Shown here: positions 1-64,000 of the stretch, piece after piece
Layout: each line of letters starts with the position of its first letter
How positions within the stretch are numbered: the stretch's first letter is position 1
Assembly (NCBI RefSeq): GCF_014701195.1
Contig: NZ_AP018712.1
Location: forward strand, 2,250,501-2,314,500
Direction: 5' to 3'
Origin: Tepiditoga spiralis
GTDB taxonomy: Bacteria > Thermotogota > Thermotogae > Petrotogales > Petrotogaceae
Length of the DNA: 64,000 bases
Position numbers and translations under genes: made by a program
Notes under the pieces: generated by a model
What the model was told of the DNA's origin: nothing
The model's database searches: none
The model's input: the letters and a program-made list of their open reading frames with translations, nothing else

Positions 1-159
1 GATAGAATTTTTTTTGTTTAAATAAAACATTCCAAGAGGTAATAAAATACTAATAATAGTTGGTGCTATTCTTAAAAATCTCGATAAAATAAATATCATA
101 TAAAATGTTACAACGATCAGGGATGTGTAGGCAATCTTATTTTTTAGAAACAAGAGCAA
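1..159 (-). CDS. N-terminal part of a small membrane protein (runs off the left edge)
   Basis: This is an open frame of 53 codons that continues past the window edge. It starts at a TTG (159, or 153) overlapping the last five codons of the Cys-rich gene upstream, with a GGTGGGGA stretch ahead of it. Residues from about 12 to 47 are strongly hydrophobic and look like one or two transmembrane segments (YTSLIVVTFYMIFIL, then APTIISILLPLGMFYL). The overlap implies translational coupling with the Cys-rich and DUF5685 genes. The family cannot be recognised from this fragment, and the start codon is uncertain. Confidence 0.5.
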   Translation of the reverse strand, partial: MLLFLKNKIAYTSLIVVTFYMIFILSRFLRIAPTIISILLPLGMFYLNKKNSI

Positions 160-365
160 AGATCCCCACCCATACACTCACAAAGAGAATCAGCACATGC
201 TATTGATCCTATACACTGTAAACAGTCTCCACAATCATTTCTTCTATATCCATAGTAACCTTCTCTGAATTTATTTATATCTTCTTTTAGTTCTTTATTT
301 TTGTTATATTCTGAGAATAATTTTTTGAAGTTTCCCTCTTCCATCAATGTTTTTTTTGTTTTCAT
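144..365 (-). CDS. Cysteine-rich mini-protein following the DUF5685 gene
   Basis: A 73-residue protein with a lysine/glutamate-rich N-terminal half and a C-terminal third holding eight cysteines arranged as CxxCxxC, C, CxC and CxC, ending CMGGDLCSCF. This pattern suggests a metal or Fe-S binding knuckle, but no function is known to me. I chose the ATG at 365 because a GGGAG (375-379) sits 9 nt upstream; a TTG at 374 in the same frame is too close to that site. The first 62 nt overlap the end of the DUF5685 gene in another frame. From memory, DUF5685 proteins of Firmicutes are associated with a similar Cys-rich segment, so this may be a separated tail module. Confidence 0.7.
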   Translation of the reverse strand: MKTKKTLMEEGNFKKLFSEYNKNKELKEDINKFREGYYGYRRNDCGDCLQCIGSIACADSLCECMGGDLCSCF

Positions 366-1182
366 TTTTATCAACTCCCATTAATATTTTTGTTATTTCT
401 ATCCTGTGAAATTGAAATGAAAAAGTTAATAATTTTTTGACAAGATATTTATTAAATTTTGAAAGTTTATCAGAATTTTCTATTATTTCTTTTGCACATA
501 TATCATACGTAAATAAAATTCTTTTTTTTTCTTCATTTTTTAGATTTTCTATTTTTTTTACATTAAAAGAAGCTCTTATGGCATTAAATTTTTTCTTTTT
601 TAAGTCTTTTTTAAAATCATATATACTATCAACAAGATAAATCAACATACCTATACTTATTGGTACAGTATCTTCTATATCTTTAAAATAATTTTTCATC
701 ATTATTTTAGTGAGTTCTTGACTTGGTTTTGCATATTCATCTAAATCTAATAATTTTTTTTCTATTTTATCTTGTTTTTTTAAATAAAACTCATATTCTT
801 CTATTAATTGTTCATCAAATTCTTTTAATAGTTTGTTTTTTAATTTTTTTATATAATTATTTGGAATAGGAGTTCCTTCAAACTTATAATCTAATAACTT
901 TCCATAAATAATTAACATATTTAAATAAGAATATTTATCTAAAATGGATAAATTATTTGGTTTATATCTTTTTCCAAAATGCATCCAAGTACATCTAAAT
1001 TCACTTATATCTTTGTACTCTTCATTCATCATAGCAAACAACACAACTTCTTTTATTATTGTTGGTCTATATATATTACCAAAGTTCTTTTTTAAAGAAT
1101 GGCAAATTCCACAATAATAGTATAGGTATTTTTTCCTTTCTTCATCATTTGGTTTGAAGTACAATGAAATATATCCATACAT
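304..1182 (-). CDS. DUF5685 family protein
   Basis: A 292-residue protein opening with MYGYISLYFKPNDEERKKYL and then YYCGICHSLKK, which matches the typical start of DUF5685 proteins (an aromatic-rich start followed by a CGxC motif). A further cysteine lies in ECR/FRCTW. The rest is predicted helical and lysine-rich with no signal peptide. The function of the family is unknown to me. The start codon overlaps the stop of the upstream gene by 1 nt (TAATG), and the end overlaps the Cys-rich gene, so translation is probably coupled. It is the second-last complete gene of the gyrB-ftsAZ cluster. Confidence in the family is moderate and rests on the N-terminal motif. Confidence 0.65.
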   Translation of the reverse strand: MYGYISLYFKPNDEERKKYLYYYCGICHSLKKNFGNIYRPTIIKEVVLFAMMNEEYKDISEFRCTWMHFGKRYKPNNLSILDKYSYLNMLIIYGKLLDYKFEGTPIPNNYIKKLKNKLLKEFDEQLIEEYEFYLKKQDKIEKKLLDLDEYAKPSQELTKIMMKNYFKDIEDTVPISIGMLIYLVDSIYDFKKDLKKKKFNAIRASFNVKKIENLKNEEKKRILFTYDICAKEIIENSDKLSKFNKYLVKKLLTFSFQFHRIEITKILMGVDKNENKKNIDGRGKLQKIILRI

Positions 1183-2378
1183 TATTTAACCTCTATTTTT
1201 TGTTTTTTATTAAAGGTTTTTCCATTTATTAAAGCTATAAATTCAACATTGTATGTTCCAGCTTTATCTAATTTTATTTTTTTTGTTTTTTCAAGATCAA
1301 AAATTCCTTTTGTTCCAAATGAAGGTAAATAAACTCTAACAGGATTTACTTTTATATACTTATAAATAATTTCATCATTATAATAAACTTTTATTATCAT
1401 TTGTTTTATTTCAATACCTCTATTCTCTTTATTTCTATTGTTTAGTTTTGCTATATAATAAAGTGTTTGCCCTTTTTCTATTATTGGTAAACTTAAATTA
1501 CTCAAATATAATTTTGAGGATGTATAATCAATTTTTTTAGTTATATTTAAAATAGTAATGAGCATTTTTTCAAAAGCAGGAGTTTCAAAGGTTATGGTGT
1601 ATGTTCCTTCATTTAATTTAGTTTTTAATTCAATATTTAATACTTTATTAGTCATTGGATTTAATGAAATACTTCCAAAATTTATATTTTCTTTATAAAT
1701 TTCTTTATCTTTTTTTATTACTTTTAGTATACCTTTTATTTCTTTGGCTTCAGTTTCATTTGTTTGATTGAATATTTCTAAACCTATTTTAGGATTTTCT
1801 GTGGATAAGAAAAAATCTTTATAAGGATATAGATTTAATTTTAAATCATGTGAATAATAAAATTCTTTTGTCAATACAACATCTTTTTCATTTAATTTAA
1901 AGCTAACTCTAATTTCATAATTACCTTTTTTTATATTGGATATTTTTTTTTCTTTTGTTAAATCATAAATTGTTTGATTGACATAAGTATTAATTTTATT
2001 TTTTACTTCTTTATTATAAACAAAATTATATAATACATTTCCATCATCTTTGTTTATAATTATAAATGTGAAATTTTTTAAAGTAAATGAATTTGTTTGT
2101 TTTTTTATATTTTGCATTTTAACTTTTATATCAAGAAATTCTGGATAATAATAAGTATCCTTTGTTAAAAGTGTAAAATTAAAACCATCTATGATTTTCA
2201 TATCAAATCTTTGAGGTAAAAAATTGTCTCCAAAAATTGTAAAAAGGATTACCATTAATGATATAGCAATTATTATGAAAGAGGTCATTTTTCTCATTTT
2301 CTTATAATTATTGTTATTATTATTTTTGTTTTTATCGTATTCTTCCCACTCTTTAGGACTCTTTGTTATGTATTTCAT
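1182..2378 (-). CDS. Membrane-anchored protein with Ig-like extracellular region
   Basis: A 398-residue protein of unknown family. The first ~32 residues are cytoplasmic, hydrophilic and contain an asparagine run (NNNNNN). One transmembrane segment follows at about 33-51 (SFIIIAISLMVILFTIF). The remaining ~345 residues are rich in alternating beta-strand patterns, with repeated stretches of the type NxKIGLEIFNQTNE and KTKLNEGTYTITFETP that resemble Ig-like or CARDB-type beta-sandwich domains. It would present these domains outside the membrane. The start overlaps the stop of the GspE-like gene by 4 nt (ATGA), so it belongs to that operon and may serve the same envelope or secretion machine; this is inference. 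Confidence 0.6.
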   Translation of the reverse strand: MKYITKSPKEWEEYDKNKNNNNNNYKKMRKMTSFIIIAISLMVILFTIFGDNFLPQRFDMKIIDGFNFTLLTKDTYYYPEFLDIKVKMQNIKKQTNSFTLKNFTFIIINKDDGNVLYNFVYNKEVKNKINTYVNQTIYDLTKEKKISNIKKGNYEIRVSFKLNEKDVVLTKEFYYSHDLKLNLYPYKDFFLSTENPKIGLEIFNQTNETEAKEIKGILKVIKKDKEIYKENINFGSISLNPMTNKVLNIELKTKLNEGTYTITFETPAFEKMLITILNITKKIDYTSSKLYLSNLSLPIIEKGQTLYYIAKLNNRNKENRGIEIKQMIIKVYYNDEIIYKYIKVNPVRVYLPSFGTKGIFDLEKTKKIKLDKAGTYNVEFIALINGKTFNKKQKIEVK

Positions 2379-3475
2379 AAAGCACCTCCTACGAGGATAT
2401 TTTTATATTTATTTTCTAATTCTATTATAGAAATTCCATTAATGATATCTTCTTTAATTTTTTTATTCAATATCATATATTCAAAGTTTGGTTCTACTCC
2501 ATCTCTACCAGTATAATAACACTTTTTACATCCAGTTCCTTGACAATTAGTACAGTTTTTAGGTTTTAATTTTTGATTTATTATTATATCAATTGAATCA
2601 ACTATATTTTTTTTATTTTCAACCAAATTTATTAATCTATTTAAAGCTGAAAAAACGCTATCAGAATGTATTGATGCGTATACTGTATGTCCTGTTGTTG
2701 AAGCATTAAAGATTAGTTTTGCAAAATTTTTATCTCTTATTTCACCAGCTACTATGATTTCCGGATCTTGCCTTAAAATATATTTTAAAATCATTTCTGA
2801 TTCATCATCTGTTTTTATTGGAATTTGAACTATTTCAGGGATTATATATTCAATTGGATTTTCAATTGTATGTATTTTATATTCTGATTTAAGTTTATTA
2901 ACAATATAAAGCATAGTTGTACTTTTTCCAGAACCAGTTGGACCAGAAAAAAGTATTGTTTTAGATTTTTTTTGTGTATTTTCAAATACTTTTTTTAAAA
3001 GATTATTATTAAATTCTATATTTATATCTTCAATATTTCTTAAACGTCTAATGACTGTACTCACACCAAAAAAAGAATCCATCATAGATACTCTATAATT
3101 GAAACCATTTAAATTAAAAGAACCATCCACATTGTAATTATTTCTTATAATATCTTTCTTACAATGAATTAATACTATATTTATGAATCTTAAGTATTCA
3201 GCTTTTTTTATAGTTTTATAATCTATTAATTTCCCAGAGTATCTTATTTTTATTTTTACATTATTATCATTTGATTCAAAATGAAAATCACTAATTCGTT
3301 TATCTAAATTTTCAAAAAATATATGAAAAAAGATACCTTCATCTTGAAGATATTCTTTATCTCTATAAAAAAGATCTGAAAAAGATTCTTTCTCACTTAT
3401 TTTATATTTTTCTTTCTTTTTTTTATTCCATAGATTCTTCTTCATGAAGTATTTTTTCAACTTTTGAAATTTCAT
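2375..3475 (-). CDS. GspE/PilB-type secretion or pilus ATPase (short form)
   Basis: A hexameric AAA-like ATPase that powers type II secretion or type IV pilus assembly. The 366-residue protein has Walker A GPTGSGKST at about 178-186, the Asp box region IENPIEY, a Walker B region RQDPEIIVAGEIRD, the His box TTGHTVYASIHSD and a zinc-binding CxxCx4CxxC (CTNCQGTGCKKC) near residue 310. The length is shorter than full GspE/PilB because the usual N-terminal domain is missing. The frame opens 53 nt inside the 3' end of ftsZ, and no good ribosome binding site is visible, so it is probably translated by coupling to ftsZ. An ATG at 3445 is an alternative start. I recall a GspE homologue after ftsZ in Thermotoga as well. 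Confidence 0.85.
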   Translation of the reverse strand: MKFQKLKKYFMKKNLWNKKKKEKYKISEKESFSDLFYRDKEYLQDEGIFFHIFFENLDKRISDFHFESNDNNVKIKIRYSGKLIDYKTIKKAEYLRFINIVLIHCKKDIIRNNYNVDGSFNLNGFNYRVSMMDSFFGVSTVIRRLRNIEDINIEFNNNLLKKVFENTQKKSKTILFSGPTGSGKSTTMLYIVNKLKSEYKIHTIENPIEYIIPEIVQIPIKTDDESEMILKYILRQDPEIIVAGEIRDKNFAKLIFNASTTGHTVYASIHSDSVFSALNRLINLVENKKNIVDSIDIIINQKLKPKNCTNCQGTGCKKCYYTGRDGVEPNFEYMILNKKIKEDIINGISIIELENKYKNILVGGAL

Positions 3476-4526
3476 CTGTAACTATAGATTTCCCAAAATA
3501 TCTATAAAGAGCTGGTTGTTCATATATATTATCTTCATATGTATTTTCTTCAGAAAATCTGTCATAACCAGAAGCTATTATTGTAACTTTAATTTCGTCT
3601 TCTGGTAAGTCTACAATTGAAATACCTGACTTCATATTTGCATCGTCAATAGCAGAATCTTTTAATTTATTAGAAATTGTTTTTAATTCTTGAACTGTTG
3701 GATTTTTTCCAGAAATATTTACTAAAACAGCTGTACAGTTTTTTACAGGATTATCTAATATTTTACTTTCAAGAGCTTTTCTAACGGCTTCTTCTGCTTT
3801 ATTTTCACCTTTTCCATATCCAATTCCAAGCATTGCAGATCCTTTTCCTTTTAATACGGATTTTACATCTGCAAAATCAACGTTTATAAGGCCTGGTTTA
3901 GTTATTAAATTAGAAATACCAGTTATAGCTTGATATAAAACTTCATCTGCTTCTGCAAAAATTTCATCTATTGGTTTATTTTCATTTGGATCTATTAATC
4001 TATCATTAGAAATTTTTATTAAACTATCTACATTGTTTTTTAATTCTTTTATTCCTTCTGAAGCAATTTTATCTCTTGTTGTTCCTTCAAAATGAAATGG
4101 AGTAGTAACTATTGCTACTGTTAATATATTCATTTCTGTTGCTAATTTTGCAATAACAGGAGCGGCACCTGTTCCTGTTCCACCACCAAATCCAGCTGTA
4201 ATAAACAATAAATCTGTATTTTCAAGGTATTCTTTTATTTTTTCTAAGCTTTCTATTGCAGATTCTTTTCCTTGTACAGGATTTCCACCAGCTCCTAAAC
4301 CACGAGTTAATTTTTCTCCTAACTGTATTTTATAAGGTGCAGGATTTAATTCAAGAACTTGAACATCAGTATTAGCTGCTATCAATTCAACATCATCTAT
4401 TCCTTTTTCAACCATTCTTTTAACAGCATTATTTCCAGCTCCGCCCACACCTATTACTTTTATTGTATATTTTGCCTTTTTTTTAAATAATGGCTGTTGT
4501 TTAGTATCTTCTAATTCAAATGGCAT
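3423..4526 (-). CDS. ftsZ: Cell division protein FtsZ
   Basis: The tubulin-like GTPase that forms the division ring. The protein has 367 residues. The nucleotide-binding start IKVIGVGGAGNNAVKRM is followed by the tubulin signature GGGTGTG at 114-120 and the T7 region (ISNDRLID ... GLINVDFADVK). The start is an ATG 8 nt after GGAGG. The C-terminal peptide that normally binds FtsA looks like PALYRYFG at 338-345 instead of the usual IPAFLR-type sequence, and it is followed by about 22 extra residues. This tail overlaps the start of the GspE-like gene by 53 nt. It lies 16 nt downstream of ftsA, the usual arrangement. Confidence 0.98.
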   Translation of the reverse strand: MPFELEDTKQQPLFKKKAKYTIKVIGVGGAGNNAVKRMVEKGIDDVELIAANTDVQVLELNPAPYKIQLGEKLTRGLGAGGNPVQGKESAIESLEKIKEYLENTDLLFITAGFGGGTGTGAAPVIAKLATEMNILTVAIVTTPFHFEGTTRDKIASEGIKELKNNVDSLIKISNDRLIDPNENKPIDEIFAEADEVLYQAITGISNLITKPGLINVDFADVKSVLKGKGSAMLGIGYGKGENKAEEAVRKALESKILDNPVKNCTAVLVNISGKNPTVQELKTISNKLKDSAIDDANMKSGISIVDLPEDEIKVTIIASGYDRFSEENTYEDNIYEQPALYRYFGKSIVTDEISKVEKILHEEESME

Positions 4527-4542
4527 TTTTTATTCACCTCCG

Positions 4543-5823
4543 TCAATCTTCATTGACCAATTTTTTAAATATGCTTTTAAAGGCATTCCCAAATCCTTTT
4601 TTATTTTTCTTTGCAGTATTTATTTCTTTAGTATTTTCAACATTTCCTTCATTTATTTTCATGTTTTCATTTCTTTCTATAAGACCAAAAACACTCAAAT
4701 ATTCCATTTTTTTATTCAGTTCTTCTGGCACATTTTTAAAAATTTCTAAAGACAATTGACCTTTTCTAAAGTTATCCCCCATTAATTCTTGAATTGTATT
4801 TTCAATATTTTTTATTTGCGATCCTCCACCGCAATATATGACTCCACCTTGTAATCCACCAAATTCATTTGAACGTCCAAATCTTTTTTTTGATAATTCA
4901 CCATTGAATCTACTAATTATTTCTCTAACTCTAGCATAAACTATTTTATTTAATAAATTCTGTGTACAATGTGCCATATCAGGTTTTGATACTGTATTAA
5001 AATCTATTTTTTTAGTTACTTTTGTATCTTTTAAACAAACAGCATGTTCTATTAATAGCCTATTTGCTTCTGCTTCAGTTGTTTTTAAAACAGTTGTTAT
5101 ATCCTTTAAAACATATTTTATTCCATAAGGAAATGTATGGAACATACTAGGAATTCCATCTTTAAAAACAATAGCTCTACAAGCTCTATATCCAAAATCT
5201 AAAAAGGTTATGCCATTTTCTCTATCTTGAGAAGTTGTTGCGGCATAAGCCATAGAAAGTGTTGTATCAAAAGCAGGTAACTTATTATCTGAAACTATTT
5301 TTTTGAAAGCACTTGATAATGTAACAAAAGAATTTTCTGAAGCCCAAACAACATTTAAGGATACTGTAAGCGACTTTTGTGCAGTAAATGCTATAGGATT
5401 TGAAACTATTTTGTCATCTACTATAAACTTAGTAAAACTTATATCTAAAATCATTTTTTTATCTTCACTATATTTTTTTACTACACTATTTTTTATTTTT
5501 TCTAATTCTTTTTGAACAATTTCTGTTTTTTCTGTATATTCAACTGTAAAATTTTCTGAAGAAATATAAAGTTCATTAGTTGAATATCCAGTAATTAATT
5601 CTATACTTTTACTTTTTTTAGACAAGTCTTTTGTTAAATCATTTATTAAACTTCTTATAGTTTCAGTAATTTTCTCTATATCTTTCAGTTCTCCTCCAGT
5701 TATTCCAGATGTCTTTTTACTTCCATATGAAAGTACTCTATAGTGTTTGTTTTCTTCTTCAAATAAAATTCCTTTAGTTTTAAAGCTTCCTATATCAAGT
5801 CCAATTAAGTAATTTTTTGCCAT
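4543..5823 (-). CDS. ftsA: Cell division protein FtsA
   Basis: Actin-fold ATPase that tethers FtsZ to the membrane. The N-terminal phosphate-1 motif reads YLIGLDIGSFKTKG, and later segments FLDFGYRACRAIVF and GVIYCGGGSQIKNI correspond to the second phosphate and adenosine motifs. The C-terminus ends with a lysine- and phenylalanine-rich amphipathic helix (KGFGNAFKSIFKKLVNED), as expected for the FtsA membrane-targeting sequence. I chose the ATG at 5823 (426 residues) because GGGGGAA lies 6 nt upstream; a GTG at 5841 in the same frame lies before that site. It is followed by ftsZ after 16 nt. Confidence 0.96.
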   Translation of the reverse strand: MAKNYLIGLDIGSFKTKGILFEEENKHYRVLSYGSKKTSGITGGELKDIEKITETIRSLINDLTKDLSKKSKSIELITGYSTNELYISSENFTVEYTEKTEIVQKELEKIKNSVVKKYSEDKKMILDISFTKFIVDDKIVSNPIAFTAQKSLTVSLNVVWASENSFVTLSSAFKKIVSDNKLPAFDTTLSMAYAATTSQDRENGITFLDFGYRACRAIVFKDGIPSMFHTFPYGIKYVLKDITTVLKTTEAEANRLLIEHAVCLKDTKVTKKIDFNTVSKPDMAHCTQNLLNKIVYARVREIISRFNGELSKKRFGRSNEFGGLQGGVIYCGGGSQIKNIENTIQELMGDNFRKGQLSLEIFKNVPEELNKKMEYLSVFGLIERNENMKINEGNVENTKEINTAKKNKKGFGNAFKSIFKKLVNED

Positions 5824-5837
5824 GGTATTCCCCCAAT

Positions 5838-6302
5838 TCACTTTATTATTTTTTTATCAATAACAGTATAAGTTCCGGGGTTTAATCCGGATAAAATATC
5901 TTGTTCGCCAAATAAAAATATCAAATCCCCAAGTTTGTAAAACTTTATCCTAATTTTATTATAACAGAAAATTTCTTTTTTTTGAAAATCTATTTTTATT
6001 ATATTATTTAAATTATAAAAGTTTAAAATTATTTTTTTTTCATCTTTTAAATCATTGCTAAATATAATTTCGGGTATTCCTGGTATAATTGTATCATATA
6101 AATACACTACTTCATTTTTAACATTGTAAAAAAAATATCTATTTAGTTTTTTTATTGAGTACATTGCATAAGGTTTTATATCTTTTTCTTTTAAATAAAT
6201 TGCATCCTCATTATTATGAGGAGGCAATATTAAACTTAAAGAAAAAATATAAAAAAATATTAAAAACATTTTTAATATAAAAGTTTTTAAATAAAATTTC
6301 AT
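5838..6302 (-). CDS. Small exported or membrane-anchored protein between gyrB and ftsA
   Basis: A 154-residue protein with a hydrophobic N-terminus (about residues 8-26, LKMFLIFFYIFSLSLIL) that is a signal peptide or anchor, followed by a beta-strand-rich domain. No family is recognised. The start abuts the gyrB stop (TAAATG) and the stop lies 14 nt before the ftsA start, so it is translated within the gyrB-ftsAZ unit. Its place directly before ftsA is where ftsQ sits in many bacteria, and a single-pass topology with an external beta domain would suit that role, but I see no POTRA-like sequence to support it. Confidence 0.65.
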   Translation of the reverse strand: MKFYLKTFILKMFLIFFYIFSLSLILPPHNNEDAIYLKEKDIKPYAMYSIKKLNRYFFYNVKNEVVYLYDTIIPGIPEIIFSNDLKDEKKIILNFYNLNNIIKIDFQKKEIFCYNKIRIKFYKLGDLIFLFGEQDILSGLNPGTYTVIDKKIIK

Positions 6303-8228
6303 TTAAACATCTAATTCCTTTACTCTATGTGCATTTTCTTCTATAAAATTTCTTCTCAATGATGGGTCACTTCCCATTAAAACATCTATTGTTTCATCTA
6401 CCATTTCTAAATCTTCTATTTTTATTTTCAGCATTTTTCGTGTTTTTATATCCATTGTTGTTTCCCATAATTGATCTGGATTCATTTCTCCAAGTCCTTT
6501 ATATCTTTGAACTTTAATTTTTTTACCTGAATACTGTGCTTTTAATTTTTCGAGTTCATTTTCAGTATAAAGATAAAAGTGCTTTTTATCAACTTCAAAT
6601 CTATATAAAGGTGGTTGTGCTATATAAACATTTCCATTTTCAACTAATTCTCTTGCATATCTAAAGAAAAAAGTAAGCAAAAGAGTTCTTATATGCATTC
6701 CGTCAACATCAGCATCAGTCATTATTATTATTTTTCCATATCTCAACTTTTCTGGATTAAATTCTTCTCCTATACTTGTTCCAAGAGCTGTAACTATATT
6801 CATTATTTGTTCGCTTTTTAATAAGCGTAAAAAATCTGTTTTTTCAGTATTTAAAATTTTTCCTCTTAAAGGTAAAATTGCTTGATAGTATCTATCTCTT
6901 GCTTGTTTAGCATTCCCTCCAGCAGAATCTCCTTCTACTATAAATATTTCTGAGACATTTGGATCTTTTGAGGTACAATCTGCTAATTTACCTGGTAATG
7001 TGCTATTTTCAAAAACAGATTTTCTTTTTATACTTTCTCTTGCTTTTTTTGCAGCTAATCTTTTTTTAGATGCAAATTGAATTCTATCTAACATTGTTTT
7101 ACATTCTTTATTATGAGAATCAAGATATAAGGTTAGTTTTTCATTAACAACTTGATTAACTGCATCTCTTGCGTATTTAGATCCTAATTTTCCTTTTGTT
7201 TGACCTTCAAAAATCGGATTAGCCATTTTAACATGAATTATTGCTAATATGCCCTCTCTTACATCTTCACCAGTAAAATTTGGATCTTTTTCTTTTATAA
7301 TATTCAATTTTTTAGCATATTCATTCATAGTTCTTGTCAAGCATAATTTAAACCCAGATTCATGTTCTCCTCCATCAATTGTTCTTATATTATTTACAAA
7401 AGATATAATCTGGGCTTCATCAGAGTTTGTATAACAAAATTCAACTTCTACTTGCATTTCCATTTCATCTTTTTTATGCATATAAGTTCCATTTATATAA
7501 ATTGGCGGAGATATTTTTATTTTTTTTCTCTTTTTTATTTCATATTCTAAAAATTCTTCTAAACCTCCTGAAAAATGAAATAATTCTTTAATTTGTTTTT
7601 TTTCATCTGAAAAATTTATTTTTAAATTAGAATTTAAGAAAGCTATTTCTCTAAGTCTGTTTTGGATAGAGTAAGATTCTACAGCAACGTCTCCTTCTTC
7701 AAAAATTTCTGGATCAGGTCTAAATTTTTGATGAGTACCAGTTCTATCCGTTTTCCCTATTATTTGTACATCATTTTCTGGTATACCTCTTTTATATCGT
7801 TGAAAATAAATATTTCCATCTTTATAAACTCTTGTTTCCATATATTCAGATAGGGCATTTACAACAGAAGCTCCAACTCCATGTAACCCACCACTAACTT
7901 TATATGCTTTTTTATCAAATTTTCCACCAGCATGTAAAACAGTCATTACGACTTCAAGAGTACTTTTCCCTTCTGTTGGATGTATATCAACAGGAATACC
8001 TCTTCCATTATCCATAACTTCTATTGAGTCATCAGAATGAATTTTTATATCTATTTCATCACAATAACCATTTATATGTTCATCTACTGAATTATCAACT
8101 ATTTCATAAACTAAATGGTTTAATCCAGCTTTACTTGTTGATCCTATGTACATACCAGGTCTCATTCTCACAGGTTCTAAACCTTTAAGAATTTTTATTT
8201 CATTTCCTGAATATTGCTTTTCGGACAT
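6303..8228 (-). CDS. gyrB: DNA gyrase subunit B
   Basis: ATPase subunit of DNA gyrase (641 residues). The GHKL ATPase domain is at the N-terminus with VYEIVDNSVDEHINGY, DNGRGIPVDIHP and GLHGVGASVVNALS. The transducer contains the QTK loop (FEGQTKGKLGS). The TOPRIM domain has EGDSAGG and DADVDGMHIRTL, and the C-terminal tail has RYKGLGEMNPDQLWETTM. A GGAGGTGAAGT site precedes the ATG. The gene directly follows a DciA-like gene (3 nt gap), a common partner in the dnaA/gyrB neighbourhood, and is followed without a gap by the small exported protein and ftsA. All key motifs are present. Confidence 0.97.
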   Translation of the reverse strand: MSEKQYSGNEIKILKGLEPVRMRPGMYIGSTSKAGLNHLVYEIVDNSVDEHINGYCDEIDIKIHSDDSIEVMDNGRGIPVDIHPTEGKSTLEVVMTVLHAGGKFDKKAYKVSGGLHGVGASVVNALSEYMETRVYKDGNIYFQRYKRGIPENDVQIIGKTDRTGTHQKFRPDPEIFEEGDVAVESYSIQNRLREIAFLNSNLKINFSDEKKQIKELFHFSGGLEEFLEYEIKKRKKIKISPPIYINGTYMHKKDEMEMQVEVEFCYTNSDEAQIISFVNNIRTIDGGEHESGFKLCLTRTMNEYAKKLNIIKEKDPNFTGEDVREGILAIIHVKMANPIFEGQTKGKLGSKYARDAVNQVVNEKLTLYLDSHNKECKTMLDRIQFASKKRLAAKKARESIKRKSVFENSTLPGKLADCTSKDPNVSEIFIVEGDSAGGNAKQARDRYYQAILPLRGKILNTEKTDFLRLLKSEQIMNIVTALGTSIGEEFNPEKLRYGKIIIMTDADVDGMHIRTLLLTFFFRYARELVENGNVYIAQPPLYRFEVDKKHFYLYTENELEKLKAQYSGKKIKVQRYKGLGEMNPDQLWETTMDIKTRKMLKIKIEDLEMVDETIDVLMGSDPSLRRNFIEENAHRVKELDV

Positions 8229-8231
8229 ACT

Positions 8232-8525
8232 TCACCTCCGTATAACCTTTATATCAACAACAATTTCTTCATTTAATTGCTCATTGATTATTTTTATTAT
8301 TTCATTTTTTTTAAATAAGATTTCCTGCATAACAATATTTTTATTGCATGATACAATTAGTATTTTATTTTTAGTTTCATAGTTTTCAATTTTTGTATAT
8401 TTTTTTAATTTTTTTTCTATAACATTGTTCCAAATATCTTCTATTGAAGAAGTATTATATATTTTTTTTATTATTTTATCTTTTTTTGAAAGAGATTTCA
8501 AAATATCTTTTATAAAGTCTGACAA
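8232..8525 (-). CDS. DciA-like protein (DUF721)
   Basis: A 97-residue protein matching the compact DUF721 fold: an N-terminal helix, IEDIWNNVIEKKLKKYT (the conserved W of the family), then a beta segment ILIVSCNKNIVMQEILFKKNEIIKIIN. DciA proteins help load the replicative helicase in bacteria without DnaC/DnaI. The start is a TTG at 8525 behind GAGG about 12 nt upstream, and it lies 1 nt after the stop of the aminotransferase gene. The position just before gyrB agrees with DUF721 genes elsewhere. Function is inferred from the family. Confidence 0.75.
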   Translation of the reverse strand: MSDFIKDILKSLSKKDKIIKKIYNTSSIEDIWNNVIEKKLKKYTKIENYETKNKILIVSCNKNIVMQEILFKKNEIIKIINEQLNEEIVVDIKVIRR

Positions 8526-8526
8526 T

Positions 8527-9354
8527 TTAAATTTTTTCCTCTGGATAGTCTTTTATAAAGTCTGACCAATTTTGTAATAAAGTATCTGTTACTATTCCTG
8601 GAACTGAAAATGTAAAGTGCGGATATATTCTCTTTACTGGTACAATTCCTCTTGATGTATGAGTTATAAATACTTCTTCGGCAGATAATAATTCCCAAAG
8701 TTCAACATTTCTTTCTTCAACTTCTATTGAAAGATTTTTAGAAAGCTCTATAACATTTTCCCTTGTTATTCCAGGAAGAACTCCAGCAGAGAGATAAGGG
8801 GTTATTAATACACCACTATTAACAAAAAATATGTTTGAATACGTACATTCTGTTACATATCCAAATTCATTTAAAACAATTGAATCATAGTAATAATCAT
8901 ATTTTTTATTTAAATATCTAGTGAACCCATTTAAAGGTGTTTTTACATAATATGGAACAACTGGTGCATGAGGTTTTCTTTCTCTGGCAATATTTAATAC
9001 TACTCCTTCATCTATTAATTCTTTGTCATCTTTTATTTCTTCAACAAATAAATAAAAAGATTTTATTGAAGCAGTATATGGAGTAACATATAGTTTAAAT
9101 CTGTATTCTTGAAAAGAATGTAATTTTTTAGCTTGTTCTAATATTTCTAGTATTTTTTCAAAAGAAGGTATTTCAATACCTAAAAAGTCAGATGATTTTT
9201 TTAATCTTAAGTAATTTTTACTTAAAGCAAAAAATTGTTTTGAATAAGTTCTAAAAACCTCATATATGGAATATCCTCTAACAAAACCATCATCATCAGC
9301 AGAAATTAAAGGATATTCAGACCATTCTATTCCATTATAAAACATTCGAAACAA
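8527..9354 (-). CDS. Class IV PLP-dependent aminotransferase
   Basis: A 275-residue fold-type IV PLP enzyme, the family of branched-chain aminotransferase, D-amino acid aminotransferase and aminodeoxychorismate lyase. The probable catalytic lysine is K138 in YYVKTPLN, followed by a helix (RYLNKKYD) and the strand DSIVLNEFGYVTECTYSNIFFV, which carries the conserved glutamate and PLP-phosphate contacts. A second phosphate loop reads SAGVLPGITRENVIEL. The substrate cannot be settled from sequence. The N-terminus overlaps the end of mtaB by 20 nt, and the gene is in the same run as dciA and gyrB. Confidence 0.85.
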   Translation of the reverse strand: MFRMFYNGIEWSEYPLISADDDGFVRGYSIYEVFRTYSKQFFALSKNYLRLKKSSDFLGIEIPSFEKILEILEQAKKLHSFQEYRFKLYVTPYTASIKSFYLFVEEIKDDKELIDEGVVLNIARERKPHAPVVPYYVKTPLNGFTRYLNKKYDYYYDSIVLNEFGYVTECTYSNIFFVNSGVLITPYLSAGVLPGITRENVIELSKNLSIEVEERNVELWELLSAEEVFITHTSRGIVPVKRIYPHFTFSVPGIVTDTLLQNWSDFIKDYPEEKI

Positions 9355-10615
9355 CTCCTTCCGGAATAACAGATTTTATTATTGTATTATTAAATCCTTT
9401 TTGTAAAACGTCTTTAGAATAATGATATATATAGTATTCATCATATCCACAATAAAAATTATTTTCTTTACTTTCAAAAAGTACTTTTACTTTCTTATTT
9501 TGAAAATTTTCGAGATATTTTTTTGAAGTTTTTAAAGATTCTTTATTTAAAATTTTAATTCTTTGTTTCTTTATTTCAGAAGGAATTTGTTTTTTCATTC
9601 TTTCTGCTTTTGTAAAAGGTCTTGGTGAAAATCTAAAACTATGAGTTTTTAAAAGTTTTAAATCATTTACGCCTTTTAACAATATTTCAAAATCTTTATT
9701 TGTTTCTCCTGGAAATCCTACAATTAAATCTGCTGTAATTGAAAAAAGTTCATTGTATTTTCTGAGCATTTCTACACTTTTATAAATAGTTCTTTCACTA
9801 TATCTTCTTCCCATATTTTTCAAGATATTTGAAGATATATGCTGCATAGAAAAATGTACATGTTTTTCAAAAATATTGCTTTCATTCAATAATTTTGATA
9901 TATTTTCATTTATTGAATCTGGATAGAGTGAAGTTAATCTTATCCTAACATCTTCTTTTGAAAAATTTTTTTCTATTTGAAATAAAAGCTTTTCTAAATT
10001 TTCGTTTAAACCATAACCAAAATATTCCATATTTATTCCAGTTAAAACTATTTCTTTATACCCAGTATTTATATATTTTTTTATGTTGTTTAGTACATCA
10101 TGTATAGTTAAAGATCTAATTTTAGTTCCTCTTGCAAATATTATTCTACAATAAGAACACGCATTTAAACACCCTTCTTCTATTGGAAGAAAAATACGCG
10201 TTCTATTACCATAAGACCTTTCTGGAACTATTACTTTGTCTTCTTTTAACCAATAAGATTTATCTAAAAAAATTCCAGTTTTATTATAATATTTTTGTAT
10301 TTCTTTTTTTTCATGATTTCCTAAAATTAAGTCAGCTCCGCTTTTTAGTATAGATTCAGCATCTGTATGAACATAACATCCACCAGCAATTATTTTAGAA
10401 GAATTGTTTTTTCTTTTTATTCTTCTTATCAATTGCCTTATTTTTCTTTCTGCTTCTGATGTAACAGTACAGGTATTAATAAAATAAAAATCACTTTTCC
10501 CATCTTTTTCATCAAAACATGTAGAAAAACCCAGGTCCTCAAACACTTCAGAAATTTTTTGTGTTTCGGCCTGGTTCATTTTACAACCAAATGTAATTAA
10601 TGATATTTTTTTCAA
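9335..10615 (-). CDS. mtaB: tRNA threonylcarbamoyladenosine methylthiotransferase MtaB-type
   Basis: A methylthiotransferase of the MiaB/RimO/MtaB family that adds a methylthio group to t6A37 in tRNA (426 residues). The N-terminal UPF0004 domain supplies three cluster ligands: C11 in FGCKMNQAET, C49 in NTCTV and C80 in GGCYV. The radical SAM motif CxxxCxxC is C149-C153-C156 (GCLNACSYC). A C-terminal TRAM-like region follows (KVKVLFESKENNFYCGYDEYY). The GCKMNQAE start favours MtaB over MiaB (GCQMN). It overlaps the aminotransferase gene by 20 nt and follows the CBS gene by 2 nt. Confidence 0.9.
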   Translation of the reverse strand: MKKISLITFGCKMNQAETQKISEVFEDLGFSTCFDEKDGKSDFYFINTCTVTSEAERKIRQLIRRIKRKNNSSKIIAGGCYVHTDAESILKSGADLILGNHEKKEIQKYYNKTGIFLDKSYWLKEDKVIVPERSYGNRTRIFLPIEEGCLNACSYCRIIFARGTKIRSLTIHDVLNNIKKYINTGYKEIVLTGINMEYFGYGLNENLEKLLFQIEKNFSKEDVRIRLTSLYPDSINENISKLLNESNIFEKHVHFSMQHISSNILKNMGRRYSERTIYKSVEMLRKYNELFSITADLIVGFPGETNKDFEILLKGVNDLKLLKTHSFRFSPRPFTKAERMKKQIPSEIKKQRIKILNKESLKTSKKYLENFQNKKVKVLFESKENNFYCGYDEYYIYHYSKDVLQKGFNNTIIKSVIPEGVVSNVL

Positions 10616-10617
10616 AA

Positions 10618-11067
10618 TTAAATATTTTCTCCTTTCGCTGCTTTACTCAATAAATCTATTCTTCTTATTATTCCTACTAATCTTTCTTCTTGATCGATTA
10701 CTGGAATTAATTTTAATTTATTTTTTATCATTATATCTGCAACATGCAATGCAGTATCATCCACATAAACTTTATGAGGATTTTCAATCATAAATTCACT
10801 AACTGGTTTATTTATTATATTTTTTAACCCTTTAAAAAATTGTTGACTATCTGGTATAAAAGCACTACTTTCCATTAATTGTAAATATCCTGGTAAAGAT
10901 GAAGAAATAATACCACTTTCACTAAGATACCCAACTAATTTGTAATCATCATTAACTACTGGAAGTGCAGAAATACCATGTCTTTGACATATCATAATAA
11001 ATCTTTTTACTGTTTCATCAGACATTATAGCAGTTAAATCTCTTTCCATTATATCAGTTGCTTTCAT
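10618..11067 (-). CDS. CBS-domain pair protein
   Basis: A 149-residue protein consisting of two CBS motifs: MKATDIMERDLTAIMSDETVKRFI ... GISALPVVNDDYKLVGYLSE, and KPVSEFMIENPHKVYVDDTALHVADIM ... LKLIPVIDQEERLVGIIRRIDLL (described here by its key stretches). Such stand-alone CBS pairs bind adenine nucleotides and act as energy sensors. Both GxxIxxxD-type ends are present. A GCGAGGTAG site precedes the ATG. It lies between the PfkB-like kinase (16 nt gap) and mtaB (2 nt gap), so all three are one transcript. The regulated partner is unknown. Confidence 0.88.
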   Translation of the reverse strand: MKATDIMERDLTAIMSDETVKRFIMICQRHGISALPVVNDDYKLVGYLSESGIISSSLPGYLQLMESSAFIPDSQQFFKGLKNIINKPVSEFMIENPHKVYVDDTALHVADIMIKNKLKLIPVIDQEERLVGIIRRIDLLSKAAKGENI

Positions 11068-11083
11068 TGTTTTCTACCTCGCT

Positions 11084-12049
11084 TTAATCTAATCTTTTGA
11101 TTTCAAATTTGCCTAAATCATTTTTAACTTCATCTTCATTACCTAATATTTTCCCTATATATCGTGCAGAAGAAATTGCACTAGCCATTCCATACTTAGC
11201 TGCTTCAAAATAGTTTAATTCGTTTTTTAATAAATAATATATTATTCCAGCCATAAAAGCATCACCAGTTCCTAATAGATGTGAATTGTCAATTTCTTCT
11301 TTAACAGTAAATAACCAAATTCCATCATTTGTAATTACAACATCTCCAACAATATGAAAGCTCATAATTACTAATTTTGCACCATAATTTAGTATTTCTT
11401 TTCCAGTTTCAATAAAATCTTCGATTTTTTCTAATTTGCTTCCAAGTACTCTTGAAGTTCTTTTTCTTAAATCAACTCTTACAACATCAGCACAATTTTC
11501 TCTAATTGCTTGATCAAAGTGGGGACCTATTGCTTCTAAAAATGTTCTTTTATTTTCTGATTTAGCAATTTCTAAAAGTTTAGAATAAGAATTTATTGGC
11601 ACGCCAGGAGGAATGCTACCTGAAATTAAAACATTTTCAGTTAAAGATATAGTGCTTCTATATCTTTTTAAAAAATGATCATAGTCTTCTTCGGTAATAA
11701 AAGGTCCCATGGAGTTTATTTCTGTTATAGTGTTATTTAGGGTATCTAGTATTTCAATATTTTCTCTAGTGCTTTCTCTTGTATACACAAAGTTAGTTGT
11801 AATTTCATTTACACTAGATAATCCTTTTTGAATAACCTTTCCAATAAAACCACCAAGAAATCCAGTACTTATTGAATTAATTCCTAAAGTTGATAACATT
11901 AAAGAAACATTTATTCCTTTTCCTCCAGGATCCATAACTGAATTTGAAGGGTTATTTATTCTAAATAATTGATCAGTTTTAAAATTGTCAACAACAACTT
12001 CTCTATCAAGAGATGGATTCATTGTAACGGATAACAAATCATATTTCAT
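11084..12049 (-). CDS. PfkB-family sugar kinase, 1-phosphofructokinase-like but divergent
   Basis: A ribokinase/PfkB-fold kinase of 321 residues. The FruK/LacC-type start is clear (SVTMNPSLDREVVVDNF, DPGGKGINVSLMLSTLG, GFLGGFIG), as are SGSIPPGV and the catalytic loop LLGTGDAFMAGI with the base aspartate. Two usual hallmarks are missing: the KPN-x-x-EL segment reads RVDLRKRTSRVLG, and the nucleotide-loop SLGAEGAL-type segment reads SFHIVGDVV. The substrate may therefore differ from fructose-1-phosphate. The ATG follows AGGAGG. An extended -10 promoter lies 29 nt upstream, so this is the first gene of the pfkB to ftsZ cluster. Confidence 0.8.
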   Translation of the reverse strand: MKYDLLSVTMNPSLDREVVVDNFKTDQLFRINNPSNSVMDPGGKGINVSLMLSTLGINSISTGFLGGFIGKVIQKGLSSVNEITTNFVYTRESTRENIEILDTLNNTITEINSMGPFITEEDYDHFLKRYRSTISLTENVLISGSIPPGVPINSYSKLLEIAKSENKRTFLEAIGPHFDQAIRENCADVVRVDLRKRTSRVLGSKLEKIEDFIETGKEILNYGAKLVIMSFHIVGDVVITNDGIWLFTVKEEIDNSHLLGTGDAFMAGIIYYLLKNELNYFEAAKYGMASAISSARYIGKILGNEDEVKNDLGKFEIKRLD

Positions 12050-12077
12050 ACTAATACCTCCTGTTCTTTTTTATTAA

Positions 12078-12083
12078 ATTATA
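12078..12083 (-). promoter_or_regulatory. Extended -10 promoter element for the pfkB-like gene cluster
   Basis: On the minus strand the sequence TGGTATAAT gives a consensus -10 hexamer with an upstream TG, placed directly downstream of the radical SAM terminator and about 30 nt before the pfkB-like start. No good -35 hexamer is seen because that position falls in the terminator stem. The same TGGTATAAT form occurs upstream of plsC and of the SNF2 gene. Confidence 0.6.
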
Positions 12084-12087
12084 CCAC

Positions 12088-12117
12088 AAAAAAAAGCCGC
12101 ACGAGCGACTTTTTTTT
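12088..12117 (-). terminator. Intrinsic terminator after the radical SAM gene
   Basis: On the minus strand a GTCGC-TCGT-GCGGC stem (with one G-T pair) is flanked by eight A residues and eight T residues. It lies 3 nt after the stop of the radical SAM gene and before the pfkB-like promoter, separating the tetR-radical SAM unit from the next cluster. Confidence 0.85.
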
Positions 12118-12120
12118 AAT

Positions 12121-13563
12121 TTATTTTTTATCTAATGCTAATTTTTCTTCATGGTTTTCATATCTTCTCATTCTTGTTTCGTAATTATACACTCCTCTTT
12201 TTGAAGGCCATTTTTCAGAATAACCTTCATCTATCCACAACTTGTCAGCGTAAACTTTCCAATCTGCAGCTAATTTATCTAATTCTGGTGCTAAGTCTGT
12301 TATAGTTCTTTCTGAACCTGGATGTTGAGGAATTGCATTAAATTTATTTACCATAGATCTAAATACTTTTGGATTATCTATAATAGGACATGGTCTAAAT
12401 AAATTATCTGAATATGGTATAGTTCTTTTATATGCTTCAAAAAATGGTGATTTTAATATTTCTAATACAGTTTTATCTCTTATGTTATCAACTGCGAATT
12501 GTTGGAAAACACATGGTTCTGCAAATCCTTTTGCATTTATATGTAAATATTTTGATCCAGCTGCTAAACATCCATGAGTTAAGAAACCATGATTCCAAAA
12601 GTCAGCAACAAATGCAAACTTACCGCCAAGTCTTAATTCTTCTAACTTTCTAAATCTCTCTAATCTTTGTTCTGCTGAAGGAACTAAGTCCATAGTAGCA
12701 TCTTTTCCAACAGGCATAAATTGAAATACCCAAGAAAATGCATTTCCGTTATCTTTTAAGAAGTCCCAAAATTCATCACTAATAATTAAATCATGGTTTT
12801 TACTGGTAGCAGTTACAGAAGCACCATATACAACTCCATATTTTGTAAGTAAATTCCAAGCATTTTGTATTTGTTTAAATACACCTTTTCCTCTTCTCCA
12901 ATCTGTCATTTCTTCAAATCCCTCAACAGATATTGCAAGAGTTGCATTTCCTAATTCTGAAAGTCTTTTTGCTTTTTCTTCATTGATTAATGTTGAGTTT
13001 GTATAAATCATAAAGAATGAATCATCAAATTCTTCCAGCATTTCAAATAAATGTGGATAAACAAAAGGTTCTCCACCTGTTATTATAAAGAAATAAATTC
13101 CTAAATCATTGAATTGTCTTATTGTATCAAATAATTCATCTTTAGAAAGTTGATATTTGTGACCGTAAAGTGCTGAATAACATCCAACACATCTTAAATT
13201 ACAAGCATAAGTTGGAGAAATTATAGCTAATTTTGGTAAAACAACTTTATGTTCGTGCATTTTTTCTTGTCTTACTTTTTCACCTATTGCAAATTCATTG
13301 ATTATGAGATTATTTATTATTTTCTCAACTTGTTTTGGACTTGATTTTTTAAATAATTCAGCCCAATTAACTAACATTGGATCGTGATTTTCAGCACCTT
13401 TTGCAAGTTTTACAATACCACTTTTAGTTGGTTCTTTTGTAAATTTAGATAAGGTCCAGAATAATTTTGCAAGTTGTTCAACATCTGATTTTCTAACAAC
13501 ATTTGTAACTAACTTCGAAACTTGTTTCATCATCATGTTTTTCATAGAATCCATCAATGACAT
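12121..13563 (-). CDS. Radical SAM protein with SPASM-like C-terminus
   Basis: A 480-residue radical SAM enzyme. The N-terminal ~105 residues are helical and charged, then the cluster motif CxxxCxxC is C121-C125-C128 (TYACNLRCVGCYS), with ITGGEPF for SAM binding and YTNSTLI in the barrel. A C-terminal region with cysteines (HGCLAAGSKYLHINAKGFAEPCVFQQF ... FRPCPI, shown by key parts) resembles a SPASM/twitch segment that binds an auxiliary cluster. The substrate is unknown. It starts at an ATG behind GGAGGTG and lies 24 nt after tetR, so the TetR-family protein probably controls it. Confidence 0.85.
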   Translation of the reverse strand: MSLMDSMKNMMMKQVSKLVTNVVRKSDVEQLAKLFWTLSKFTKEPTKSGIVKLAKGAENHDPMLVNWAELFKKSSPKQVEKIINNLIINEFAIGEKVRQEKMHEHKVVLPKLAIISPTYACNLRCVGCYSALYGHKYQLSKDELFDTIRQFNDLGIYFFIITGGEPFVYPHLFEMLEEFDDSFFMIYTNSTLINEEKAKRLSELGNATLAISVEGFEEMTDWRRGKGVFKQIQNAWNLLTKYGVVYGASVTATSKNHDLIISDEFWDFLKDNGNAFSWVFQFMPVGKDATMDLVPSAEQRLERFRKLEELRLGGKFAFVADFWNHGFLTHGCLAAGSKYLHINAKGFAEPCVFQQFAVDNIRDKTVLEILKSPFFEAYKRTIPYSDNLFRPCPIIDNPKVFRSMVNKFNAIPQHPGSERTITDLAPELDKLAADWKVYADKLWIDEGYSEKWPSKRGVYNYETRMRRYENHEEKLALDKK

Positions 13564-13587
13564 AATTACACCTCCAAAAAAATTAAT

Positions 13588-14160
13588 TTATTTTTTGTAT
13601 ATTTTTAAAATCATTTCTTTAAAGTCATTTTCAATATCATCTTTACAAAAATTAACCCCAAGAGCTTTATATATTGCTAATCCATCAAACATTGCATGAA
13701 TCAATAATGATTTTTGCCTCGAACCAAAGACAGTTTCAAAAAAATCTAATGTTTGAGAATAATATGTTGAAAAAATGTTAGTTAATTCTTCCATCATTTC
13801 CTCATCATGTATGGAACTTATTAGTATTTCAAGTATTTTCATTAAATCTTTTGATGGAAATTTATTTAATATTTCTGAATATGTATTTAAAATAAAGTCA
13901 GCTTTTTGTGGGATAGAAACATCTTTTGTTTCATAAATAAAGGTTTTTTTTAATTTTTCAACTAAAATTCCAAATGCTGATATTATTAAAGAATTCTTAT
14001 TTTTATAATATAAGTATAAAGTTCCTTTTGAAACATTACATTTTTGAGCAACATCTTGCATTGTAAAGTTATTTAAACCTTTTTCTGTAATTAATTCTAT
14101 GGCTTTTTCAGCTATTAATTTTTTTTTTAGTAATTTTTTTTCTTTTTTCATATTTGCCAT
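13588..14160 (-). CDS. TetR/AcrR family transcriptional regulator
   Basis: A 190-residue regulator with a classic N-terminal HTH (FTMQDVAQKCNVSKGTLYLYYKNKNSLI) and a helical ligand-binding C-terminal domain. The ATG at 14160 was chosen because GAGGTG lies 6 nt upstream; a GTG at 14169 in the same frame is part of that site. A perfect-arm inverted repeat of the TetR type lies between its -10 box and its start, which implies autoregulation. It is co-transcribed with the radical SAM gene. The effector is unknown; a lipid or drug ligand would fit the family and the nearby plsC. Confidence 0.92.
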   Translation of the reverse strand: MANMKKEKKLLKKKLIAEKAIELITEKGLNNFTMQDVAQKCNVSKGTLYLYYKNKNSLIISAFGILVEKLKKTFIYETKDVSIPQKADFILNTYSEILNKFPSKDLMKILEILISSIHDEEMMEELTNIFSTYYSQTLDFFETVFGSRQKSLLIHAMFDGLAIYKALGVNFCKDDIENDFKEMILKIYKK

Positions 14161-14190
14161 ACAATGCACCTCAATAAATTATTTTTTAAT

Positions 14191-14208
14191 TGACTGACCG
14201 TTTAGTCA
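14191..14208. promoter_or_regulatory. TetR-type operator
   Basis: The inverted repeat TGACTGACCGTTTAGTCA has TGACT/AGTCA arms around an 8-nt centre, the form typical of AcrR/FadR-like TetR operators. It lies between the -10 box of tetR and its ribosome binding site, so bound repressor would block the tetR-radical SAM transcript. Confidence 0.8.
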
Positions 14209-14213
14209 TTTTT

Positions 14214-14243
14214 ATTATACATTAATTTTATCTCATAATGCAA
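14214..14243 (-). promoter_or_regulatory. Promoter of the tetR-radical SAM operon
   Basis: On the minus strand a TTGCAT -35 (14238-14243) is separated by 18 nt from a consensus TATAAT -10 (14214-14219). The operator begins 5 nt further downstream. Confidence 0.7.
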
Positions 14244-14250
14244 TTATGAG
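14232..14250. promoter_or_regulatory. Perfect 8-bp palindrome over the tetR -35 box
   Basis: CTCATAAT-GCA-ATTATGAG is a perfect inverted repeat with a 3-nt centre that covers the -35 region of the tetR promoter. It is a likely binding site for a second regulator. A run of T follows on the plus strand, so a plus-strand terminator is the alternative, but no plus-strand gene precedes it. The rest of 14170-14453 is AT-rich spacer with no further gene. Confidence 0.45.
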
Positions 14251-14423
14251 TTTTTTTATCTAAAATAAATAAGTTTAGTTTTTTTTCACTTTTTTTTGTT
14301 TATAATAACAAAAAAAGATACATGATCAAAAAAGTTTATTTGTAATTAAAAATTATTATAATTGTTTCAAAAAACAATTTATTCTTTATAATTTTTTCTT
14401 TAATAAACAACTTTCTACTTTTA

Positions 14424-14432
14424 TGGTATAAT
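14424..14432 (+). promoter_or_regulatory. Extended -10 promoter element for plsC
   Basis: TGGTATAAT at 14424-14432 is an extended -10 box located 21 nt before the plsC start and just before its AGGAGG site. No strong -35 hexamer is seen. It would drive the long plus-strand envelope cluster. Confidence 0.6.
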
Positions 14433-14453
14433 ACCTTTTAGGAGGTTAATAGC

Positions 14454-15197
14454 ATGAAATTTATACATTTTTTCAATTCATTATTTTTTACTCTAGTATT
14501 TTTTGTAGGTTTCTTATTTTATGTTGGAATATATGGTGAAATAGTTTATCTTATATACCTAATTAAGTTGAAAAAAAATAAAAAAGAGGCCTTGGAATTT
14601 TTGAAAAAAAGAGCAGTAGTTTTTAGTAAAGCAACTTTTAAATTTACAAATTGTCCAGTAAACTTAATTGGAAAAGAAAATATACCAGATAATGGTCCAT
14701 ATGTTATTGTTGGAAATCATCAAAGCCTTATGGATGGACCGCTTGTTATTGGATTTATTGCTCCAGTTATTTTTATTTTGAAAAAACAAAATATGAAAGT
14801 ACCCTTCATTTCAAAGTTTTTTAAAGCCTTAGATTTTATTCCCGTTGATAGAGATGATCCAAGAAGTGGTGCTATTACTTTAAGAACATTTGCAAAAGAA
14901 TTGAAAGTAAATAAATCTATAATTTCAGTTTTTCCAGAAGGCACACGTACAAACAATGGTGAAGTTGGAAAATTTAAAGAAGGATCTTTGAGTGTACCTT
15001 ATAAATTCAATATTCAAATACTTCCAATTGTAATAGATGGAACTTTTAATATGATGAAAAAAAATAGATTATTGCTAAATCCAACTAAAATAAATTTAAA
15101 AGTATTAAAACCATTACAGCCAAAGGATTTCGAATCTGAAAAGATTTTAAGTGATTACATTAGAGATTTAATCATAAAAAACAAAAATAACTTGTGA
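14454..15197 (+). CDS. plsC: 1-acyl-sn-glycerol-3-phosphate acyltransferase
   Basis: Transfers an acyl chain to lysophosphatidic acid at the membrane, giving phosphatidic acid (247 residues). An N-terminal transmembrane segment (about 8-38) is followed by the acyltransferase motifs NHQSLMDGP (HX4D), the substrate-binding block DFIPVDRDDPRSG and FPEGTRTNNGEVGKFKEG. The ATG follows AGGAGG at 7-8 nt. It is the first gene of the plus-strand cluster and lies 24 nt before thiI. All motifs of an active PlsC are present. Confidence 0.93.
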   Translation: MKFIHFFNSLFFTLVFFVGFLFYVGIYGEIVYLIYLIKLKKNKKEALEFLKKRAVVFSKATFKFTNCPVNLIGKENIPDNGPYVIVGNHQSLMDGPLVIGFIAPVIFILKKQNMKVPFISKFFKALDFIPVDRDDPRSGAITLRTFAKELKVNKSIISVFPEGTRTNNGEVGKFKEGSLSVPYKFNIQILPIVIDGTFNMMKKNRLLLNPTKINLKVLKPLQPKDFESEKILSDYIRDLIIKNKNNL

Positions 15198-15220
15198 TAT
15201 AATTTTATGGAGGTAAAAAA

Positions 15221-16444
15221 ATGGATTTAATTTTAGTAAAGACAAACGAAATAGCTTTAAAAAACAAAAATAAAAAATTTTTTGAAAAACAACTCATTTA
15301 CAATATAAAATCTAAACTTTCTTCAAGATATACAATTATCAAAAAGTTCAATAGAATTTATTTAAAACCAAGAGCTAATGTAATAATTGAAGAAAATGAT
15401 TTTAAGCTATTAAAAAAAGTTTTTGGCATTCACGCTTTTTCACCAGTTTATAAAGTTGAAAAAAATATAGAAGATATTTTTGAAAAGGCATTGTATATTG
15501 CAAAAAAAATATCTAATAAAGATAATAAAACTTTTAAAATAATAACAAAAAGGTCTGACAAAAAATTTTATCTTGAAAGCCAAGAAATATCTGCAAAAAC
15601 AGGAGAATTTATTTTAAATAACTTACCCAACCTAAAGGTTAAAATGAAAAACTATGATTTTTCAATAAATATTGAAGTACGTGATGAAGGTGCTTTTTTA
15701 TATTCAGAAAGTATTACTGCTTATGGCGGATTACCTGTTGGAGTTTCTTCTAAAGGTAGTTTATTGTTGTCTGGAGGTATAGATAGTCCAGTTGCAGCAA
15801 TGCTAATGTTAAAAAGAGGAATGGTTTTAAATGCAATTAACTTTATGAGTCCTCCTTATACTGGTAAAAAATCATTAGATAAAATTATTAAAATTGCTTC
15901 AAAAATTTCGGAATATTCAATAATGCCTTTTTATCTTTACTCAATACCTTTTACAAAAGTACAGCTTGCAATAAAAGATTCAAATGCTGAAAGATATTCT
16001 ATAATTTTACAAAGAAGATCTATGATGAGAATTGCTTCAAAAATTTCACAAATTACTGATACAAAAGTTTTAATAACTGGAGAAAGTTTAGGTCAAGTAG
16101 CTTCTCAAACAGTTGAGAATGCATTATCAATTTCTGATGCTTCTAAAAGATTAATTTTTAGACCGTTAATCGGATTTGATAAAGAAGAAACTATACAACT
16201 TTCCAAAAAATATGATTTATATAATTTATCTATATTACCTTATGAAGATTCTTGTACAGTTTTTGTTCCTACAAGACCAGCAACAAAATCAAAGATTGAT
16301 ATTTTAAGGAATTTAGAAGAAAAAATTCCAAATCTCGAAGAATTAGAAAAAGAAGTAATTAATTCTTCAGAAAAATTTGAGTTTATAGATGGTGAATTAA
16401 AAAAGATAGAAGATTTTGTTAAAATAAAAGGTGGAGTATTTTAA
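15221..16444 (+). CDS. thiI: tRNA 4-thiouridine synthase ThiI (short form)
   Basis: Adenylates U8 of tRNA for sulfur transfer. The 407-residue protein has an N-terminal ferredoxin-like and THUMP domain (ending in INIEVRDEGAFLYSESI) and a C-terminal PP-loop pyrophosphatase with SGGIDSPVAAMLMLKRG near residue 183 and ITGESLGQVASQT. The C-terminal rhodanese domain of the enterobacterial enzyme is absent, as is usual in this phylum, so an external sulfur donor is needed. GGAGGT precedes the ATG. The protein is full length for the short form. Confidence 0.94.
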   Translation: MDLILVKTNEIALKNKNKKFFEKQLIYNIKSKLSSRYTIIKKFNRIYLKPRANVIIEENDFKLLKKVFGIHAFSPVYKVEKNIEDIFEKALYIAKKISNKDNKTFKIITKRSDKKFYLESQEISAKTGEFILNNLPNLKVKMKNYDFSINIEVRDEGAFLYSESITAYGGLPVGVSSKGSLLLSGGIDSPVAAMLMLKRGMVLNAINFMSPPYTGKKSLDKIIKIASKISEYSIMPFYLYSIPFTKVQLAIKDSNAERYSIILQRRSMMRIASKISQITDTKVLITGESLGQVASQTVENALSISDASKRLIFRPLIGFDKEETIQLSKKYDLYNLSILPYEDSCTVFVPTRPATKSKIDILRNLEEKIPNLEELEKEVINSSEKFEFIDGELKKIEDFVKIKGGVF

Positions 16445-16475
16445 GGATTTTATCTTTTCTTCAGAGGAGGATTAA

Positions 16476-17327
16476 ATGGAGAATTTTAAAAAGGAATTTA
16501 ATAATTATATAAAATTATACTTTGAAAATAATAATATTGAAAATAAATACTTTAGAGAAAGTTTATTTTATAGTATGATTAATGGTGGCAAAAGATTACG
16601 CCCATGGATAATTAATGAAATAGGAAAATTTTTAGATATAGATAAAAATATTCTTTTAGATATAGGATTAGCTGTTGAAATCTTACATACTTCTTCTTTA
16701 ATACATGACGATTTACCTTCTATAGATAATTCTAATTTAAGAAGAGGAAAGTTATCAAACCATATGAGATTTGATGTTCATACTGCTATACTTTCTGGTG
16801 ATTATGGATTTATTGTCCCAAATAAAATAATTTTAAACTTACCAATAGAAGATAATTTAAAGATAAAAGTTTTAGATATGTTTTTGTCAACATCTTTAAA
16901 ACTTTTTAGTGGTGAAATGAATGATGTTGCATTTGAAAAATATTCTTTAAATCCAACTTTAGATGAGATTATTAAAATGTATGAATATAAAACAGGAGTA
17001 ATGTTTGGTTTTAGTTTTGCTGCTCCCTTTTTAATTGTCAATGATTCAAAAAAAGCTAAGAAATTTTATGAAGTTGGAGTTAAATTTGGATTGGCATTTC
17101 AACTTTTTGATGATTTGAAAGATTTAAAAGGAAATTCAAAAATTCTTGGAAAAGATGTAAATAAAGATATAAATAAATTAACAGCATTAAAACTTTTGGG
17201 AGTTACTAAAACAGAAGAAAAATCTAATGAATTTTTTAATTCTTGTATTAAAACTTTAAATGAGTATAAAATGAATAATTTTTCTGAAAAATTAATAAGT
17301 TTAAAAAAATTAATACAAGAAAGATAG
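16476..17327 (+). CDS. ispA: Polyprenyl (farnesyl-type) diphosphate synthase
   Basis: Chain elongation of allylic diphosphates with isopentenyl diphosphate (283 residues). The first aspartate-rich motif is DDLPSID at 78-84, the DDx4D form of bacterial short-chain synthases, followed by NSNLRRG. The second is FDDLKDLKG. The substrate lysine/arginine region NGGKRLRPW is present near residue 37. Product length is probably C15-C20, judged from motif type only. AGAGGAGG precedes the ATG. It sits in the envelope-lipid cluster and is followed after 9 nt by the lipase-like gene. Confidence 0.9.
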   Translation: MENFKKEFNNYIKLYFENNNIENKYFRESLFYSMINGGKRLRPWIINEIGKFLDIDKNILLDIGLAVEILHTSSLIHDDLPSIDNSNLRRGKLSNHMRFDVHTAILSGDYGFIVPNKIILNLPIEDNLKIKVLDMFLSTSLKLFSGEMNDVAFEKYSLNPTLDEIIKMYEYKTGVMFGFSFAAPFLIVNDSKKAKKFYEVGVKFGLAFQLFDDLKDLKGNSKILGKDVNKDINKLTALKLLGVTKTEEKSNEFFNSCIKTLNEYKMNNFSEKLISLKKLIQER

Positions 17328-17336
17328 GTGATAATT

Positions 17337-19808
17337 ATGAGTCCAAAAAAAGAAAAAAAAATAAAAAAATCAAAAAAGGATAAAAAAGAAAATTTAGATA
17401 AAAAAAAGAAATTATCTTTTGACTTTATAAAAAAAATAAAACTTTATTTAAACAGATTAAAATTTAAATTAACAAGAAAAAATATAATTATAATGTCAAT
17501 TGGTTTAATTTTTGTTATTGGGTTAATAATAGGTATAAATTATTTAAATTCAATGGTAAAACAAAAAGAACAAGCACACCAAAAAATACTTTCACAAGAT
17601 TTGAAGGTTATCATACCAGATGGTGCTTTTCCTTCAAAAAAAACTTTTGATATTGTAGAACTTTCAAAAGATTCCATCGAATATCAAAATTTAGTTTCTA
17701 TGGCAAATTTTACTGGAAAAATTTATTATGTAAAACCATCTGATGGTAAAGAAGAATCTTCATTGAAACCTATAATAGTTCGTTATAAAATTCCAAAAAA
17801 ACTATATTTTGGGGATAATTATACAAATTTTTCATTGGCTTATGCTAACGATGATGATCCACCTATAATATCTGAATTTTCAGGATGTAGAATAGTGAAA
17901 GATGGAAATGATTATTATATTGAAGCTGAAACATTTCACTTATCTAAGATTGGATTAATTCAAAAATCTCCAAAAGAAGCTTCTTATGGATTAAGGACAT
18001 TAGTTGAAAAACCACCTTCAATAAAAAATGATATAATTTTAGTGGGTGGATCTGATCTAAATTTTTCTGGATATTTATCTAACACAAAAACCGCTACAGA
18101 TCCCTATGGTAAAAATCTTTGGAGTGTTTTATTTCCAGATAGAACTATATGGAAATATAATTATCCAATGGTTGAAACAAAGAGTAAGCTTTATTATGAT
18201 TCTTTTTTAGCTTTTTTAATGAGAACAGGTCAAAATAGTTATATAGAATTTGAAGCAAAAAGATTGGCGCAAGAATTAAAACGTCTTCCTAATAGAACAT
18301 TTGATATAATAGCTCATGGTGTAGGCGGATTAATTGCTAGAATGGCTATTGAATCTGATCCAGATATTAAAAATGTTCAAAATATTGTATTAATTTCTAC
18401 TCCAAATAAAGGAACTAATATAGCAAACCCTTTGTTTTTTAATGTACTTTATGGAAAAAATATATCAGATTTAAGTAAAACATTTGGAATAAATGAAAGA
18501 ACAATGGTATCAATTGAACATAATGTAAATTTTTATATTGAACAAATAAATAGTTATTATAAAGAAATAATGCCTAATTCATATGTTTTGAAAAAATTAG
18601 ATTCTTTTGGATTAAGAAAAGATATACACTATATGGCTATTGCCGGTAGTGTTACAGGATTAAATGAAAGTATAAAAGGATCTATTTTAGAAAGATTTTA
18701 TCCAGAATTTTTACATGGAGATGGAATAGTTACAATAGATAGTGCATTGAATGACAAATTTGAAAAAAATCTATTATTCAAAAAAAGTTTTTTTGAAATT
18801 TATACCGATCCTAAAATTTTAGATTCCATAAAATTATTTTTGAATTCAAAAGTAGATAAGATAGTTATAAAGCCTTTTGAAAATGATAATTTCATTGAAA
18901 CTTATAAAGAAAAAGAATTAGCAGAAAAAAAAGAGTTGGCTAAATCTTATAATTTTTTTAAGGTTCCTAACTCTTATTCGGAAAAAACATTTATATTAAA
19001 AAATAATGACTATGGAGTCCTAAAAGAAGATTATATAAAAATACAAAAATTAAAAAATAAGCTTTTCCTTGAAACGCCTAATGGTGTATACAATGACAAA
19101 TTTGAAAAAATTTTAAATGTTAAAGTGCTTGGTGGAATAATTTACAATGGAAGATATTTTATTTCTGCACCGGATGGAATTTATGCAACAGATGAAACTG
19201 GTGGAGTTTTTGTAAAAGTATCAAATTCATTAATTACTTCAAATGAAGCATATTATCTTCCTAATAATGGGTTAATAACAGTATTTAATGAAGATATGTA
19301 TTCTTCTGTTTACTTAGATAATTCTTTGATATCTAACAAATTTTTATTTAAAAAAATAAAAATTATAGACAAAGATGTATATTTTGTTTTTAACAATAAA
19401 ATTTCAATTATTAATAATGGAAAGCTTTTAACAGTTTTAAATAAGGAGGATTTAATAAACAAAGGATTAAACAATTTTGGAGACTTTATTGACTTTGTAC
19501 CCTATAAAAAACAATTATTTATTTTAACTTCTGATTATAAATTAATAATGTATGACACAGAATACTTTAAAACTCAAATTATAGGTAATCAAGATATAGG
19601 ACGTCTTTCTTTATTTTTAAATAATGATACTTTATTAGTTTTTGGAAAAACAACATTAACAAAGATAAATTTAAAAGATAGAATTTTTAATGGTGATTAT
19701 CAAAAATTTAAGAATGAAATTGAAGATGTATACTTTGATAATAAAACTTTTTATTTTATAACTAAAACATTGAGAGGTAATTTATTGTGGGATGGAAAAA
19801 TAAATTAG
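17337..19808 (+). CDS. Membrane-anchored lipase-like protein with lost catalytic residues
   Basis: An ~823-residue protein. A very basic cytoplasmic tail is followed by one transmembrane segment (about 52-70), a beta domain with ZU5-like features (IPDGAFPSKKTFDI ... FTGKIYYVKPSDG ... RYKIPKKLYFGDN, key parts), an alpha/beta-hydrolase region and a C-terminal beta-propeller-like region. The nucleophile elbow that should read GHSxGG reads AHGVGG (326-331), so the serine is glycine; the aspartate remains (HGDG, D462), but the histidine expected near SFFEIYTDP is missing. The ATG at 17337 has AGGTG 6 nt upstream; a GTG at 17328 overlaps that site. A binding or scaffold role outside the membrane is likely. 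Confidence 0.75.
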   Translation: MSPKKEKKIKKSKKDKKENLDKKKKLSFDFIKKIKLYLNRLKFKLTRKNIIIMSIGLIFVIGLIIGINYLNSMVKQKEQAHQKILSQDLKVIIPDGAFPSKKTFDIVELSKDSIEYQNLVSMANFTGKIYYVKPSDGKEESSLKPIIVRYKIPKKLYFGDNYTNFSLAYANDDDPPIISEFSGCRIVKDGNDYYIEAETFHLSKIGLIQKSPKEASYGLRTLVEKPPSIKNDIILVGGSDLNFSGYLSNTKTATDPYGKNLWSVLFPDRTIWKYNYPMVETKSKLYYDSFLAFLMRTGQNSYIEFEAKRLAQELKRLPNRTFDIIAHGVGGLIARMAIESDPDIKNVQNIVLISTPNKGTNIANPLFFNVLYGKNISDLSKTFGINERTMVSIEHNVNFYIEQINSYYKEIMPNSYVLKKLDSFGLRKDIHYMAIAGSVTGLNESIKGSILERFYPEFLHGDGIVTIDSALNDKFEKNLLFKKSFFEIYTDPKILDSIKLFLNSKVDKIVIKPFENDNFIETYKEKELAEKKELAKSYNFFKVPNSYSEKTFILKNNDYGVLKEDYIKIQKLKNKLFLETPNGVYNDKFEKILNVKVLGGIIYNGRYFISAPDGIYATDETGGVFVKVSNSLITSNEAYYLPNNGLITVFNEDMYSSVYLDNSLISNKFLFKKIKIIDKDVYFVFNNKISIINNGKLLTVLNKEDLINKGLNNFGDFIDFVPYKKQLFILTSDYKLIMYDTEYFKTQIIGNQDIGRLSLFLNNDTLLVFGKTTLTKINLKDRIFNGDYQKFKNEIEDVYFDNKTFYFITKTLRGNLLWDGKIN

Positions 19809-21004
19809 TATTATTTTTAATCATTATTTTATTTGTAATTTCATTTGGAAATTATCAGACCGCCTATAACTATTATTTATCTGGAATAAAAGCTTATAGA
19901 GCAGGCTCTTATAAGATGTCTGAAACGCTTTTAGAAAAAGCGTTGTCAATTTCTTCTAAAATAGAACAAGATATTCCAGAAATAAAATTATATATTGGAA
20001 TAGATGCTTTTCATAATGAAGAATATGAAAAAGCAAAGATATACTTATCACAATTTCCAGATAATGCTTTAGCATTAGAAATTTTAAAAAATATAAAAGA
20101 AAATAATTTAACTGAAAAATTAAATTTTGATTCTTTTAAATTAGATAAATCTCAACCAACCCCACAGAGTACAGATACAAAAAAAGAAAAATTTAATTTT
20201 GTAAGTTTTATAATGATTACTTTAATAGTATTTCTTTTATCAGCACTCTCAGGTTTTTTAGTTTTTTTTGTAATAAAAAAATTTGGATTTATGAATTCAA
20301 CAGTTGAAGTATTATCTAACAATGAAAATGAAGATAATAACTTTCAAAATATTAAAAATATTTCAATTGAAGAAGTTATAAATTTAAAACTTGATAATGT
20401 TGAAAATATATGGAATAAATCTAAGGCTTTAAAAAAATTATTGAATGAAGTTGAAGGAAATCCACAACAAAATCTTGAAAATGACGAAGATATAGAAAAT
20501 ATGGATAAAAATATTTCTCAAAATTTAGAAGAAACAACTAATACAAAAGAATTATCTTCTAAGATAGATGAAAGTTTAAAAGATGCTAATATTGATGAAC
20601 TTGAAAATTTGTTAGATGAACTTGAAGGAAATATTGAAAACAAAGAAGAAGTTCCAGAAATAGATAATTCTACAGATTTATTATCAGAAAATGTAGAAGA
20701 AGATGATGATGAAGAAAGAGAAAAATTTTTGAAAGAAAAACAAGAAGTTGAAGAAAAATTAAAAACAGTAGAAACTGCTATTGAACCAGATAAAACAATG
20801 AAGAAAAATTATGAAAGCTTCTTAAAAGAAGAAACTTCTGAATTTGAAAAAGAAGCTTATTTAGCAAATGGATTTAATTCAATAGTTGAAGATATAGAAA
20901 AAGATAATACAAATAATGGTTCAAAAGTTTATTCAAAAATTCAACTTGAAAAGATGTTTAAAACATTATTTTTTGAATTAAATAATGAAGAAAATATTTT
21001 ATAA
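19787..21004 (+). CDS. TPR-type membrane protein with acidic cytoplasmic tail
   Basis: A 405-residue protein of unknown family. The N-terminus is a signal anchor (LVLFLIIILFVISF), followed by tetratricopeptide-like helices (NYYLSGIKAYRAGSYKMSETLLEKAL, KLYIGIDAFHNEEYEKAKIYL, key parts), a second transmembrane segment at about 143-167, and a ~235-residue strongly acidic, probably coiled tail. It starts at a GTG inside the end of the lipase-like gene (22-nt overlap) behind AGAGGT, so the two are translationally coupled and their products may form a complex. No enzyme motif is seen. Confidence 0.7.
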   Translation: MGWKNKLVLFLIIILFVISFGNYQTAYNYYLSGIKAYRAGSYKMSETLLEKALSISSKIEQDIPEIKLYIGIDAFHNEEYEKAKIYLSQFPDNALALEILKNIKENNLTEKLNFDSFKLDKSQPTPQSTDTKKEKFNFVSFIMITLIVFLLSALSGFLVFFVIKKFGFMNSTVEVLSNNENEDNNFQNIKNISIEEVINLKLDNVENIWNKSKALKKLLNEVEGNPQQNLENDEDIENMDKNISQNLEETTNTKELSSKIDESLKDANIDELENLLDELEGNIENKEEVPEIDNSTDLLSENVEEDDDEEREKFLKEKQEVEEKLKTVETAIEPDKTMKKNYESFLKEETSEFEKEAYLANGFNSIVEDIEKDNTNNGSKVYSKIQLEKMFKTLFFELNNEENIL

Positions 21005-21013
21005 AATATTAAT

Positions 21014-21018
21014 GGAGG
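21014..21018 (+). promoter_or_regulatory. Ribosome binding site that places the lgt start at a non-AUG codon
   Basis: GGAGG followed by TG is the strongest site in this gap. Eight nt downstream is ATA (21027) and five nt downstream is ATT (21024). The same GGAGG-8 nt-start geometry is seen at arsR and cadA with ATG. Confidence 0.75.
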
Positions 21019-21026
21019 TGTGAATT

Positions 21027-21905
21027 ATATTTAAAGATAAGTTTTACTTTAAAATATTTATAACTATTATTTCAATTTTTTTATTTATTTCAATATTTAT
21101 TCTTCCAAAAAGTTTTTCTGGAGAATGGTATTTTAATCCAATTTTATTTAAATTTGGAGTTTTAGAAACAAGGTGGTATGGTTTATTAATTGCCATTGCA
21201 GTTATGCTTGCAGTATCTATTGCAGAAAAGCAAGCTAAAAAAGAAAAAATTTTAGAAAATGATTTTTTTGGAGCTATTATTTTTGGAATTATTTTTGGAA
21301 TTATTGGTGCAAGACTTTATTATGTTACTTTTAATTGGAATTATTTTTCTCAATATCCAACTGAAATAATAAAAACTTGGCATGGTGGTATGGCTATTCA
21401 TGGTGGCGTTTTGGGATCTATTTTAGCTGCTTATATATATACAAAACGAAAAAAATGTTCTATGAAATTTTTACAATCATTAGATCTTTTTACATTTGTG
21501 CTTCCGCTTGCTCAAGCAATTGGAAGATGGGGAAACTTTATGAATCATGAAGCTTATGGTGGACCAACTGAGTTGCCTTGGAAGATGTTTATTGCATTAA
21601 AAGATAGAATGCCTGGATATGAATCTTACTCTTACTTTCATCCAACATTTTTATATGAATCTATTTTAGACTTATCTATATTTTTGTTTTTATTGTATTA
21701 TATTAGGAATAAAAGAAATAGTTTTGGTGAAGTAACTGCTCTTTATTTAATTTTATATTCAATAGGAAGAGGTTTTATAGAAACTTTAAGAACTGATAGT
21801 TTAATGATATTTGGAATGAAAACTGCTGTTTTAATAAGTTTTATACTTTCAATAATTGGAATTGTTATGTTTATATATATAAAAAAAAAGGAGAATAAAA
21901 AATGA
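21027..21905 (+). CDS. lgt: Prolipoprotein diacylglyceryl transferase, non-canonical start
   Basis: Transfers diacylglycerol from phosphatidylglycerol to the lipobox cysteine of prolipoproteins; a multi-pass membrane enzyme. HGGMAIHGGVLGSILAAY and GRWGNFMNHEAYGG are the Lgt signatures, and the final segment IGRGFIETLRTDSL is conserved. Homology begins well upstream of the first ATG (21204): FNPILFKFGVLETRWYGLLI is a typical Lgt N-terminal region. Between the in-frame TGA at 21021 and that ATG there is no ATG, GTG, TTG or CTG. I place the start at ATA 21027 (8 nt after GGAGG); ATT 21024 is the alternative. The stop overlaps the next gene (ATGA). Confidence 0.9.
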   Translation: MFKDKFYFKIFITIISIFLFISIFILPKSFSGEWYFNPILFKFGVLETRWYGLLIAIAVMLAVSIAEKQAKKEKILENDFFGAIIFGIIFGIIGARLYYVTFNWNYFSQYPTEIIKTWHGGMAIHGGVLGSILAAYIYTKRKKCSMKFLQSLDLFTFVLPLAQAIGRWGNFMNHEAYGGPTELPWKMFIALKDRMPGYESYSYFHPTFLYESILDLSIFLFLLYYIRNKRNSFGEVTALYLILYSIGRGFIETLRTDSLMIFGMKTAVLISFILSIIGIVMFIYIKKKENKK

Positions 21906-22414
21906 ATATTGCACTTGTACAATATAAATCAAAAAAAGATTTTTATGAAAATAATGTTACATTAGAAAATTTTATAGATATATTAAGTGATATGAATATT
22001 CAAATATTAATTTTGTCTGGAAATTTTTCGGGAAATATAAACAAAGAAGAGTTTGAAGACTTAAAAGAAGTTTTATCTGCTATTTCAGAGTATAATGATA
22101 TAACAATAATCGGTACAATAAAATTAAATGGGACATTAAAAACATTGATACAAGTACCTTACAATGAATTAACTGTTTTAGAAAAAACTAATTATGAATT
22201 AACTATGAATAAAAAAGTATTGAATATAATAAATCCCAACATAAAAATTGATGAACATATAAAAGAAGATAAAATAAACATAATATCAACAGTAATTTTA
22301 AATGAAGAGTTTAATAATACAATTATAGCTTTACCAGAAAATAGTAAAATAAATATAAATAATTCTCAAAAAACAGGTGGAAATCTTGAAGGATATATTG
22401 TTTTTAAAGTTTAG
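21902..22414 (+). CDS. Degenerate nitrilase-superfamily-like protein (uncertain)
   Basis: A 170-residue protein whose start, MNIALVQYKSKKDFYENNVT, and the following ILILSGNFSGNI ... VLSAISEYNDITIIGTI resemble the first half of carbon-nitrogen hydrolases (MKIALAQ ... VVFPE ... A). The catalytic glutamate position reads N (SGNFSG), the protein has no cysteine at all, and it is about 100 residues shorter than an active nitrilase. If the kinship is real it is a pseudoenzyme. The start overlaps the lgt stop (ATGA) and the end overlaps the peptidase gene, so it belongs to the envelope operon. The family call is weak. Confidence 0.5.
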   Translation: MNIALVQYKSKKDFYENNVTLENFIDILSDMNIQILILSGNFSGNINKEEFEDLKEVLSAISEYNDITIIGTIKLNGTLKTLIQVPYNELTVLEKTNYELTMNKKVLNIINPNIKIDEHIKEDKINIISTVILNEEFNNTIIALPENSKININNSQKTGGNLEGYIVFKV

Positions 22415-23192
22415 ATTATTATTTATTATAATATTTATACTAATTTTTTTTCCAATTACTATTATTGTTTCAGATAAAGATAGCATTAAATTATATTCTA
22501 CAGGTATAAACTTAATTGTGTTAAATACAAAAGATACTTTTAAGAGCAATACGTTCTTTTTTTATAAAAAAATACCTTATTTTAATTATGCAATTATAAA
22601 CTTTAAAAATTCATTTTTAAGATTTTCAAATGAAAAATTTTTAATTCAAAAACAATCTAAATATAATTCTGCATATGTCTATTTTAATAAAAAATTTTAT
22701 AAATATAAAAATTTTTATTCAGATAAAAAATGGATATTAAGTACCGTTGATAGTATATCTAATATTTTAAAAAAACTTTCTATTCCAACACAAAATTTGT
22801 TTTTTGTGTATACTGAAAACAGGTCATTTCATATAAATCCTAATGTTATGTTTGTAAATTCTAAAAAAGATATCGCTCATGAATATTCACATTATTATTT
22901 TGGCAATTTAATAGAACATAGTTCAAAAGATACTTGGCATGAAATACTATGTGAAACAAATTCTCTATTATACTTAAAAAGAAATAATATGGAAGAGTAT
23001 TTGAATGAAGCTAATTTAAAAACTATTGGATATTACAAATTTCCATATGGGAAAAATATTTTAGAATTTATAAAACGTTTTAATTATAACTTTGATAAAA
23101 TTATTGACTTTGAAAGTTTTTTAACAAAAAATTTTAAAAAGTTAAATGATAAAAAATTTAATTCCATACTTAAAAAGGAGGAATTCAAATGA
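22386..23192 (+). CDS. Membrane-anchored M1-like (gluzincin) metallopeptidase
   Basis: A ~268-residue protein with an N-terminal transmembrane anchor ([20 protein letters not shown]) and an external domain holding [11 protein letters not shown], which matches the M1 aminopeptidase signature HExxHxWFGNxV. A glutamate follows within 17 to 21 residues (TWHEILCE), close to the HEXXH-x18-E spacing of gluzincins. The domain is much shorter than a full M1 enzyme. I chose TTG 22386 because AGGTG lies 6 nt upstream; GTG 22377 and TTG 22398 are alternatives. It overlaps the genes on both sides, indicating coupled translation. Confidence 0.7.
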
Positions 23193-23872
23193 AATTAACT
23201 TATTTAGGTCATTCTGTACTTTTAATAGAAGGGAGTATAAATGCTATTATAGATCCTTTTATTACAGGAAATCCTCAATGCACTGTATCTTTAGATTCAA
23301 TAAAAAAGCTTGATTATATATTTGTAACTCACGGTCATGGAGATCATTTTGGAGATACAATTGAACTTGCAAAAAAAACGGGAGCTACTGTGGTATGTAA
23401 TTATGAAATTGGATTATATTTACAAATGAATGGAGTTGAAAATATCCATTCAATGCATATTGGAGGATCAAAATCATTTGAATTTGGTAGTGTAAAATTA
23501 ATTAATGCACTTCATGGTTCTTCAATATTTGATGGAAAAAATATTATTTATGCTGGAAATCCTTGTGGTTTTTTACTTGAAATAGATAATAAAAAAATAT
23601 ATCATGCAGGTGATACAGGATTAACTTTAGATATGAAATTATTAGAAAAATATTCAATTGATGTTGCTTTTCTTCCAATTGGAGGTAATTATGTAATGGA
23701 TATTGAAGATGCAGCTACAGCTGCTTTTTTTATAAAACCAAAGTTAGTTGTCCCAATTCATTATAATACGTGGTCAATAATAAATGCAGATGCTAATCTT
23801 TTTAAATCAAAAGTAGAATCTTTAAAAATTAACTGTAAGATAATGTCCCCTTCTACATATATGGAAGTGTGA
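23189..23872 (+). CDS. UPF0173 metal-dependent hydrolase (metallo-beta-lactamase fold)
   Basis: A 227-residue metallo-beta-lactamase-fold protein of the UPF0173 type. The start [15 protein letters not shown], the metal motif [10 protein letters not shown] (HxHxDH), the middle aspartate in YHAGDTGL and the final histidine in VVPIHYNTW are all present. The physiological substrate of the family is not known to me. GGAGG precedes the ATG, which overlaps the upstream stop by 4 nt. Unlike its neighbours it keeps all metal ligands and should be active. Confidence 0.9.
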
Positions 23873-23876
23873 TATA

Positions 23877-25043
23877 ATGAAAAAAATACCTATACTACTT
23901 TTAATATTATTTTTGTATTCAAATGTTTTTTCATATAAATATATTTTTTTGTTTATTGCCGATGGGCTGGGAACAAATCATATTAATTTAGCAAATATTT
24001 ATTCTGAATATAAATATAAAAAAACATTAAATATGGAAAAATTAAATAATTTATCTTTAATGACATCTTATAATAAAGTAATGGATACATCGGCTGTTAT
24101 GACTTCTATAATGAGTTTTAATCAAACAAATAATGGAAATATAAATATTGATTATAATGGAAATAATATATTCCCAATAACTTATTATTTGAAAGATTCT
24201 GGATATAAAATAGCTTTGATAACTACAAAAAAATTAACTTCTGCTTCTCCAGCTAGTGCATATGCACACTCTACATTTAATAATAACAAAAATATTTCTA
24301 ATCAATTATTAAATAGTAATATAGATTTATTAATTGGTGGTGGAAGAGTCGATCTTCCAAATTCAATAAATAATTTTGAATATAAACTACACATTCCAAA
24401 TACTCCTTCTTTAAAACCAGAATTAATAGTTACTTCTTACTCAGATATGCCATATTTTATTGATAAAAGAAAATCTATGAACGTTATGCTAAATTATGCA
24501 TTAAAAAAATTTAACAATAATAAATTTTTTATTTTAATAGATTCTTCTAAAATAGCAAATGCTTCAATAGCACATGATACTTATGCAATGATAAATGAAT
24601 TAATAGATTTTGACAATTCAATAAGTTCCGCTATAGAGTTTTCAAAAAAACATATAAAAGATACCTTAATTATTGTTTGTGGTAGCCATGAAGCTGGTGG
24701 ATTGAGTTTAGGCGATGGTTTTATAAATATAAAAAACATTGATATTCAAAAGTATTCTTATGAAAAGATATATAAAATAATGAAAGATTCTAAAAATTTT
24801 TATGAATTTTCAAAAAAATTCTCTTTTCCAATAGATTTAAAGAAGGAATATGATTTATCTAAAAATTCTACTACTTATTTAAATCCATTAACAAAAAAAG
24901 TTTTAAATTATGTAAATAAAATTTCTGGAATTAAATGGAGTACTTATGGATATACTGTTAATTATGTTCCTGTTTTTTCTAATTATAATTATAAAAATAT
25001 AATAAAAAGTACAGAATTACTTTGGATTTTATATTCATTTTAA
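23877..25043 (+). CDS. Alkaline phosphatase homologue with degraded metal sites
   Basis: An exported 388-residue protein with a signal peptide (about 1-19) and alkaline phosphatase architecture: FIADGLGTNH (D29), the nucleophile region VMDTSAVMTS (S72), TSASPASAYAH and CGSHEAGGLSLGD. Compared with the E. coli enzyme from memory, the metal ligands are eroded: the E322 position is D222, D327 is A227, H331 is I231, D369 is S270 (H271 kept), and H412 is Y359 in TYGYTV. Only the first aspartate, the serine and one histidine survive. Zinc-dependent catalysis is unlikely. It is the last gene of the envelope cluster, 4 nt after the UPF0173 gene. Confidence 0.8.
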   Translation: MKKIPILLLILFLYSNVFSYKYIFLFIADGLGTNHINLANIYSEYKYKKTLNMEKLNNLSLMTSYNKVMDTSAVMTSIMSFNQTNNGNINIDYNGNNIFPITYYLKDSGYKIALITTKKLTSASPASAYAHSTFNNNKNISNQLLNSNIDLLIGGGRVDLPNSINNFEYKLHIPNTPSLKPELIVTSYSDMPYFIDKRKSMNVMLNYALKKFNNNKFFILIDSSKIANASIAHDTYAMINELIDFDNSISSAIEFSKKHIKDTLIIVCGSHEAGGLSLGDGFINIKNIDIQKYSYEKIYKIMKDSKNFYEFSKKFSFPIDLKKEYDLSKNSTTYLNPLTKKVLNYVNKISGIKWSTYGYTVNYVPVFSNYNYKNIIKSTELLWILYSF

Positions 25044-25060
25044 TTTAATTAAGAAAAAAA

Positions 25061-25150
25061 TTCAAGAATATGAAATTTTTTTCATTAACTGCAAATATTC
25101 TGTAATTTTTTTCATTAACCAGATGTAAAAGAGATATTTCATATTTTGAA
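25061..25150. repeat. Inverted repeat enclosing a 30-nt-period direct repeat
   Basis: Arms TTCAAGAATATGAAAT (25061-25076) and ATTTCATATTTTGAA (25136-25150) are complementary except for one missing base. Between or overlapping them, AATTTTTTTCATTAAC occurs twice, at 25074-25089 and 25104-25119, exactly 30 nt apart. The right arm runs into the -35 box of the small RNA promoter. It could be a regulator site, a miniature element or a terminator of the upstream operon. Confidence 0.6.
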
Positions 25151-25173
25151 AAAAAAATTAACTATTGTATAAT
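25146..25173 (+). promoter_or_regulatory. Strong promoter of the candidate small RNA
   Basis: TTGAAA (25146-25151), a 16-nt spacer and a consensus TATAAT (25168-25173). Transcription would start near 25180, immediately before the first stem of the predicted RNA. Confidence 0.75.
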
Positions 25174-25179
25174 GGCTTT

Positions 25180-25289
25180 GCAGGTCATCCAAAGAAGGTA
25201 CCCTCCCTCCTAAAGTGATCTGTCCCCGGAAATTTTTACAGATTTGAGATATCAAATTTGTTTAAAAAAGCCCTTATGGGCTTTTTTTT
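25180..25289 (+). ncRNA. Candidate small RNA with C-rich anti-Shine-Dalgarno loop
   Basis: A transcript from the promoter at 25146 would be about 110 nt long and ends in an intrinsic terminator. Near its 5' end CAGGTCA (25181-25187) pairs with TGATCTG (25216-25222) and encloses CCCTCCCTCCT (25201-25211), which is complementary to AGGAGG-type ribosome binding sites. Downstream, ATCTGT/ACAGAT and AGATTTGA/TCAAATTT are mutually exclusive stems. No open frame with a start codon is seen. I do not recognise SRP RNA, 6S RNA, tmRNA or any riboswitch core in it. A leader of the downstream gene is the alternative. Confidence 0.6.
25264..25289 (+). terminator. Intrinsic terminator of the candidate small RNA
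   Basis: AAAAAAGCCC-TTAT-GGGCTTTTTT with a T run to 25289; a clear Rho-independent terminator 67 nt before the next gene. Confidence 0.9.
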
Positions 25290-25355
25290 ATTGTATTTTT
25301 TTAATAAATATGGTAATATATTCAAGGAAAGAATTTTTTATGTGGGGTGATTCTA

Positions 25356-27971
25356 TTGAGTTTAAAAAAAGATATTAAACTTCCTTATGATATAGGGTTA
25401 ATATTAAGCTTTTTAATTGTTTTGCCATTTTTTATAATACCTAAGTGGGTTTATGAATTTTCAACTCAAAAACATATGTTTTTTGCTTTGTTTTTTACAG
25501 CATTATTTATTTCGTATTTATTTACAAAAAGAAATAAAGTAATAAATATTGAATATACACCAGTTCATATTTTTTTCAGTTTTTTTGGTATATCTACCCT
25601 TTTATCTTTAATATCTGTTGCTATTGAAAATCCTATATATTTAAGGGTTTCAGTAGAAACATCTCTATATACTATATTAATAATTTCAGTTTCTTTTCTT
25701 ATAACTAAAAAATTTGGAGAAAAATTTAAGTATATTGAATATGCCCTCTTTGCTTTGTTGATAACTGGTACAATTATTGCAATAGATGGATTATTAAATA
25801 AATTATTTGGATTTGATATATTTTTTGGTAAAATAGGAGATCCAAATGCAAGAATTGCTTTAAGAACAACTATTGGAAATCCTAACTTTGTTTCTGATTA
25901 TCTTGCTCAACTTTTACCGATAGCAGTTTATTTTACATTAAAAAAAGATTCTAATTTATTTATAAGATTTTATGGATTATTTAATATCTTTATAATGTAT
26001 TGGGTTATACTATTTGCTCAAACAAGATCTGTATATATGGGATTATTTGCTGGTATGATTGTTGCTCTTGTGTCTGTTTTAATTTCGTATAAAAATCAAG
26101 AATCTAAAGAGTATTTAAAATCAAAAAAATTTATTTATTATTTTATAACAATAATAATTATTTTTATATTTCTTTTTGGAATGTTTAACATAAAATCACC
26201 TTTTAATAAAAGTGGAGAAGTTAATGCTTCAAGTAGATTTGTTGCAATGGCAAATGGTTCTTCTTGGGATGAAAGAACTTTGTCTTGGATGGCTGCAATA
26301 AAACAATTTCAAGATAAAAATCATCCTCAACATATTATAATAGGTGGAGGTATTGATACATATCCTGTATATGCCCTTTATTACATGAAAGATGTACAAA
26401 AAGAAAATCCAGAAAGATTTTTATATGCTTGGAATAATTTTAAAAGGGCACACAATGATTATTTACAAGTTTTAGGTGAAACTGGATTAATAGGTTTTTT
26501 TAGTATTTTAGGTATAATAATTTCACTTTTATTTATATTTTTCAAGTCAATAAAACAAGAAAAAAACTTTAATAAAATGCTCTTATTTTCATTATTTGCA
26601 TGGATAGCTACTATAACAATAGTACATTCTGCAACTGAATTTCCAATGCATATGCATCCAAATATTATGGTAACACTTTTCGTATTATCAGTAGCTGTTT
26701 CAAAACAATTTAATACTATAAAAATCAAAAAAATTAATACACTGTATGTTTTGATACCTATTATTTTAATTGGTATAGTAGTTTCTTACTTAAAAGTTTT
26801 ATCAACAGCATCTGAAGTATACTTTAAGTATGGAAATAATGAATACAGTAAATTAGATCAATATTATGAAATATCAAATACTAAAATTCCACAAGTTTTA
26901 AATAATATAAATGCTCAAATAAATACTTATAAAAATCAATTAAAAAATTATTCACCATTTTCTGAACAGTTTAAAAAAATAAATGAAGCCATAAGTTCTT
27001 TAGAAAGTAGAAAAAATACTTTAAAAAGAGAACAAATAAATTATTTTAATAATGCAAAGAACTCTTATTTGAAGTCTAAAGAATACTTTTTAAAATCGCT
27101 TGATATGAATCCTGCTTTTGGGAAATCTGCTTTTTATTTAGCTCAATTTTTTACAAAGTATCCATTTAGATATGAAGAAGTGAACTATAATTCATTACCA
27201 GATATTTTTGAATTAAAAAGACCAGAATATAGATATATTATAAATGAATTTAAAGGTTCAATTGATTTAATGCCGTTCACTTCAAATAAATTACGCGATA
27301 CAGTAAAAGATATTTATAATTTAGCTTATAATGAAGAAACTAAAAATATAATACTTTCTATTCAAACAACTTTAGATGAAATAGATGAACTTGAGTATGC
27401 TTATACTTCTTTTAATGAAAAAAATGCTTACAGACTAATTTCTAAGTATCATTTAGTTATAATAGAAAAATTGAATATTTTAAAGTCTAAAGTTAAAGAT
27501 TCTAAAAAAATAGATATTTTATTGGATAATGAATTAAAAGAATTTTTTCATTGGTATGATGAAGCTATAAAATTATTACCTGGTGCATGGAATAGATTTC
27601 CAGAATGGGAGAATATATATTCTGAATATATAAAACTAAATATGATACTTTTAAATTCTAGAATTTATAACCAAAGTATTTTATACAATAAAATACTTGA
27701 AATAACAAAACAAGATGGCATGGCCAATTATTATATGGCTCTTAAATTTAGAGGAATTCCAGACGTTTCATTAGAATTATTAGATAGTCTTTATTTAGCT
27801 TCAAGTACTGAGTATAAAGATAAACTTATTAATGCAATAATAAATAATTATAAAGATGTTTATAATTATTATTTAGATCAAAAAAATAAAAATTCTAACT
27901 TATACATTAATTATAAACAAAGAATAGATAAGTTTATAGTAACATATTCTCATTATTTAAATAAGAGATGA
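25356..27971 (+). CDS. O-antigen ligase/Wzy-type polymerase family protein with large C-terminal region
   Basis: An ~871-residue polytopic membrane protein with about 11 hydrophobic segments in the first ~460 residues. It carries the Wzy_C/WaaL signature near residue 366 (HNDYLQVLGETGLIGFF), preceded by a large loop with arginine-rich FAQTRSVYMG and GGGIDTYPVY. The last ~400 residues are soluble, helical and possibly TPR-like, starting with SEVYFKYGNNEYSK. Members join or polymerise surface polysaccharides at the outer face of the cytoplasmic membrane. TTG 25356 was chosen because GGGGTG lies 6 nt upstream; GTG 25347 overlaps that site. The substrate is unknown. Confidence 0.82.
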   Translation: MSLKKDIKLPYDIGLILSFLIVLPFFIIPKWVYEFSTQKHMFFALFFTALFISYLFTKRNKVINIEYTPVHIFFSFFGISTLLSLISVAIENPIYLRVSVETSLYTILIISVSFLITKKFGEKFKYIEYALFALLITGTIIAIDGLLNKLFGFDIFFGKIGDPNARIALRTTIGNPNFVSDYLAQLLPIAVYFTLKKDSNLFIRFYGLFNIFIMYWVILFAQTRSVYMGLFAGMIVALVSVLISYKNQESKEYLKSKKFIYYFITIIIIFIFLFGMFNIKSPFNKSGEVNASSRFVAMANGSSWDERTLSWMAAIKQFQDKNHPQHIIIGGGIDTYPVYALYYMKDVQKENPERFLYAWNNFKRAHNDYLQVLGETGLIGFFSILGIIISLLFIFFKSIKQEKNFNKMLLFSLFAWIATITIVHSATEFPMHMHPNIMVTLFVLSVAVSKQFNTIKIKKINTLYVLIPIILIGIVVSYLKVLSTASEVYFKYGNNEYSKLDQYYEISNTKIPQVLNNINAQINTYKNQLKNYSPFSEQFKKINEAISSLESRKNTLKREQINYFNNAKNSYLKSKEYFLKSLDMNPAFGKSAFYLAQFFTKYPFRYEEVNYNSLPDIFELKRPEYRYIINEFKGSIDLMPFTSNKLRDTVKDIYNLAYNEETKNIILSIQTTLDEIDELEYAYTSFNEKNAYRLISKYHLVIIEKLNILKSKVKDSKKIDILLDNELKEFFHWYDEAIKLLPGAWNRFPEWENIYSEYIKLNMILLNSRIYNQSILYNKILEITKQDGMANYYMALKFRGIPDVSLELLDSLYLASSTEYKDKLINAIINNYKDVYNYYLDQKNKNSNLYINYKQRIDKFIVTYSHYLNKR

Positions 27972-27977
27972 ATTTGA

Positions 27978-28217
27978 TTGTATAAGATAACAACATTTTT
28001 ATTGATACTTTCAATTAGTATTTTTTTAATTACGTTTATTTGTTACTATAAAATAACAAGAGTATCCAATAATTCTTTGGAAAAATATTATATAAATTTA
28101 ATGTCTGTAAATAAAGCTAAAAAATTTATAAAAAAAGGTGATTTAGAACAAATAAAAATTAATGGATATATCATAAAGTTAGACAATGAAAAGATTGTAG
28201 TAAAGAAGGAGGATTAA
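27978..28217 (+). CDS. Small single-pass membrane protein
   Basis: A 79-residue protein with one N-terminal transmembrane segment (TTFLLILSISIFLITFICYY) and a short basic domain ending KLDNEKIVVKKED. It starts at a TTG 6 nt after the preceding stop, without a strong ribosome binding site, and ends just before the DegV gene, whose GGAGG lies in its last codons. No family is recognised. Its position suggests coupled expression with the O-antigen-ligase-like gene. Confidence 0.6.
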   Translation: MYKITTFLLILSISIFLITFICYYKITRVSNNSLEKYYINLMSVNKAKKFIKKGDLEQIKINGYIIKLDNEKIVVKKED

Positions 28218-28218
28218 A

Positions 28219-29100
28219 ATGCCCAAAAGAGCAATTTTAATAGATAGTGGATGTGCCGTAACTGATGAAATTTTAAAAAAATATAATGCTGAATTAATTG
28301 GTATGAATGTTGTACTTGATGAAAAGACTTTTATTGATGGAATTACTATAACAAAAGATGAATATTATTCTAAAATATTTGATGTTAATGAATTTCATAC
28401 ATCTCAACCATCAATAGGATCAATTGTTAAAATATATCAAGATTTAAAAGATAAAGGATTTGATGAAATAGTTGATATACATTTTTCTTCTAAAATGTCT
28501 GGATTAATTAATACTTGTGAAATGGCTAGAAATATGGTTGAAGATATAAAAATTCATATTATAGATACAGAAAGTATATCTATAGGCGCTTATTTAATTG
28601 CAGAAAAAATTATGGAATTACTTCAAACAAAATCTTTTGAGGAAGTAGAAAAATTATTACCTGAAATAAAAAAATCATCATATATGCAATTTTCTGTACC
28701 AACTTTAAAATATTTAATAAAGAATGGGCGTATAGGTAAGGCTCAAGGACTTGCTGGAACAATTTTAAATATAAAACCTATACTTGGAGTTGAAGATGGA
28801 TTTATAGCTCCTATAGCTAAGATTAGAGGAATGAATAAAGTTTATTTAACTATGAAAAATAATGCCATAAAATTTATTAAAGATAGACCAAATAATGTAA
28901 AGATATATATAATACATAGTTTGGAAAAAAATAAAGAACAAATGCTAAAGGCGTATAATTTATTTATGGAAGATTTTTCAAAACTTGGAATCAAAGATTA
29001 CAGAGTTATAGAAGGAAGAATCTCTCCAACAGTAGCTTCTCATAGTGGACCTGAAGTATTTGGACTTGCGGTATATGGAGAAAAAGAGCCAATAAAATGA
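28219..29100 (+). CDS. DegV family fatty-acid-binding protein
   Basis: A 293-residue DegV protein. The start RAILIDSGCAVTDEIL, the conserved HTSQPS motif, VDIHFSSKMSGLINTCEMA and the region TLKYLIKNGRIGKAQGLAGTILNIKPIL are diagnostic. DegV (FakB-type) proteins bind a fatty acid and, with a kinase, feed acyl phosphate to phospholipid synthesis. No FakA kinase gene is in the window. The C-terminal SHSGPEVFGLAVYG is typical. GGAGG precedes the ATG, and the stop overlaps the recG start (ATGA). Confidence 0.93.
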   Translation: MPKRAILIDSGCAVTDEILKKYNAELIGMNVVLDEKTFIDGITITKDEYYSKIFDVNEFHTSQPSIGSIVKIYQDLKDKGFDEIVDIHFSSKMSGLINTCEMARNMVEDIKIHIIDTESISIGAYLIAEKIMELLQTKSFEEVEKLLPEIKKSSYMQFSVPTLKYLIKNGRIGKAQGLAGTILNIKPILGVEDGFIAPIAKIRGMNKVYLTMKNNAIKFIKDRPNNVKIYIIHSLEKNKEQMLKAYNLFMEDFSKLGIKDYRVIEGRISPTVASHSGPEVFGLAVYGEKEPIK

Positions 29101-31418
29101 TGCACATAGAGGAAATTTTAAATGAATATGAATATATTTTAGATTTAAAAGAAAAGAATATTAAAAAGTGGGAAGAAATTTTTCCTGCTTTTTATTCTAT
29201 TTCTAAAATTAATACTAAAACATTAAAAGACAATAATATGCTTGAAGATATAAAAAAATTATTAGGTTATGTAAAACCATTAGCTGTATTACCAGAAGAA
29301 AGAAAGATTAAAAGATTTAAAGAATTAAAAACTGCATTAAACAAGTTAAAGAATAAATATTTAATAGATTCTTTTGAAAAACCAGAAAAAAAAATAAATT
29401 TGTTTACTGACATAAAATTTTTAAAACATGTTGGAGAAAAAAGAGCAAATTCTTTGAGAAATATTGGATTATCTAATTTATATACTACTTTTTTTTATTT
29501 GCCAAGAGATTATGAGGATAGGAGAAAAATAAAAAAGATAATAAATACAAAAGATGGAGAATTTTCTTTAATTTCTGGTAAAATAGTAAATTTTGAAGAA
29601 TTAAGAATAAATAAAGGATTAACAATAATAAACTATTCTGTAGAAGATAGCACAGGTGTAATTATATTGAGTTTTTTTAATCAAAAATTTGTTAAAGATA
29701 AATTAAAAAGAGGATTAGAGTTTGCTTTTTATGGTAAGGTTGAATATTCTTATGGAAGACGTCAAATGAAATCACCTGAATTTTTTGAAATATCAAGTTT
29801 AAAAAAAGAAATTTTACCAATTTACCCCCTTACTAATGGTATTTCTCAACAAGTAATTAGAAAAATATTCAAACAAACTATTCCACAAGTTTATTATTAT
29901 GAAGAATATATACCAAAACCTTTAATAGAAAAATATTCAATTTTAAATATAAACGAACGCATAAAAGGCATACATTTTCCAAAGAGTTTTTATCATAAAA
30001 AATTAGCTTATGAATCAATGAAATATGAAGAAATAATATTATTTGAGAGTGCTTTGCTTTTATCAAAAAAAAGTTCTAAACAAAAAAAGTTTGGAATATC
30101 AAAAAAAATAAGTGGAGAATTATTAAAAAAATACTTAAAAATTCTTCCTTTTAAACCTACAGAAGCTCAAATAAGGTCCCATAATGAAATAAGAAAAGAT
30201 CTTATTTCAAAATCTCCTATGAATAGAATGCTTCAAGGAGACGTTGGGTCTGGTAAAACCGTTGTTTCAGAATTTGCAATAATAGATAATTTTGAAGCTG
30301 GATATCAATCTGCAATGATGGTTCCAACGTCAGTTTTAGCTAAACAACAATTTTTAAAAATACAAAAAAATTTAAAAAATATAGGAATAAATGTTGCTCT
30401 TTTATTGGGAGAAACTAAAAATAAGGAAAAGAAAGAAATAAAAGAAAAATTAGCTAATGGAAAAATTGATTTAATAATTGGAACGCACGCATTAATACAA
30501 GACGATGTCGTTTTTTCTAAATTAGGACTTATAATAATAGATGAACAACACAGATTTGGTGTGAATCAGCGTTTAAAATTAATAAATAAAGGAATATCAC
30601 CAGATATTCTTGTAATGACAGCTACACCCATACCACGAACATTAGCTTTAACCATATATGGAGATTTAGATATAAGTATAATTGATCAAATGCCTAAAGG
30701 AAGGAAAAAAGTAAAGACAGTATTATCAACAGATTCTAATTTAAAAAATATATATAGATTTATACATCAAGAAATAGATCAAGGAAATCAGGCTTTTTTC
30801 ATTTATCCATTGGTAGAAGAATCTGAAGTATTAGATTTAAAAGCAGCAAAAGATATGTATGAAAAATTAAAATTAGAATTTAATAATGTAGCACTTTTAC
30901 ATGGGAAAATGAAATCAGAAGAAAAAAATAATATTATGGAAAAATTTTCTTCTAAAGAAATTTCTATTTTAGTATCAACAACTGTTGTAGAAGTTGGTGT
31001 TGATATACCAGATGCTACGGTAATAGTTATTGAACATGCAGACAGATTCGGATTATCTCAACTTCATCAACTTCGTGGACGTGTTGGAAGAAGCAAAAAA
31101 CAATCTTATTGTTTTTTAATAACAGGAAATAATATTCCAGAAACAACAAAAAATAAATTATTTGAATTTTCAAATACATTTGATGGATTTAAAGTTTCTG
31201 AAATAGATTTGTCTTGGAGAGGACCAGGAAAATTTTTTGGAACACAACAACATGGTATCCATGAATTTAAATTTACTGATATAGTTGAAGATATGTTATT
31301 ACTTGATAAAATACGAAAAGAATTAGAATCGAATCAAGAAAGTTATTTTGATGAAAAATTAAAAAAAGAAATTTTAAAAAGATATGGAAAGAAATTAAAC
31401 TTAATAAATGCAATATGA
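29097..31418 (+). CDS. recG: ATP-dependent DNA helicase RecG
   Basis: Remodels stalled replication forks and branched DNA. The 773-residue protein has a helical N-terminal extension, the OB-fold wedge domain (KHVGEKRANSLRNIGL ... LPRDYEDRRKI, ISGKIVNFEEL), then helicase motifs GDVGSGKTVV (Walker A), DEQHRFGVNQR, MTATPIPRTLALTIYGD and VVEVGVDIPDA with LRGRVGRS. All are intact. The start overlaps the DegV stop, and the gene is followed by rsmD after 10 nt. Confidence 0.97.
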   Translation: MMHIEEILNEYEYILDLKEKNIKKWEEIFPAFYSISKINTKTLKDNNMLEDIKKLLGYVKPLAVLPEERKIKRFKELKTALNKLKNKYLIDSFEKPEKKINLFTDIKFLKHVGEKRANSLRNIGLSNLYTTFFYLPRDYEDRRKIKKIINTKDGEFSLISGKIVNFEELRINKGLTIINYSVEDSTGVIILSFFNQKFVKDKLKRGLEFAFYGKVEYSYGRRQMKSPEFFEISSLKKEILPIYPLTNGISQQVIRKIFKQTIPQVYYYEEYIPKPLIEKYSILNINERIKGIHFPKSFYHKKLAYESMKYEEIILFESALLLSKKSSKQKKFGISKKISGELLKKYLKILPFKPTEAQIRSHNEIRKDLISKSPMNRMLQGDVGSGKTVVSEFAIIDNFEAGYQSAMMVPTSVLAKQQFLKIQKNLKNIGINVALLLGETKNKEKKEIKEKLANGKIDLIIGTHALIQDDVVFSKLGLIIIDEQHRFGVNQRLKLINKGISPDILVMTATPIPRTLALTIYGDLDISIIDQMPKGRKKVKTVLSTDSNLKNIYRFIHQEIDQGNQAFFIYPLVEESEVLDLKAAKDMYEKLKLEFNNVALLHGKMKSEEKNNIMEKFSSKEISILVSTTVVEVGVDIPDATVIVIEHADRFGLSQLHQLRGRVGRSKKQSYCFLITGNNIPETTKNKLFEFSNTFDGFKVSEIDLSWRGPGKFFGTQQHGIHEFKFTDIVEDMLLLDKIRKELESNQESYFDEKLKKEILKRYGKKLNLINAI

Positions 31419-31428
31419 GGTGATTAAA

Positions 31429-31986
31429 TTGGCTCTTAAAATCGAAACAGGAACAATGAGAGGACAAACATATGAAACAGTTAATGATAAAAGAACACGA
31501 TACACACCAGGAAAATTAAAACAAATTTTAATGAATATTTTTGATTTTCAAGAAGTTAACTTATTAGAAGTTTTTGGGGGAAGTGGCGGATTTTCTTTTG
31601 AAGCTATTAGTAATGGAGCTTCTTCTTCAACTATAATAGAAGTTAATTCAAAAACCGTTTCATCAATAATTAAAAACTTAAATAAACTAAAAATTTCAAA
31701 TAAAGTTCAAGTTATAAAAAATGATTTTAGAAAGGCAATTCCAAAATTAAAAAATAGTGAAAAAAAATTTAATATAGTTTTTGCTGATCCACCATTTAAT
31801 TTGGGTTTTTGTAATGATTTTTTAGAAATATTAGATAAAAATCATGAAATAATAATTTCTGGTGGATATATTATATTAGAAAGATCAAAAAGAGAAAATT
31901 ATAATTTAAATTTGAAAAACTTTGTTTTAGATGAAAGCAGAAATTATGGTGAAATTACTCTTGATATATTTAAAAAAATAAAATAA
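31429..31986 (+). CDS. rsmD: 16S rRNA (guanine966-N2)-methyltransferase RsmD-type
   Basis: A Rossmann-fold methyltransferase of ~185 residues. The N-terminal ETGTMRGQTYETVNDKRTRYTPGKLKQILMNI (key parts) matches the RsmD pattern R..RPT....E..FN, the SAM site is LLEVFGGSGGFSFEA, and the catalytic NPPY-type motif reads ADPPF. I chose TTG 31429 because GAGGTG ends 6 nt upstream; an ATG at 31408 lies before that site. It ends at a strong bidirectional terminator. Confidence 0.88.
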   Translation: MALKIETGTMRGQTYETVNDKRTRYTPGKLKQILMNIFDFQEVNLLEVFGGSGGFSFEAISNGASSSTIIEVNSKTVSSIIKNLNKLKISNKVQVIKNDFRKAIPKLKNSEKKFNIVFADPPFNLGFCNDFLEILDKNHEIIISGGYIILERSKRENYNLNLKNFVLDESRNYGEITLDIFKKIK

Positions 31987-32027
31987 AATAATCCTCATAA
32001 AGTAATATACTTTATGAGGATTATTTT
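31985..32027. terminator. Intrinsic terminator with perfect 20-bp stem
   Basis: Two perfectly complementary 20-nt arms (31985-32004 and 32008-32027) around an ATA loop; the arms end in A4/T4, so it can act in both directions. It ends the recG-rsmD transcript. Confidence 0.9.
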
Positions 32028-32064
32028 ATTTTAAAAAGATTTAAATATAACAAAAAATAATTAT

Positions 32065-32093
32065 TTGACAAATAAAAAAAAATATTATATAAT
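32065..32093 (+). promoter_or_regulatory. Consensus promoter of the arsR-cadA operon
   Basis: TTGACA (32065-32070), 17-nt spacer and TATAAT (32088-32093): a perfect sigma-70/sigma-A promoter, the best in the window. Confidence 0.92.
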
Positions 32094-32117
32094 ATACATG
32101 AATATATGTTCACATAT
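32094..32117. promoter_or_regulatory. ArsR/SmtB-type operator
   Basis: Directly downstream of the -10 box, ATACATGAA-TATATG-TTCACATAT forms an imperfect inverted repeat with TGAA/TTCA cores 6 nt apart, the layout of SmtB/CadC-family operators. Bound apo-repressor would cover the transcription start. Confidence 0.78.
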
Positions 32118-32140
32118 GATATATATAGGAGGTGAATTTT

Positions 32141-32485
32141 ATGGAAGAAAAATGTTGTCTAAGTGATACACCTGAAATGATTAATAAAATAAGAGAAAGT
32201 TTGCCAAATGAAGAAATATTATTTGATTTATCTGATCTTTTTAAAATATTTGGAGATAGTACAAGAATTAAAATTATTAGTTTACTTTTTAAAGGTGAAT
32301 TTTGTGTGCAAGTTATATCTAAAATTTTAGAAATTTCTCGTTCAGCAATATCTCATCAGTTGAGAATTTTGAGACAATCTAAGCTTGTTAAATATAGAAA
32401 GGAAGGAAAAATTGTATTTTATTCTCTCAATGATGAGCATATAAAAAACATATTTAATATAGGATTAGAACACATTCAAGAGTAA
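32141..32485 (+). CDS. ArsR/SmtB-family metal-sensing repressor
   Basis: A 114-residue winged-helix repressor with HTH ISKILEISRSAISHQLRILRQSKLV. Metal ligands can be seen: an N-terminal C5-C6 pair, a cysteine in the alpha-3 region (GEFCVQV) and a perfect C-terminal alpha-5 site DxHx10HxxE (D-E-H ... H-I-Q-E near the end). That alpha-5 site binds Zn(II) or Co(II) in SmtB and CzrA, while the cysteines resemble CadC, so it may sense Zn, Cd or Pb. The ATG at 32141 has GGAGG 8 nt upstream. Promoter, operator and partner ATPase fit autoregulated metal efflux. Confidence 0.93.
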   Translation: MEEKCCLSDTPEMINKIRESLPNEEILFDLSDLFKIFGDSTRIKIISLLFKGEFCVQVISKILEISRSAISHQLRILRQSKLVKYRKEGKIVFYSLNDEHIKNIFNIGLEHIQE

Positions 32486-32498
32486 GGAGGTGAATTTT

Positions 32499-34565
32499 AT
32501 GGAAAAACAAAAAATAAAATTAGAAGGATTAGATTGTGCCAATTGTGCTTCAAAGATAGAAAAACAAATAAAAGAATTAGCTGATGTGAAATCAGTAAAC
32601 TTAAATTTTATAACTAAAATAATTACGATTGAATCAAAAAATGATAAATTTGAAGACGTAGAAAGTATAGTAAAAAAATTAGAACCTCATGTAAATTTAT
32701 ATAAAGAAGAAGAAAAAGAAGAAAAAAAAAATGAAATTAGAAATGAAACTATAAGATTTTCCATAGCTTTAATCTTTTTTATAAGTGGCTGGTTTTTTAC
32801 AACTCAAAATATTTCAATATATTTATTTTTAATATCTTATGTTATATCTGGATATAAAGTAATATGGAAATCAATAAAAAATATTTTAAATAAGAATTTT
32901 TTTGATGAAAATTTTTTAATGAGTATAGCTACAATAGGAGCTATTTCAATTAAAGAATTTCCAGAAGCTACTGGAGTTATGATATTTTATGAAATTGGTG
33001 AATTATTTCAGTCAATAGCTATAAATAAATCAAGAAAGTCTATTACATCATTGATGGATATAAGACCGGATTTTGCAAATAAATTTGATGGAGAAAAAAC
33101 AAAAATAATTAATCCAGAAGAATTAAAAATAGGAGATATTATTTTAGTAAAACCAGGAGAAAAAGTTCCTGTAGATGGTATTATTTTTGAAGGTAAAACA
33201 AAAGTTAATACGTTAGCTTTAACAGGTGAATCCATTCCAAAATCATTAAAAGAAAATGATGAAATTTTAAGTGGCTACATAAATGAAAGCAATACAATAA
33301 AAGTAAAAGTAAGTAAACTTTTTTCTGATTCTACAGTATCAAAAATATTGGAAATGGTAGAAAATGCGTCTTCTAAAAAAGCACAAACAGAAAAATTTAT
33401 TACTAAATTTGCAAAATATTATACTCCCATAGTAGTATTTTCAGCAATAGTAATAGCATTTATAACACCTATCTTTTTAGGTAATTTTAATGACTGGTTC
33501 TATAGAGGATTATTATTTTTAGTTATATCCTGTCCATGTGCCTTAGTAGTATCTATTCCTTTGGGATATTTTGCAGGTATTGGAGCTTTATCTAAAAATG
33601 GAGTATTGGTAAAAGGTGGTAATTATATAGAAGCATTAAAAAATTTAACTAAAGTAGTATTTGATAAAACAGGTACTTTAACTCATGGTGTTTTTGAAGT
33701 TAGCAAAGTCGTGGCATTTAATGTAAAAGAAAAAAATATAATAAAATTTGCAGCTTATGCAGAAGAATATTCAAATCATCCTATAGCAAAATCAATTAAA
33801 ACTTATTATAAAAATAAAATAAATATAAATTTAATTAGTTCACATGAAGAAATTCCAGGACATGGAGTAAAAGCTAATATAGATGGTTTTGAAATATTTG
33901 TGGGTAATGAAAAATTAATGAAAAAATTTAATATTAAATATGATAAAATAAGTGAATTTGGAACAGTTATTCACGTTGCTATTAATAATAAATATTCAGG
34001 TTATATAGTAATTGCAGATAAAATAAAGAATGAATCAAAAGAAACTATTGCAAAATTAAAAAAATTAAGTATAAAAACAATTATGCTCACTGGAGATAAT
34101 GAAAAAGTGGCAAAATATGTTGCTAATGAATTAGGAATAGATTATTATTATTCGGAATTACTACCTAATGATAAAGTAATAAAATTAGAAAATGAATTAA
34201 ACTTTACAAATACTGTTGCATTTGTAGGTGATGGTATTAATGATGCACCTGTTTTAACCAGAGCAGATGTTGGAATTTCAATGGGTGGATTAGGTTCAGA
34301 TGCAGCTATTGAAGCAAGTGATGTAGTAATAATGGATGATAAAATAGATAAAATAATAACTTCTATTAAAATTTCAAAAAGAACATCAAAAATAATTTGG
34401 CAAAATATAATTTTTGTATTGTTAATAAAAATAGTTTTTTTAGTGTTAGGTGCCTTAGGCATAGCAACTATGTGGGAAGCTATATTTGCTGATGTTGGTG
34501 TAGCTTTACTTGCAATTTTAAATGCAATGAGAATTAATAAAAAAGAAGTAATTTATAAAATTTAG
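32499..34565 (+). CDS. cadA: Zn(II)/Cd(II)/Pb(II) P1B-type ATPase
   Basis: A ~688-residue P-type efflux pump. It has an N-terminal heavy-metal-associated domain (GLDCANCASKIE, C13 and C16), about eight membrane helices, the transport motif SCPCALVVSIP, the phosphorylation site DKTGTLTHG, the HP signature (SNHPIAKSI), GDGINDAPVLTRADVG and a last membrane segment with the ADVG aspartate, typical of the Zn/Cd/Pb group. The ATG is 14 nt after arsR. The region from AGGAGG through ATGGAA is identical, 20 nt, in arsR and cadA. The symbol cadA is by family; zntA is equally possible. Confidence 0.93.
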   Translation: MEKQKIKLEGLDCANCASKIEKQIKELADVKSVNLNFITKIITIESKNDKFEDVESIVKKLEPHVNLYKEEEKEEKKNEIRNETIRFSIALIFFISGWFFTTQNISIYLFLISYVISGYKVIWKSIKNILNKNFFDENFLMSIATIGAISIKEFPEATGVMIFYEIGELFQSIAINKSRKSITSLMDIRPDFANKFDGEKTKIINPEELKIGDIILVKPGEKVPVDGIIFEGKTKVNTLALTGESIPKSLKENDEILSGYINESNTIKVKVSKLFSDSTVSKILEMVENASSKKAQTEKFITKFAKYYTPIVVFSAIVIAFITPIFLGNFNDWFYRGLLFLVISCPCALVVSIPLGYFAGIGALSKNGVLVKGGNYIEALKNLTKVVFDKTGTLTHGVFEVSKVVAFNVKEKNIIKFAAYAEEYSNHPIAKSIKTYYKNKININLISSHEEIPGHGVKANIDGFEIFVGNEKLMKKFNIKYDKISEFGTVIHVAINNKYSGYIVIADKIKNESKETIAKLKKLSIKTIMLTGDNEKVAKYVANELGIDYYYSELLPNDKVIKLENELNFTNTVAFVGDGINDAPVLTRADVGISMGGLGSDAAIEASDVVIMDDKIDKIITSIKISKRTSKIIWQNIIFVLLIKIVFLVLGALGIATMWEAIFADVGVALLAILNAMRINKKEVIYKI

Positions 34566-34677
34566 AATAAATAAATTCTTTTATTATAAAAAATAAGATG
34601 CATAAGTTTTTATTTTACTGAAGAACTAAAATTCATGAGTGTATTGAGTTTTACAATAAGAAAAAAATTTAAAATTA

Positions 34678-34714
34678 AAATGCATGATTTCTTTTAAAGA
34701 AATCATGCATTTAT
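34678..34714. terminator. Terminator shared by cadA and the convergent amidase gene
   Basis: An 18-bp stem built on ATGCATGATTTCTTT and its complement, flanked by A and T runs. It lies between two convergent genes and can serve both. A related ATGCATG hairpin occurs at about 60100-60135. Confidence 0.85.
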
Positions 34715-34736
34715 TTATTCATAAGTTATAATTATA

Positions 34737-36098
34737 TCATTTTTTTTCTTTAAAGTATTTTAAAACAGATTCTTTAATAATTCCAGCAAACTTTTTTACA
34801 TAGTCTGTTCCATATTTAAATTTTTGTTCTACTGTTTTATTACTTAAAAAGTCTAATTCATATAAAACAGCTGGACATCTTGTATAAGCTAAAACAGCAA
34901 ATTCTGCAGAATGAATACCTCTATCTGTAATATTATTTCTTTTTATTTCATTTTCTAAAATATTAGCGAATTTTTTACTTTCTTCAATAGAGCTTTCTTT
35001 ATCTTTAACCCAAGTTTCGATTATTGGTTTATCTTTTTTACTATCTAAATTCTCTTTCCAAGCAATTCTCCTTGCATAGCTTGATTTTGAAAAATCAAAG
35101 TAATAGATTTCACTTCCATTTACAGTTCTATCATCTGGATAGGAGTTTAAATGAATACTGATAAATAAGTCTGCATCTTTATTATTTGCAAACATAGCTC
35201 TATCATAAAGTTCTATAAATTCATCTTTTGTTCTTGTTAAATATACATCTATATCTTCATTTGCTAATAAATCCTTTACTTTTTTTGCAACTTCTAATGC
35301 AACTGTTTTTTCATAAAGTTTATTAAATCCAACTGCACCAGAATCATGACCACCATGACCTGGATCTATGACTAAAACAGGTCTTGTTAATTCTGGAAAA
35401 TAAAAATCTAATATAACTCTTTTACTTTCAAAAGTCTTTTTTAATTCTGATTTATAATTTAAAACTATCTTTACCCATACTTCTGTTTCAGAAAAATGAT
35501 AAGCTTTTATATACTTTACTTTATTGTTATATTCATGATAGTAAATAGAATCAGGAACTTCTGCACCTTTTATTTTTATTAAATAACCATAAGCATTAAC
35601 TAGTGGATATACTTCTACATTGGCATCTTCACTTAACTCTATTATAGTTCGTGCATTTGATTTTCCAAAAATAGTATTTATACTTTCTATTTTAGCAACT
35701 GGTACATTTAAATAATATCCTTTAGCATTAGATATTAAATCTAAATTCATTACCTTAGAAATAACTTGTGGAGTTAAATAAACTTTCTTATCAACAATAT
35801 TTATATCTTCATCAGAAAATTTGAATGATTCCATACTGTTTATAATACACATTTTATTTTTAGGAAATAAAAAGACTTTCCATTTATCATGTTTAATTAT
35901 AACTAAATCTTCATCTGTTTTTACTACTTTACCAAATTTTTCAGCAACATAATTGAGTTGTATATATGTAGTATTATTTTTTTCAAAATAATACTGAGAA
36001 TCTATTTTTCTCCATTGTAAGTAAACATCATTTGAAAAAGATAGTGCAAACGAAAAAATCAAAAAGAGAAAAATAGAAATAGTTCTTTTATTAAACAT
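34737..36098 (-). CDS. N-acetylmuramoyl-L-alanine amidase (Amidase_3)
   Basis: A peptidoglycan amidase of 453 residues with a signal peptide (about 1-20). The N-terminal ~200 residues hold a copper-amine-oxidase-like stalk pattern and an AMIN-like beta domain (ARTIIELSEDANVEVYP). The Amidase_3 catalytic domain starts at VLVIDPGHGGHDSGAVG and has the zinc glutamate in LYEKTVALEVAK, SIHLNSYPD and the catalytic glutamate in AVLYELDFLSN. It cleaves the bond between MurNAc and the peptide. It overlaps the M23 gene by 1 nt, a pairing of two wall hydrolases. Confidence 0.92.
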   Translation of the reverse strand: MFNKRTISIFLFLIFSFALSFSNDVYLQWRKIDSQYYFEKNNTTYIQLNYVAEKFGKVVKTDEDLVIIKHDKWKVFLFPKNKMCIINSMESFKFSDEDINIVDKKVYLTPQVISKVMNLDLISNAKGYYLNVPVAKIESINTIFGKSNARTIIELSEDANVEVYPLVNAYGYLIKIKGAEVPDSIYYHEYNNKVKYIKAYHFSETEVWVKIVLNYKSELKKTFESKRVILDFYFPELTRPVLVIDPGHGGHDSGAVGFNKLYEKTVALEVAKKVKDLLANEDIDVYLTRTKDEFIELYDRAMFANNKDADLFISIHLNSYPDDRTVNGSEIYYFDFSKSSYARRIAWKENLDSKKDKPIIETWVKDKESSIEESKKFANILENEIKRNNITDRGIHSAEFAVLAYTRCPAVLYELDFLSNKTVEQKFKYGTDYVKKFAGIIKESVLKYFKEKK

Positions 36099-36934
36099 TA
36101 TTCCCCTCCCATATACATTTTATATTCATCACTTTTTATATTATAAGCTTTATTTTTATTTTTATCTAAAAACATCATTGGATCCATACTTTTATTATCC
36201 TTAAAGTTATCTATTTCAAAATGTAAATGGGGTCCTGTTGAAATACCAGTACTTCCAACTTTTCCTATTATTTCACCTTTTTTTACGATATAACCTTTAC
36301 ATACATTTATTTCACTTAAATGCCCATATAAATATATTTTATTATTTAATAATACTTTTATATGTTTACCATATCCACCACTTTCACCAGCGTATATAAC
36401 CTTTCCAGAATTGGCAGCAATTATTGGAGTTCCTTTTGAAGCAACTATGTCTATTCCAGTATGAAATTTTATTTTTTTGTATATTGGGTGCATTCTATAG
36501 CCATAAGGTGAAGAAACATAACCAATTATAGGCCATCCAATAGTTTGATTTTTATTATAACAAAGGCCTATAATTTTATAAGGTATTTTTAATTTTTGTC
36601 CTACTTTTAAAAAGTTTTTATCTTTAATATAATTTACTTTGAGTATTAAATCTGGATGAGTAAAAAATTTTATAGCAATATAATTTAATGAATCTCCAGG
36701 TTTTACTTCATAATAAAAAATATTTTCTTTTGGAATAAATAATTTTTGATTTAAATTTAAATATTTTTGATACACTATTTCAGGGTTTCTATCAATTAAA
36801 ACTGGAACTGAAATTTTTGTTTTTTCTGATATTTTTATTATTGAATCATTTTTTTGAACTTTATAATAATACCCCGCTTCGCTAAATCCAATACCCCCGC
36901 ATAAAACTATAATTAATACAATTAATCGTTTCAT
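36098..36934 (-). CDS. LysM-M23 family peptidoglycan endopeptidase
   Basis: An exported 278-residue protein with a signal peptide, two LysM repeats (YYKVQKNDSIIKISEKTKI and FYYEVKPGDSLNYIAIKFF) and a C-terminal M23 domain. The zinc-binding motif HxxxD is HTGIDI, and the active-site HxH is GPHLHFE. An intact zinc site suggests an active endopeptidase, unlike EnvC-type activators. The gene lies 18 nt after cheB and just before the amidase, so both wall enzymes are coexpressed; possible substrate activation of the amidase is inference. Confidence 0.92.
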   Translation of the reverse strand: MKRLIVLIIVLCGGIGFSEAGYYYKVQKNDSIIKISEKTKISVPVLIDRNPEIVYQKYLNLNQKLFIPKENIFYYEVKPGDSLNYIAIKFFTHPDLILKVNYIKDKNFLKVGQKLKIPYKIIGLCYNKNQTIGWPIIGYVSSPYGYRMHPIYKKIKFHTGIDIVASKGTPIIAANSGKVIYAGESGGYGKHIKVLLNNKIYLYGHLSEINVCKGYIVKKGEIIGKVGSTGISTGPHLHFEIDNFKDNKSMDPMMFLDKNKNKAYNIKSDEYKMYMGGE

Positions 36935-36952
36935 TTTTTGAACACTCCTATA

Positions 36953-38002
36953 TTATTCTTTACCTTCTAAAATATCAACTATTTTGTCTGCTATTTTTGT
37001 ATTAGGTAATATATAATCTGCATAGCCTTCTTCAACAATTGCTTTAGGCATACCATAGACTACACAAGTCTCTTTTGATTCAGCTATTATTTTTCCTCCA
37101 TAATGTTTTATTTTAAATGCACCTTTGGTGCCATCTCTTCCCATTCCAGTAAGAACGACACTAACAATATTTTGCTTATATATTTCTGCAGCACTATCAA
37201 AAGTAAAATCAGCTGCTGGTCTAACATTATTTATTTTTTCGCTGGAATCTAAATAAAGAGAAACCTTAGTCCCAGATTTTTTCAAACCTAAATGAAAATT
37301 CCCAGGAGCAATATAAACAGTATCTTTTTCTAAAACATCTCCTTCTTCAGCTTCTTTTACAGTTAATTCAGATATTTTATTTAATCTATTGGCAAGAGAT
37401 TTTGTAAATCCAGCTGGCATATGTTGAACAATTATTACTGGAACTCCAATTTTTTCTGGTAATAAAGGAACAACTTTATCTAAAGAACGAGGTCCACCAG
37501 TTGATGAGGCTATTAATAATATTTTTTTACCAACAGTTCCAACTGATTCTCTTTTTTTCCTTGTAGTAATTGATTTTTGTGGTTTTGCTAAAACATTAAT
37601 AGAAACCTTTATTGCTTCATGAATTTTTTGTAAAAGATCATCTTGAACTTGTCTAAATGTCCATGAAGTACTTCCTGCAGGTTTTTGAATGAAGTCTAAA
37701 GCTCCATTTTCTAGACATTCTATTGTTATTGCAGCATCTCTTGAAGTTAAAGAACTAACCATAATAACTCTTGTAGGTGTTTTTTTCATAATTATTTTTA
37801 ATGCTTCAAAACCATTTAATTTAGGCATTTCAACATCTAAGGTAACCACATCAGGTTTTAATTTTTCAACTTTTTCAACAGCTTCAAGACCGTCTTTTGC
37901 CATCCCTATAACTTTCATGTCTGGTTGTTTGTCTATTATATCTTTTAACACCATTCTCATAAAAGCAGAGTCGTCTACAACAAGAACTTTTATTTCATCC
38001 AT
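36953..38002 (-). CDS. cheB: Chemotaxis protein-glutamate methylesterase CheB
   Basis: Removes methyl groups from chemoreceptors (349 residues). The receiver domain has the acidic pair VVDDS, the phosphoacceptor D56 in VVTLDVEMP and KPAG. The methylesterase domain has the catalytic serine in IASSTGGPRSL, the histidine in VQHMPAGF and the aspartate in GMGRDGTKG. All are intact. No other che gene is near; the gene sits between dgkA (8-nt overlap) and the M23 peptidase gene, an unusual place for it. Confidence 0.96.
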   Translation of the reverse strand: MDEIKVLVVDDSAFMRMVLKDIIDKQPDMKVIGMAKDGLEAVEKVEKLKPDVVTLDVEMPKLNGFEALKIIMKKTPTRVIMVSSLTSRDAAITIECLENGALDFIQKPAGSTSWTFRQVQDDLLQKIHEAIKVSINVLAKPQKSITTRKKRESVGTVGKKILLIASSTGGPRSLDKVVPLLPEKIGVPVIIVQHMPAGFTKSLANRLNKISELTVKEAEEGDVLEKDTVYIAPGNFHLGLKKSGTKVSLYLDSSEKINNVRPAADFTFDSAAEIYKQNIVSVVLTGMGRDGTKGAFKIKHYGGKIIAESKETCVVYGMPKAIVEEGYADYILPNTKIADKIVDILEGKE

Positions 38003-38450
38003 TGTTTTTGCCCCCTCTTGAAAAAAATTTAATAAATACTAAGAAAGCTATCGCTATAATTATACCATACTTGGGATTAATTTTAAAAATTGATTCTCCA
38101 AATATTATTGTCCCTATAACAATTGAAAAAACAGATGCAATTAGAACAACTGCTGCTGATATGTCTTTTATTATACCTATAATTTCACTATAATCTGGAT
38201 GAAGATAATCAAGTACCTTTTCTATAACTGTATTTAAAGCTTCCATTAATAATACAAGCATTACAGCAAAAGAAATCCATAATAATTTAACTCCATTTAA
38301 ATCAAGAAATAGCGCTGTAATAAGCGCTATTAATCCTATAAATGTTTGTATTCTAAAATTTCTTTGAGTTTTATGGACTTCAAATAATCCATTTATGGCA
38401 AACTTTAAACTATCTTTAAATTTTTTTGTTCCAATAATTCTTTTCATCAT
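37995..38450 (-). CDS. dgkA: Diacylglycerol kinase/undecaprenol kinase family protein
   Basis: A 151-residue integral membrane kinase of the DgkA type: an amphipathic N-terminal helix (KDSLKFAINGLFEVHKTQRNFRIQ), three to four transmembrane helices and the conserved motif EALNTVIEKVLDYLHPDYSEIIGIIKDISAAVVL (given by its key residues E, N, E, D, K, D, A). In Gram-positive-like lineages this family phosphorylates undecaprenol. An extra C-terminal hydrophobic segment extends it beyond the usual ~120 residues. It overlaps korC and cheB by a few nt each. Confidence 0.9.
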   Translation of the reverse strand: MMKRIIGTKKFKDSLKFAINGLFEVHKTQRNFRIQTFIGLIALITALFLDLNGVKLLWISFAVMLVLLMEALNTVIEKVLDYLHPDYSEIIGIIKDISAAVVLIASVFSIVIGTIIFGESIFKINPKYGIIIAIAFLVFIKFFSRGGKNNG

Positions 38451-39058
38451 TCAAAATTTCTACCTAATTTAGTAACTTTTTCTCCAGATCTTATTTTATA
38501 GGTTTTTTTAGTAAATTCATATCCAAGATTTAAAGCTTTTTCATCCATTTCATAATAATTTTCTTTAACATTTTCTTTCATTGTAGAAATTAAAACATCT
38601 AAGCTTAAAATACCTGTAACGCTAGCCAAAATACCTAATCCTACCATATTAGAAACATTTATATTTCCAATTTCATTATAAGCAATTTTTGAAGCAGATA
38701 CTTTTATAACTTTTTTAGTTTTTCTTGAAACTGTTTGAGGAAGTTTTTTTACAAATTCATCATCATAAAAAACTAAACTATTTTTCTTTAAATGTTCAAC
38801 TTGAGGAACGGCAACATCATGCATAACATATAATATATCAAAAGTTTCAGCTTTTGGAAAGTCTATTGGAACCTTATCAAATAAAACATCAGTATATGAA
38901 AGTCCTCCTCTAACTCTTGCACCATAATGAAGAGTTTGAACTACATTATATCCTTCTTTAACTAAAGCATTTGCAAAAACATGGCCCATCATTATATTCC
39001 CTTGACCAGCTTCACCTGCAAATCTAACTGAAAATGGTTTTGAAATTGAAAGATTCAT
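38447..39058 (-). CDS. korC: 2-oxoacid:ferredoxin oxidoreductase, gamma subunit
   Basis: A 203-residue gamma subunit (POR/KOR type): RFAGEAGQGNIMMGHVFANAL is the nucleotide-like GxGGQG-type start, followed by YGARVRGGLSYTDVLF and the conserved NIGNINVSNMVGLGILA-type region (here EIGNINVSNMVGLG). With the beta subunit it takes part in oxidative decarboxylation of a 2-oxoacid to an acyl-CoA with reduction of ferredoxin. It starts at the korB stop (1-nt overlap). The specific substrate, 2-oxoglutarate or other, cannot be told. Confidence 0.88.
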   Translation of the reverse strand: MNLSISKPFSVRFAGEAGQGNIMMGHVFANALVKEGYNVVQTLHYGARVRGGLSYTDVLFDKVPIDFPKAETFDILYVMHDVAVPQVEHLKKNSLVFYDDEFVKKLPQTVSRKTKKVIKVSASKIAYNEIGNINVSNMVGLGILASVTGILSLDVLISTMKENVKENYYEMDEKALNLGYEFTKKTYKIRSGEKVTKLGRNFE

Positions 39059-39885
39059 TATTTGTCACCTCCAATTGCAAATTTGTTTTGGAGTTTTTGA
39101 TAATTTTCAAGATATCCTTCTTTTTCGATGTTTTTAAATTCACCTATTACTATTTTTCCTTTTAATTCTTCTTCACTCATTTTTTCAGCTTTTGAAAGCA
39201 TTATACCATTATCTTTAAAATATTGGTGTAATTGTGCTGGTTTTGGCATTTTATTGTATCTTCCAAAATAAGTATGGCAATTAGTTACTATTTCAACAAC
39301 TGAAACACCCTTATGTTTAATTGCATTTTCTATATATTTTGCACTTTGCATAAAATGAAAAACTGTAGATCTTGCAACATAAGTTGCTCCAGAAGCAATA
39401 GCTAACTCAACCGCATTGAATTGATTTTCTATATTTCCATAAGGAGCTGTTGAAGCCAAGCTTTCAGAAGGAGTTGTTGGAGAATATTGACCACCTGTCA
39501 TACCATAAATATTATTATTGAAAATAATAATAGTTAAATCCATATTTCTTCTACAAGCATGAATAAAGTGATTCCCACCAATTGCTAACATGTCACCATC
39601 TCCACCCATGGCAATAACTTCAAGATCAGGTCTTGCTAATTTTACTCCAGTAGCAAATGCAACAGCTCTTCCGTGAAGAGTGTGCATAGTGTTAAAGTCT
39701 AAGTACCCAGTACTTCTTGAAGAACATCCTATACCAGATACTACAGCAACCTTATTTTTATCTAAATTTAAATTACTAGCTGCTTCAAGAAATGATTTTA
39801 AAATAATTCCATTTCCACATCCAGGACACCAAACGTGTGGAAGCCTGTCTTTTCTCAAATATTCATAGTACTTTGCTGATGGCAT
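39058..39885 (-). CDS. korB: 2-oxoacid:ferredoxin oxidoreductase, beta (TPP) subunit
   Basis: A 275-residue thiamine diphosphate subunit. CPGCG near residue 19, GIGCSSR and the later NCHTYFGR provide cysteines for one 4Fe-4S cluster. The TPP motif runs from GGDGDMLAIGGNH to IIIFNNNIYGMTGGQ. GGAGGTG precedes the ATG. The alpha subunit (korA), which normally lies directly upstream, is missing here: the upstream gene is hemW, only 43 nt away. The alpha subunit must be encoded elsewhere, or the pair serves another complex. Confidence 0.93.
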   Translation of the reverse strand: MPSAKYYEYLRKDRLPHVWCPGCGNGIILKSFLEAASNLNLDKNKVAVVSGIGCSSRSTGYLDFNTMHTLHGRAVAFATGVKLARPDLEVIAMGGDGDMLAIGGNHFIHACRRNMDLTIIIFNNNIYGMTGGQYSPTTPSESLASTAPYGNIENQFNAVELAIASGATYVARSTVFHFMQSAKYIENAIKHKGVSVVEIVTNCHTYFGRYNKMPKPAQLHQYFKDNGIMLSKAEKMSEEELKGKIVIGEFKNIEKEGYLENYQKLQNKFAIGGDK

Positions 39886-39928
39886 AGTACACCTCCAAAT
39901 TTAATTTGAAAAATTTTTCATATAAACA

Positions 39929-41059
39929 TTAAATATTTTCCCCTATTTCTATTAAATTTTCAAATACTCTATTGGACAAATTAAGCCCCTTTTCAGTTAA
40001 TTTTAAAGTCTCATCAATGCTTATCAACTCTGATTGTATGGCAGTAAGTTTATTTATAAAATTTATCACAAGTTTTTCAGAATATCTTTCTTTTAAAGTT
40101 TTTATACTTATTCCTTCTAACAGTCTTAAACCCATAAAAATAGTTTCTATAAAATCTTTTTTTTCATCGTTTTTATGATAGTATTCATATTCCATTTTAT
40201 TTTTATTTAAAGAATTTATATATTTTAAAATTGAATCTGTATTTACATATCTTTTCTTTGAAATATGACTACCAGCAGAAACTCCAAATCCAATATAATT
40301 TTCATTTTTCCAGTATACTTTATTATGAATAGAAAAATTATTATCTTTTGACCAACTTGATATTTCATATCTATTATAGTTCATCTTTTTTAAATCGATA
40401 TAAATAATATCAAGCATATCTTCTAAAAACTCACTATTTGGAAGAGTTAATTCTTTTTTTTCAATTTTTTTCATTAAAGGAGTTTCGTGTGAAGAATCAA
40501 ATAAATAATAAGAAATATGTTGTGGATTTAATTCTTTTATTAAATTTAAATTATTAATAATAGTTTTTTCTGTTTCAAAAGGCAAACCTAAAATAAAGTC
40601 AAGATTTATATTTTTAAAGTATTTTTTTAAAGTATAATAACTTTTTCTTGCTTTTTCTAAAGTATGAATTCTATTAACTGTTTTTAAAATTTTATTTGAT
40701 GATGATTGAATTCCCATAGAAATTCTATTTATTCCTATTTCCTTATAATCTATTAATTTAAGTTCTTCAACACTTTCTGGATTAACTTCTATTGTAAACT
40801 CTTTTAAGTCCATATTAAAGATTTCATTGATTTTATAAAAAATATTTTTTATATATTTAGAATCAACAAAGGACGGTGTACCACCACCAATATATATCGT
40901 CTTTATTAAAAAATTATTATTTTTATATAATTCTATTTCATTATTAAGCGCTTTAAAGTATTGCTCAAAATAATTTGTATTAACTATAGAATTATAATCA
41001 CAATAATAACATTTGCTTTTACAAAATGGAATATGTATATATATACTACAATTCTGCAA
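39929..41059 (-). CDS. hemW: HemW-like radical SAM protein
   Basis: A ~376-residue protein of the HemW/coproporphyrinogen dehydrogenase-like family. The start IYIHIPFCKSKCYYCDYNS carries the CxxxCxxC cluster motif, followed by TIYIGGGTPSFV, VNPESVEELKLI and GINRISMGIQSS, all typical. HemW is a heme chaperone rather than an oxidase. I chose TTG 41059 because GTGGTGG lies just upstream and the family begins right at IYIHIPF; an ATG at 41080 has no ribosome site. It overlaps the upstream beta-rich protein gene by 14 nt. Confidence 0.88.
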   Translation of the reverse strand: MQNCSIYIHIPFCKSKCYYCDYNSIVNTNYFEQYFKALNNEIELYKNNNFLIKTIYIGGGTPSFVDSKYIKNIFYKINEIFNMDLKEFTIEVNPESVEELKLIDYKEIGINRISMGIQSSSNKILKTVNRIHTLEKARKSYYTLKKYFKNINLDFILGLPFETEKTIINNLNLIKELNPQHISYYLFDSSHETPLMKKIEKKELTLPNSEFLEDMLDIIYIDLKKMNYNRYEISSWSKDNNFSIHNKVYWKNENYIGFGVSAGSHISKKRYVNTDSILKYINSLNKNKMEYEYYHKNDEKKDFIETIFMGLRLLEGISIKTLKERYSEKLVINFINKLTAIQSELISIDETLKLTEKGLNLSNRVFENLIEIGENI

Positions 41060-41849
41060 AAATTCCACCACCACATTCATTAAAGTATATGTATATTGGA
41101 AAATTTTTAGTATCACTTATCAAATAAATTCTATACTTATACTCTTCATTATACATTAATCCAAATCCAACTATAAAATCTTTTTTTAATAAATTTAATT
41201 TAGTACTAATATCTCCTAATACATATATTTTATTTTTATTATAAGAAATACCTCCAAATATTCCTGTTGAATAGTATTTATCAAAAGATAGAACTTGTAT
41301 TCCTGTTTCAAAATTTCTTCCAAAATTTAAAAAAAGTGGAAGTTCTAAAAATCTTTGTAATTTAAATCCAATTCTTGAAAAAGAATAAACTTCACTATTG
41401 ATATTAAGAAAAAAATTATTAAAGCTACCTATTGTTATGGTTGGAATACTAAAATATGTATTAAATCCTTGGAAAATATAGTAGTTATTACTTTTAAAAT
41501 TAAACGTATTAAAGTAATCATATTTTATTATTCCAAGTAAAATACTATTATATGTATTGTACTTAAATCCAATTCCCATTTCAGAGTTATATGTTGGAAT
41601 ATCTAAAAAAAAGCTAAAGTTTTGTTCTCCTGTTTTAACTTTTATTTTTTTAAAAAATAAATTTTGTTCTTTTAAAAATGGTTCTTTTTCTTCTATACTT
41701 ATTCTAAAATTAATTGCATTGTCATTTGCATTAAAACTTAATTTTAATGGTTTTACTTTTAAAACTTCTAAATTTAAATTATAATTTGTTGAAAACAAAC
41801 TTATAGAAAAAAGAAGTAATAAAAAAAATATATATAATTTTTTACTCAT
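41046..41849 (-). CDS. Exported beta-rich protein, possible outer-membrane barrel
   Basis: A 267-residue protein with a signal peptide (about 1-20, LYIFFLLLLFSISLFS). The rest alternates hydrophobic and polar residues with many aromatic residues and short turns (for instance MGIGFKYNTYNSILLGIIKYDYF, YSTGIFGGISYNKNKIYVLGDIS), a pattern like transmembrane beta-strands. In a Thermotogota-like host it could sit in the outer sheath (toga). It has no recognised family. It lies immediately upstream of hemW in the same transcript. Confidence 0.6.
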   Translation of the reverse strand: MSKKLYIFFLLLLFSISLFSTNYNLNLEVLKVKPLKLSFNANDNAINFRISIEEKEPFLKEQNLFFKKIKVKTGEQNFSFFLDIPTYNSEMGIGFKYNTYNSILLGIIKYDYFNTFNFKSNNYYIFQGFNTYFSIPTITIGSFNNFFLNINSEVYSFSRIGFKLQRFLELPLFLNFGRNFETGIQVLSFDKYYSTGIFGGISYNKNKIYVLGDISTKLNLLKKDFIVGFGLMYNEEYKYRIYLISDTKNFPIYIYFNECGGGIFAEL

Positions 41850-42012
41850 TTTTAAAAGCCTCCTTAAGCTTTAAATTACTTACTAAAAATAATTATATCA
41901 TATATAAAAATAAAATTAAGAAAACAAAATAATATTATTGTTAAATTAACATAAAGTTTTTTTTTATGTCGTAAAATTATAATGGTATATAAAATTTTTG
42001 GAGGTGATTTTT

Positions 42013-42387
42013 ATGAAAAAATTTATTATTATTGGTCTTTTATTATTATTTTCTATAATAATTTTATACTTTGGTTCTGTTTCTTTTTATAACTTTAGAT
42101 TTTTGATAAAACCAAGATTTTCTACACCAGTTTATAGTGGATATGTTGATAATTTTGTTTACATTAGAAAATATGTAAATGGTAATAATAGTATGCTAAT
42201 GGTAAAAAATACAAATAAAAATTTTATAGTAGTGTTGTACTTTAAACATTATAATCAAAAAAGAATTATAACATATTCAGATAGTGCTCAATTAGATTTT
42301 CCAGATATAGCAACTCCAATAATAGTTGTATACAAACAAACAGGTTTTTTAATATCTTATCCAATATCCTCCTATACGCTCAATTAA
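42013..42387 (+). CDS. Small exported or anchored protein
   Basis: A 124-residue protein with an N-terminal hydrophobic segment (FIIIGLLLLFSIIILYFG) and a small beta-rich external domain ending FLISYPISSYTLN. No family is recognised. ATG 42013 follows GGAGG at 8 nt; a TTG at 41998 lies before that site. A TATAAT at 41978-41983 provides a -10 box. A weak terminator follows, so it seems to be a single-gene unit. Confidence 0.65.
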   Translation: MKKFIIIGLLLLFSIIILYFGSVSFYNFRFLIKPRFSTPVYSGYVDNFVYIRKYVNGNNSMLMVKNTNKNFIVVLYFKHYNQKRIITYSDSAQLDFPDIATPIIVVYKQTGFLISYPISSYTLN

Positions 42388-42410
42388 AACCATGTTTTAA
42401 AGGTTTTTTT
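42386..42410 (+). terminator. Weak intrinsic terminator
   Basis: AAAACC (42386-42391) and GGTTTT (42102 replaced by position 42402-42407) form a 6-bp stem with a 10-nt loop, followed by a T run. The stem is short, so termination may be partial. Confidence 0.5.
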
Positions 42411-42423
42411 ACGAATAAATACA

Positions 42424-42432
42424 TGGTATAAT
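42424..42432 (+). promoter_or_regulatory. Extended -10 promoter for the SNF2 gene
   Basis: A TGGTATAAT sequence lies about 32-40 nt before the TTG start of the SNF2-family gene, just after the weak terminator. No clear -35 hexamer is seen. Confidence 0.55.
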
Positions 42433-42463
42433 TGTTTATTGAAAGAAAAGGAGTTGGAAAAGT

Positions 42464-45400
42464 TTGTTTGAAGAAACTCATATAAAAACATGGTGGGGGA
42501 AAAAATGGATAAACTTCTTAAGTTTATTTGATAAAGATGATTTAAAAAAAAATCGCGGTTTAGAGTATACGAAAAATGTTGTTGATATAAAAATTAATAA
42601 GAATAAAATTTTATCTAAAGTTTCTGGTAGATACAAAGTACCTTATGAACAAACCATAATTTTTAAACAATTTACTATTTCGGAAAAAAATAAAATAAAA
42701 AGTATTTTAAAAAATAATAAAGACTTAAATTTACAATTGTATATTAATAAATTTCCAGAAGAACTTTATTCTATTATAAAAAATAATGGAATTGATCTTT
42801 TCCCTAATAGTTTAGAAGATTTAATTTTAAAATGTAATTGTGTGGATTTAAATAAACCGTGTAAACATTTGATAGCAGTTTTTTATAAATTAACAGAAGA
42901 AATAGATAAGAATCCATTTTTATTATTTGAGTTTCACGGTATAAAAAAATCAGATTTATTTTCAATTGATTATAATGAAGATATTTTTAAATATAGTAGT
43001 TTGAATGTAAAGCTTTTAAAAGAAAGGCCAAAAGAAAGAAATATTTCTAATAAAAAGATAGAATCTTATTTGTCTCTTTTACAAACTCACCCATCTTTTT
43101 ATAAAGAAGATTTTAAGAAAATACTCTTAAATACATATGATGATATTTCTTATAAATTAAATAATAACTTGATGATAAATGAAGAAATAAAATATAATAT
43201 GACAGACTTTAAAATACACATATCTTTTTCAAAGATTAGACCAAAGTTTTATTCTAATATTGATTCAAAAACAATTAAAAGTATATTTAAAAAAAATATA
43301 TCTTTTGAAAGTATCTTTAATGTTTTTCATGAACTAAACCTTTCTGATTTTAAAGAAGATAGTAAATATACATCTTTTTTAAAACAATGTTTAGCTTTCT
43401 CATATAAACTATCCATATTAAAAGCGTATCTTCCTGAAATTTTTACTATAAACAATAATGAATTTATTATTAATTATACTCCAAATAGAACAATAAAATA
43501 TGTAGATGATTATTTAAATTATTTATCCTATATTGCTCCAAAAGATATCTTATTAGATGAAAATAATAATGAATTGAATACCTATTTAGCTACTGAATTT
43601 ATAGTTTCTATGTTTTTAAAAGAGATAATAAATAAATATTCGAAAAACTTTAATGATAAATTATTAAATGTTTTTTTTAAAAAGAAAATATTTAAAGTTG
43701 AAAAATACTTTGAAAAAAATATTTTTTTAAGTATTAAAAATTGGCTATTACCATTATTTTTAAAAGATAGTATATTTTCTATACTTTTATTTGTTGAAAA
43801 AATAAATAAAAGAAAATATTATTTATCAATGAATATAAAAAATAAAATAAATGAAAATGTTTATACTTTAAAAGATTTTGAAAATTCTATTGTTATAAAT
43901 CAATATAAAAATGAACTATATAATCAATTAGGTATAATTGCTTCATATTCAGAAACAATAAGCAAACTAATACGAGATAAAAGAGATAAGATATTAATAA
44001 ATCTAGATGAATTAAGTGAATTGGTTATATATTCTGAAAATGATTTAAAACTTTTAGGTATAAAAATAATATTAAATTTTAAACCTAATAAAATTGTTGT
44101 TCCTAAGTTACTTTTAAGATTAAGTAGTCAAGAAGATATCTTAGATTTTGAAAAAATAAATTTTAATTATACTATTAAAATCGATGATATTGAAATTACA
44201 TTAAATGAATTTAAAAGAAATTTTAAAAATATAAATGGACTTGTATGTTTTAATGAAAAAAATGTTTTAGTTACACAAGAAAATTATTTTTCAATTTTGG
44301 AAAAAACAAAAAAACAAAGCACTAAAAATATAATAATAAATATTTTAAGTAAAGATTATTATGGAGTTCCAATTATTCCTGATAATAAAATCAAAAATTT
44401 TATTGATAATTTAAAAAAAATACCAAAATTAAATATACCTAATACATTAAATGGAACTTTAAGACCTTATCAAATAACGGGTTTTAATTGGTTATATAAT
44501 AATTTAAAAAAAGGATTTAATGTATGTATCGCTGATGATATGGGTCTTGGAAAAACTATACAAGTTATAACTACAATTTTAAAATTAAAAGAAGAAAATA
44601 ATATTAAAAATCAAACATTAGTTATATGTCCAACTACAATAGTTGGAAATTGGTATAAAGAATTTGAAAAATTTTCTCCTTCTTTAAAAGTTCATATTTT
44701 CCATGGAAATAATAGAGAATTAAATGATTCTGATGTAATAATAACAACTTATGGAACTCTTAGAAGAGATTCTCATAAGTTATCAAAAAAATGGTCTTTA
44801 ATTATTTTAGATGAAGCACAAAATATAAAAAATCCACTTACTGCTCAATCTAAATCAGTAAAGCATTTAAACTCTATTTTTAAAATAGCTATGACCGGAA
44901 CACCAATAGAAAATAAATTGCTGGAACTTTGGAGTATTTTTGATTTTTTAATGCCGAACTTTCTTGGTAATAAAAATTACTTTTTAAAAAATTATGCAAT
45001 TCCAATTGAAAAACAAAATAATACAGAAAAACAAAATAAATTAAAAAATATAATAGAGCCATTTCTATTGAGAAGATTAAAAACAGATAAAAATATTATA
45101 AATGATCTTCCTGAAAAAAATATATACAATGAATTTATTTTTTTAAAAGAAAAACAAGAGTTGTTATATAAAAATGTAATAAAAATTTTAGATAAAAATA
45201 TTTATCATTCTTATGGAATAGAAAGAAAAGGTTTGATATTAAAATTACTTACAAACTTAAAACAAATATGCAATCATCCTTCAAATTTTACAAAAGAAGA
45301 AAATTATGATATAGAGCTATCAGGAAAATCTGAAAGAACAATAGAACTCGTTGAGAAAATAGTGTCAAAAAATGAAAAGGTATTAATTTTTACTCAATAC

Positions 45401-45838
45401 ATAGAAATGGCCAAAATATTAAAAAAGATGTTATCTATTAAAAATATAAATTCTTTATTTTTTTATGGAGGATTATCAAGAAAAAAAAGAGATTTTATTG
45501 TTGATAATTTTCAAAATAATAAAAATCAAAAAGTAATGATTGTATCTTTAAAAGCTGGAGGAACGGGTTTAAATTTGATAGCTGCAAATCATGTTATTCA
45601 TTATGATATGTGGTGGAATCCAGCTGTAGAAAACCAGGCAACTGATAGAGTGTTTAGAATTGGTCAAAAGAAAAATGTTAGTGTATATAGATTTATAACC
45701 TTGGGAACTTTTGAAGAAAAAATAAACCATATGTTAGAAAAAAAACAAAAATTAGCAGAAAGTATAATTTCTCCAGGTGAAAAATGGATAACCAGTCTTT
45801 CAAACAAAGAATTACAAGAATTTTTCAAACTTTTTTAA
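42464..45838 (+). CDS. SWIM zinc-finger SNF2-family helicase
   Basis: A 1124-residue fusion. The N-terminal region carries a SWIM motif CxCx6CxH (C124, C126, C133, H135), a presumed nucleic-acid or protein-binding finger. A ~500-residue middle part follows, and a C-terminal SNF2 ATPase has IADDMGLGKTIQ, DEAQNIKNP, MTGTPIENKLLELWSIFDFLMP, and the C-lobe KAGGTGLNLIAANHVIHYD with QATDRVFRIGQKK. Such proteins remodel protein-DNA complexes in bacteria. The start is TTG with AGGAG 10 nt upstream. It is the first gene of a unit with the HD-GYP-like gene. Confidence 0.92.
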   Translation: MFEETHIKTWWGKKWINFLSLFDKDDLKKNRGLEYTKNVVDIKINKNKILSKVSGRYKVPYEQTIIFKQFTISEKNKIKSILKNNKDLNLQLYINKFPEELYSIIKNNGIDLFPNSLEDLILKCNCVDLNKPCKHLIAVFYKLTEEIDKNPFLLFEFHGIKKSDLFSIDYNEDIFKYSSLNVKLLKERPKERNISNKKIESYLSLLQTHPSFYKEDFKKILLNTYDDISYKLNNNLMINEEIKYNMTDFKIHISFSKIRPKFYSNIDSKTIKSIFKKNISFESIFNVFHELNLSDFKEDSKYTSFLKQCLAFSYKLSILKAYLPEIFTINNNEFIINYTPNRTIKYVDDYLNYLSYIAPKDILLDENNNELNTYLATEFIVSMFLKEIINKYSKNFNDKLLNVFFKKKIFKVEKYFEKNIFLSIKNWLLPLFLKDSIFSILLFVEKINKRKYYLSMNIKNKINENVYTLKDFENSIVINQYKNELYNQLGIIASYSETISKLIRDKRDKILINLDELSELVIYSENDLKLLGIKIILNFKPNKIVVPKLLLRLSSQEDILDFEKINFNYTIKIDDIEITLNEFKRNFKNINGLVCFNEKNVLVTQENYFSILEKTKKQSTKNIIINILSKDYYGVPIIPDNKIKNFIDNLKKIPKLNIPNTLNGTLRPYQITGFNWLYNNLKKGFNVCIADDMGLGKTIQVITTILKLKEENNIKNQTLVICPTTIVGNWYKEFEKFSPSLKVHIFHGNNRELNDSDVIITTYGTLRRDSHKLSKKWSLIILDEAQNIKNPLTAQSKSVKHLNSIFKIAMTGTPIENKLLELWSIFDFLMPNFLGNKNYFLKNYAIPIEKQNNTEKQNKLKNIIEPFLLRRLKTDKNIINDLPEKNIYNEFIFLKEKQELLYKNVIKILDKNIYHSYGIERKGLILKLLTNLKQICNHPSNFTKEENYDIELSGKSERTIELVEKIVSKNEKVLIFTQYIEMAKILKKMLSIKNINSLFFYGGLSRKKRDFIVDNFQNNKNQKVMIVSLKAGGTGLNLIAANHVIHYDMWWNPAVENQATDRVFRIGQKKNVSVYRFITLGTFEEKINHMLEKKQKLAESIISPGEKWITSLSNKELQEFFKLF

Positions 45839-45852
45839 AGTGAGGTGGAAAT

Positions 45853-47889
45853 ATGTTTAGTAAAAGACCAATATGTATTGTAGAAAATGATGATAATGAT
45901 TTTGAACATGTAAAAAATGAATTAAAAAAATCCAGTTTATCAAATGAAATTTTAAGATTTAAAAAAACAGAGGAAATGTTAGATTTTTTAAAAAATGAAG
46001 AAATAAAGCCAGCTTTAATATTAACCGCTTTAAGATTTCCTGGTATGAATGGTATAGAGTTTATGAAAATTGCAAAAAAAGAAAATTTATTAGATGATAT
46101 TAAAGTAATTGTATTAACTTCAGCTGATGAAAATTTAAGATTAGAGAGTAAAAACGAAGGATTTATTGGATTTATTAAAAAACCATTTGTACTCAATGTT
46201 CTTTATAATCTTTTAAGAACATTTACAAGTAATAAATTTTTAGAAAGAAATAAAGTAGATGATATTTTAAAGGATATTTCCACAACTTTTAATAATAAAA
46301 TTTTAAAAAGTTTAATAGCCATTAAAACTAATAAAGTATATACTCAACTTTCATTTTTTGATGGATATTCAAATAGTATAGTTTTAGAATATAAAGGTAT
46401 ATCATTTAGATTAAAAAATAAAATTTATGATACTTTAAAAAATCAAAAAATTTTTTCAGATACTTTTTCAATTAATGATGTAAAAAATAAATTTTGGTGG
46501 ATGATAAGTAATTTACCTAAAAATGCTTATATTTATATTAGAAAAATTGAATTTGAAAATAAAGATACAGGATTGATTTTATTTATAACAAAAGAAAAAA
46601 TGGATTCTGAATTAAATAAAAAAATTGATGAAAAGTTATATGAATTATCTGCTTCAATGTATACTCAAAAAAATGATTTTGAACAAAAAGTATATATGGG
46701 AAAAGCAATTTTAAATCTTGCAAAAACAACAACAGCTTATGATCCTTATATATATTTACATTCAGTAAGAATGGCAGATTTATCAGCTATATTAGCTTTA
46801 TTATATGGATTTGATAATGAGAGGATAAGTTTTGTAAAAAATTGTGGAATGATACATGATCTTGGTAATATTTTCGTTTCAAAAAGAGTATTAAATAAAC
46901 CAGGAATATTAACTGATTCAGAATTTAAAGAAGTTCAATCACATACATCAAAGTTAGAAGAATTGCTTTCTGACAATGAGTTTTTAAATGATTATGTTGA
47001 AGTTGCAAAATTACATCATGAAAGATTAGATGGAAGTGGATATTATGGATTAAAAATGAATGATATACCTATTGAATCTCAAATTTTGGCTATAGCAGAT
47101 ATTTATGATGCTTTAACACACGATAGACCATATAGAAAAGCAGAATCTATAGAAAAAACATTAAAGATTTTAAATTCTATGGCAAAAGATGGAAAGATAA
47201 ATAAGGAAATAGTTAAAATTTTAGAAAATTTAGTTCCTATATTTGAAAAAACATCTTATAACTTAAATTTAACTAGTTTGTTGAGAAATAATAAAAAAAT
47301 ATTTATTGAAAATCCATTTAAAGAAAATTCTTTAATAGATGGGAAAATAGAAAAATTAACTGGAGGGTTTGCCTATATAAAATTAGAAGAAGTTCCTCAA
47401 TTAAAGATAGGTAATAGCATAACCTTATATTCAAATTTAGATGGTATAATAGAAAAGTTTGAATGTAAGATTTTAAATATAAAAGAAGATGGATTTATAG
47501 TACTAGTAAAAACAACTGAATATGAAAGTAAAATAATAAAAACTATGTGGGCAAAAAAAATTAATCTATTTAAATTAGAAAGTGGTATAAAAAGAATGGA
47601 TCAAATAGAAATAAGCGAATATACATTAAATGCAAGAATGTCAATGTTTGGTGCAAATCAATTGTCTTTTACAACTACTGAAAATTTATTTAATTTAAAA
47701 GATAAACTTATGATAGATTTTGATGCATATGGTGAAAATATAGTAATTTTTGGAGAAATAAAAAGAATTGAAAGTGAAGAAAACTTAGTTAGATACTGGG
47801 TAAAATATTTAAATATGACAGAAGATAAGATTGCTACAATAAATAGAACTCTATTTAAAAGGAAATTAGAAATACTATTATATCTTTAA
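45853..47889 (+). CDS. Degenerate receiver/HD-GYP protein with PilZ-like C-terminus
   Basis: A 678-residue multidomain protein. Residues 1-125 form a receiver domain, but the phosphoacceptor aspartate is A59 in LILTALRFPGMNG; the threonine and lysine positions remain (LTSADE, KKPF). A linker with possible GAF-like character follows. Residues ~280-480 are HD-GYP-like with H335-D336 (IHDLGN instead of HDIGK) and HHERLDGSGYYG (388-399, GYY instead of GYP). The C-terminal ~200 residues resemble a YcgR-N/PilZ pair. It may sense or bind cyclic-di-GMP without phosphorylation control. GAGGTGG precedes the ATG. Confidence 0.82.
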   Translation: MFSKRPICIVENDDNDFEHVKNELKKSSLSNEILRFKKTEEMLDFLKNEEIKPALILTALRFPGMNGIEFMKIAKKENLLDDIKVIVLTSADENLRLESKNEGFIGFIKKPFVLNVLYNLLRTFTSNKFLERNKVDDILKDISTTFNNKILKSLIAIKTNKVYTQLSFFDGYSNSIVLEYKGISFRLKNKIYDTLKNQKIFSDTFSINDVKNKFWWMISNLPKNAYIYIRKIEFENKDTGLILFITKEKMDSELNKKIDEKLYELSASMYTQKNDFEQKVYMGKAILNLAKTTTAYDPYIYLHSVRMADLSAILALLYGFDNERISFVKNCGMIHDLGNIFVSKRVLNKPGILTDSEFKEVQSHTSKLEELLSDNEFLNDYVEVAKLHHERLDGSGYYGLKMNDIPIESQILAIADIYDALTHDRPYRKAESIEKTLKILNSMAKDGKINKEIVKILENLVPIFEKTSYNLNLTSLLRNNKKIFIENPFKENSLIDGKIEKLTGGFAYIKLEEVPQLKIGNSITLYSNLDGIIEKFECKILNIKEDGFIVLVKTTEYESKIIKTMWAKKINLFKLESGIKRMDQIEISEYTLNARMSMFGANQLSFTTTENLFNLKDKLMIDFDAYGENIVIFGEIKRIESEENLVRYWVKYLNMTEDKIATINRTLFKRKLEILLYL

Positions 47890-47900
47890 GGAGGTACTAA

Positions 47901-49259
47901 ATGAGTACAGTAATAATAGGTGGAGGACCTGGAGGATATGTTGCTGCAATAAGATTATCTCAACTTGGTGAAAAAGTTATATTAATTGAAAAAGATAATT
48001 TAGGAGGTACTTGTACAAATTTAGGCTGTATCCCAGCAAAGGCTATGTTAAGTGCTTCTCATTTGTATTCTGAGATAATAGAAAAATCTAAAAAATTTGG
48101 AATAAAATATGAAAATTTATCTTATGAAACTAAAGGAATTATGAAACATAAAAATAAATCTGTAACTATGTCTAAAAAAGGTATAGAATTTTTAATGAAA
48201 AAAAATAAAATTGAAGTAAAAAAAGGTACTGCCAAAGTCTTGGACAAAAATAATGTATTAGTAAAGGAAACGAATGAAAAAATACACTGTGAAAATATTA
48301 TTCTTGCTAATGGTTCTATACCAGCTATTTTCCAACCATTTTCTAATGTAGAAGGTATATGGACTAGTGATGATATATTTAAAATGAAAAACATACCAGA
48401 AAGTATAACTATAATTGGCGGAGGAGTAATTGGATTGGAATTCGCTACCTTTTTTTCATCATTAGGAAAAAAAGTTTATATAGTTGAGTTAGCAGATCAT
48501 ATAGCACCATTTGAAGATGCTGATGTAGCAGATGAAATAAAAAAAGTTTTGAAAAGAAAAAAAGTTGAAATATATGAAAAATTTAAAGTAACTTCTGTAG
48601 AAAAAAATGAAAATGGCTATATATCAAAATTATCGAATGCTGAAGGTGAAATAGAGCTTATTTCTGAAAAAGTTTTATTATCTGTTGGAAGAAAGCCAAA
48701 TATTTCTGAAGACTTAATAAATCTCGGTTTGGATATAGAACGTGGAATAAAAACTAATAAAAAAATGAGAACTAACATTGAAAACGTGTATGCAATTGGT
48801 GATATAAGAGCTCAAATAATGCTTGCTCATGTCGCAAGTTTTGAAGGAATTGTAGCTGCACATAATATTGCAAATAAAGAATTAGAAATGGATTATTCTG
48901 CTATTCCTTCAATAGTATTTACTAATCCTGAAATAGCTTCTGTAGGAGTAAAAGAAAAAGATGTAAATAAAGATGATGTAATAGTATCAAAGTTTCCTGT
49001 TTCAGCTAATGGAAGGGCAAGAACTATGGAAGAAAAAGATGGATTTATAAAAATAATTGCTGATAAAAAAACATCTAAAATATTAGGAGTTACAATAATT
49101 TCTCCATCGGCAACTGATATGATAATGGAAGGCGTTTTAGCAGTAAAGCATGGATTAACTATTGAACAATTAGCAAACTCTGTACATCCACATCCAACTT
49201 TAACTGAGAGTGTATTGGGTGCAATAGAAGGTTTAGAAGGATTAGCAATTCATATTTAA
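47901..49259 (+). CDS. lpdA: Dihydrolipoyl dehydrogenase family flavoprotein
   Basis: A 452-residue FAD-dependent disulfide oxidoreductase. The FAD motif is VIIGGGPGGYVAAIRLSQLG, the redox-active pair is in GGTCTNLGCIPAKAML, the NAD motif is ITIIGGGVIGLEFATFFSSLG, FAD closes with VYAIGDIRAQIMLAHVAS, and the C-terminal catalytic pair is in HPHPTLTE. All are intact for dihydrolipoamide oxidation. No 2-oxoacid dehydrogenase or glycine cleavage genes are in the window, so the partner complex is unknown. GGAGG precedes the ATG, and a strong terminator follows. Confidence 0.93.
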   Translation: MSTVIIGGGPGGYVAAIRLSQLGEKVILIEKDNLGGTCTNLGCIPAKAMLSASHLYSEIIEKSKKFGIKYENLSYETKGIMKHKNKSVTMSKKGIEFLMKKNKIEVKKGTAKVLDKNNVLVKETNEKIHCENIILANGSIPAIFQPFSNVEGIWTSDDIFKMKNIPESITIIGGGVIGLEFATFFSSLGKKVYIVELADHIAPFEDADVADEIKKVLKRKKVEIYEKFKVTSVEKNENGYISKLSNAEGEIELISEKVLLSVGRKPNISEDLINLGLDIERGIKTNKKMRTNIENVYAIGDIRAQIMLAHVASFEGIVAAHNIANKELEMDYSAIPSIVFTNPEIASVGVKEKDVNKDDVIVSKFPVSANGRARTMEEKDGFIKIIADKKTSKILGVTIISPSATDMIMEGVLAVKHGLTIEQLANSVHPHPTLTESVLGAIEGLEGLAIHI

Positions 49260-49260
49260 A

Positions 49261-49292
49261 AAATATCAGCTCAATGAGCTGATATTTTTTTT
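49261..49292. terminator. Bidirectional terminator between lpdA and the lipoprotein gene
   Basis: A 12-bp stem centred on ATCAGCTC-AAT-GAGCTGAT with flanking A and T runs; it lies between two convergent genes. Confidence 0.92.
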
Positions 49293-49878
49293 ATTTTTTC
49301 AAAAGTATGTTGTAACCTGAGAAAGAAGATAAATGAAGAGTTTTTCCAGATAATTTGAAATTAAATTGTGAATCTAATTTTTTTAAACTTATAGGATTTC
49401 CAAAAGGTATCATAGCTTTTCCATTTTCCATTTGAATGTAACTTTCAAGATTTTCTCCAGATCCTTTTATTTCAACAGAAACTTTTTGTTCATCAACGTA
49501 AATTATTTCTCCAGAGTTTGATATACTACAAGTTGCATTTATAATAACTTTATAAGAAGTAACCTTTAAATCAGGCCATTTTGCTTTCCAATCTTTTAAA
49601 GAACTTTCAATATATTCTTTTGGAACAGTAGCTTCTAATTTTAATACTTTATTTTTAAAATCAAAAGTCAATGTTGCTTTTTCAAAATTTTTTAAAAAAT
49701 TTTCATTTTTATCATTATATTCGATGACATTCCATGTTCCCTCTAAATTACCAGTTGTACCAATATACTCTTTTGTTCCAGGTAACATAAAATTATTTGG
49801 TTTTGGTGCTGAACAACTTGATAAAATTAATAAAAAAACAGTTAAACTAATAAAAAATAATAAAATACTTTTTTTCAT
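49291..49878 (-). CDS. Lipoprotein of unknown function
   Basis: A 195-residue protein with a lipoprotein signal peptide: basic MKKS start, hydrophobic stretch and lipobox LSSC (cysteine at residue 22). The mature part is beta-rich with the motif LEGTWNVIEYNDKN, similar in style to lipocalin-like domains that begin with GxW. The family is not identified. GGAGG precedes the ATG, and a TGTTATAAT-type -10 box (49913-49918) is present. Its lipidation would depend on the lgt product at 21027-21905. Confidence 0.8.
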   Translation of the reverse strand: MKKSILLFFISLTVFLLILSSCSAPKPNNFMLPGTKEYIGTTGNLEGTWNVIEYNDKNENFLKNFEKATLTFDFKNKVLKLEATVPKEYIESSLKDWKAKWPDLKVTSYKVIINATCSISNSGEIIYVDEQKVSVEIKGSGENLESYIQMENGKAMIPFGNPISLKKLDSQFNFKLSGKTLHLSSFSGYNILLKK

Positions 49879-49912
49879 AATGTAACCTCCTTTTTAAAAA
49901 TGACTTAATAAT

Positions 49913-49918
49913 ATTATA
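49913..49918 (-). promoter_or_regulatory. -10 box of the lipoprotein gene
   Basis: On the minus strand TGTGTTATAAT places a consensus -10 hexamer 35 nt upstream of the ATG, with TGTAAA 16 nt further upstream as a possible -35. Confidence 0.6.
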
Positions 49919-50007
49919 ACACATCTTTTTGTTTTTTACACAATATTAATAATAATGAATCTTTAGGATTACAAAATTGGTATTTTAGTTAATTTAATAA
50001 AAACAAG

Positions 50008-50036
50008 TTGAAATTTTATGTAAAGTATGCTACAAT
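50008..50036 (+). promoter_or_regulatory. Promoter of the second candidate small RNA
   Basis: TTGAAA (50008-50013), a 17-nt spacer and TACAAT (50031-50036) on the plus strand, between two minus-strand genes. The expected start is near 50043. Confidence 0.7.
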
Positions 50037-50042
50037 ATATTA

Positions 50043-50118
50043 TAAGGATAGTTAAAAAGTAATTCACCCTATATTTGTTTTTGTATTAGGCATGGTTATT
50101 AACCGTGCCGTTTTTATT
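50043..50118 (+). ncRNA. Candidate small RNA on the plus strand
   Basis: The promoter at 50008 and the terminator at 50089 define a ~76-nt transcript with no plus-strand gene after it; the flanking genes are on the minus strand. It contains no convincing open frame. AATTCACC (50061-50068) is complementary to GGTGAATT, which occurs in the ribosome binding sites of arsR and cadA. Its 3' end is antisense to the last codons of the dCMP deaminase gene. I do not recognise an RNA family. Confidence 0.55.
50089..50115 (+). terminator. Intrinsic terminator of the second candidate small RNA
   Basis: GGCATGGTT-ATT-AACCGTGCC (one G-T pair) followed by GTTTTT; T-rich only on the plus strand, so it is directed away from the small RNA promoter. 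Confidence 0.85.
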
Positions 50119-50581
50119 TTAATTGTTTTACTTCTAATCCAAGTTCTTTTAAAAATTCTATTCCATCTTGATTTCTATCGTATAAATTATAAAATATAAC
50201 CCTTTTTATTCCTGAATTTGCTATCATTTTAGCACAGTGTATACAAGGGCTATGAGTTACATATATCGTTGATCCCTCTATACCAGCACCTCCATTTCTC
50301 GCAAGAAATAAAAGTGCATTTTGTTCAGCATGTATTTCATATTTTTCTGAAAAATCGTGGTGTTTTTCATAATATTTATCTCCAAGTTCTTTTATTTTAA
50401 CTGAATTAAATACATCATCACAATTTTTATAGCCTTTTGGAGTTCCGTTTATTCCAGTAGATATTATTCTCCCATCCTTTACTATCATTGCACCTACTTT
50501 TACTCGTGTACAATGACTACCCTTTGCTAATTCTCTTGTCATATTCATGTATATAGTATCCCATTTGTTTATTTTATCCAT
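50114..50581 (-). CDS. dCMP deaminase family protein
   Basis: A 155-residue zinc-dependent deaminase. The zinc site is formed by HAEQNALLFLA (histidine and catalytic glutamate) and THSPCIHCAKMIANSG (PCxxC), and the substrate region STGINGTPKGYKNCDD is typical of dCMP deaminases, which supply dUMP for thymidylate synthesis. The family also contains ComEB. The symmetrical length and motifs suggest an active enzyme. The ATG follows GAGGTG. The 3' end overlaps the terminator of the plus-strand small RNA by a few nt. Confidence 0.92.
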   Translation of the reverse strand: MDKINKWDTIYMNMTRELAKGSHCTRVKVGAMIVKDGRIISTGINGTPKGYKNCDDVFNSVKIKELGDKYYEKHHDFSEKYEIHAEQNALLFLARNGGAGIEGSTIYVTHSPCIHCAKMIANSGIKRVIFYNLYDRNQDGIEFLKELGLEVKQLK

Positions 50582-50592
50582 ATAATATCACC

Positions 50593-51783
50593 TCAATTTT
50601 GTATTTTTATACTTAATTTAATTTTTTGTTGAGAATTCATTTTCATTTTTCCTTTTAATTCTATACTTCCTATTGAAGAATTATTTTTGAAATAATTGTT
50701 GTCATAATTTATTAATTCTAAACCAGGTTGTTTCATTTCAATAGATATTTTTTTTTCTTCATTAGAATAATTATTTATAATTAATGTATATTCTATAAAT
50801 CTTGTTCTAGAAGAAGAAATAAAAGTATCTTTTGTTTTGTTTAATTTATACTTAATATTCCAACTTTTTCCTAAATCAATTTTTATATTTTCACCATTTG
50901 AAAAGTTATTAATTAATACTTTTTTTATTGCAAATGATTTATCATCAAAGATTTCATGTATTAATATTTTTCCATTTACAATATCAATTCCCATTCCATT
51001 ATAATCTGTATTTTCAATAGTTCTTATTATTTCAGCAGATGTTTGAACATTGTTTAAATTTATAATGTAGTCATCAGAAAAACTTAAAATATCATAACTT
51101 TTTAAATTAATATAGTTTATTTTATTTTTTGTATTAAGCATTCCGATATTTAATGTAAATACATCTTGATAAATTTTAGGTACAGAATTTAAGCTTCTCA
51201 TTAATCTTTCAGAGGAATTAATAGATGTATTTAATTTTTGATTTATTAAATAAACATTTGATTCTCCTAATATACTTCCATTTAATTCAATATTTTTATT
51301 AAATGTCCCATCATTATACATTTCATAAATAAAATCCCAAGTTCCTTTAGATTTCAACCCTATCCATCCTTTTATATCTTTATCAAAAACAATACTTTCT
51401 TTTTTACTTAAATATTTTAAATTGCTTTTATTTGTTTCACACCATCTATTTAATTGATTATTATAAAATATAATAATTTGTGTACTTTTTAAAGAAAATA
51501 TATTATCTTCTATTTTTTCCATGTAATAGTCTTTATAATCATCTAAATTTATTATTTTAAATGAAAAAGAATAATCATTATTTTTATTTTTTATTTGCCA
51601 GTTTTGTACATTAGAAATCCAAAAAATTTCTTGATCAGAAGGTATTTCAAATTCATTTCCTGAAAATTCAATATAATTTATTACACAATCTTTGAAAAAA
51701 AATGTATAGTTTTTAGATAATAAAATGGTTGAAACTAGTAAAACAAAAAAAATGATTCCTTTTTCCATAAAAAGTTTTTTCAT
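50593..51783 (-). CDS. Exported protein, possibly DUF4139-like
   Basis: A 396-residue protein with an N-terminal signal peptide or anchor (KGIIFFVLLVSTILLS) and an otherwise beta-rich, asparagine-rich sequence. The last ~100 residues (SSSRTRFIEYTLIINNYSNEEKKISIEMKQPG, key parts) resemble the C-terminal half of DUF4139 proteins, in which a conserved beta-sandwich follows an RFxxYTLxIxNxSNE pattern; this kinship is uncertain. It starts behind GGAGGAG and lies 11 nt upstream of the dCMP deaminase gene. Confidence 0.55.
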   Translation of the reverse strand: MKKLFMEKGIIFFVLLVSTILLSKNYTFFFKDCVINYIEFSGNEFEIPSDQEIFWISNVQNWQIKNKNNDYSFSFKIINLDDYKDYYMEKIEDNIFSLKSTQIIIFYNNQLNRWCETNKSNLKYLSKKESIVFDKDIKGWIGLKSKGTWDFIYEMYNDGTFNKNIELNGSILGESNVYLINQKLNTSINSSERLMRSLNSVPKIYQDVFTLNIGMLNTKNKINYINLKSYDILSFSDDYIINLNNVQTSAEIIRTIENTDYNGMGIDIVNGKILIHEIFDDKSFAIKKVLINNFSNGENIKIDLGKSWNIKYKLNKTKDTFISSSRTRFIEYTLIINNYSNEEKKISIEMKQPGLELINYDNNYFKNNSSIGSIELKGKMKMNSQQKIKLSIKIQN

Positions 51784-51882
51784 AAAACTCCTCCTTTATT
51801 TTTATGATATAATAAAATAAATTGCTTTTTAATAAATTTTACCATAATATTTTTAAGAAAATAAAAATAAGGGGGAAGTACT

Positions 51883-52236
51883 TTGAATTTCGATGAATTT
51901 AATAAATTCAGAAGTGAAATGAATGAAAAAATATTATCTAATGGTACACTAAACACAAAGAGGTTTTTTAACTTAGATGGAGCCGTATACAAAGAAGGAG
52001 AAATTCCTTCAAAGTATAAAGAATTAATGGGATTAGTTGCTTCAATGGTTTTAAGATGTGAAGGATGTATTGATTATCATATAGGACAATGCATAGAATT
52101 TGGAGTAACTGACAAGGAGTTTTTTGAAGCTTTTGATATTGCATTAATTGTTGGTGGATCTATTGTTATTCCTCATTTAAGAGAAGCAGTAAAATATTTA
52201 GAAACTATAAGAAATAATAATAAAAAGAATGTTTGA
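51883..52236 (+). CDS. Carboxymuconolactone decarboxylase/AhpD-like protein
   Basis: A 117-residue all-helical protein of the CMD/AhpD-like family. The signature is MVLRCEGCIDYHIGQCIEFGVTDKEFFEA, with the CxxC pair and histidine used for peroxidase-linked redox chemistry in AhpD; a third cysteine (GQC) is present. The start is a TTG 7 nt after GGGGGAAG. It is a single-gene unit ended by a 15-bp terminator. The physiological substrate is unknown. Confidence 0.9.
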   Translation: MNFDEFNKFRSEMNEKILSNGTLNTKRFFNLDGAVYKEGEIPSKYKELMGLVASMVLRCEGCIDYHIGQCIEFGVTDKEFFEAFDIALIVGGSIVIPHLREAVKYLETIRNNNKKNV

Positions 52237-52254
52237 TAATCAAACATTCTTTTT
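52222..52254. terminator. Bidirectional terminator between convergent genes
   Basis: A 15-bp stem around AATGTTTGA-TAA-TCAAACATT with A5/T5 flanks, overlapping the last codons of the AhpD-like gene and preceding the HEXXH gene on the other strand. Confidence 0.9.
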
Positions 52255-52256
52255 AT

Positions 52257-52655
52257 TTAGAATTTTTTAAGGTAATTTTTTATAAATTGTTCTTGATAAG
52301 GTCCTGGCATTTTAAAATATTTAGTCAAATAATGATGCAGCATTTCATGAACTATTGTTTTTTCAAAAATACCTTTTTTTTTCAAAATATATATTGGTAA
52401 TATAACAATATAATCTTTTTCATCTTTATTTTGTATGTATGCACCAGCCGTATAAGAGTATGGAAGTTTAGTTATAACTGTAAATTCATTTAAATTATCA
52501 GCTTCTAAAATACAAATTTTTTCAAAATTAAAGTTGTGTTTTTTTAAAAATGGATTTAAATATTTTTTAATTTTAAATTCATTAGAATAATGTATTGAAT
52601 ATGCAGATAATATTATAAAATTTATTAAAAATATAACTATTAAAAGTTTTTTCAT
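52257..52655 (-). CDS. Small exported HEXXH metalloprotease-like protein
   Basis: A 132-residue protein with an N-terminal signal peptide or anchor (LLIVIFLINFIILSAYS) and a HEMLHHYLTKYF zinc motif near its C-terminus, followed by a glutamate 15 residues later (PYQEQF). The surrounding pattern resembles peptidase-MA-like and minimal gluzincin domains. It starts at the stop of the alpha-2-macroglobulin gene (1-nt overlap), so both are made together. Proteolytic activity is inferred only from the motif. A gluzincin-like anchored protein also occurs at 22386. Confidence 0.7.
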   Translation of the reverse strand: MKKLLIVIFLINFIILSAYSIHYSNEFKIKKYLNPFLKKHNFNFEKICILEADNLNEFTVITKLPYSYTAGAYIQNKDEKDYIVILPIYILKKKGIFEKTIVHEMLHHYLTKYFKMPGPYQEQFIKNYLKKF

Positions 52656-55600
52656 TATTGAACCTCTAAATTATACTCTTTTGAAGTACCATAAGTTCCA
52701 CTCCAATACATAGTGCTACCAAAAGCTGGTAATATTTTTATTTTACCAGAATTTATAAACTTAAAATAATAGTAAAATTTTCCATTTGTATATCCATTAG
52801 AAAAGAATGAAACTCTATCTTTTCTAAACTCTCTGCCTGAATACCAATAATCCCATGCATCATACCAATAGGAATAAAATTTATTATTATCTTGTAATAC
52901 TTTTTCTTGATATCTTTTTAAGATTTGCACGTTTCCCGGTAATCTATCTTCTACATTTATATAGTTTGGAATAATACTACTTAAGTTTAAACTTATTTTT
53001 AATATATCACCATTTTTTAAGTTAATTTTTTTATTTTCAAAGGTTACTTTATAACTCCCATTTTTAGCTCCTATAAAGTTTTCATTCCCTTGAAATTTAA
53101 TATTATTTAGAGTTATAGAATTTTTATTAATATTTATTATTTTATCTCCTGATACAGGAAATAATTTTTTTAATGTATTTTCTTTAAAATCATATTCATA
53201 TGTATTATTTCTAAATAAGTATATTTTATTATTTAAAGTATCTATATTATAATATTTGTCTATTTTTTTATAAACATCTTTAAAGTAAACATAAAATTTT
53301 TCATTTAGTTTTATAATTGCAATTGGATTATTATTTAAAATTGAAAAAGAATAAACATTTTTTAAAATTGTTTTATATTTATTTGTTTGAGTATTGTATT
53401 CTATTAAATCATCATTTAATAGATATATATAGTCTTTAGTTTTTTGAATTTCTTTAATATTTTTAAACTTTAAGTTATTTATATAAACAAAGTTTCCATC
53501 ATAGCCAATTTTTAAATTTGGTTCTATTATCCAATCCCCTTTTTCATAATTATTTTTAATTATTATAAGATTATTTTTGACAATAAATTTTGTTTCAATA
53601 AAATCAACTTTTGTGGGAATAATTTTTTCATTTATATTTATAAAAGCATCAACATATTGAATTTTATTATCTTTTGAAACAGGGATATTTATTTTTTTGT
53701 ACAAGTTTTTTTCTAAGTCAATTCCATTATTAATATTAGAATTTATGTTTTCTACACTTTTAATTTCAATGTATTTATTTTTTATTAATGTATCTTCTTG
53801 TGCTTTTTTAAAGATATCTTCTTTACCAAATTTAAAATTATCTTTAAATTTAATTAAAAGCTCCAACATTCTTGCATTTTCTTTTGTTGAATACCATGAA
53901 TAACTCTTTTTTTGCATAATTAAATACTTAAAAATTTTCATAATAATAGGATTATTTGGATCTTTTTTTAATAGTAATTTTAATAATGCAGAATTTATAT
54001 CTACATTTGAATAGTAATAATTATTATCTTTATACTTTAAAAAAGCAATATCATTAATTTCTTCAATATCATTTAAAACATAAGAGAGTGTATCATTAAA
54101 AAATGCATAATAAACTTTATCATAAATAGTAATTGGTTTATAATTAATATTTATTCCATATAATTTTAAAACATAATATATATATCCTGAATTTATATGT
54201 TTCTTTAAAAATTCTAATCCTTTATTAATAACACTTTTTGATATATAATAATTTTTATTTAATTCATAAATACCTTCCATAACATATGCTGTTAATTCTG
54301 GATTAGATGAATCATAATTCCACCAACCCCATCCTCCATCAGTTGCTTGATATTTATAAAGTCTTTGTATAGCTTGTTTTGCTATAATATCCATATTTTT
54401 AACTGTATAACCATTTTTATAGGCTATTAAAAGTGGATATGAAGTTGATATTGTTTGTTCACTACATCTATAAGGATAATTTGATAAATAATTTAATGTG
54501 TCATCTATTAAACTATCTATTGAAAATTCTCGATAATAACTTCCTTTTTTTACTAAATAACCACTTTTAGTATTTATCAGGTCTATTTTTTCATTAATTA
54601 AATTTTGACTCTTAACTTCAAAAGGAAGTTTTACTATATCTTTATCATAATCAAATTCAATTATTTCCTTTCCAATATTTATAGCTTTCATTTGAAGATG
54701 AATAACTTTATTTGATTTAGCTGATACTGTAACTTGTCCACTTTCTGGATAAATATTTATAATATTTTTGGATATATTTTTATATGGAATAGTTATTTCT
54801 TTTTCTAAAGAGTTATAAACAACAATATCAAAATTTATAGTATCTCCTTTTATAGCAAAATTAGGTAATATTGGTCTTATATAAAAATCAAGATTTGTTT
54901 TATATTTTATACTTTGTTTTTGCATTTTTTCATTTGAAATTCCATAAGAAGTTATTCTCCATGTTGTTAATGTATCTGGATTCTTAAAATTAATTTCAGC
55001 ATGTTTATTTTTAGTTTTTACAGTTAGCCACAAAGCTGTTTCTGGAAAATATTCTCTTGTATTAACCTTAACTTCTTCACTTTTTTTATATGATGCAAAT
55101 TTATGAGATTGTTCAATGTCAAAGTATTTTGCACTATATGGAAAATATATATAAGAATTTCCTGTATTTATTAAAATTGAAGGGCTGTATAGTTTTGGAT
55201 ATAATGATTCTAATAATCTTGTGTTATCCTTTGATATTGCATACAATGATTCATCAACTACATTTAATAAAAAAATCCCATCCTGTTCAGCATCTATACT
55301 TAATTTTATATTTTCTTTTGGTTTATATAAATTTTTTTCTAATTTTAAAGTATAATTATACTTTAATGAATTTATTTTATTTAAATCTATTTCTTTGCTA
55401 TCTTTGTATATTCCATTTTTTGTAAAAATTATAGCATTTAAAAAAAGATTTCTTTCTAAAGTATTTTTAGGTAATTTAAATGTATAAGAAGTGTTTTTTT
55501 CATTAAAAATTTTAATGTCATATAAATTATTTCCTGATAAAATAAAAACTCCATTTCCTTTTATTCTTGAAACATCAAATGTTATTTCATTTCCCATTTT

Positions 55601-57097
55601 TTTAAAGTTATTGATTAATTTTTTTTGTACTTTAACATTATTAGAGATGTAAATATTTAATGATTTTTCTGAATTTTTATATAAAAGTTTTAAATTATAA
55701 TATTTTTCTTTTTTAAAATTTGCTTTTATTGTATATCTTCCATTTAAAACTTGAGCAGTTGAAATTAATGTAGAATCTTCAGTAAATAATTTTATTGTTC
55801 CGTTTTGAAAAATATTTTTTCTATCAGTTACGGTTCCTGAAATAGTTATATCTTTATTAGGTAAAGAGGTATAATAACCTTTATCTGAGGTTATTTTATA
55901 GTTTCCAGAGTAAACTTTTACTGAAAATTCATCTTTAAGCTGTCTTTGATTTTCATCAATAGTAATAATTTTTAAAGTATAATCACCTTCTATTTTTTTA
56001 TTTATTTTTACAGGTATATTTAGTACTCCTTTTTCATTTGTATAATTTATCCCTGAAAAGGCTAATTGACTATTTGGATAGTTATTTGCATATATGTAAA
56101 AAGCAATTTTAGCATTACCTACAGGATTTCCATTATAATATTCAAGATTTATTTTGAAGTTTATTGTATCATTTAAATAATATTCTGTTTTATCAGAAGA
56201 TATATTTATTTTATATTCTGGTTTTTCATAATCTTGAACATAAAATCCGTAATAATATTTTTCATTATTACATGTTAATTCTATATTATAATAGCCAAGA
56301 GGTGCATCTTTACTTATAAAAACACTTCCATCATACATACCATTTTTAGTTTCTATTTCATTAGTTTTTATATCTATATTTGATGGATCTTTAATTTTAT
56401 AGGATATTTTTTGAATATTGGATAAATTATAAACATTATTATTTTTTAAAAAAGATAGTATTTTAAATTTTACTGTTTGACCTGGTTTATAAATATTTCT
56501 ATCGGTTATTATTTTAACAGGATTATCTTTATAAGACTTCCATATTTTATAAACTCTTGTAAATCTATATGAATTTTTATACTTTACAACGATTTTTTTT
56601 AAATTCATTATTTTCATTTTTAATTCTGAAATATTAGAGAATTTTTCAATTTTATCTGTAATTAAGTAAATATCCGCTTTTACATTATTTCCATTAGAAT
56701 CATAAGTCTTAACAAATAAATTTTTACCATCATAAATATTTATAAAATCAACATTTGTTACCATTACTTGGCCAGAAGAAATAATTTTATTATTTTTTTC
56801 AAATGTTATAAAATAATATCCAGGCTCAGATATTTTAAAAGAATATTCGATTTTTTTACCAGTTATAATTTTATCCATTACAAATCTTTTAGATACTTTT
56901 TCTAGTGGATATCCTTCTAAAAATATTTTTTCTGGATATATTATCTTGTAAACTTTCATCATTATTTGATTTTCATTATTGCCAATTATCTTTATTTTTT
57001 GATTGGGTAATATAACATTATTTCCTGAAATATAAACATAAGCATAGTTAATAGTTATAAATAAAATAAAAATAATAAAATTAATACTTTTTTTCAT
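52655..57097 (-). CDS. Bacterial alpha-2-macroglobulin with thioester motif
   Basis: A 1480-residue exported protein with a signal peptide (about 1-20) and no lipobox. Macroglobulin domains start with ITDRNIYKPGQTVKFKIL, the bait-region boundary reads TREYFPETALWLTVKTKNKHAEINFKNPDTLTTWRI (key parts), and the thioester motif CSEQ is C878-Q881 in PYRCSEQTISTSYP, followed by alpha/alpha-toroid repeats such as ATDGGWGWWNYDSSNPELTAYV. The C-terminus has the usual LPGNVQILKRY-type receptor-binding domain. Such proteins trap proteases covalently. Here the partner gene is a HEXXH protein and not the usual pbpC. Confidence 0.93.
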   Translation of the reverse strand: MKKSINFIIFILFITINYAYVYISGNNVILPNQKIKIIGNNENQIMMKVYKIIYPEKIFLEGYPLEKVSKRFVMDKIITGKKIEYSFKISEPGYYFITFEKNNKIISSGQVMVTNVDFINIYDGKNLFVKTYDSNGNNVKADIYLITDKIEKFSNISELKMKIMNLKKIVVKYKNSYRFTRVYKIWKSYKDNPVKIITDRNIYKPGQTVKFKILSFLKNNNVYNLSNIQKISYKIKDPSNIDIKTNEIETKNGMYDGSVFISKDAPLGYYNIELTCNNEKYYYGFYVQDYEKPEYKINISSDKTEYYLNDTINFKINLEYYNGNPVGNAKIAFYIYANNYPNSQLAFSGINYTNEKGVLNIPVKINKKIEGDYTLKIITIDENQRQLKDEFSVKVYSGNYKITSDKGYYTSLPNKDITISGTVTDRKNIFQNGTIKLFTEDSTLISTAQVLNGRYTIKANFKKEKYYNLKLLYKNSEKSLNIYISNNVKVQKKLINNFKKMGNEITFDVSRIKGNGVFILSGNNLYDIKIFNEKNTSYTFKLPKNTLERNLFLNAIIFTKNGIYKDSKEIDLNKINSLKYNYTLKLEKNLYKPKENIKLSIDAEQDGIFLLNVVDESLYAISKDNTRLLESLYPKLYSPSILINTGNSYIYFPYSAKYFDIEQSHKFASYKKSEEVKVNTREYFPETALWLTVKTKNKHAEINFKNPDTLTTWRITSYGISNEKMQKQSIKYKTNLDFYIRPILPNFAIKGDTINFDIVVYNSLEKEITIPYKNISKNIINIYPESGQVTVSAKSNKVIHLQMKAINIGKEIIEFDYDKDIVKLPFEVKSQNLINEKIDLINTKSGYLVKKGSYYREFSIDSLIDDTLNYLSNYPYRCSEQTISTSYPLLIAYKNGYTVKNMDIIAKQAIQRLYKYQATDGGWGWWNYDSSNPELTAYVMEGIYELNKNYYISKSVINKGLEFLKKHINSGYIYYVLKLYGININYKPITIYDKVYYAFFNDTLSYVLNDIEEINDIAFLKYKDNNYYYSNVDINSALLKLLLKKDPNNPIIMKIFKYLIMQKKSYSWYSTKENARMLELLIKFKDNFKFGKEDIFKKAQEDTLIKNKYIEIKSVENINSNINNGIDLEKNLYKKINIPVSKDNKIQYVDAFININEKIIPTKVDFIETKFIVKNNLIIIKNNYEKGDWIIEPNLKIGYDGNFVYINNLKFKNIKEIQKTKDYIYLLNDDLIEYNTQTNKYKTILKNVYSFSILNNNPIAIIKLNEKFYVYFKDVYKKIDKYYNIDTLNNKIYLFRNNTYEYDFKENTLKKLFPVSGDKIININKNSITLNNIKFQGNENFIGAKNGSYKVTFENKKINLKNGDILKISLNLSSIIPNYINVEDRLPGNVQILKRYQEKVLQDNNKFYSYWYDAWDYWYSGREFRKDRVSFFSNGYTNGKFYYYFKFINSGKIKILPAFGSTMYWSGTYGTSKEYNLEVQ

Positions 57098-57265
57098 AAT
57101 AACATCTCCTTTTTAATTTTGTCTTTATATTAATTCTAACATATTTTAATTTAAATAAATGTATTTTTACTTAAATTATATAATATCTTTTTTCATTTGT
57201 AAAAAATAAAACTTTTATATAAATATCTTTAACATATAATTTGTTTTTTCTAATTTTAAATTTGT

Positions 57266-57271
57266 TATAAT
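57266..57271 (+). promoter_or_regulatory. -10 box of the recQ gene
   Basis: TTGTTATAATG upstream of the AAGGAGG site gives a consensus -10 about 20 nt before the ATG. The divergent spacer 57098-57289 is otherwise AT-rich, with a TAGAAT on the minus strand as a likely -10 for the alpha-2-macroglobulin gene. Confidence 0.5.
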
Positions 57272-57289
57272 GAATTCAAGGAGGCACTT

Positions 57290-59218
57290 ATGATTGATAG
57301 AAAAAAAGCAGAATATATATTAAAATCCAAATTTAAAATTGAGAAATTTTATGAAGAACAATGGAAAACAATTAATTATTTATTAAATAATGAAAAAGTA
57401 CTTTTAATTCAAAAAACTGGATATGGAAAAAGTTTATGTTATCAATTTCCTTCTATTATATTTGATGGAGTTACAATTGTATTTTCGCCACTAAAAGCCT
57501 TAATGAGAGATCAAATAAAAAGTGCTACAAATGCAGGTATACCAGTTGAAACAATAAATAGTGATAGGAATGAAACAGATAATTATCTTGCAATAGAAAA
57601 AGCTAAAAATGGTGAAATAAAAATATTATATATATCTCCAGAACGTATGGAAGATTCAAATTGGCTTGAAATAATAAAAGAAATAAAAATTTCTATGATT
57701 GTAATAGATGAAGCACATTGTATATCGGTTTGGGGACATGATTTTAGACCAGCTTATAGGAGAATTATTGAACTAGTAAAATTGCTTCCAGAATCAATAC
57801 CTGTATTGGCTTTAACAGCTACAGCAACTAAAAAAGTCCAAAATGATATTCATACACAAATTGGTGGAAAATCTAAAATAATAAGAGGAGATTTGTTAAG
57901 AGAAAATCTTGTTTTAAATGTTGTAAGTGTAAAAAACGAACATGAAAAAATGGTGTTTATAAAACAAATATTAAATAGAGTTCCAGGAACTGGAATAATT
58001 TATACTGGAACAACTTCAAATGCAGAACTATTTTCAAAATGGTTTAAGTTTAATGGAATAAATTCTGTATATTATCATTCAAAATTAAAATCTTCTGATA
58101 AATATACGATCGAAAGAAAGTTAATTAACAATACAGTAAAATGTGTTGTGGCTACAAATTCATTGGGGATGGGAATAGATAAATCAGATATACGATTTAT
58201 AATACACACTCAAATACCTTCTTCACCAATACATTACTATCAAGAAATAGGTAGGGCAGGAAGAGATGGGAAAAAAGCTTGGATTTTTTTAATGTACAAT
58301 GAAAAAGATAAAAAATTACAAGAAAGCTTTATTGAAAGTTCAAAACCTTCTGTAACAAAGTATAACAAAGTAATAAAAAAATTAAAAGAAGAACCTTTAA
58401 AACTATCTGATTTGATGAAAAGTTTTAGAATAAAAGAGGTACAATTAAAAACTATACTCTCAGATTTAATAGAACAAAAAATAATTAGAAAAAATTCAAA
58501 AAGTTATTATGAATATATTCCAAATTCAAATGTTTTTGATGAAATGGCCATTGAAAAATTAAGAGAAAGAAAGTATTTAGAATTAAACAGTATGATTAAT
58601 TACGCTTTAACAAATAAATGCAGAATGAATTTTCTAAGAAATTATTTAGATGATAAAACAACAGAAGTATGCAATAATTGTGATAATGATAGAAAAATAA
58701 AGTATGCAGTTAAAATAAATGATGATGAAAATAAAAAAATATTCGATTTTTTTGATTTATTGTATCCTCAAATAAAAGTTGATACAAAAAATGATATCTT
58801 AAATAATGGAGTGGCTTTTTTTAAAGATTCAAAAAAAATAAATTATATAATAAAAAATAAAGAAGATTTTCCTTATTATATGGTTTTAAATTTAGCCAAA
58901 GCTTTTAAAAGCAAGTTTGATAATGAAGACTTTGATATGGCATTATATGTTCCAAATGAAGATGAAATATATATAAAAAGATTTTCAGCTAAACTAGGAA
59001 AAGTTTTGAATATACCAGTAAAATATTATTTAAAACTATCAAAATATGGATTTGAATGTACTAGATCTTATGAATTTGTGGGTAAAAAAATTTTAATAAT
59101 AGATGCTGTATATAAAAAAAATACTATTAATTTAATTGCTAATTTATTAAAACGTTTAGGTGCTAAAAAGGTAATTCCTTTAACAATTGCTATAGGGGAG
59201 GATGAAACTTTTGAATAA
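57290..59218 (+). CDS. recQ: RecQ-family DNA helicase fused to a phosphoribosyltransferase-like domain
   Basis: A 642-residue protein. The helicase core has QKTGYGKSLCYQ (Walker A, about 41-52), DEAH at 140-143, LTATATKKV and the C-lobe NSLGMGIDKSDIRFIIH with QEIGRAGRDGK. A winged-helix region and a zinc-site remnant (CRMNFL ... CNNCDN) follow. There is no HRDC domain. Residues ~480-642 instead resemble a ComFC-type phosphoribosyltransferase, with KILIIDAVYKKNTINLIANLLKRLGAKKV at the PRPP loop; the loop lacks the second acidic residue and TG. The stop overlaps the DprA-like gene. Confidence 0.9.
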   Translation: MIDRKKAEYILKSKFKIEKFYEEQWKTINYLLNNEKVLLIQKTGYGKSLCYQFPSIIFDGVTIVFSPLKALMRDQIKSATNAGIPVETINSDRNETDNYLAIEKAKNGEIKILYISPERMEDSNWLEIIKEIKISMIVIDEAHCISVWGHDFRPAYRRIIELVKLLPESIPVLALTATATKKVQNDIHTQIGGKSKIIRGDLLRENLVLNVVSVKNEHEKMVFIKQILNRVPGTGIIYTGTTSNAELFSKWFKFNGINSVYYHSKLKSSDKYTIERKLINNTVKCVVATNSLGMGIDKSDIRFIIHTQIPSSPIHYYQEIGRAGRDGKKAWIFLMYNEKDKKLQESFIESSKPSVTKYNKVIKKLKEEPLKLSDLMKSFRIKEVQLKTILSDLIEQKIIRKNSKSYYEYIPNSNVFDEMAIEKLRERKYLELNSMINYALTNKCRMNFLRNYLDDKTTEVCNNCDNDRKIKYAVKINDDENKKIFDFFDLLYPQIKVDTKNDILNNGVAFFKDSKKINYIIKNKEDFPYYMVLNLAKAFKSKFDNEDFDMALYVPNEDEIYIKRFSAKLGKVLNIPVKYYLKLSKYGFECTRSYEFVGKKILIIDAVYKKNTINLIANLLKRLGAKKVIPLTIAIGEDETFE

Positions 59219-59930
59219 AAATGAATTAGTTTATTTTATGGCTTTTTCAAAGATAAAAAGTATAACTTTAGAAAAGAGAAATAAAATTATTTATTTTTTA
59301 TATAACTATAATTATACGCTTAAAGATTTCTTTGAAAAAGAATGTATATGGAAATCAAAGTTTAAATTAAACGAAGAAGAAACAAAAGAATTAAAAGAAA
59401 CAAAAAACAAATTAGCAAATTTTACCTTTATATTAGAAAAGATAGAAAATGATGGATATGAAATTATTCCATGTACTTCAAAGCATTTTCCTGTAAGATT
59501 TCAGCGAATCCCTTTAAAATTTAGACCCATTTTAATTTTTATAAAGGGAAATAAAGAGCTTTTAAAACATAAACTTTATTATATTTATGGAAAAAATAAA
59601 AAATATGAGTATATAATAAAAAATTCTGGAGATAATATTTTAATAAATAATGAGTTTACTCAAAATAAATGCATACATATGATTGATATTGATACCTTTG
59701 AAATTTCAAAAGAAGAGTACAAATTATACTCAAATAATGAAATTTTAATAATTGGAAATAATGATTTTCCTTATTATATTATATCAGACTATATATTTTT
59801 TATTGAAGTTCCAAATTTAAATTTTTATATTCCAAAAGAACCTATACTTTTTATAGATAATGATTTAAACTTTAAACAAAGTAAGTTTACTCAAATAAAA
59901 ATATTGAAAAATAAGTTAATAAGAGTATAA
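59211..59930 (+). CDS. DprA/Smf-like protein, degenerate
   Basis: A 239-residue protein. The segment ENDGYEIIPCTSKHFPVRFQRIPLKFRPILIFIKGN matches the region before the Rossmann fold of DprA (…YPxxLxxIxxxPxxLxxxGN; only key residues are cited). The following Rossmann-like part lacks the GSR and later nucleotide motifs (YYIYGKNKKYEYI instead) and is shorter than in DprA. DprA loads RecA on incoming DNA in transformation. TTG 59211 was chosen because GGGGAGG lies 9 nt upstream; ATG 59202 abuts that site. Overlap with recQ indicates coupled translation. Confidence 0.6.
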   Translation: MNKNELVYFMAFSKIKSITLEKRNKIIYFLYNYNYTLKDFFEKECIWKSKFKLNEEETKELKETKNKLANFTFILEKIENDGYEIIPCTSKHFPVRFQRIPLKFRPILIFIKGNKELLKHKLYYIYGKNKKYEYIIKNSGDNILINNEFTQNKCIHMIDIDTFEISKEEYKLYSNNEILIIGNNDFPYYIISDYIFFIEVPNLNFYIPKEPILFIDNDLNFKQSKFTQIKILKNKLIRV

Positions 59931-60154
59931 AATTGATAAAATACTTTCAAAATAGAAAATCTAATTAAAAAATTAGATTGTTTATTAGAAGGTATTAAAG
60001 TTGTATGTCAATAATATCTAGAAATACAAAGAACATAGAGTTGATATATCTAAGCCAACAGAAAAATATATAAAATTGTCCTATATTTTAAAAATAAGAT
60101 GCATGGATTCTTTAAAATATCGAAACCATGCATTTATGTCTACAATATTTTAAT
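59931..60154. other. Intergenic region of 224 nt between convergent genes
   Basis: It holds a hairpin ATCTAATT-AAAA-AATTAGAT at about 59959-59978 that may end the recQ transcript, and a second hairpin ATGCATGG ... CCATGCAT at about 60100-60137 preceded by AAAAATAAG. The same AAAAATAAGATGCAT stretch occurs at about 34589-34603. No start codon with a ribosome site opens a frame of useful length. Confidence 0.55.
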
Positions 60155-60700
60155 TTAATTGTCTACTTCATAAAAATTCTTTATTTTTTCAATATTTAAA
60201 ATTTTGTCGTTTTTATCTTTATCATATTCTATTTCTATAAAAAAAATACCATTTTTTTCAAATATATATGGAATAATTTTTTTGTCTATATTTGATAAGT
60301 TTTCTTTTTTTAAATTTTCTTTTTTTATCCATTTTAAAACACCTTCATTACAGTACTTAGGAGTAAACTTTTTTATAGTTGATTTAAATATAAATAAGAT
60401 CCAATTATAATATTCTGGACCAGTTTCAACAGTAATTAATTTCAATTCTAAATTATCTAATTTAACTCCTGTTTCTTCAAAATATTCTCTTTTAGCAGCT
60501 TGTTCTATACTTTCATTTTTTTCTACTTTACCCCCTGGAGCAACTAATTTTCCAAAAAAAGGTTCTTTTATTCTTTCTAACATTAAAACTTCATCATCTT
60601 CATTTTCAGCATAACATATAACTGCTTTTTTTTGTAATTCATTTTTTTTTAATCTTTTTATATCAATATTTATATTATATCTTTCAAATAATTTTTTCAT
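60155..60700 (-). CDS. NUDIX hydrolase
   Basis: A 181-residue pyrophosphohydrolase. The Nudix box is complete: GKVEKNESIEQAAKREYFEETGV (Gx5Ex7REUxEExGU; the glutamates are in place), preceded by LVAPGGK, which resembles MutT/8-oxo-dGTP-type members. The substrate is unknown. GGAGGAAAT lies before the ATG, 10 nt after cobS, so it is the last gene of the cobamide operon; whether it acts in that pathway is not shown by the sequence. Confidence 0.9.
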   Translation of the reverse strand: MKKLFERYNINIDIKRLKKNELQKKAVICYAENEDDEVLMLERIKEPFFGKLVAPGGKVEKNESIEQAAKREYFEETGVKLDNLELKLITVETGPEYYNWILFIFKSTIKKFTPKYCNEGVLKWIKKENLKKENLSNIDKKIIPYIFEKNGIFFIEIEYDKDKNDKILNIEKIKNFYEVDN

Positions 60701-60710
60701 ATTTCCTCCA

Positions 60711-61418
60711 TCATATAAACTTTAATAGTATCAGATATAAAATTTCTGAAATTAAACAAGTAGCTCCTATAACATCTCCCGTTATACCATTTATTTTTTT
60801 ATAAGAATTTACTTTCATTATATAAGCCGAAAAAAAAGCTATTAAAATACCCAAAATAACAAATTTATAACCAAATGGTATTATTAAAAATGTAATTAAA
60901 GTAGAATAAAAAGTATATTTTTTTTTAAATGGAAAATATAGTGATCCTAATCCTTCTTTTTTTGCTGGTTTAGATATCGAAATCAAGTATACCATAGATA
61001 ATCTAGAAAAAATAGGTGCAAAAAAACATCCTAATATAAATTCTTTCAAAAAAGAATAATAAATAATTAAATAAAGAATTCCAAAAAGTAATGCGAAAGC
61101 TCCTGTTCTTGAATCTTTCATTATCTTTATTCTTTCTTCTTTGCTTCTTATTTGTGCTCCAAATCCATCTATTATATCTACAAAACCATCAAAATGGAAG
61201 TATTGAAATAAATAGTAATAAATTATCATAATTGATGCCGAAAGCTGTTCTAATGTCAATATATTTTTCAATAGAAAAAAAGTTAAGTAATTTATTAATG
61301 AAGCCAAAACTCCAACTAATGGAAAATATATAGTTGATCTTTTCAAGTTTATATTTTTAACTATTGGCACTGGTATTTTACTTATACTTCCAAAAGCTAC
61401 AAAAATATCTTTAAACAT
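60711..61418 (-). CDS. cobS: Adenosylcobinamide-GDP ribazoletransferase (cobalamin synthase)
   Basis: The membrane enzyme that joins adenosylcobinamide-GDP to alpha-ribazole (phosphate) in the last step of cobamide assembly (235 residues, about six membrane segments). The signatures FHFDGFVDIIDGFGAQIRSKEERIKIMKDSRTGAFAL (key residues) and NGITGDVIGATCLISEILYLI are diagnostic. It overlaps the CbiR-like gene by 8 nt. It lies downstream of cblT, cblS and cobU, which provide its two substrates. Confidence 0.95.
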   Translation of the reverse strand: MFKDIFVAFGSISKIPVPIVKNINLKRSTIYFPLVGVLASLINYLTFFLLKNILTLEQLSASIMIIYYYLFQYFHFDGFVDIIDGFGAQIRSKEERIKIMKDSRTGAFALLFGILYLIIYYSFLKEFILGCFFAPIFSRLSMVYLISISKPAKKEGLGSLYFPFKKKYTFYSTLITFLIIPFGYKFVILGILIAFFSAYIMKVNSYKKINGITGDVIGATCLISEILYLILLKFI

Positions 61419-62058
61419 TTTTTAATTTTTTCACCACACTCAGAGTATCTTCAAGTTTGAATAATTCTATGCAAATTGGTAATTTAATTTTAAATTTTTT
61501 TAAAAATTTAAGGAAAACATTAAATTGATTTTCATCTGGTAAAGTATGCCCCTTTGAATTTTTTACTCCATGATAATGTATTTCTTTAATTAAATTTTCA
61601 TACCTTCTATAAAACGAATCCGGTTTTTCTTCTAACATCAATAAATGTCCATAATCCATAGTAATTGATGGTTTAAGTGCACTAATTGCTCTATAATATT
61701 TGTTAAAATTTCCATCTTCTAAATTTTCTATACAAAGTTTTTCACCATATAAGTTTTTACCTTCTTCAAATACTTTTTTAAATTCTTTTATATCTCCAAA
61801 TGGATGAATTGTCAATGCAAAAACATCTATATTTTTAAAGTAATGTATAGCTTTTAAACAATTATCTAAAGAATCAGTTGGAAGATGTATAGATATTTTC
61901 ATAATTTTTAGTATTTCTGGTATTTCTTTATCCAATAACTCTTTAACTTCATCATTCCATGTATAAACTAAAAGTTCTGTAAAATCCACATTATCTTTAA
62001 ATATTTTTATATTTTCTAAATAATTTCCTGGTACTTGCCATGAAGTAACTCCTATCAT
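61411..62058 (-). CDS. cbiR: TIM-barrel protein, probable CbiR-type cobamide-remodelling enzyme
   Basis: A 215-residue xylose-isomerase-like TIM barrel (AP endonuclease 2 superfamily). Typical elements are the start IGVTSWQVPGNYLENI, strand-end ISIHLPTD, ALTIHPFGD, LCIENLEDGNF, TMDYGHLLML, EIHYHGVKN and PICIELFKLED, with several H, E and D residues that would bind a metal. From memory, CbiR from Akkermansia is a member of this superfamily that hydrolyses cobamides to cobyric acid for remodelling. The position between cobU and cobS (8-nt and 4-nt overlaps) supports this. The assignment is inference. Confidence 0.7.
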   Translation of the reverse strand: MIGVTSWQVPGNYLENIKIFKDNVDFTELLVYTWNDEVKELLDKEIPEILKIMKISIHLPTDSLDNCLKAIHYFKNIDVFALTIHPFGDIKEFKKVFEEGKNLYGEKLCIENLEDGNFNKYYRAISALKPSITMDYGHLLMLEEKPDSFYRRYENLIKEIHYHGVKNSKGHTLPDENQFNVFLKFLKKFKIKLPICIELFKLEDTLSVVKKLKNV

Positions 62059-62579
62059 TTTATTTTCACCTCTATTCCCGACATCATCATATATACTTCA
62101 TCTGATATCGATGCTATAAATTTATTTACTCTTCCCAACAAGTTAACATAAATTCTTGAAAGTTTATTTGAAGGAATTATTCCCCATCCAACTTCATTTG
62201 TTACAAAAATTACTTTTTTGGTTTTTTTACTTATTTTCTTAAGTGTATCTTTTAATTTTAATAATTCTTTTTCAATAATTTCTTCATAATTATTTTCATT
62301 ATCCAATAAAATATTTGAAGTCCACATAGTTAAACAGTCAATTAATACAACTTCCGCTTTTTCTTTTAACAATGCAGAAGATAAATCTACTGATTCTTCA
62401 ATTGTAATAAAATTATTTTTTCTCATTTCAACATGTTTCCTTATTTTTTCTTTTATTTCTTCATCATATGGTCTTGCCGTTGCTATATAAACTCTTGGTT
62501 TTTTTTCCATTTCTGCAAGTTTTTGAGCATAAGTTGATTTTCCACATGCCTGTCCACCAGTAATCAATACAATTTTCAA
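62055..62579 (-). CDS. cobU: Adenosylcobinamide kinase/guanylyltransferase
   Basis: A bifunctional enzyme that phosphorylates cobinamide and transfers GMP (174 residues). The P-loop is GGQACGKST (8-16), then YIATARPYDEEIKEKIRKHVEMR carries the guanylyl-accepting histidine region, VVLIDCLTMW is the Walker B region, and VTNEVGWGIIPSNKLSRIYVNLLGRVN is the CobU signature (key residues cited). It ends with a 4-nt overlap with the CbiR-like gene and starts 3 nt after cblS. Confidence 0.95.
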   Translation of the reverse strand: MKIVLITGGQACGKSTYAQKLAEMEKKPRVYIATARPYDEEIKEKIRKHVEMRKNNFITIEESVDLSSALLKEKAEVVLIDCLTMWTSNILLDNENNYEEIIEKELLKLKDTLKKISKKTKKVIFVTNEVGWGIIPSNKLSRIYVNLLGRVNKFIASISDEVYMMMSGIEVKIK

Positions 62580-62582
62580 ATA

Positions 62583-63308
62583 TTATTCCTCCATTCTACC
62601 TATAAATTTTACATTATTTAATATTATATTTTCTGAAGAAGTAAATATACCACAAGTTGCAGGTCCTGCAGATTTATTAAAATCAATATCATACATTTCT
62701 ATTATATTTACTTTTAAATTATTTTCTTTTTCTAATATTTTTAATTCATTTGAGATACCTTTAGATCCACATGGTAAAAAATCTCCAATTTTATGATTTT
62801 TAAATATCTCTTCTATCATTAAAGGATTTAAATTATCTTTTTCATTTTTTAAAACTTCTTTTCCAACTCTTGGTAAACCTATTAAATATACTTTATCTCC
62901 TTTTTTTGTATTTCTGAAATAAAGTTTATTACTTGTTCCCATCACTGTTAATCCAAAAGCAGTCATAGAAGTTTTAAAGTTTTCTTCTGTACTTCCATTA
63001 ACTTCTATACTTTCTAAATTATTTTCTTTTAATTCAGATAAAATACCAGAATAAATATTTTTTCCCGTTTCATTCCATTCATTACTAACAATAGAAAAAA
63101 CAACTTCTGGCTTCACTCCAACAGAATAAATTTCGTTTAAACACACTCTCATGTTATATTTAGCTGATATTTTAACCGGAATATTTAATTTGTCATTTTC
63201 TTTTTCGCCAATGGCTCCAACACTGTCTACAGCAAAGACAAAGTAAGTATTTTCTTTTTTAAAAATGCTTATATCTCTAAAAGTATTAATTTTTTTCGTA
63301 AAGTTCAC
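62583..63308 (-). CDS. cblS: AIR-synthase-related protein, probable alpha-ribazole kinase CblS
   Basis: A ~241-residue PurM/ThiL-superfamily ATP-binding protein: FRDISIFKKENTYFVFAVDSVGAIGEKENDKLN is the N-terminal metal/ATP motif, followed by LNEIYSVGVKPEVVFSIVSNEW and GLTVMGT. Its place directly after an ECF-type S component and before cobU matches the cblT-cblS pair known in Listeria and Geobacillus, where CblS phosphorylates alpha-ribazole and replaces CobT. The start is uncertain: GTG 63308 fits the family N-terminus, while an ATG at 63353 lies deep inside cblT. It overlaps cblT by about 23 nt. Confidence 0.8.
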   Translation of the reverse strand: MNFTKKINTFRDISIFKKENTYFVFAVDSVGAIGEKENDKLNIPVKISAKYNMRVCLNEIYSVGVKPEVVFSIVSNEWNETGKNIYSGILSELKENNLESIEVNGSTEENFKTSMTAFGLTVMGTSNKLYFRNTKKGDKVYLIGLPRVGKEVLKNEKDNLNPLMIEEIFKNHKIGDFLPCGSKGISNELKILEKENNLKVNIIEMYDIDFNKSAGPATCGIFTSSENIILNNVKFIGRMEE

Positions 63309-63771
63309 CAACCTTTGGATATTTTTGTACCCCCAAGTTAGTAATGAATGCAAATATTATATTAATAAAACTTGCAAAAATCAAAAATGGAATAAAGCTA
63401 ATAACAGCTTTCAATCCAATTAAAGGTATTACAGTTAATGGTGAAATTATCCCGTTTAAAAATACACCAATAATAATAGCAATTATTTTATTTTTTAAAT
63501 ACAAATTTCCAAAAATCCAAGTTATTAATAACATTTCTATTGCTATAAAAATATGATAAAACCCAAAAGGGAAACCAGAATTCCAAGACGTAAAAAAATG
63601 TCCTAAAAGTGCCACAACTCCTCCTAATAATGGAGAAAAAGTAGCCAAAAAAAATCCTGGAAATGAATCCAATGCAACAGATCCAAATGGAGAAGGTAAT
63701 TTAATAAAACTCAATACAAAAGAAAAAGCAACAAAAATTCCAACTAAAGTTATTTTAGAAACTTTTTTCAA
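63286..63771 (-). CDS. cblT: ECF-type substrate-binding membrane protein, probable alpha-ribazole transporter CblT
   Basis: A 161-residue polytopic protein with about five to six transmembrane helices. The start KITLVGIFVAFSFVLSFIKLPSP, the segment VALDSFPGFFLATFSPLLGGVVALLGHF and the aromatic loop match S components of energy-coupling factor transporters. Together with cblS it suggests uptake of alpha-ribazole. No ECF ATPase or T component is encoded nearby, and it may use a shared module. It starts at a TTG with AGGAG 9 nt upstream and is the first gene of the cobamide operon. Confidence 0.82.
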   Translation of the reverse strand: MKKVSKITLVGIFVAFSFVLSFIKLPSPFGSVALDSFPGFFLATFSPLLGGVVALLGHFFTSWNSGFPFGFYHIFIAIEMLLITWIFGNLYLKNKIIAIIIGVFLNGIISPLTVIPLIGLKAVISFIPFLIFASFINIIFAFITNLGVQKYPKVGELYEKN

Positions 63772-63977
63772 AAATAATCACTCCTTTAAAAGTTTAATCA
63801 TCTTATTATACTATATTTTTCTTCTAAGAAAAAATTTTTGCATAAAAAATATAATTTTTATTAATAATCGATATTTGATAGTATTTTTTCTAACAAAAAC
63901 GTCTATAACTTAATTTTTTTTAATTTTATAATCTGTTATAATAAAATCGGAAAATTTATTATATAGGGGGAATAAAA
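63772..63977. other. Divergent promoter region between cblT and the right-edge gene
   Basis: A minus-strand TATAAT (about 63805-63810) can serve cblT, and a plus-strand TATAAT (63937-63942) can serve the gene at the right edge. TTCTTCTAAGAA near 63820 is a small palindrome. No B12-box (GCCACTG) or other cobalamin riboswitch feature is visible, which is notable for a cobamide operon. Confidence 0.5.
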
Positions 63978-64000
63978 GTGAAAAAACTTTTTATAGATGG
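63978..64000 (+). CDS. Start of a gene that continues beyond the window
   Basis: A GTG codon lies 7 nt after GGGGGA and opens a frame reading MKKLFIDG up to the window edge, behind a consensus -10 box at 63937-63942. The KKLFIDG start could belong to a phosphatase or peptidase, but eight residues are not enough for a call. Confidence 0.55.

Follow-up and report, generated by a model that had tools for sequence, protein, structure and literature searches.

Within the window, by which we mean the whole 64,000-nucleotide stretch of Tepiditoga spiralis DNA that was analysed, we identified a short segment that is almost certainly a conserved, independent RNA gene. We favor, with moderate confidence, the reading that it is a family-specific, independently transcribed and trans-acting small RNA (sRNA) of the Petrotogaceae, which would place C-rich seeds on Shine-Dalgarno sites and would be controlled by a palindromic box. 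Thermotogota sRNAs are sparsely catalogued, with one distinct sRNA listed in a 2022 survey (PMC9029176). An sRNA of this kind, structured, shared by six genera and equipped with an invariant anti-Shine-Dalgarno loop as well as a conserved operator, would offer a post-transcriptional regulator open to testing in a deep-branching thermophilic phylum, and specialists may not expect such a structured, operator-controlled and family-wide sRNA there. The amino-acid-fermentation regulon predicted alongside it for the family would tell when to look for it.

The putative sRNA gene spans positions 25180-25288 of the forward strand (window coordinates are used for all features of the locus, and the 2.5-Mb genome that contains the window is called G000). 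A forward promoter at 25146-25173 precedes it, with the hexamers TTGAAA (25146-25151) and TATAAT (25168-25173) set 16 bp apart. This promoter matches the consensus at 11 of 12 bases and ranks first among 18 promoter-like sites in a 2.5-kb scan. By itself it is no proof, because 25 lesser promoter-like sites are expected by chance in the same 2.5 kb. The segment is closed on the same strand by an intrinsic terminator, AAAAAAGCCC-UUAU-GGGCUUUUUU (25264-25290), the DNA of which, AAAAAAGCCC-TTAT-GGGCTTTTTT at 25264-25287, was the sole terminator found in the 2.5-kb scan; 0.5 were expected in shuffled sequences. No open reading frame of at least 40 amino acids was found wholly within the segment; a 44-amino-acid TTG frame begins at 25244 in its 3' part and reads across the terminator. 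From a start placed 7 nt past the -10 hexamer and an end in the terminator U run, the transcript is more likely to be about 108 nt long, running from near 25180 to near 25288. Its core (25180-25232) has a G+C content of 53% versus 23.5% in the window; among windows of 53 nt, a mere 0.011% (about 1 per 9,000) reach this richness. The sequence-only reading had proposed a near-consensus promoter and a strong intrinsic terminator around a segment of about 110 nt that lacks an open frame and is GC-rich compared with its surroundings, and these claims were all borne out. A short non-coding segment, no leader, that is framed by its own promoter and a factor-independent terminator agrees in these respects with the sRNA class.

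A BLASTN search within the order recovered the segment in 11 more genomes, none of which lies outside the family, with a best E value of 3e-13. A covariance model of 54 positions and 9 pairs, searched against 103 genomes of the phylum, found the same 12 genomes with E values from 3e-18 to 1e-13 and no member in the remaining 91. The next best match had an E value of 0.02, so that more than 10 orders of magnitude separate the members from chance-level matches. The sRNA is thus present in 12 of the 21 Petrotogaceae genomes, as a single copy in each, and in 6 of the 8 genera; its carriers are related heat-loving and oil-field bacteria. It is missing from genera g5, which we take to be Marinitoga, and g8. 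The assignments to Petrotoga, Defluviitoga and Marinitoga are our assumption throughout; G020 is presumably Defluviitoga tunisiensis and G032 presumably Petrotoga mobilis. When 84,980 species genomes, from which near relatives of the window may have been left out, were searched for the loop-plus-tail pattern, one metagenome-assembled genome of the Petrotogaceae was returned. A Woesearchaeota match to the pattern has no stem and was judged to be due to chance, and the viral contigs searched gave no match to the sRNA. Phosphatase proteins encoded beside the homologous loci are only 41-48% identical to that of the window, and unconstrained intergenic DNA should therefore have become unrecognisable. 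The promoter is also kept in all 12 homologues, in its -10 and most of its -35 hexamer. With conservation in 11 other genomes, a chance origin of the segment is untenable.

Fold prediction and pair variation place a first hairpin at 25180-25223 of the forward strand, with its stem formed by 25180-25188 and 25215-25223. It carries the C-rich loop ACCCUCCCUCCU at 25200-25211, which includes CCUCCU; about half of the stretch CCCTCCCTCCT (25201-25211) is fully single-stranded, and its remainder takes part in weak alternative pairings of 2-3 bp. The element UCUGUCCCCGGAA at 25219-25231 is invariant and comprises the 3' strand of the stem and then a second C-rich, single-stranded stretch. The CCCC of this tail is unpaired in all 12 homologues, and GGAA is paired in some Petrotoga models. 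Against dinucleotide shuffles, the folding z score was -3.5 for the whole segment and -2.1 for the 53-nt core alone. A first stem presenting a C-rich loop had been proposed earlier; the hairpin was recovered, with its loop partly single-stranded. A second predicted hairpin on the forward strand (ACAGAUUUGA/UCAAAUUUGU, 25238-25261) is variable: G029 and G021 have a different sequence that also folds, and the Petrotoga and Defluviitoga homologues are without it. The sequence of the terminator stem likewise differs genome by genome.

Conservation extends well beyond the terminator, with 34 invariant columns in the 55-column core alignment. Both UACCCUCCCUC of the loop and UCUGUCCCCGGAA are unchanged in 12 of 12 genomes while letters of the stem drift, and the exact anti-Shine-Dalgarno hexamer CCUCCU is found in 11 of the 12 loops. 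Pairing is retained in 98% of the stem cells of the alignment, and sliding the register lowers this share to 35-57%. Four stem pairs occur in alternative standard forms, one of them two-sided (A-U/U-A) and three with G-U/U-G forms. A covariation statistic for the stem, calculated from 6 distinct rows with one two-sided change, was reached by 80 of 500 shuffles. We regard the drift of the stem with its pairs kept as supportive, not decisive, backing for this first hairpin.

The upstream region contains a perfect palindromic box, ATGAAATTTTTTTCAT (25070-25085, not assigned to a strand), which is a putative operator centred 90 bp upstream of the -10 hexamer. A weaker box with 2 mismatches, CTGTAATTTTTTTCAT (25100-25115, likewise unstranded), lies 30 bp downstream of it. 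The consensus of the box, ATGAAAWWWWTTTCAT, is a 16-bp palindrome. The 2.5-Mb genome has only two further exact copies of ATGAAATTTTTTTCAT, one ahead of glyA and one ahead of pckA. In G000, G029 and G021, which represent three genera, the perfect box is located at exactly -90 from the -10 hexamer but at differing distances from the phosphatase stop codon. The other nine genomes have a box with 2 mismatches whose centre lies exactly 12 bp before the -10 hexamer and which overlaps the promoter sequence; because the box thus sits between -35 and -10, the putative factor binding it is probably a repressor. G029 has, in addition to the -90 box, a second copy with two mismatches at -14.

When ATGAAAWWWWTTTCAT was counted with at most 1 mismatch, a majority of the 21 genomes showed an excess of about 3- to 10-fold over a reversed-pattern control, and the excess was smaller in G000, G019 and G020. 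A version of the box with one extra central base (a 15-bp spacing, which was wrong) gave a mild excess at most and serves as a rough control. We then took 20 exact box matches from G018-G021 regardless of function. Of these, 19 were intergenic, though about 90% of these genomes is coding; the 20 matches include the G021 locus of the sRNA. The genes beside them encode histidine ammonia-lyase (hutH), urocanate hydratase (hutU), arginine deiminase (arcA), 2,4-diaminopentanoate dehydrogenase of ornithine fermentation (ord), serine hydroxymethyltransferase (glyA) with an aminotransferase, an alanine-dehydrogenase-like protein, acetate CoA-transferase, peptide-binding proteins and, somewhat more distantly, butyrate kinase. 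Boxes in G000 precede glyA, gcvH, tdh and pckA, as well as genes for a livK-like branched-chain amino-acid binding protein, a succinate-CoA-ligase-like protein and an acyl-CoA dehydrogenase. Further box genes, which we take from sequence recognition to be those of indolepyruvate oxidoreductase, phosphate butyryltransferase and glutamate dehydrogenase, were also noted. From this gene content, ATGAAAWWWWTTTCAT is predicted to mark an amino-acid and peptide fermentation regulon across the Petrotogaceae. The sRNA probably belongs to this amino-acid-catabolism regulon, since its promoter shares the box with the fermentation genes.

The box is family-wide and is enriched even in genomes that lack the sRNA; examples are 25070-25085, L277, L279, L283, L309, L336, L340 and L342. 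Overlapping pairs of boxes 14 bp apart (ATGAAAWWWWTTTCATGAAAWWWWTTTCAT) are frequent, as at L329, L330 and L334 and at 207105/207119 and 1038278/1038292 of G000, and such pairing suggests cooperative binding by a multimeric regulator. An IclR-family protein was excluded as the box regulator because no gene of this family was found in G000, G021, G029 or the g5 genomes.

The hexamer CCUCCU is the core of the 3' tail of 16S rRNA, that is, the anti-Shine-Dalgarno sequence. Targets were predicted among 778 genes of G000 (from stretches covering about one third of the genome), 716 of G020 and 388 of G029. Among the 778 sampled G000 genes, GGAGG occurs before the start in 40% and GGAGGG in 8%. Pairings predicted between the loop and 5' regions reached -25 kcal/mol, and the top target was a 12-pair run at the Shine-Dalgarno region of a gene for a secreted 498-amino-acid protein (G000:C1:1043199, L179). 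Other high-ranked genes, with names read from their sequences, encode fructose-bisphosphate aldolase, pyruvate phosphate dikinase, glutamine synthetase and several ribosomal proteins. Of the 12 genomes with the sRNA, 11 have an orthologue of the 498-amino-acid protein, and the g5 genomes have none; the strong pairing was present in G000 and G029 only and was not kept in Petrotoga. On these partial genomes, 6 ortholog pairs of G000 and G020 were shared in the top tenth versus 4.6 +/- 1.7 for loops shuffled around a fixed CUCCU, and the scan gave no significant conserved target. Extended complements of the loop were not enriched in the whole genome, with 432 sites versus 517 in the reversed control. 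The proposal that the C-rich loop is complementary to ribosome binding sites stands as far as complementarity and conservation go, the loop being among the most conserved parts, and pairing is plausible; target prediction on 5' regions yielded strong Shine-Dalgarno pairings with no excess of conserved targets. We consider it somewhat likely that the sRNA acts through Shine-Dalgarno pairing, given the anatomy of the loop and the action of RoxS and NfeR1 (PMC5419742, PMC10746234).

The comparison with RsaE/RoxS made by the sequence-only reading holds for the working principle and fails for homology. RoxS has four C-rich regions and pairs with Shine-Dalgarno sequences (PMC5419742). Like RoxS/RsaE, the sRNA described here is short and has C-rich unpaired regions, the conserved CCCUCCCUCCU loop and the UCCCC tail, that are complementary to G-rich Shine-Dalgarno sequences, and RoxS/RsaE are tied to central metabolism. 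In contrast to them, it has one C-rich loop and one tail motif, is confined to the Petrotogaceae and is under other promoter control. No Rfam family was matched at gathering score among 4227 models, and up to E = 10 only weak, mostly terminator-driven matches appeared, none of them convincing; the RsaE/RoxS covariance model matched at neither level. In NfeR1/alpha-r14 of the Rhizobiales, anti-Shine-Dalgarno CCUCCUCCC hairpin loops are kept while stems diverge (PMC3927594), and ntrBC is silenced when NfeR1 pairs at its translation initiation region (PMC10746234). NfeR1/alpha-r14 and the related cuckoo/CcsR sRNAs resemble the present sRNA in their anti-Shine-Dalgarno loops and in a link to nitrogen or amino-acid physiology, which is predicted for the present sRNA. 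However, they belong to another phylum and have three or four such hairpins, whereas the present sRNA has one, with CCCUCCCUCCU. The three CCUCCUCCC-loop hairpins of alpha-r14/NfeR1 were not found here, where a single C-rich hairpin and a different motif order are seen, and no covariance-model match to that family was obtained up to E = 10, insofar as it is among the 4227 models. In the same phylum, transcriptomics of Thermotoga maritima gave 13 putative ncRNAs without definable secondary structure (PMC3636130), and our covariance model gave confident members in the Petrotogaceae only. The sRNA thus appears to represent a new, previously uncatalogued family that would work like RoxS/RsaE and NfeR1 and is homologous to neither by the tests run.

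On the basis of what is read from sequence, namely a conserved gene with its promoter and terminator, the loop, the operator and the genes of the regulon, the favored reading of a box-controlled, trans-acting sRNA would proceed as follows. The sRNA would be transcribed from its own sigma-70-type promoter in the 3' region of the alkaline phosphatase gene, and transcription would stop at the intrinsic terminator. The first hairpin would display the partly single-stranded CCCUCCCUCCU loop, and the single-stranded CCCC after the stem would serve as a second seed. Pairing of these C-rich seeds with G-rich Shine-Dalgarno sequences, possibly assisted by Hfq, would block translation initiation. The shared palindromic operator would place the sRNA with amino-acid and peptide fermentation genes, so that it may be derepressed alongside these catabolic genes and lower mRNAs that are dispensable under those conditions. 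All 21 genomes of the family encode Hfq; the g8 genomes G036 and G037 have two Hfq genes each, and other family members have one.

A rather unlikely version of this scheme is a general, anti-Shine-Dalgarno-mimicking translation brake under the fermentation operator, preferentially silencing genes with the strongest Shine-Dalgarno sequences upon a switch to amino acids, with translation and sugar-metabolism genes as example victims. It would explain a fixed loop and tail in the face of no single conserved target. We also judge it rather improbable that the C-rich segments serve as a protein-binding site or a sponge, an element that titrates Hfq, another RNA-binding protein or another RNA. The absence of a conserved mRNA target from the scan, the conservation of two separate C-rich stretches plus GGAA and the presence of Hfq in every genome agree with such an element; its weak points are that 11 of 12 loops keep exactly the anti-Shine-Dalgarno hexamer and that the comparable loops of RoxS and NfeR1 act at Shine-Dalgarno sites (PMC5419742, PMC10746234). 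A sponge for CsrA was disfavored, as the GGA of the loop region is not conserved, being absent in G000, G029 and G021.

An alkaline phosphatase gene (23877-25043, forward strand; PF00245, E 1.8e-30) lies directly before the sRNA and is read in the same direction. Such a gene precedes the sRNA in every sRNA-bearing genome, always with 100-160 nt from stop codon to sRNA, and no clear terminator is seen in between in Petrotoga and Defluviitoga. Phosphatase transcripts may thus run through and share the 3' end of the sRNA in these genera. This arrangement would suit a 3'-UTR element of the phosphatase mRNA, either a terminator with a stabilising hairpin or a processed 3'-UTR sRNA, next to an incidental promoter. 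We nevertheless find this quite unlikely: the -35 and -10 hexamers are conserved, the operator keeps a fixed distance to -10 and not to the stop codon, conservation of the loop exceeds any need of a terminator, and the RNA is intact in G031 despite a broken phosphatase frame. At that Petrotoga-like locus (L263), stop codons interrupt the phosphatase gene, or a sequencing error is present.

Downstream in the window lies a gene for an O-antigen ligase (Wzy_C) protein (25347-27971, forward strand; PF04932), and a ligase gene is located about 150 nt past the loop in G000, G029 and G021, as would be expected of a cis-acting leader or attenuator. In the nine genomes of Petrotoga/Defluviitoga type, however, the next gene is convergent and no ligase gene lies downstream. 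A protein-based search of genome contigs for the downstream ligase gave no match. Because of the convergent gene, and with a strong terminator ahead of the ligase gene and no Rfam leader matched at threshold, a leader is highly improbable. Thus neither a known family nor a leader, either of which would have spoken against an sRNA, was encountered. A very short peptide encoded by the conserved segment is hardly credible either: in most homologues a frame of about 10 codons (MICPRK.. / MFCPRK..) opens with GTG in the 3' strand of the stem, but one inserted base shifts it in G021, no spaced Shine-Dalgarno sequence precedes the GTG, and the loop upstream of the frame is equally conserved.

As a separate observation, the Shine-Dalgarno sequence of the G021 ligase gene (L070), AGGAGGG, is complementary to the usual loop, and the loop of G021 itself carries CCCUCUU.
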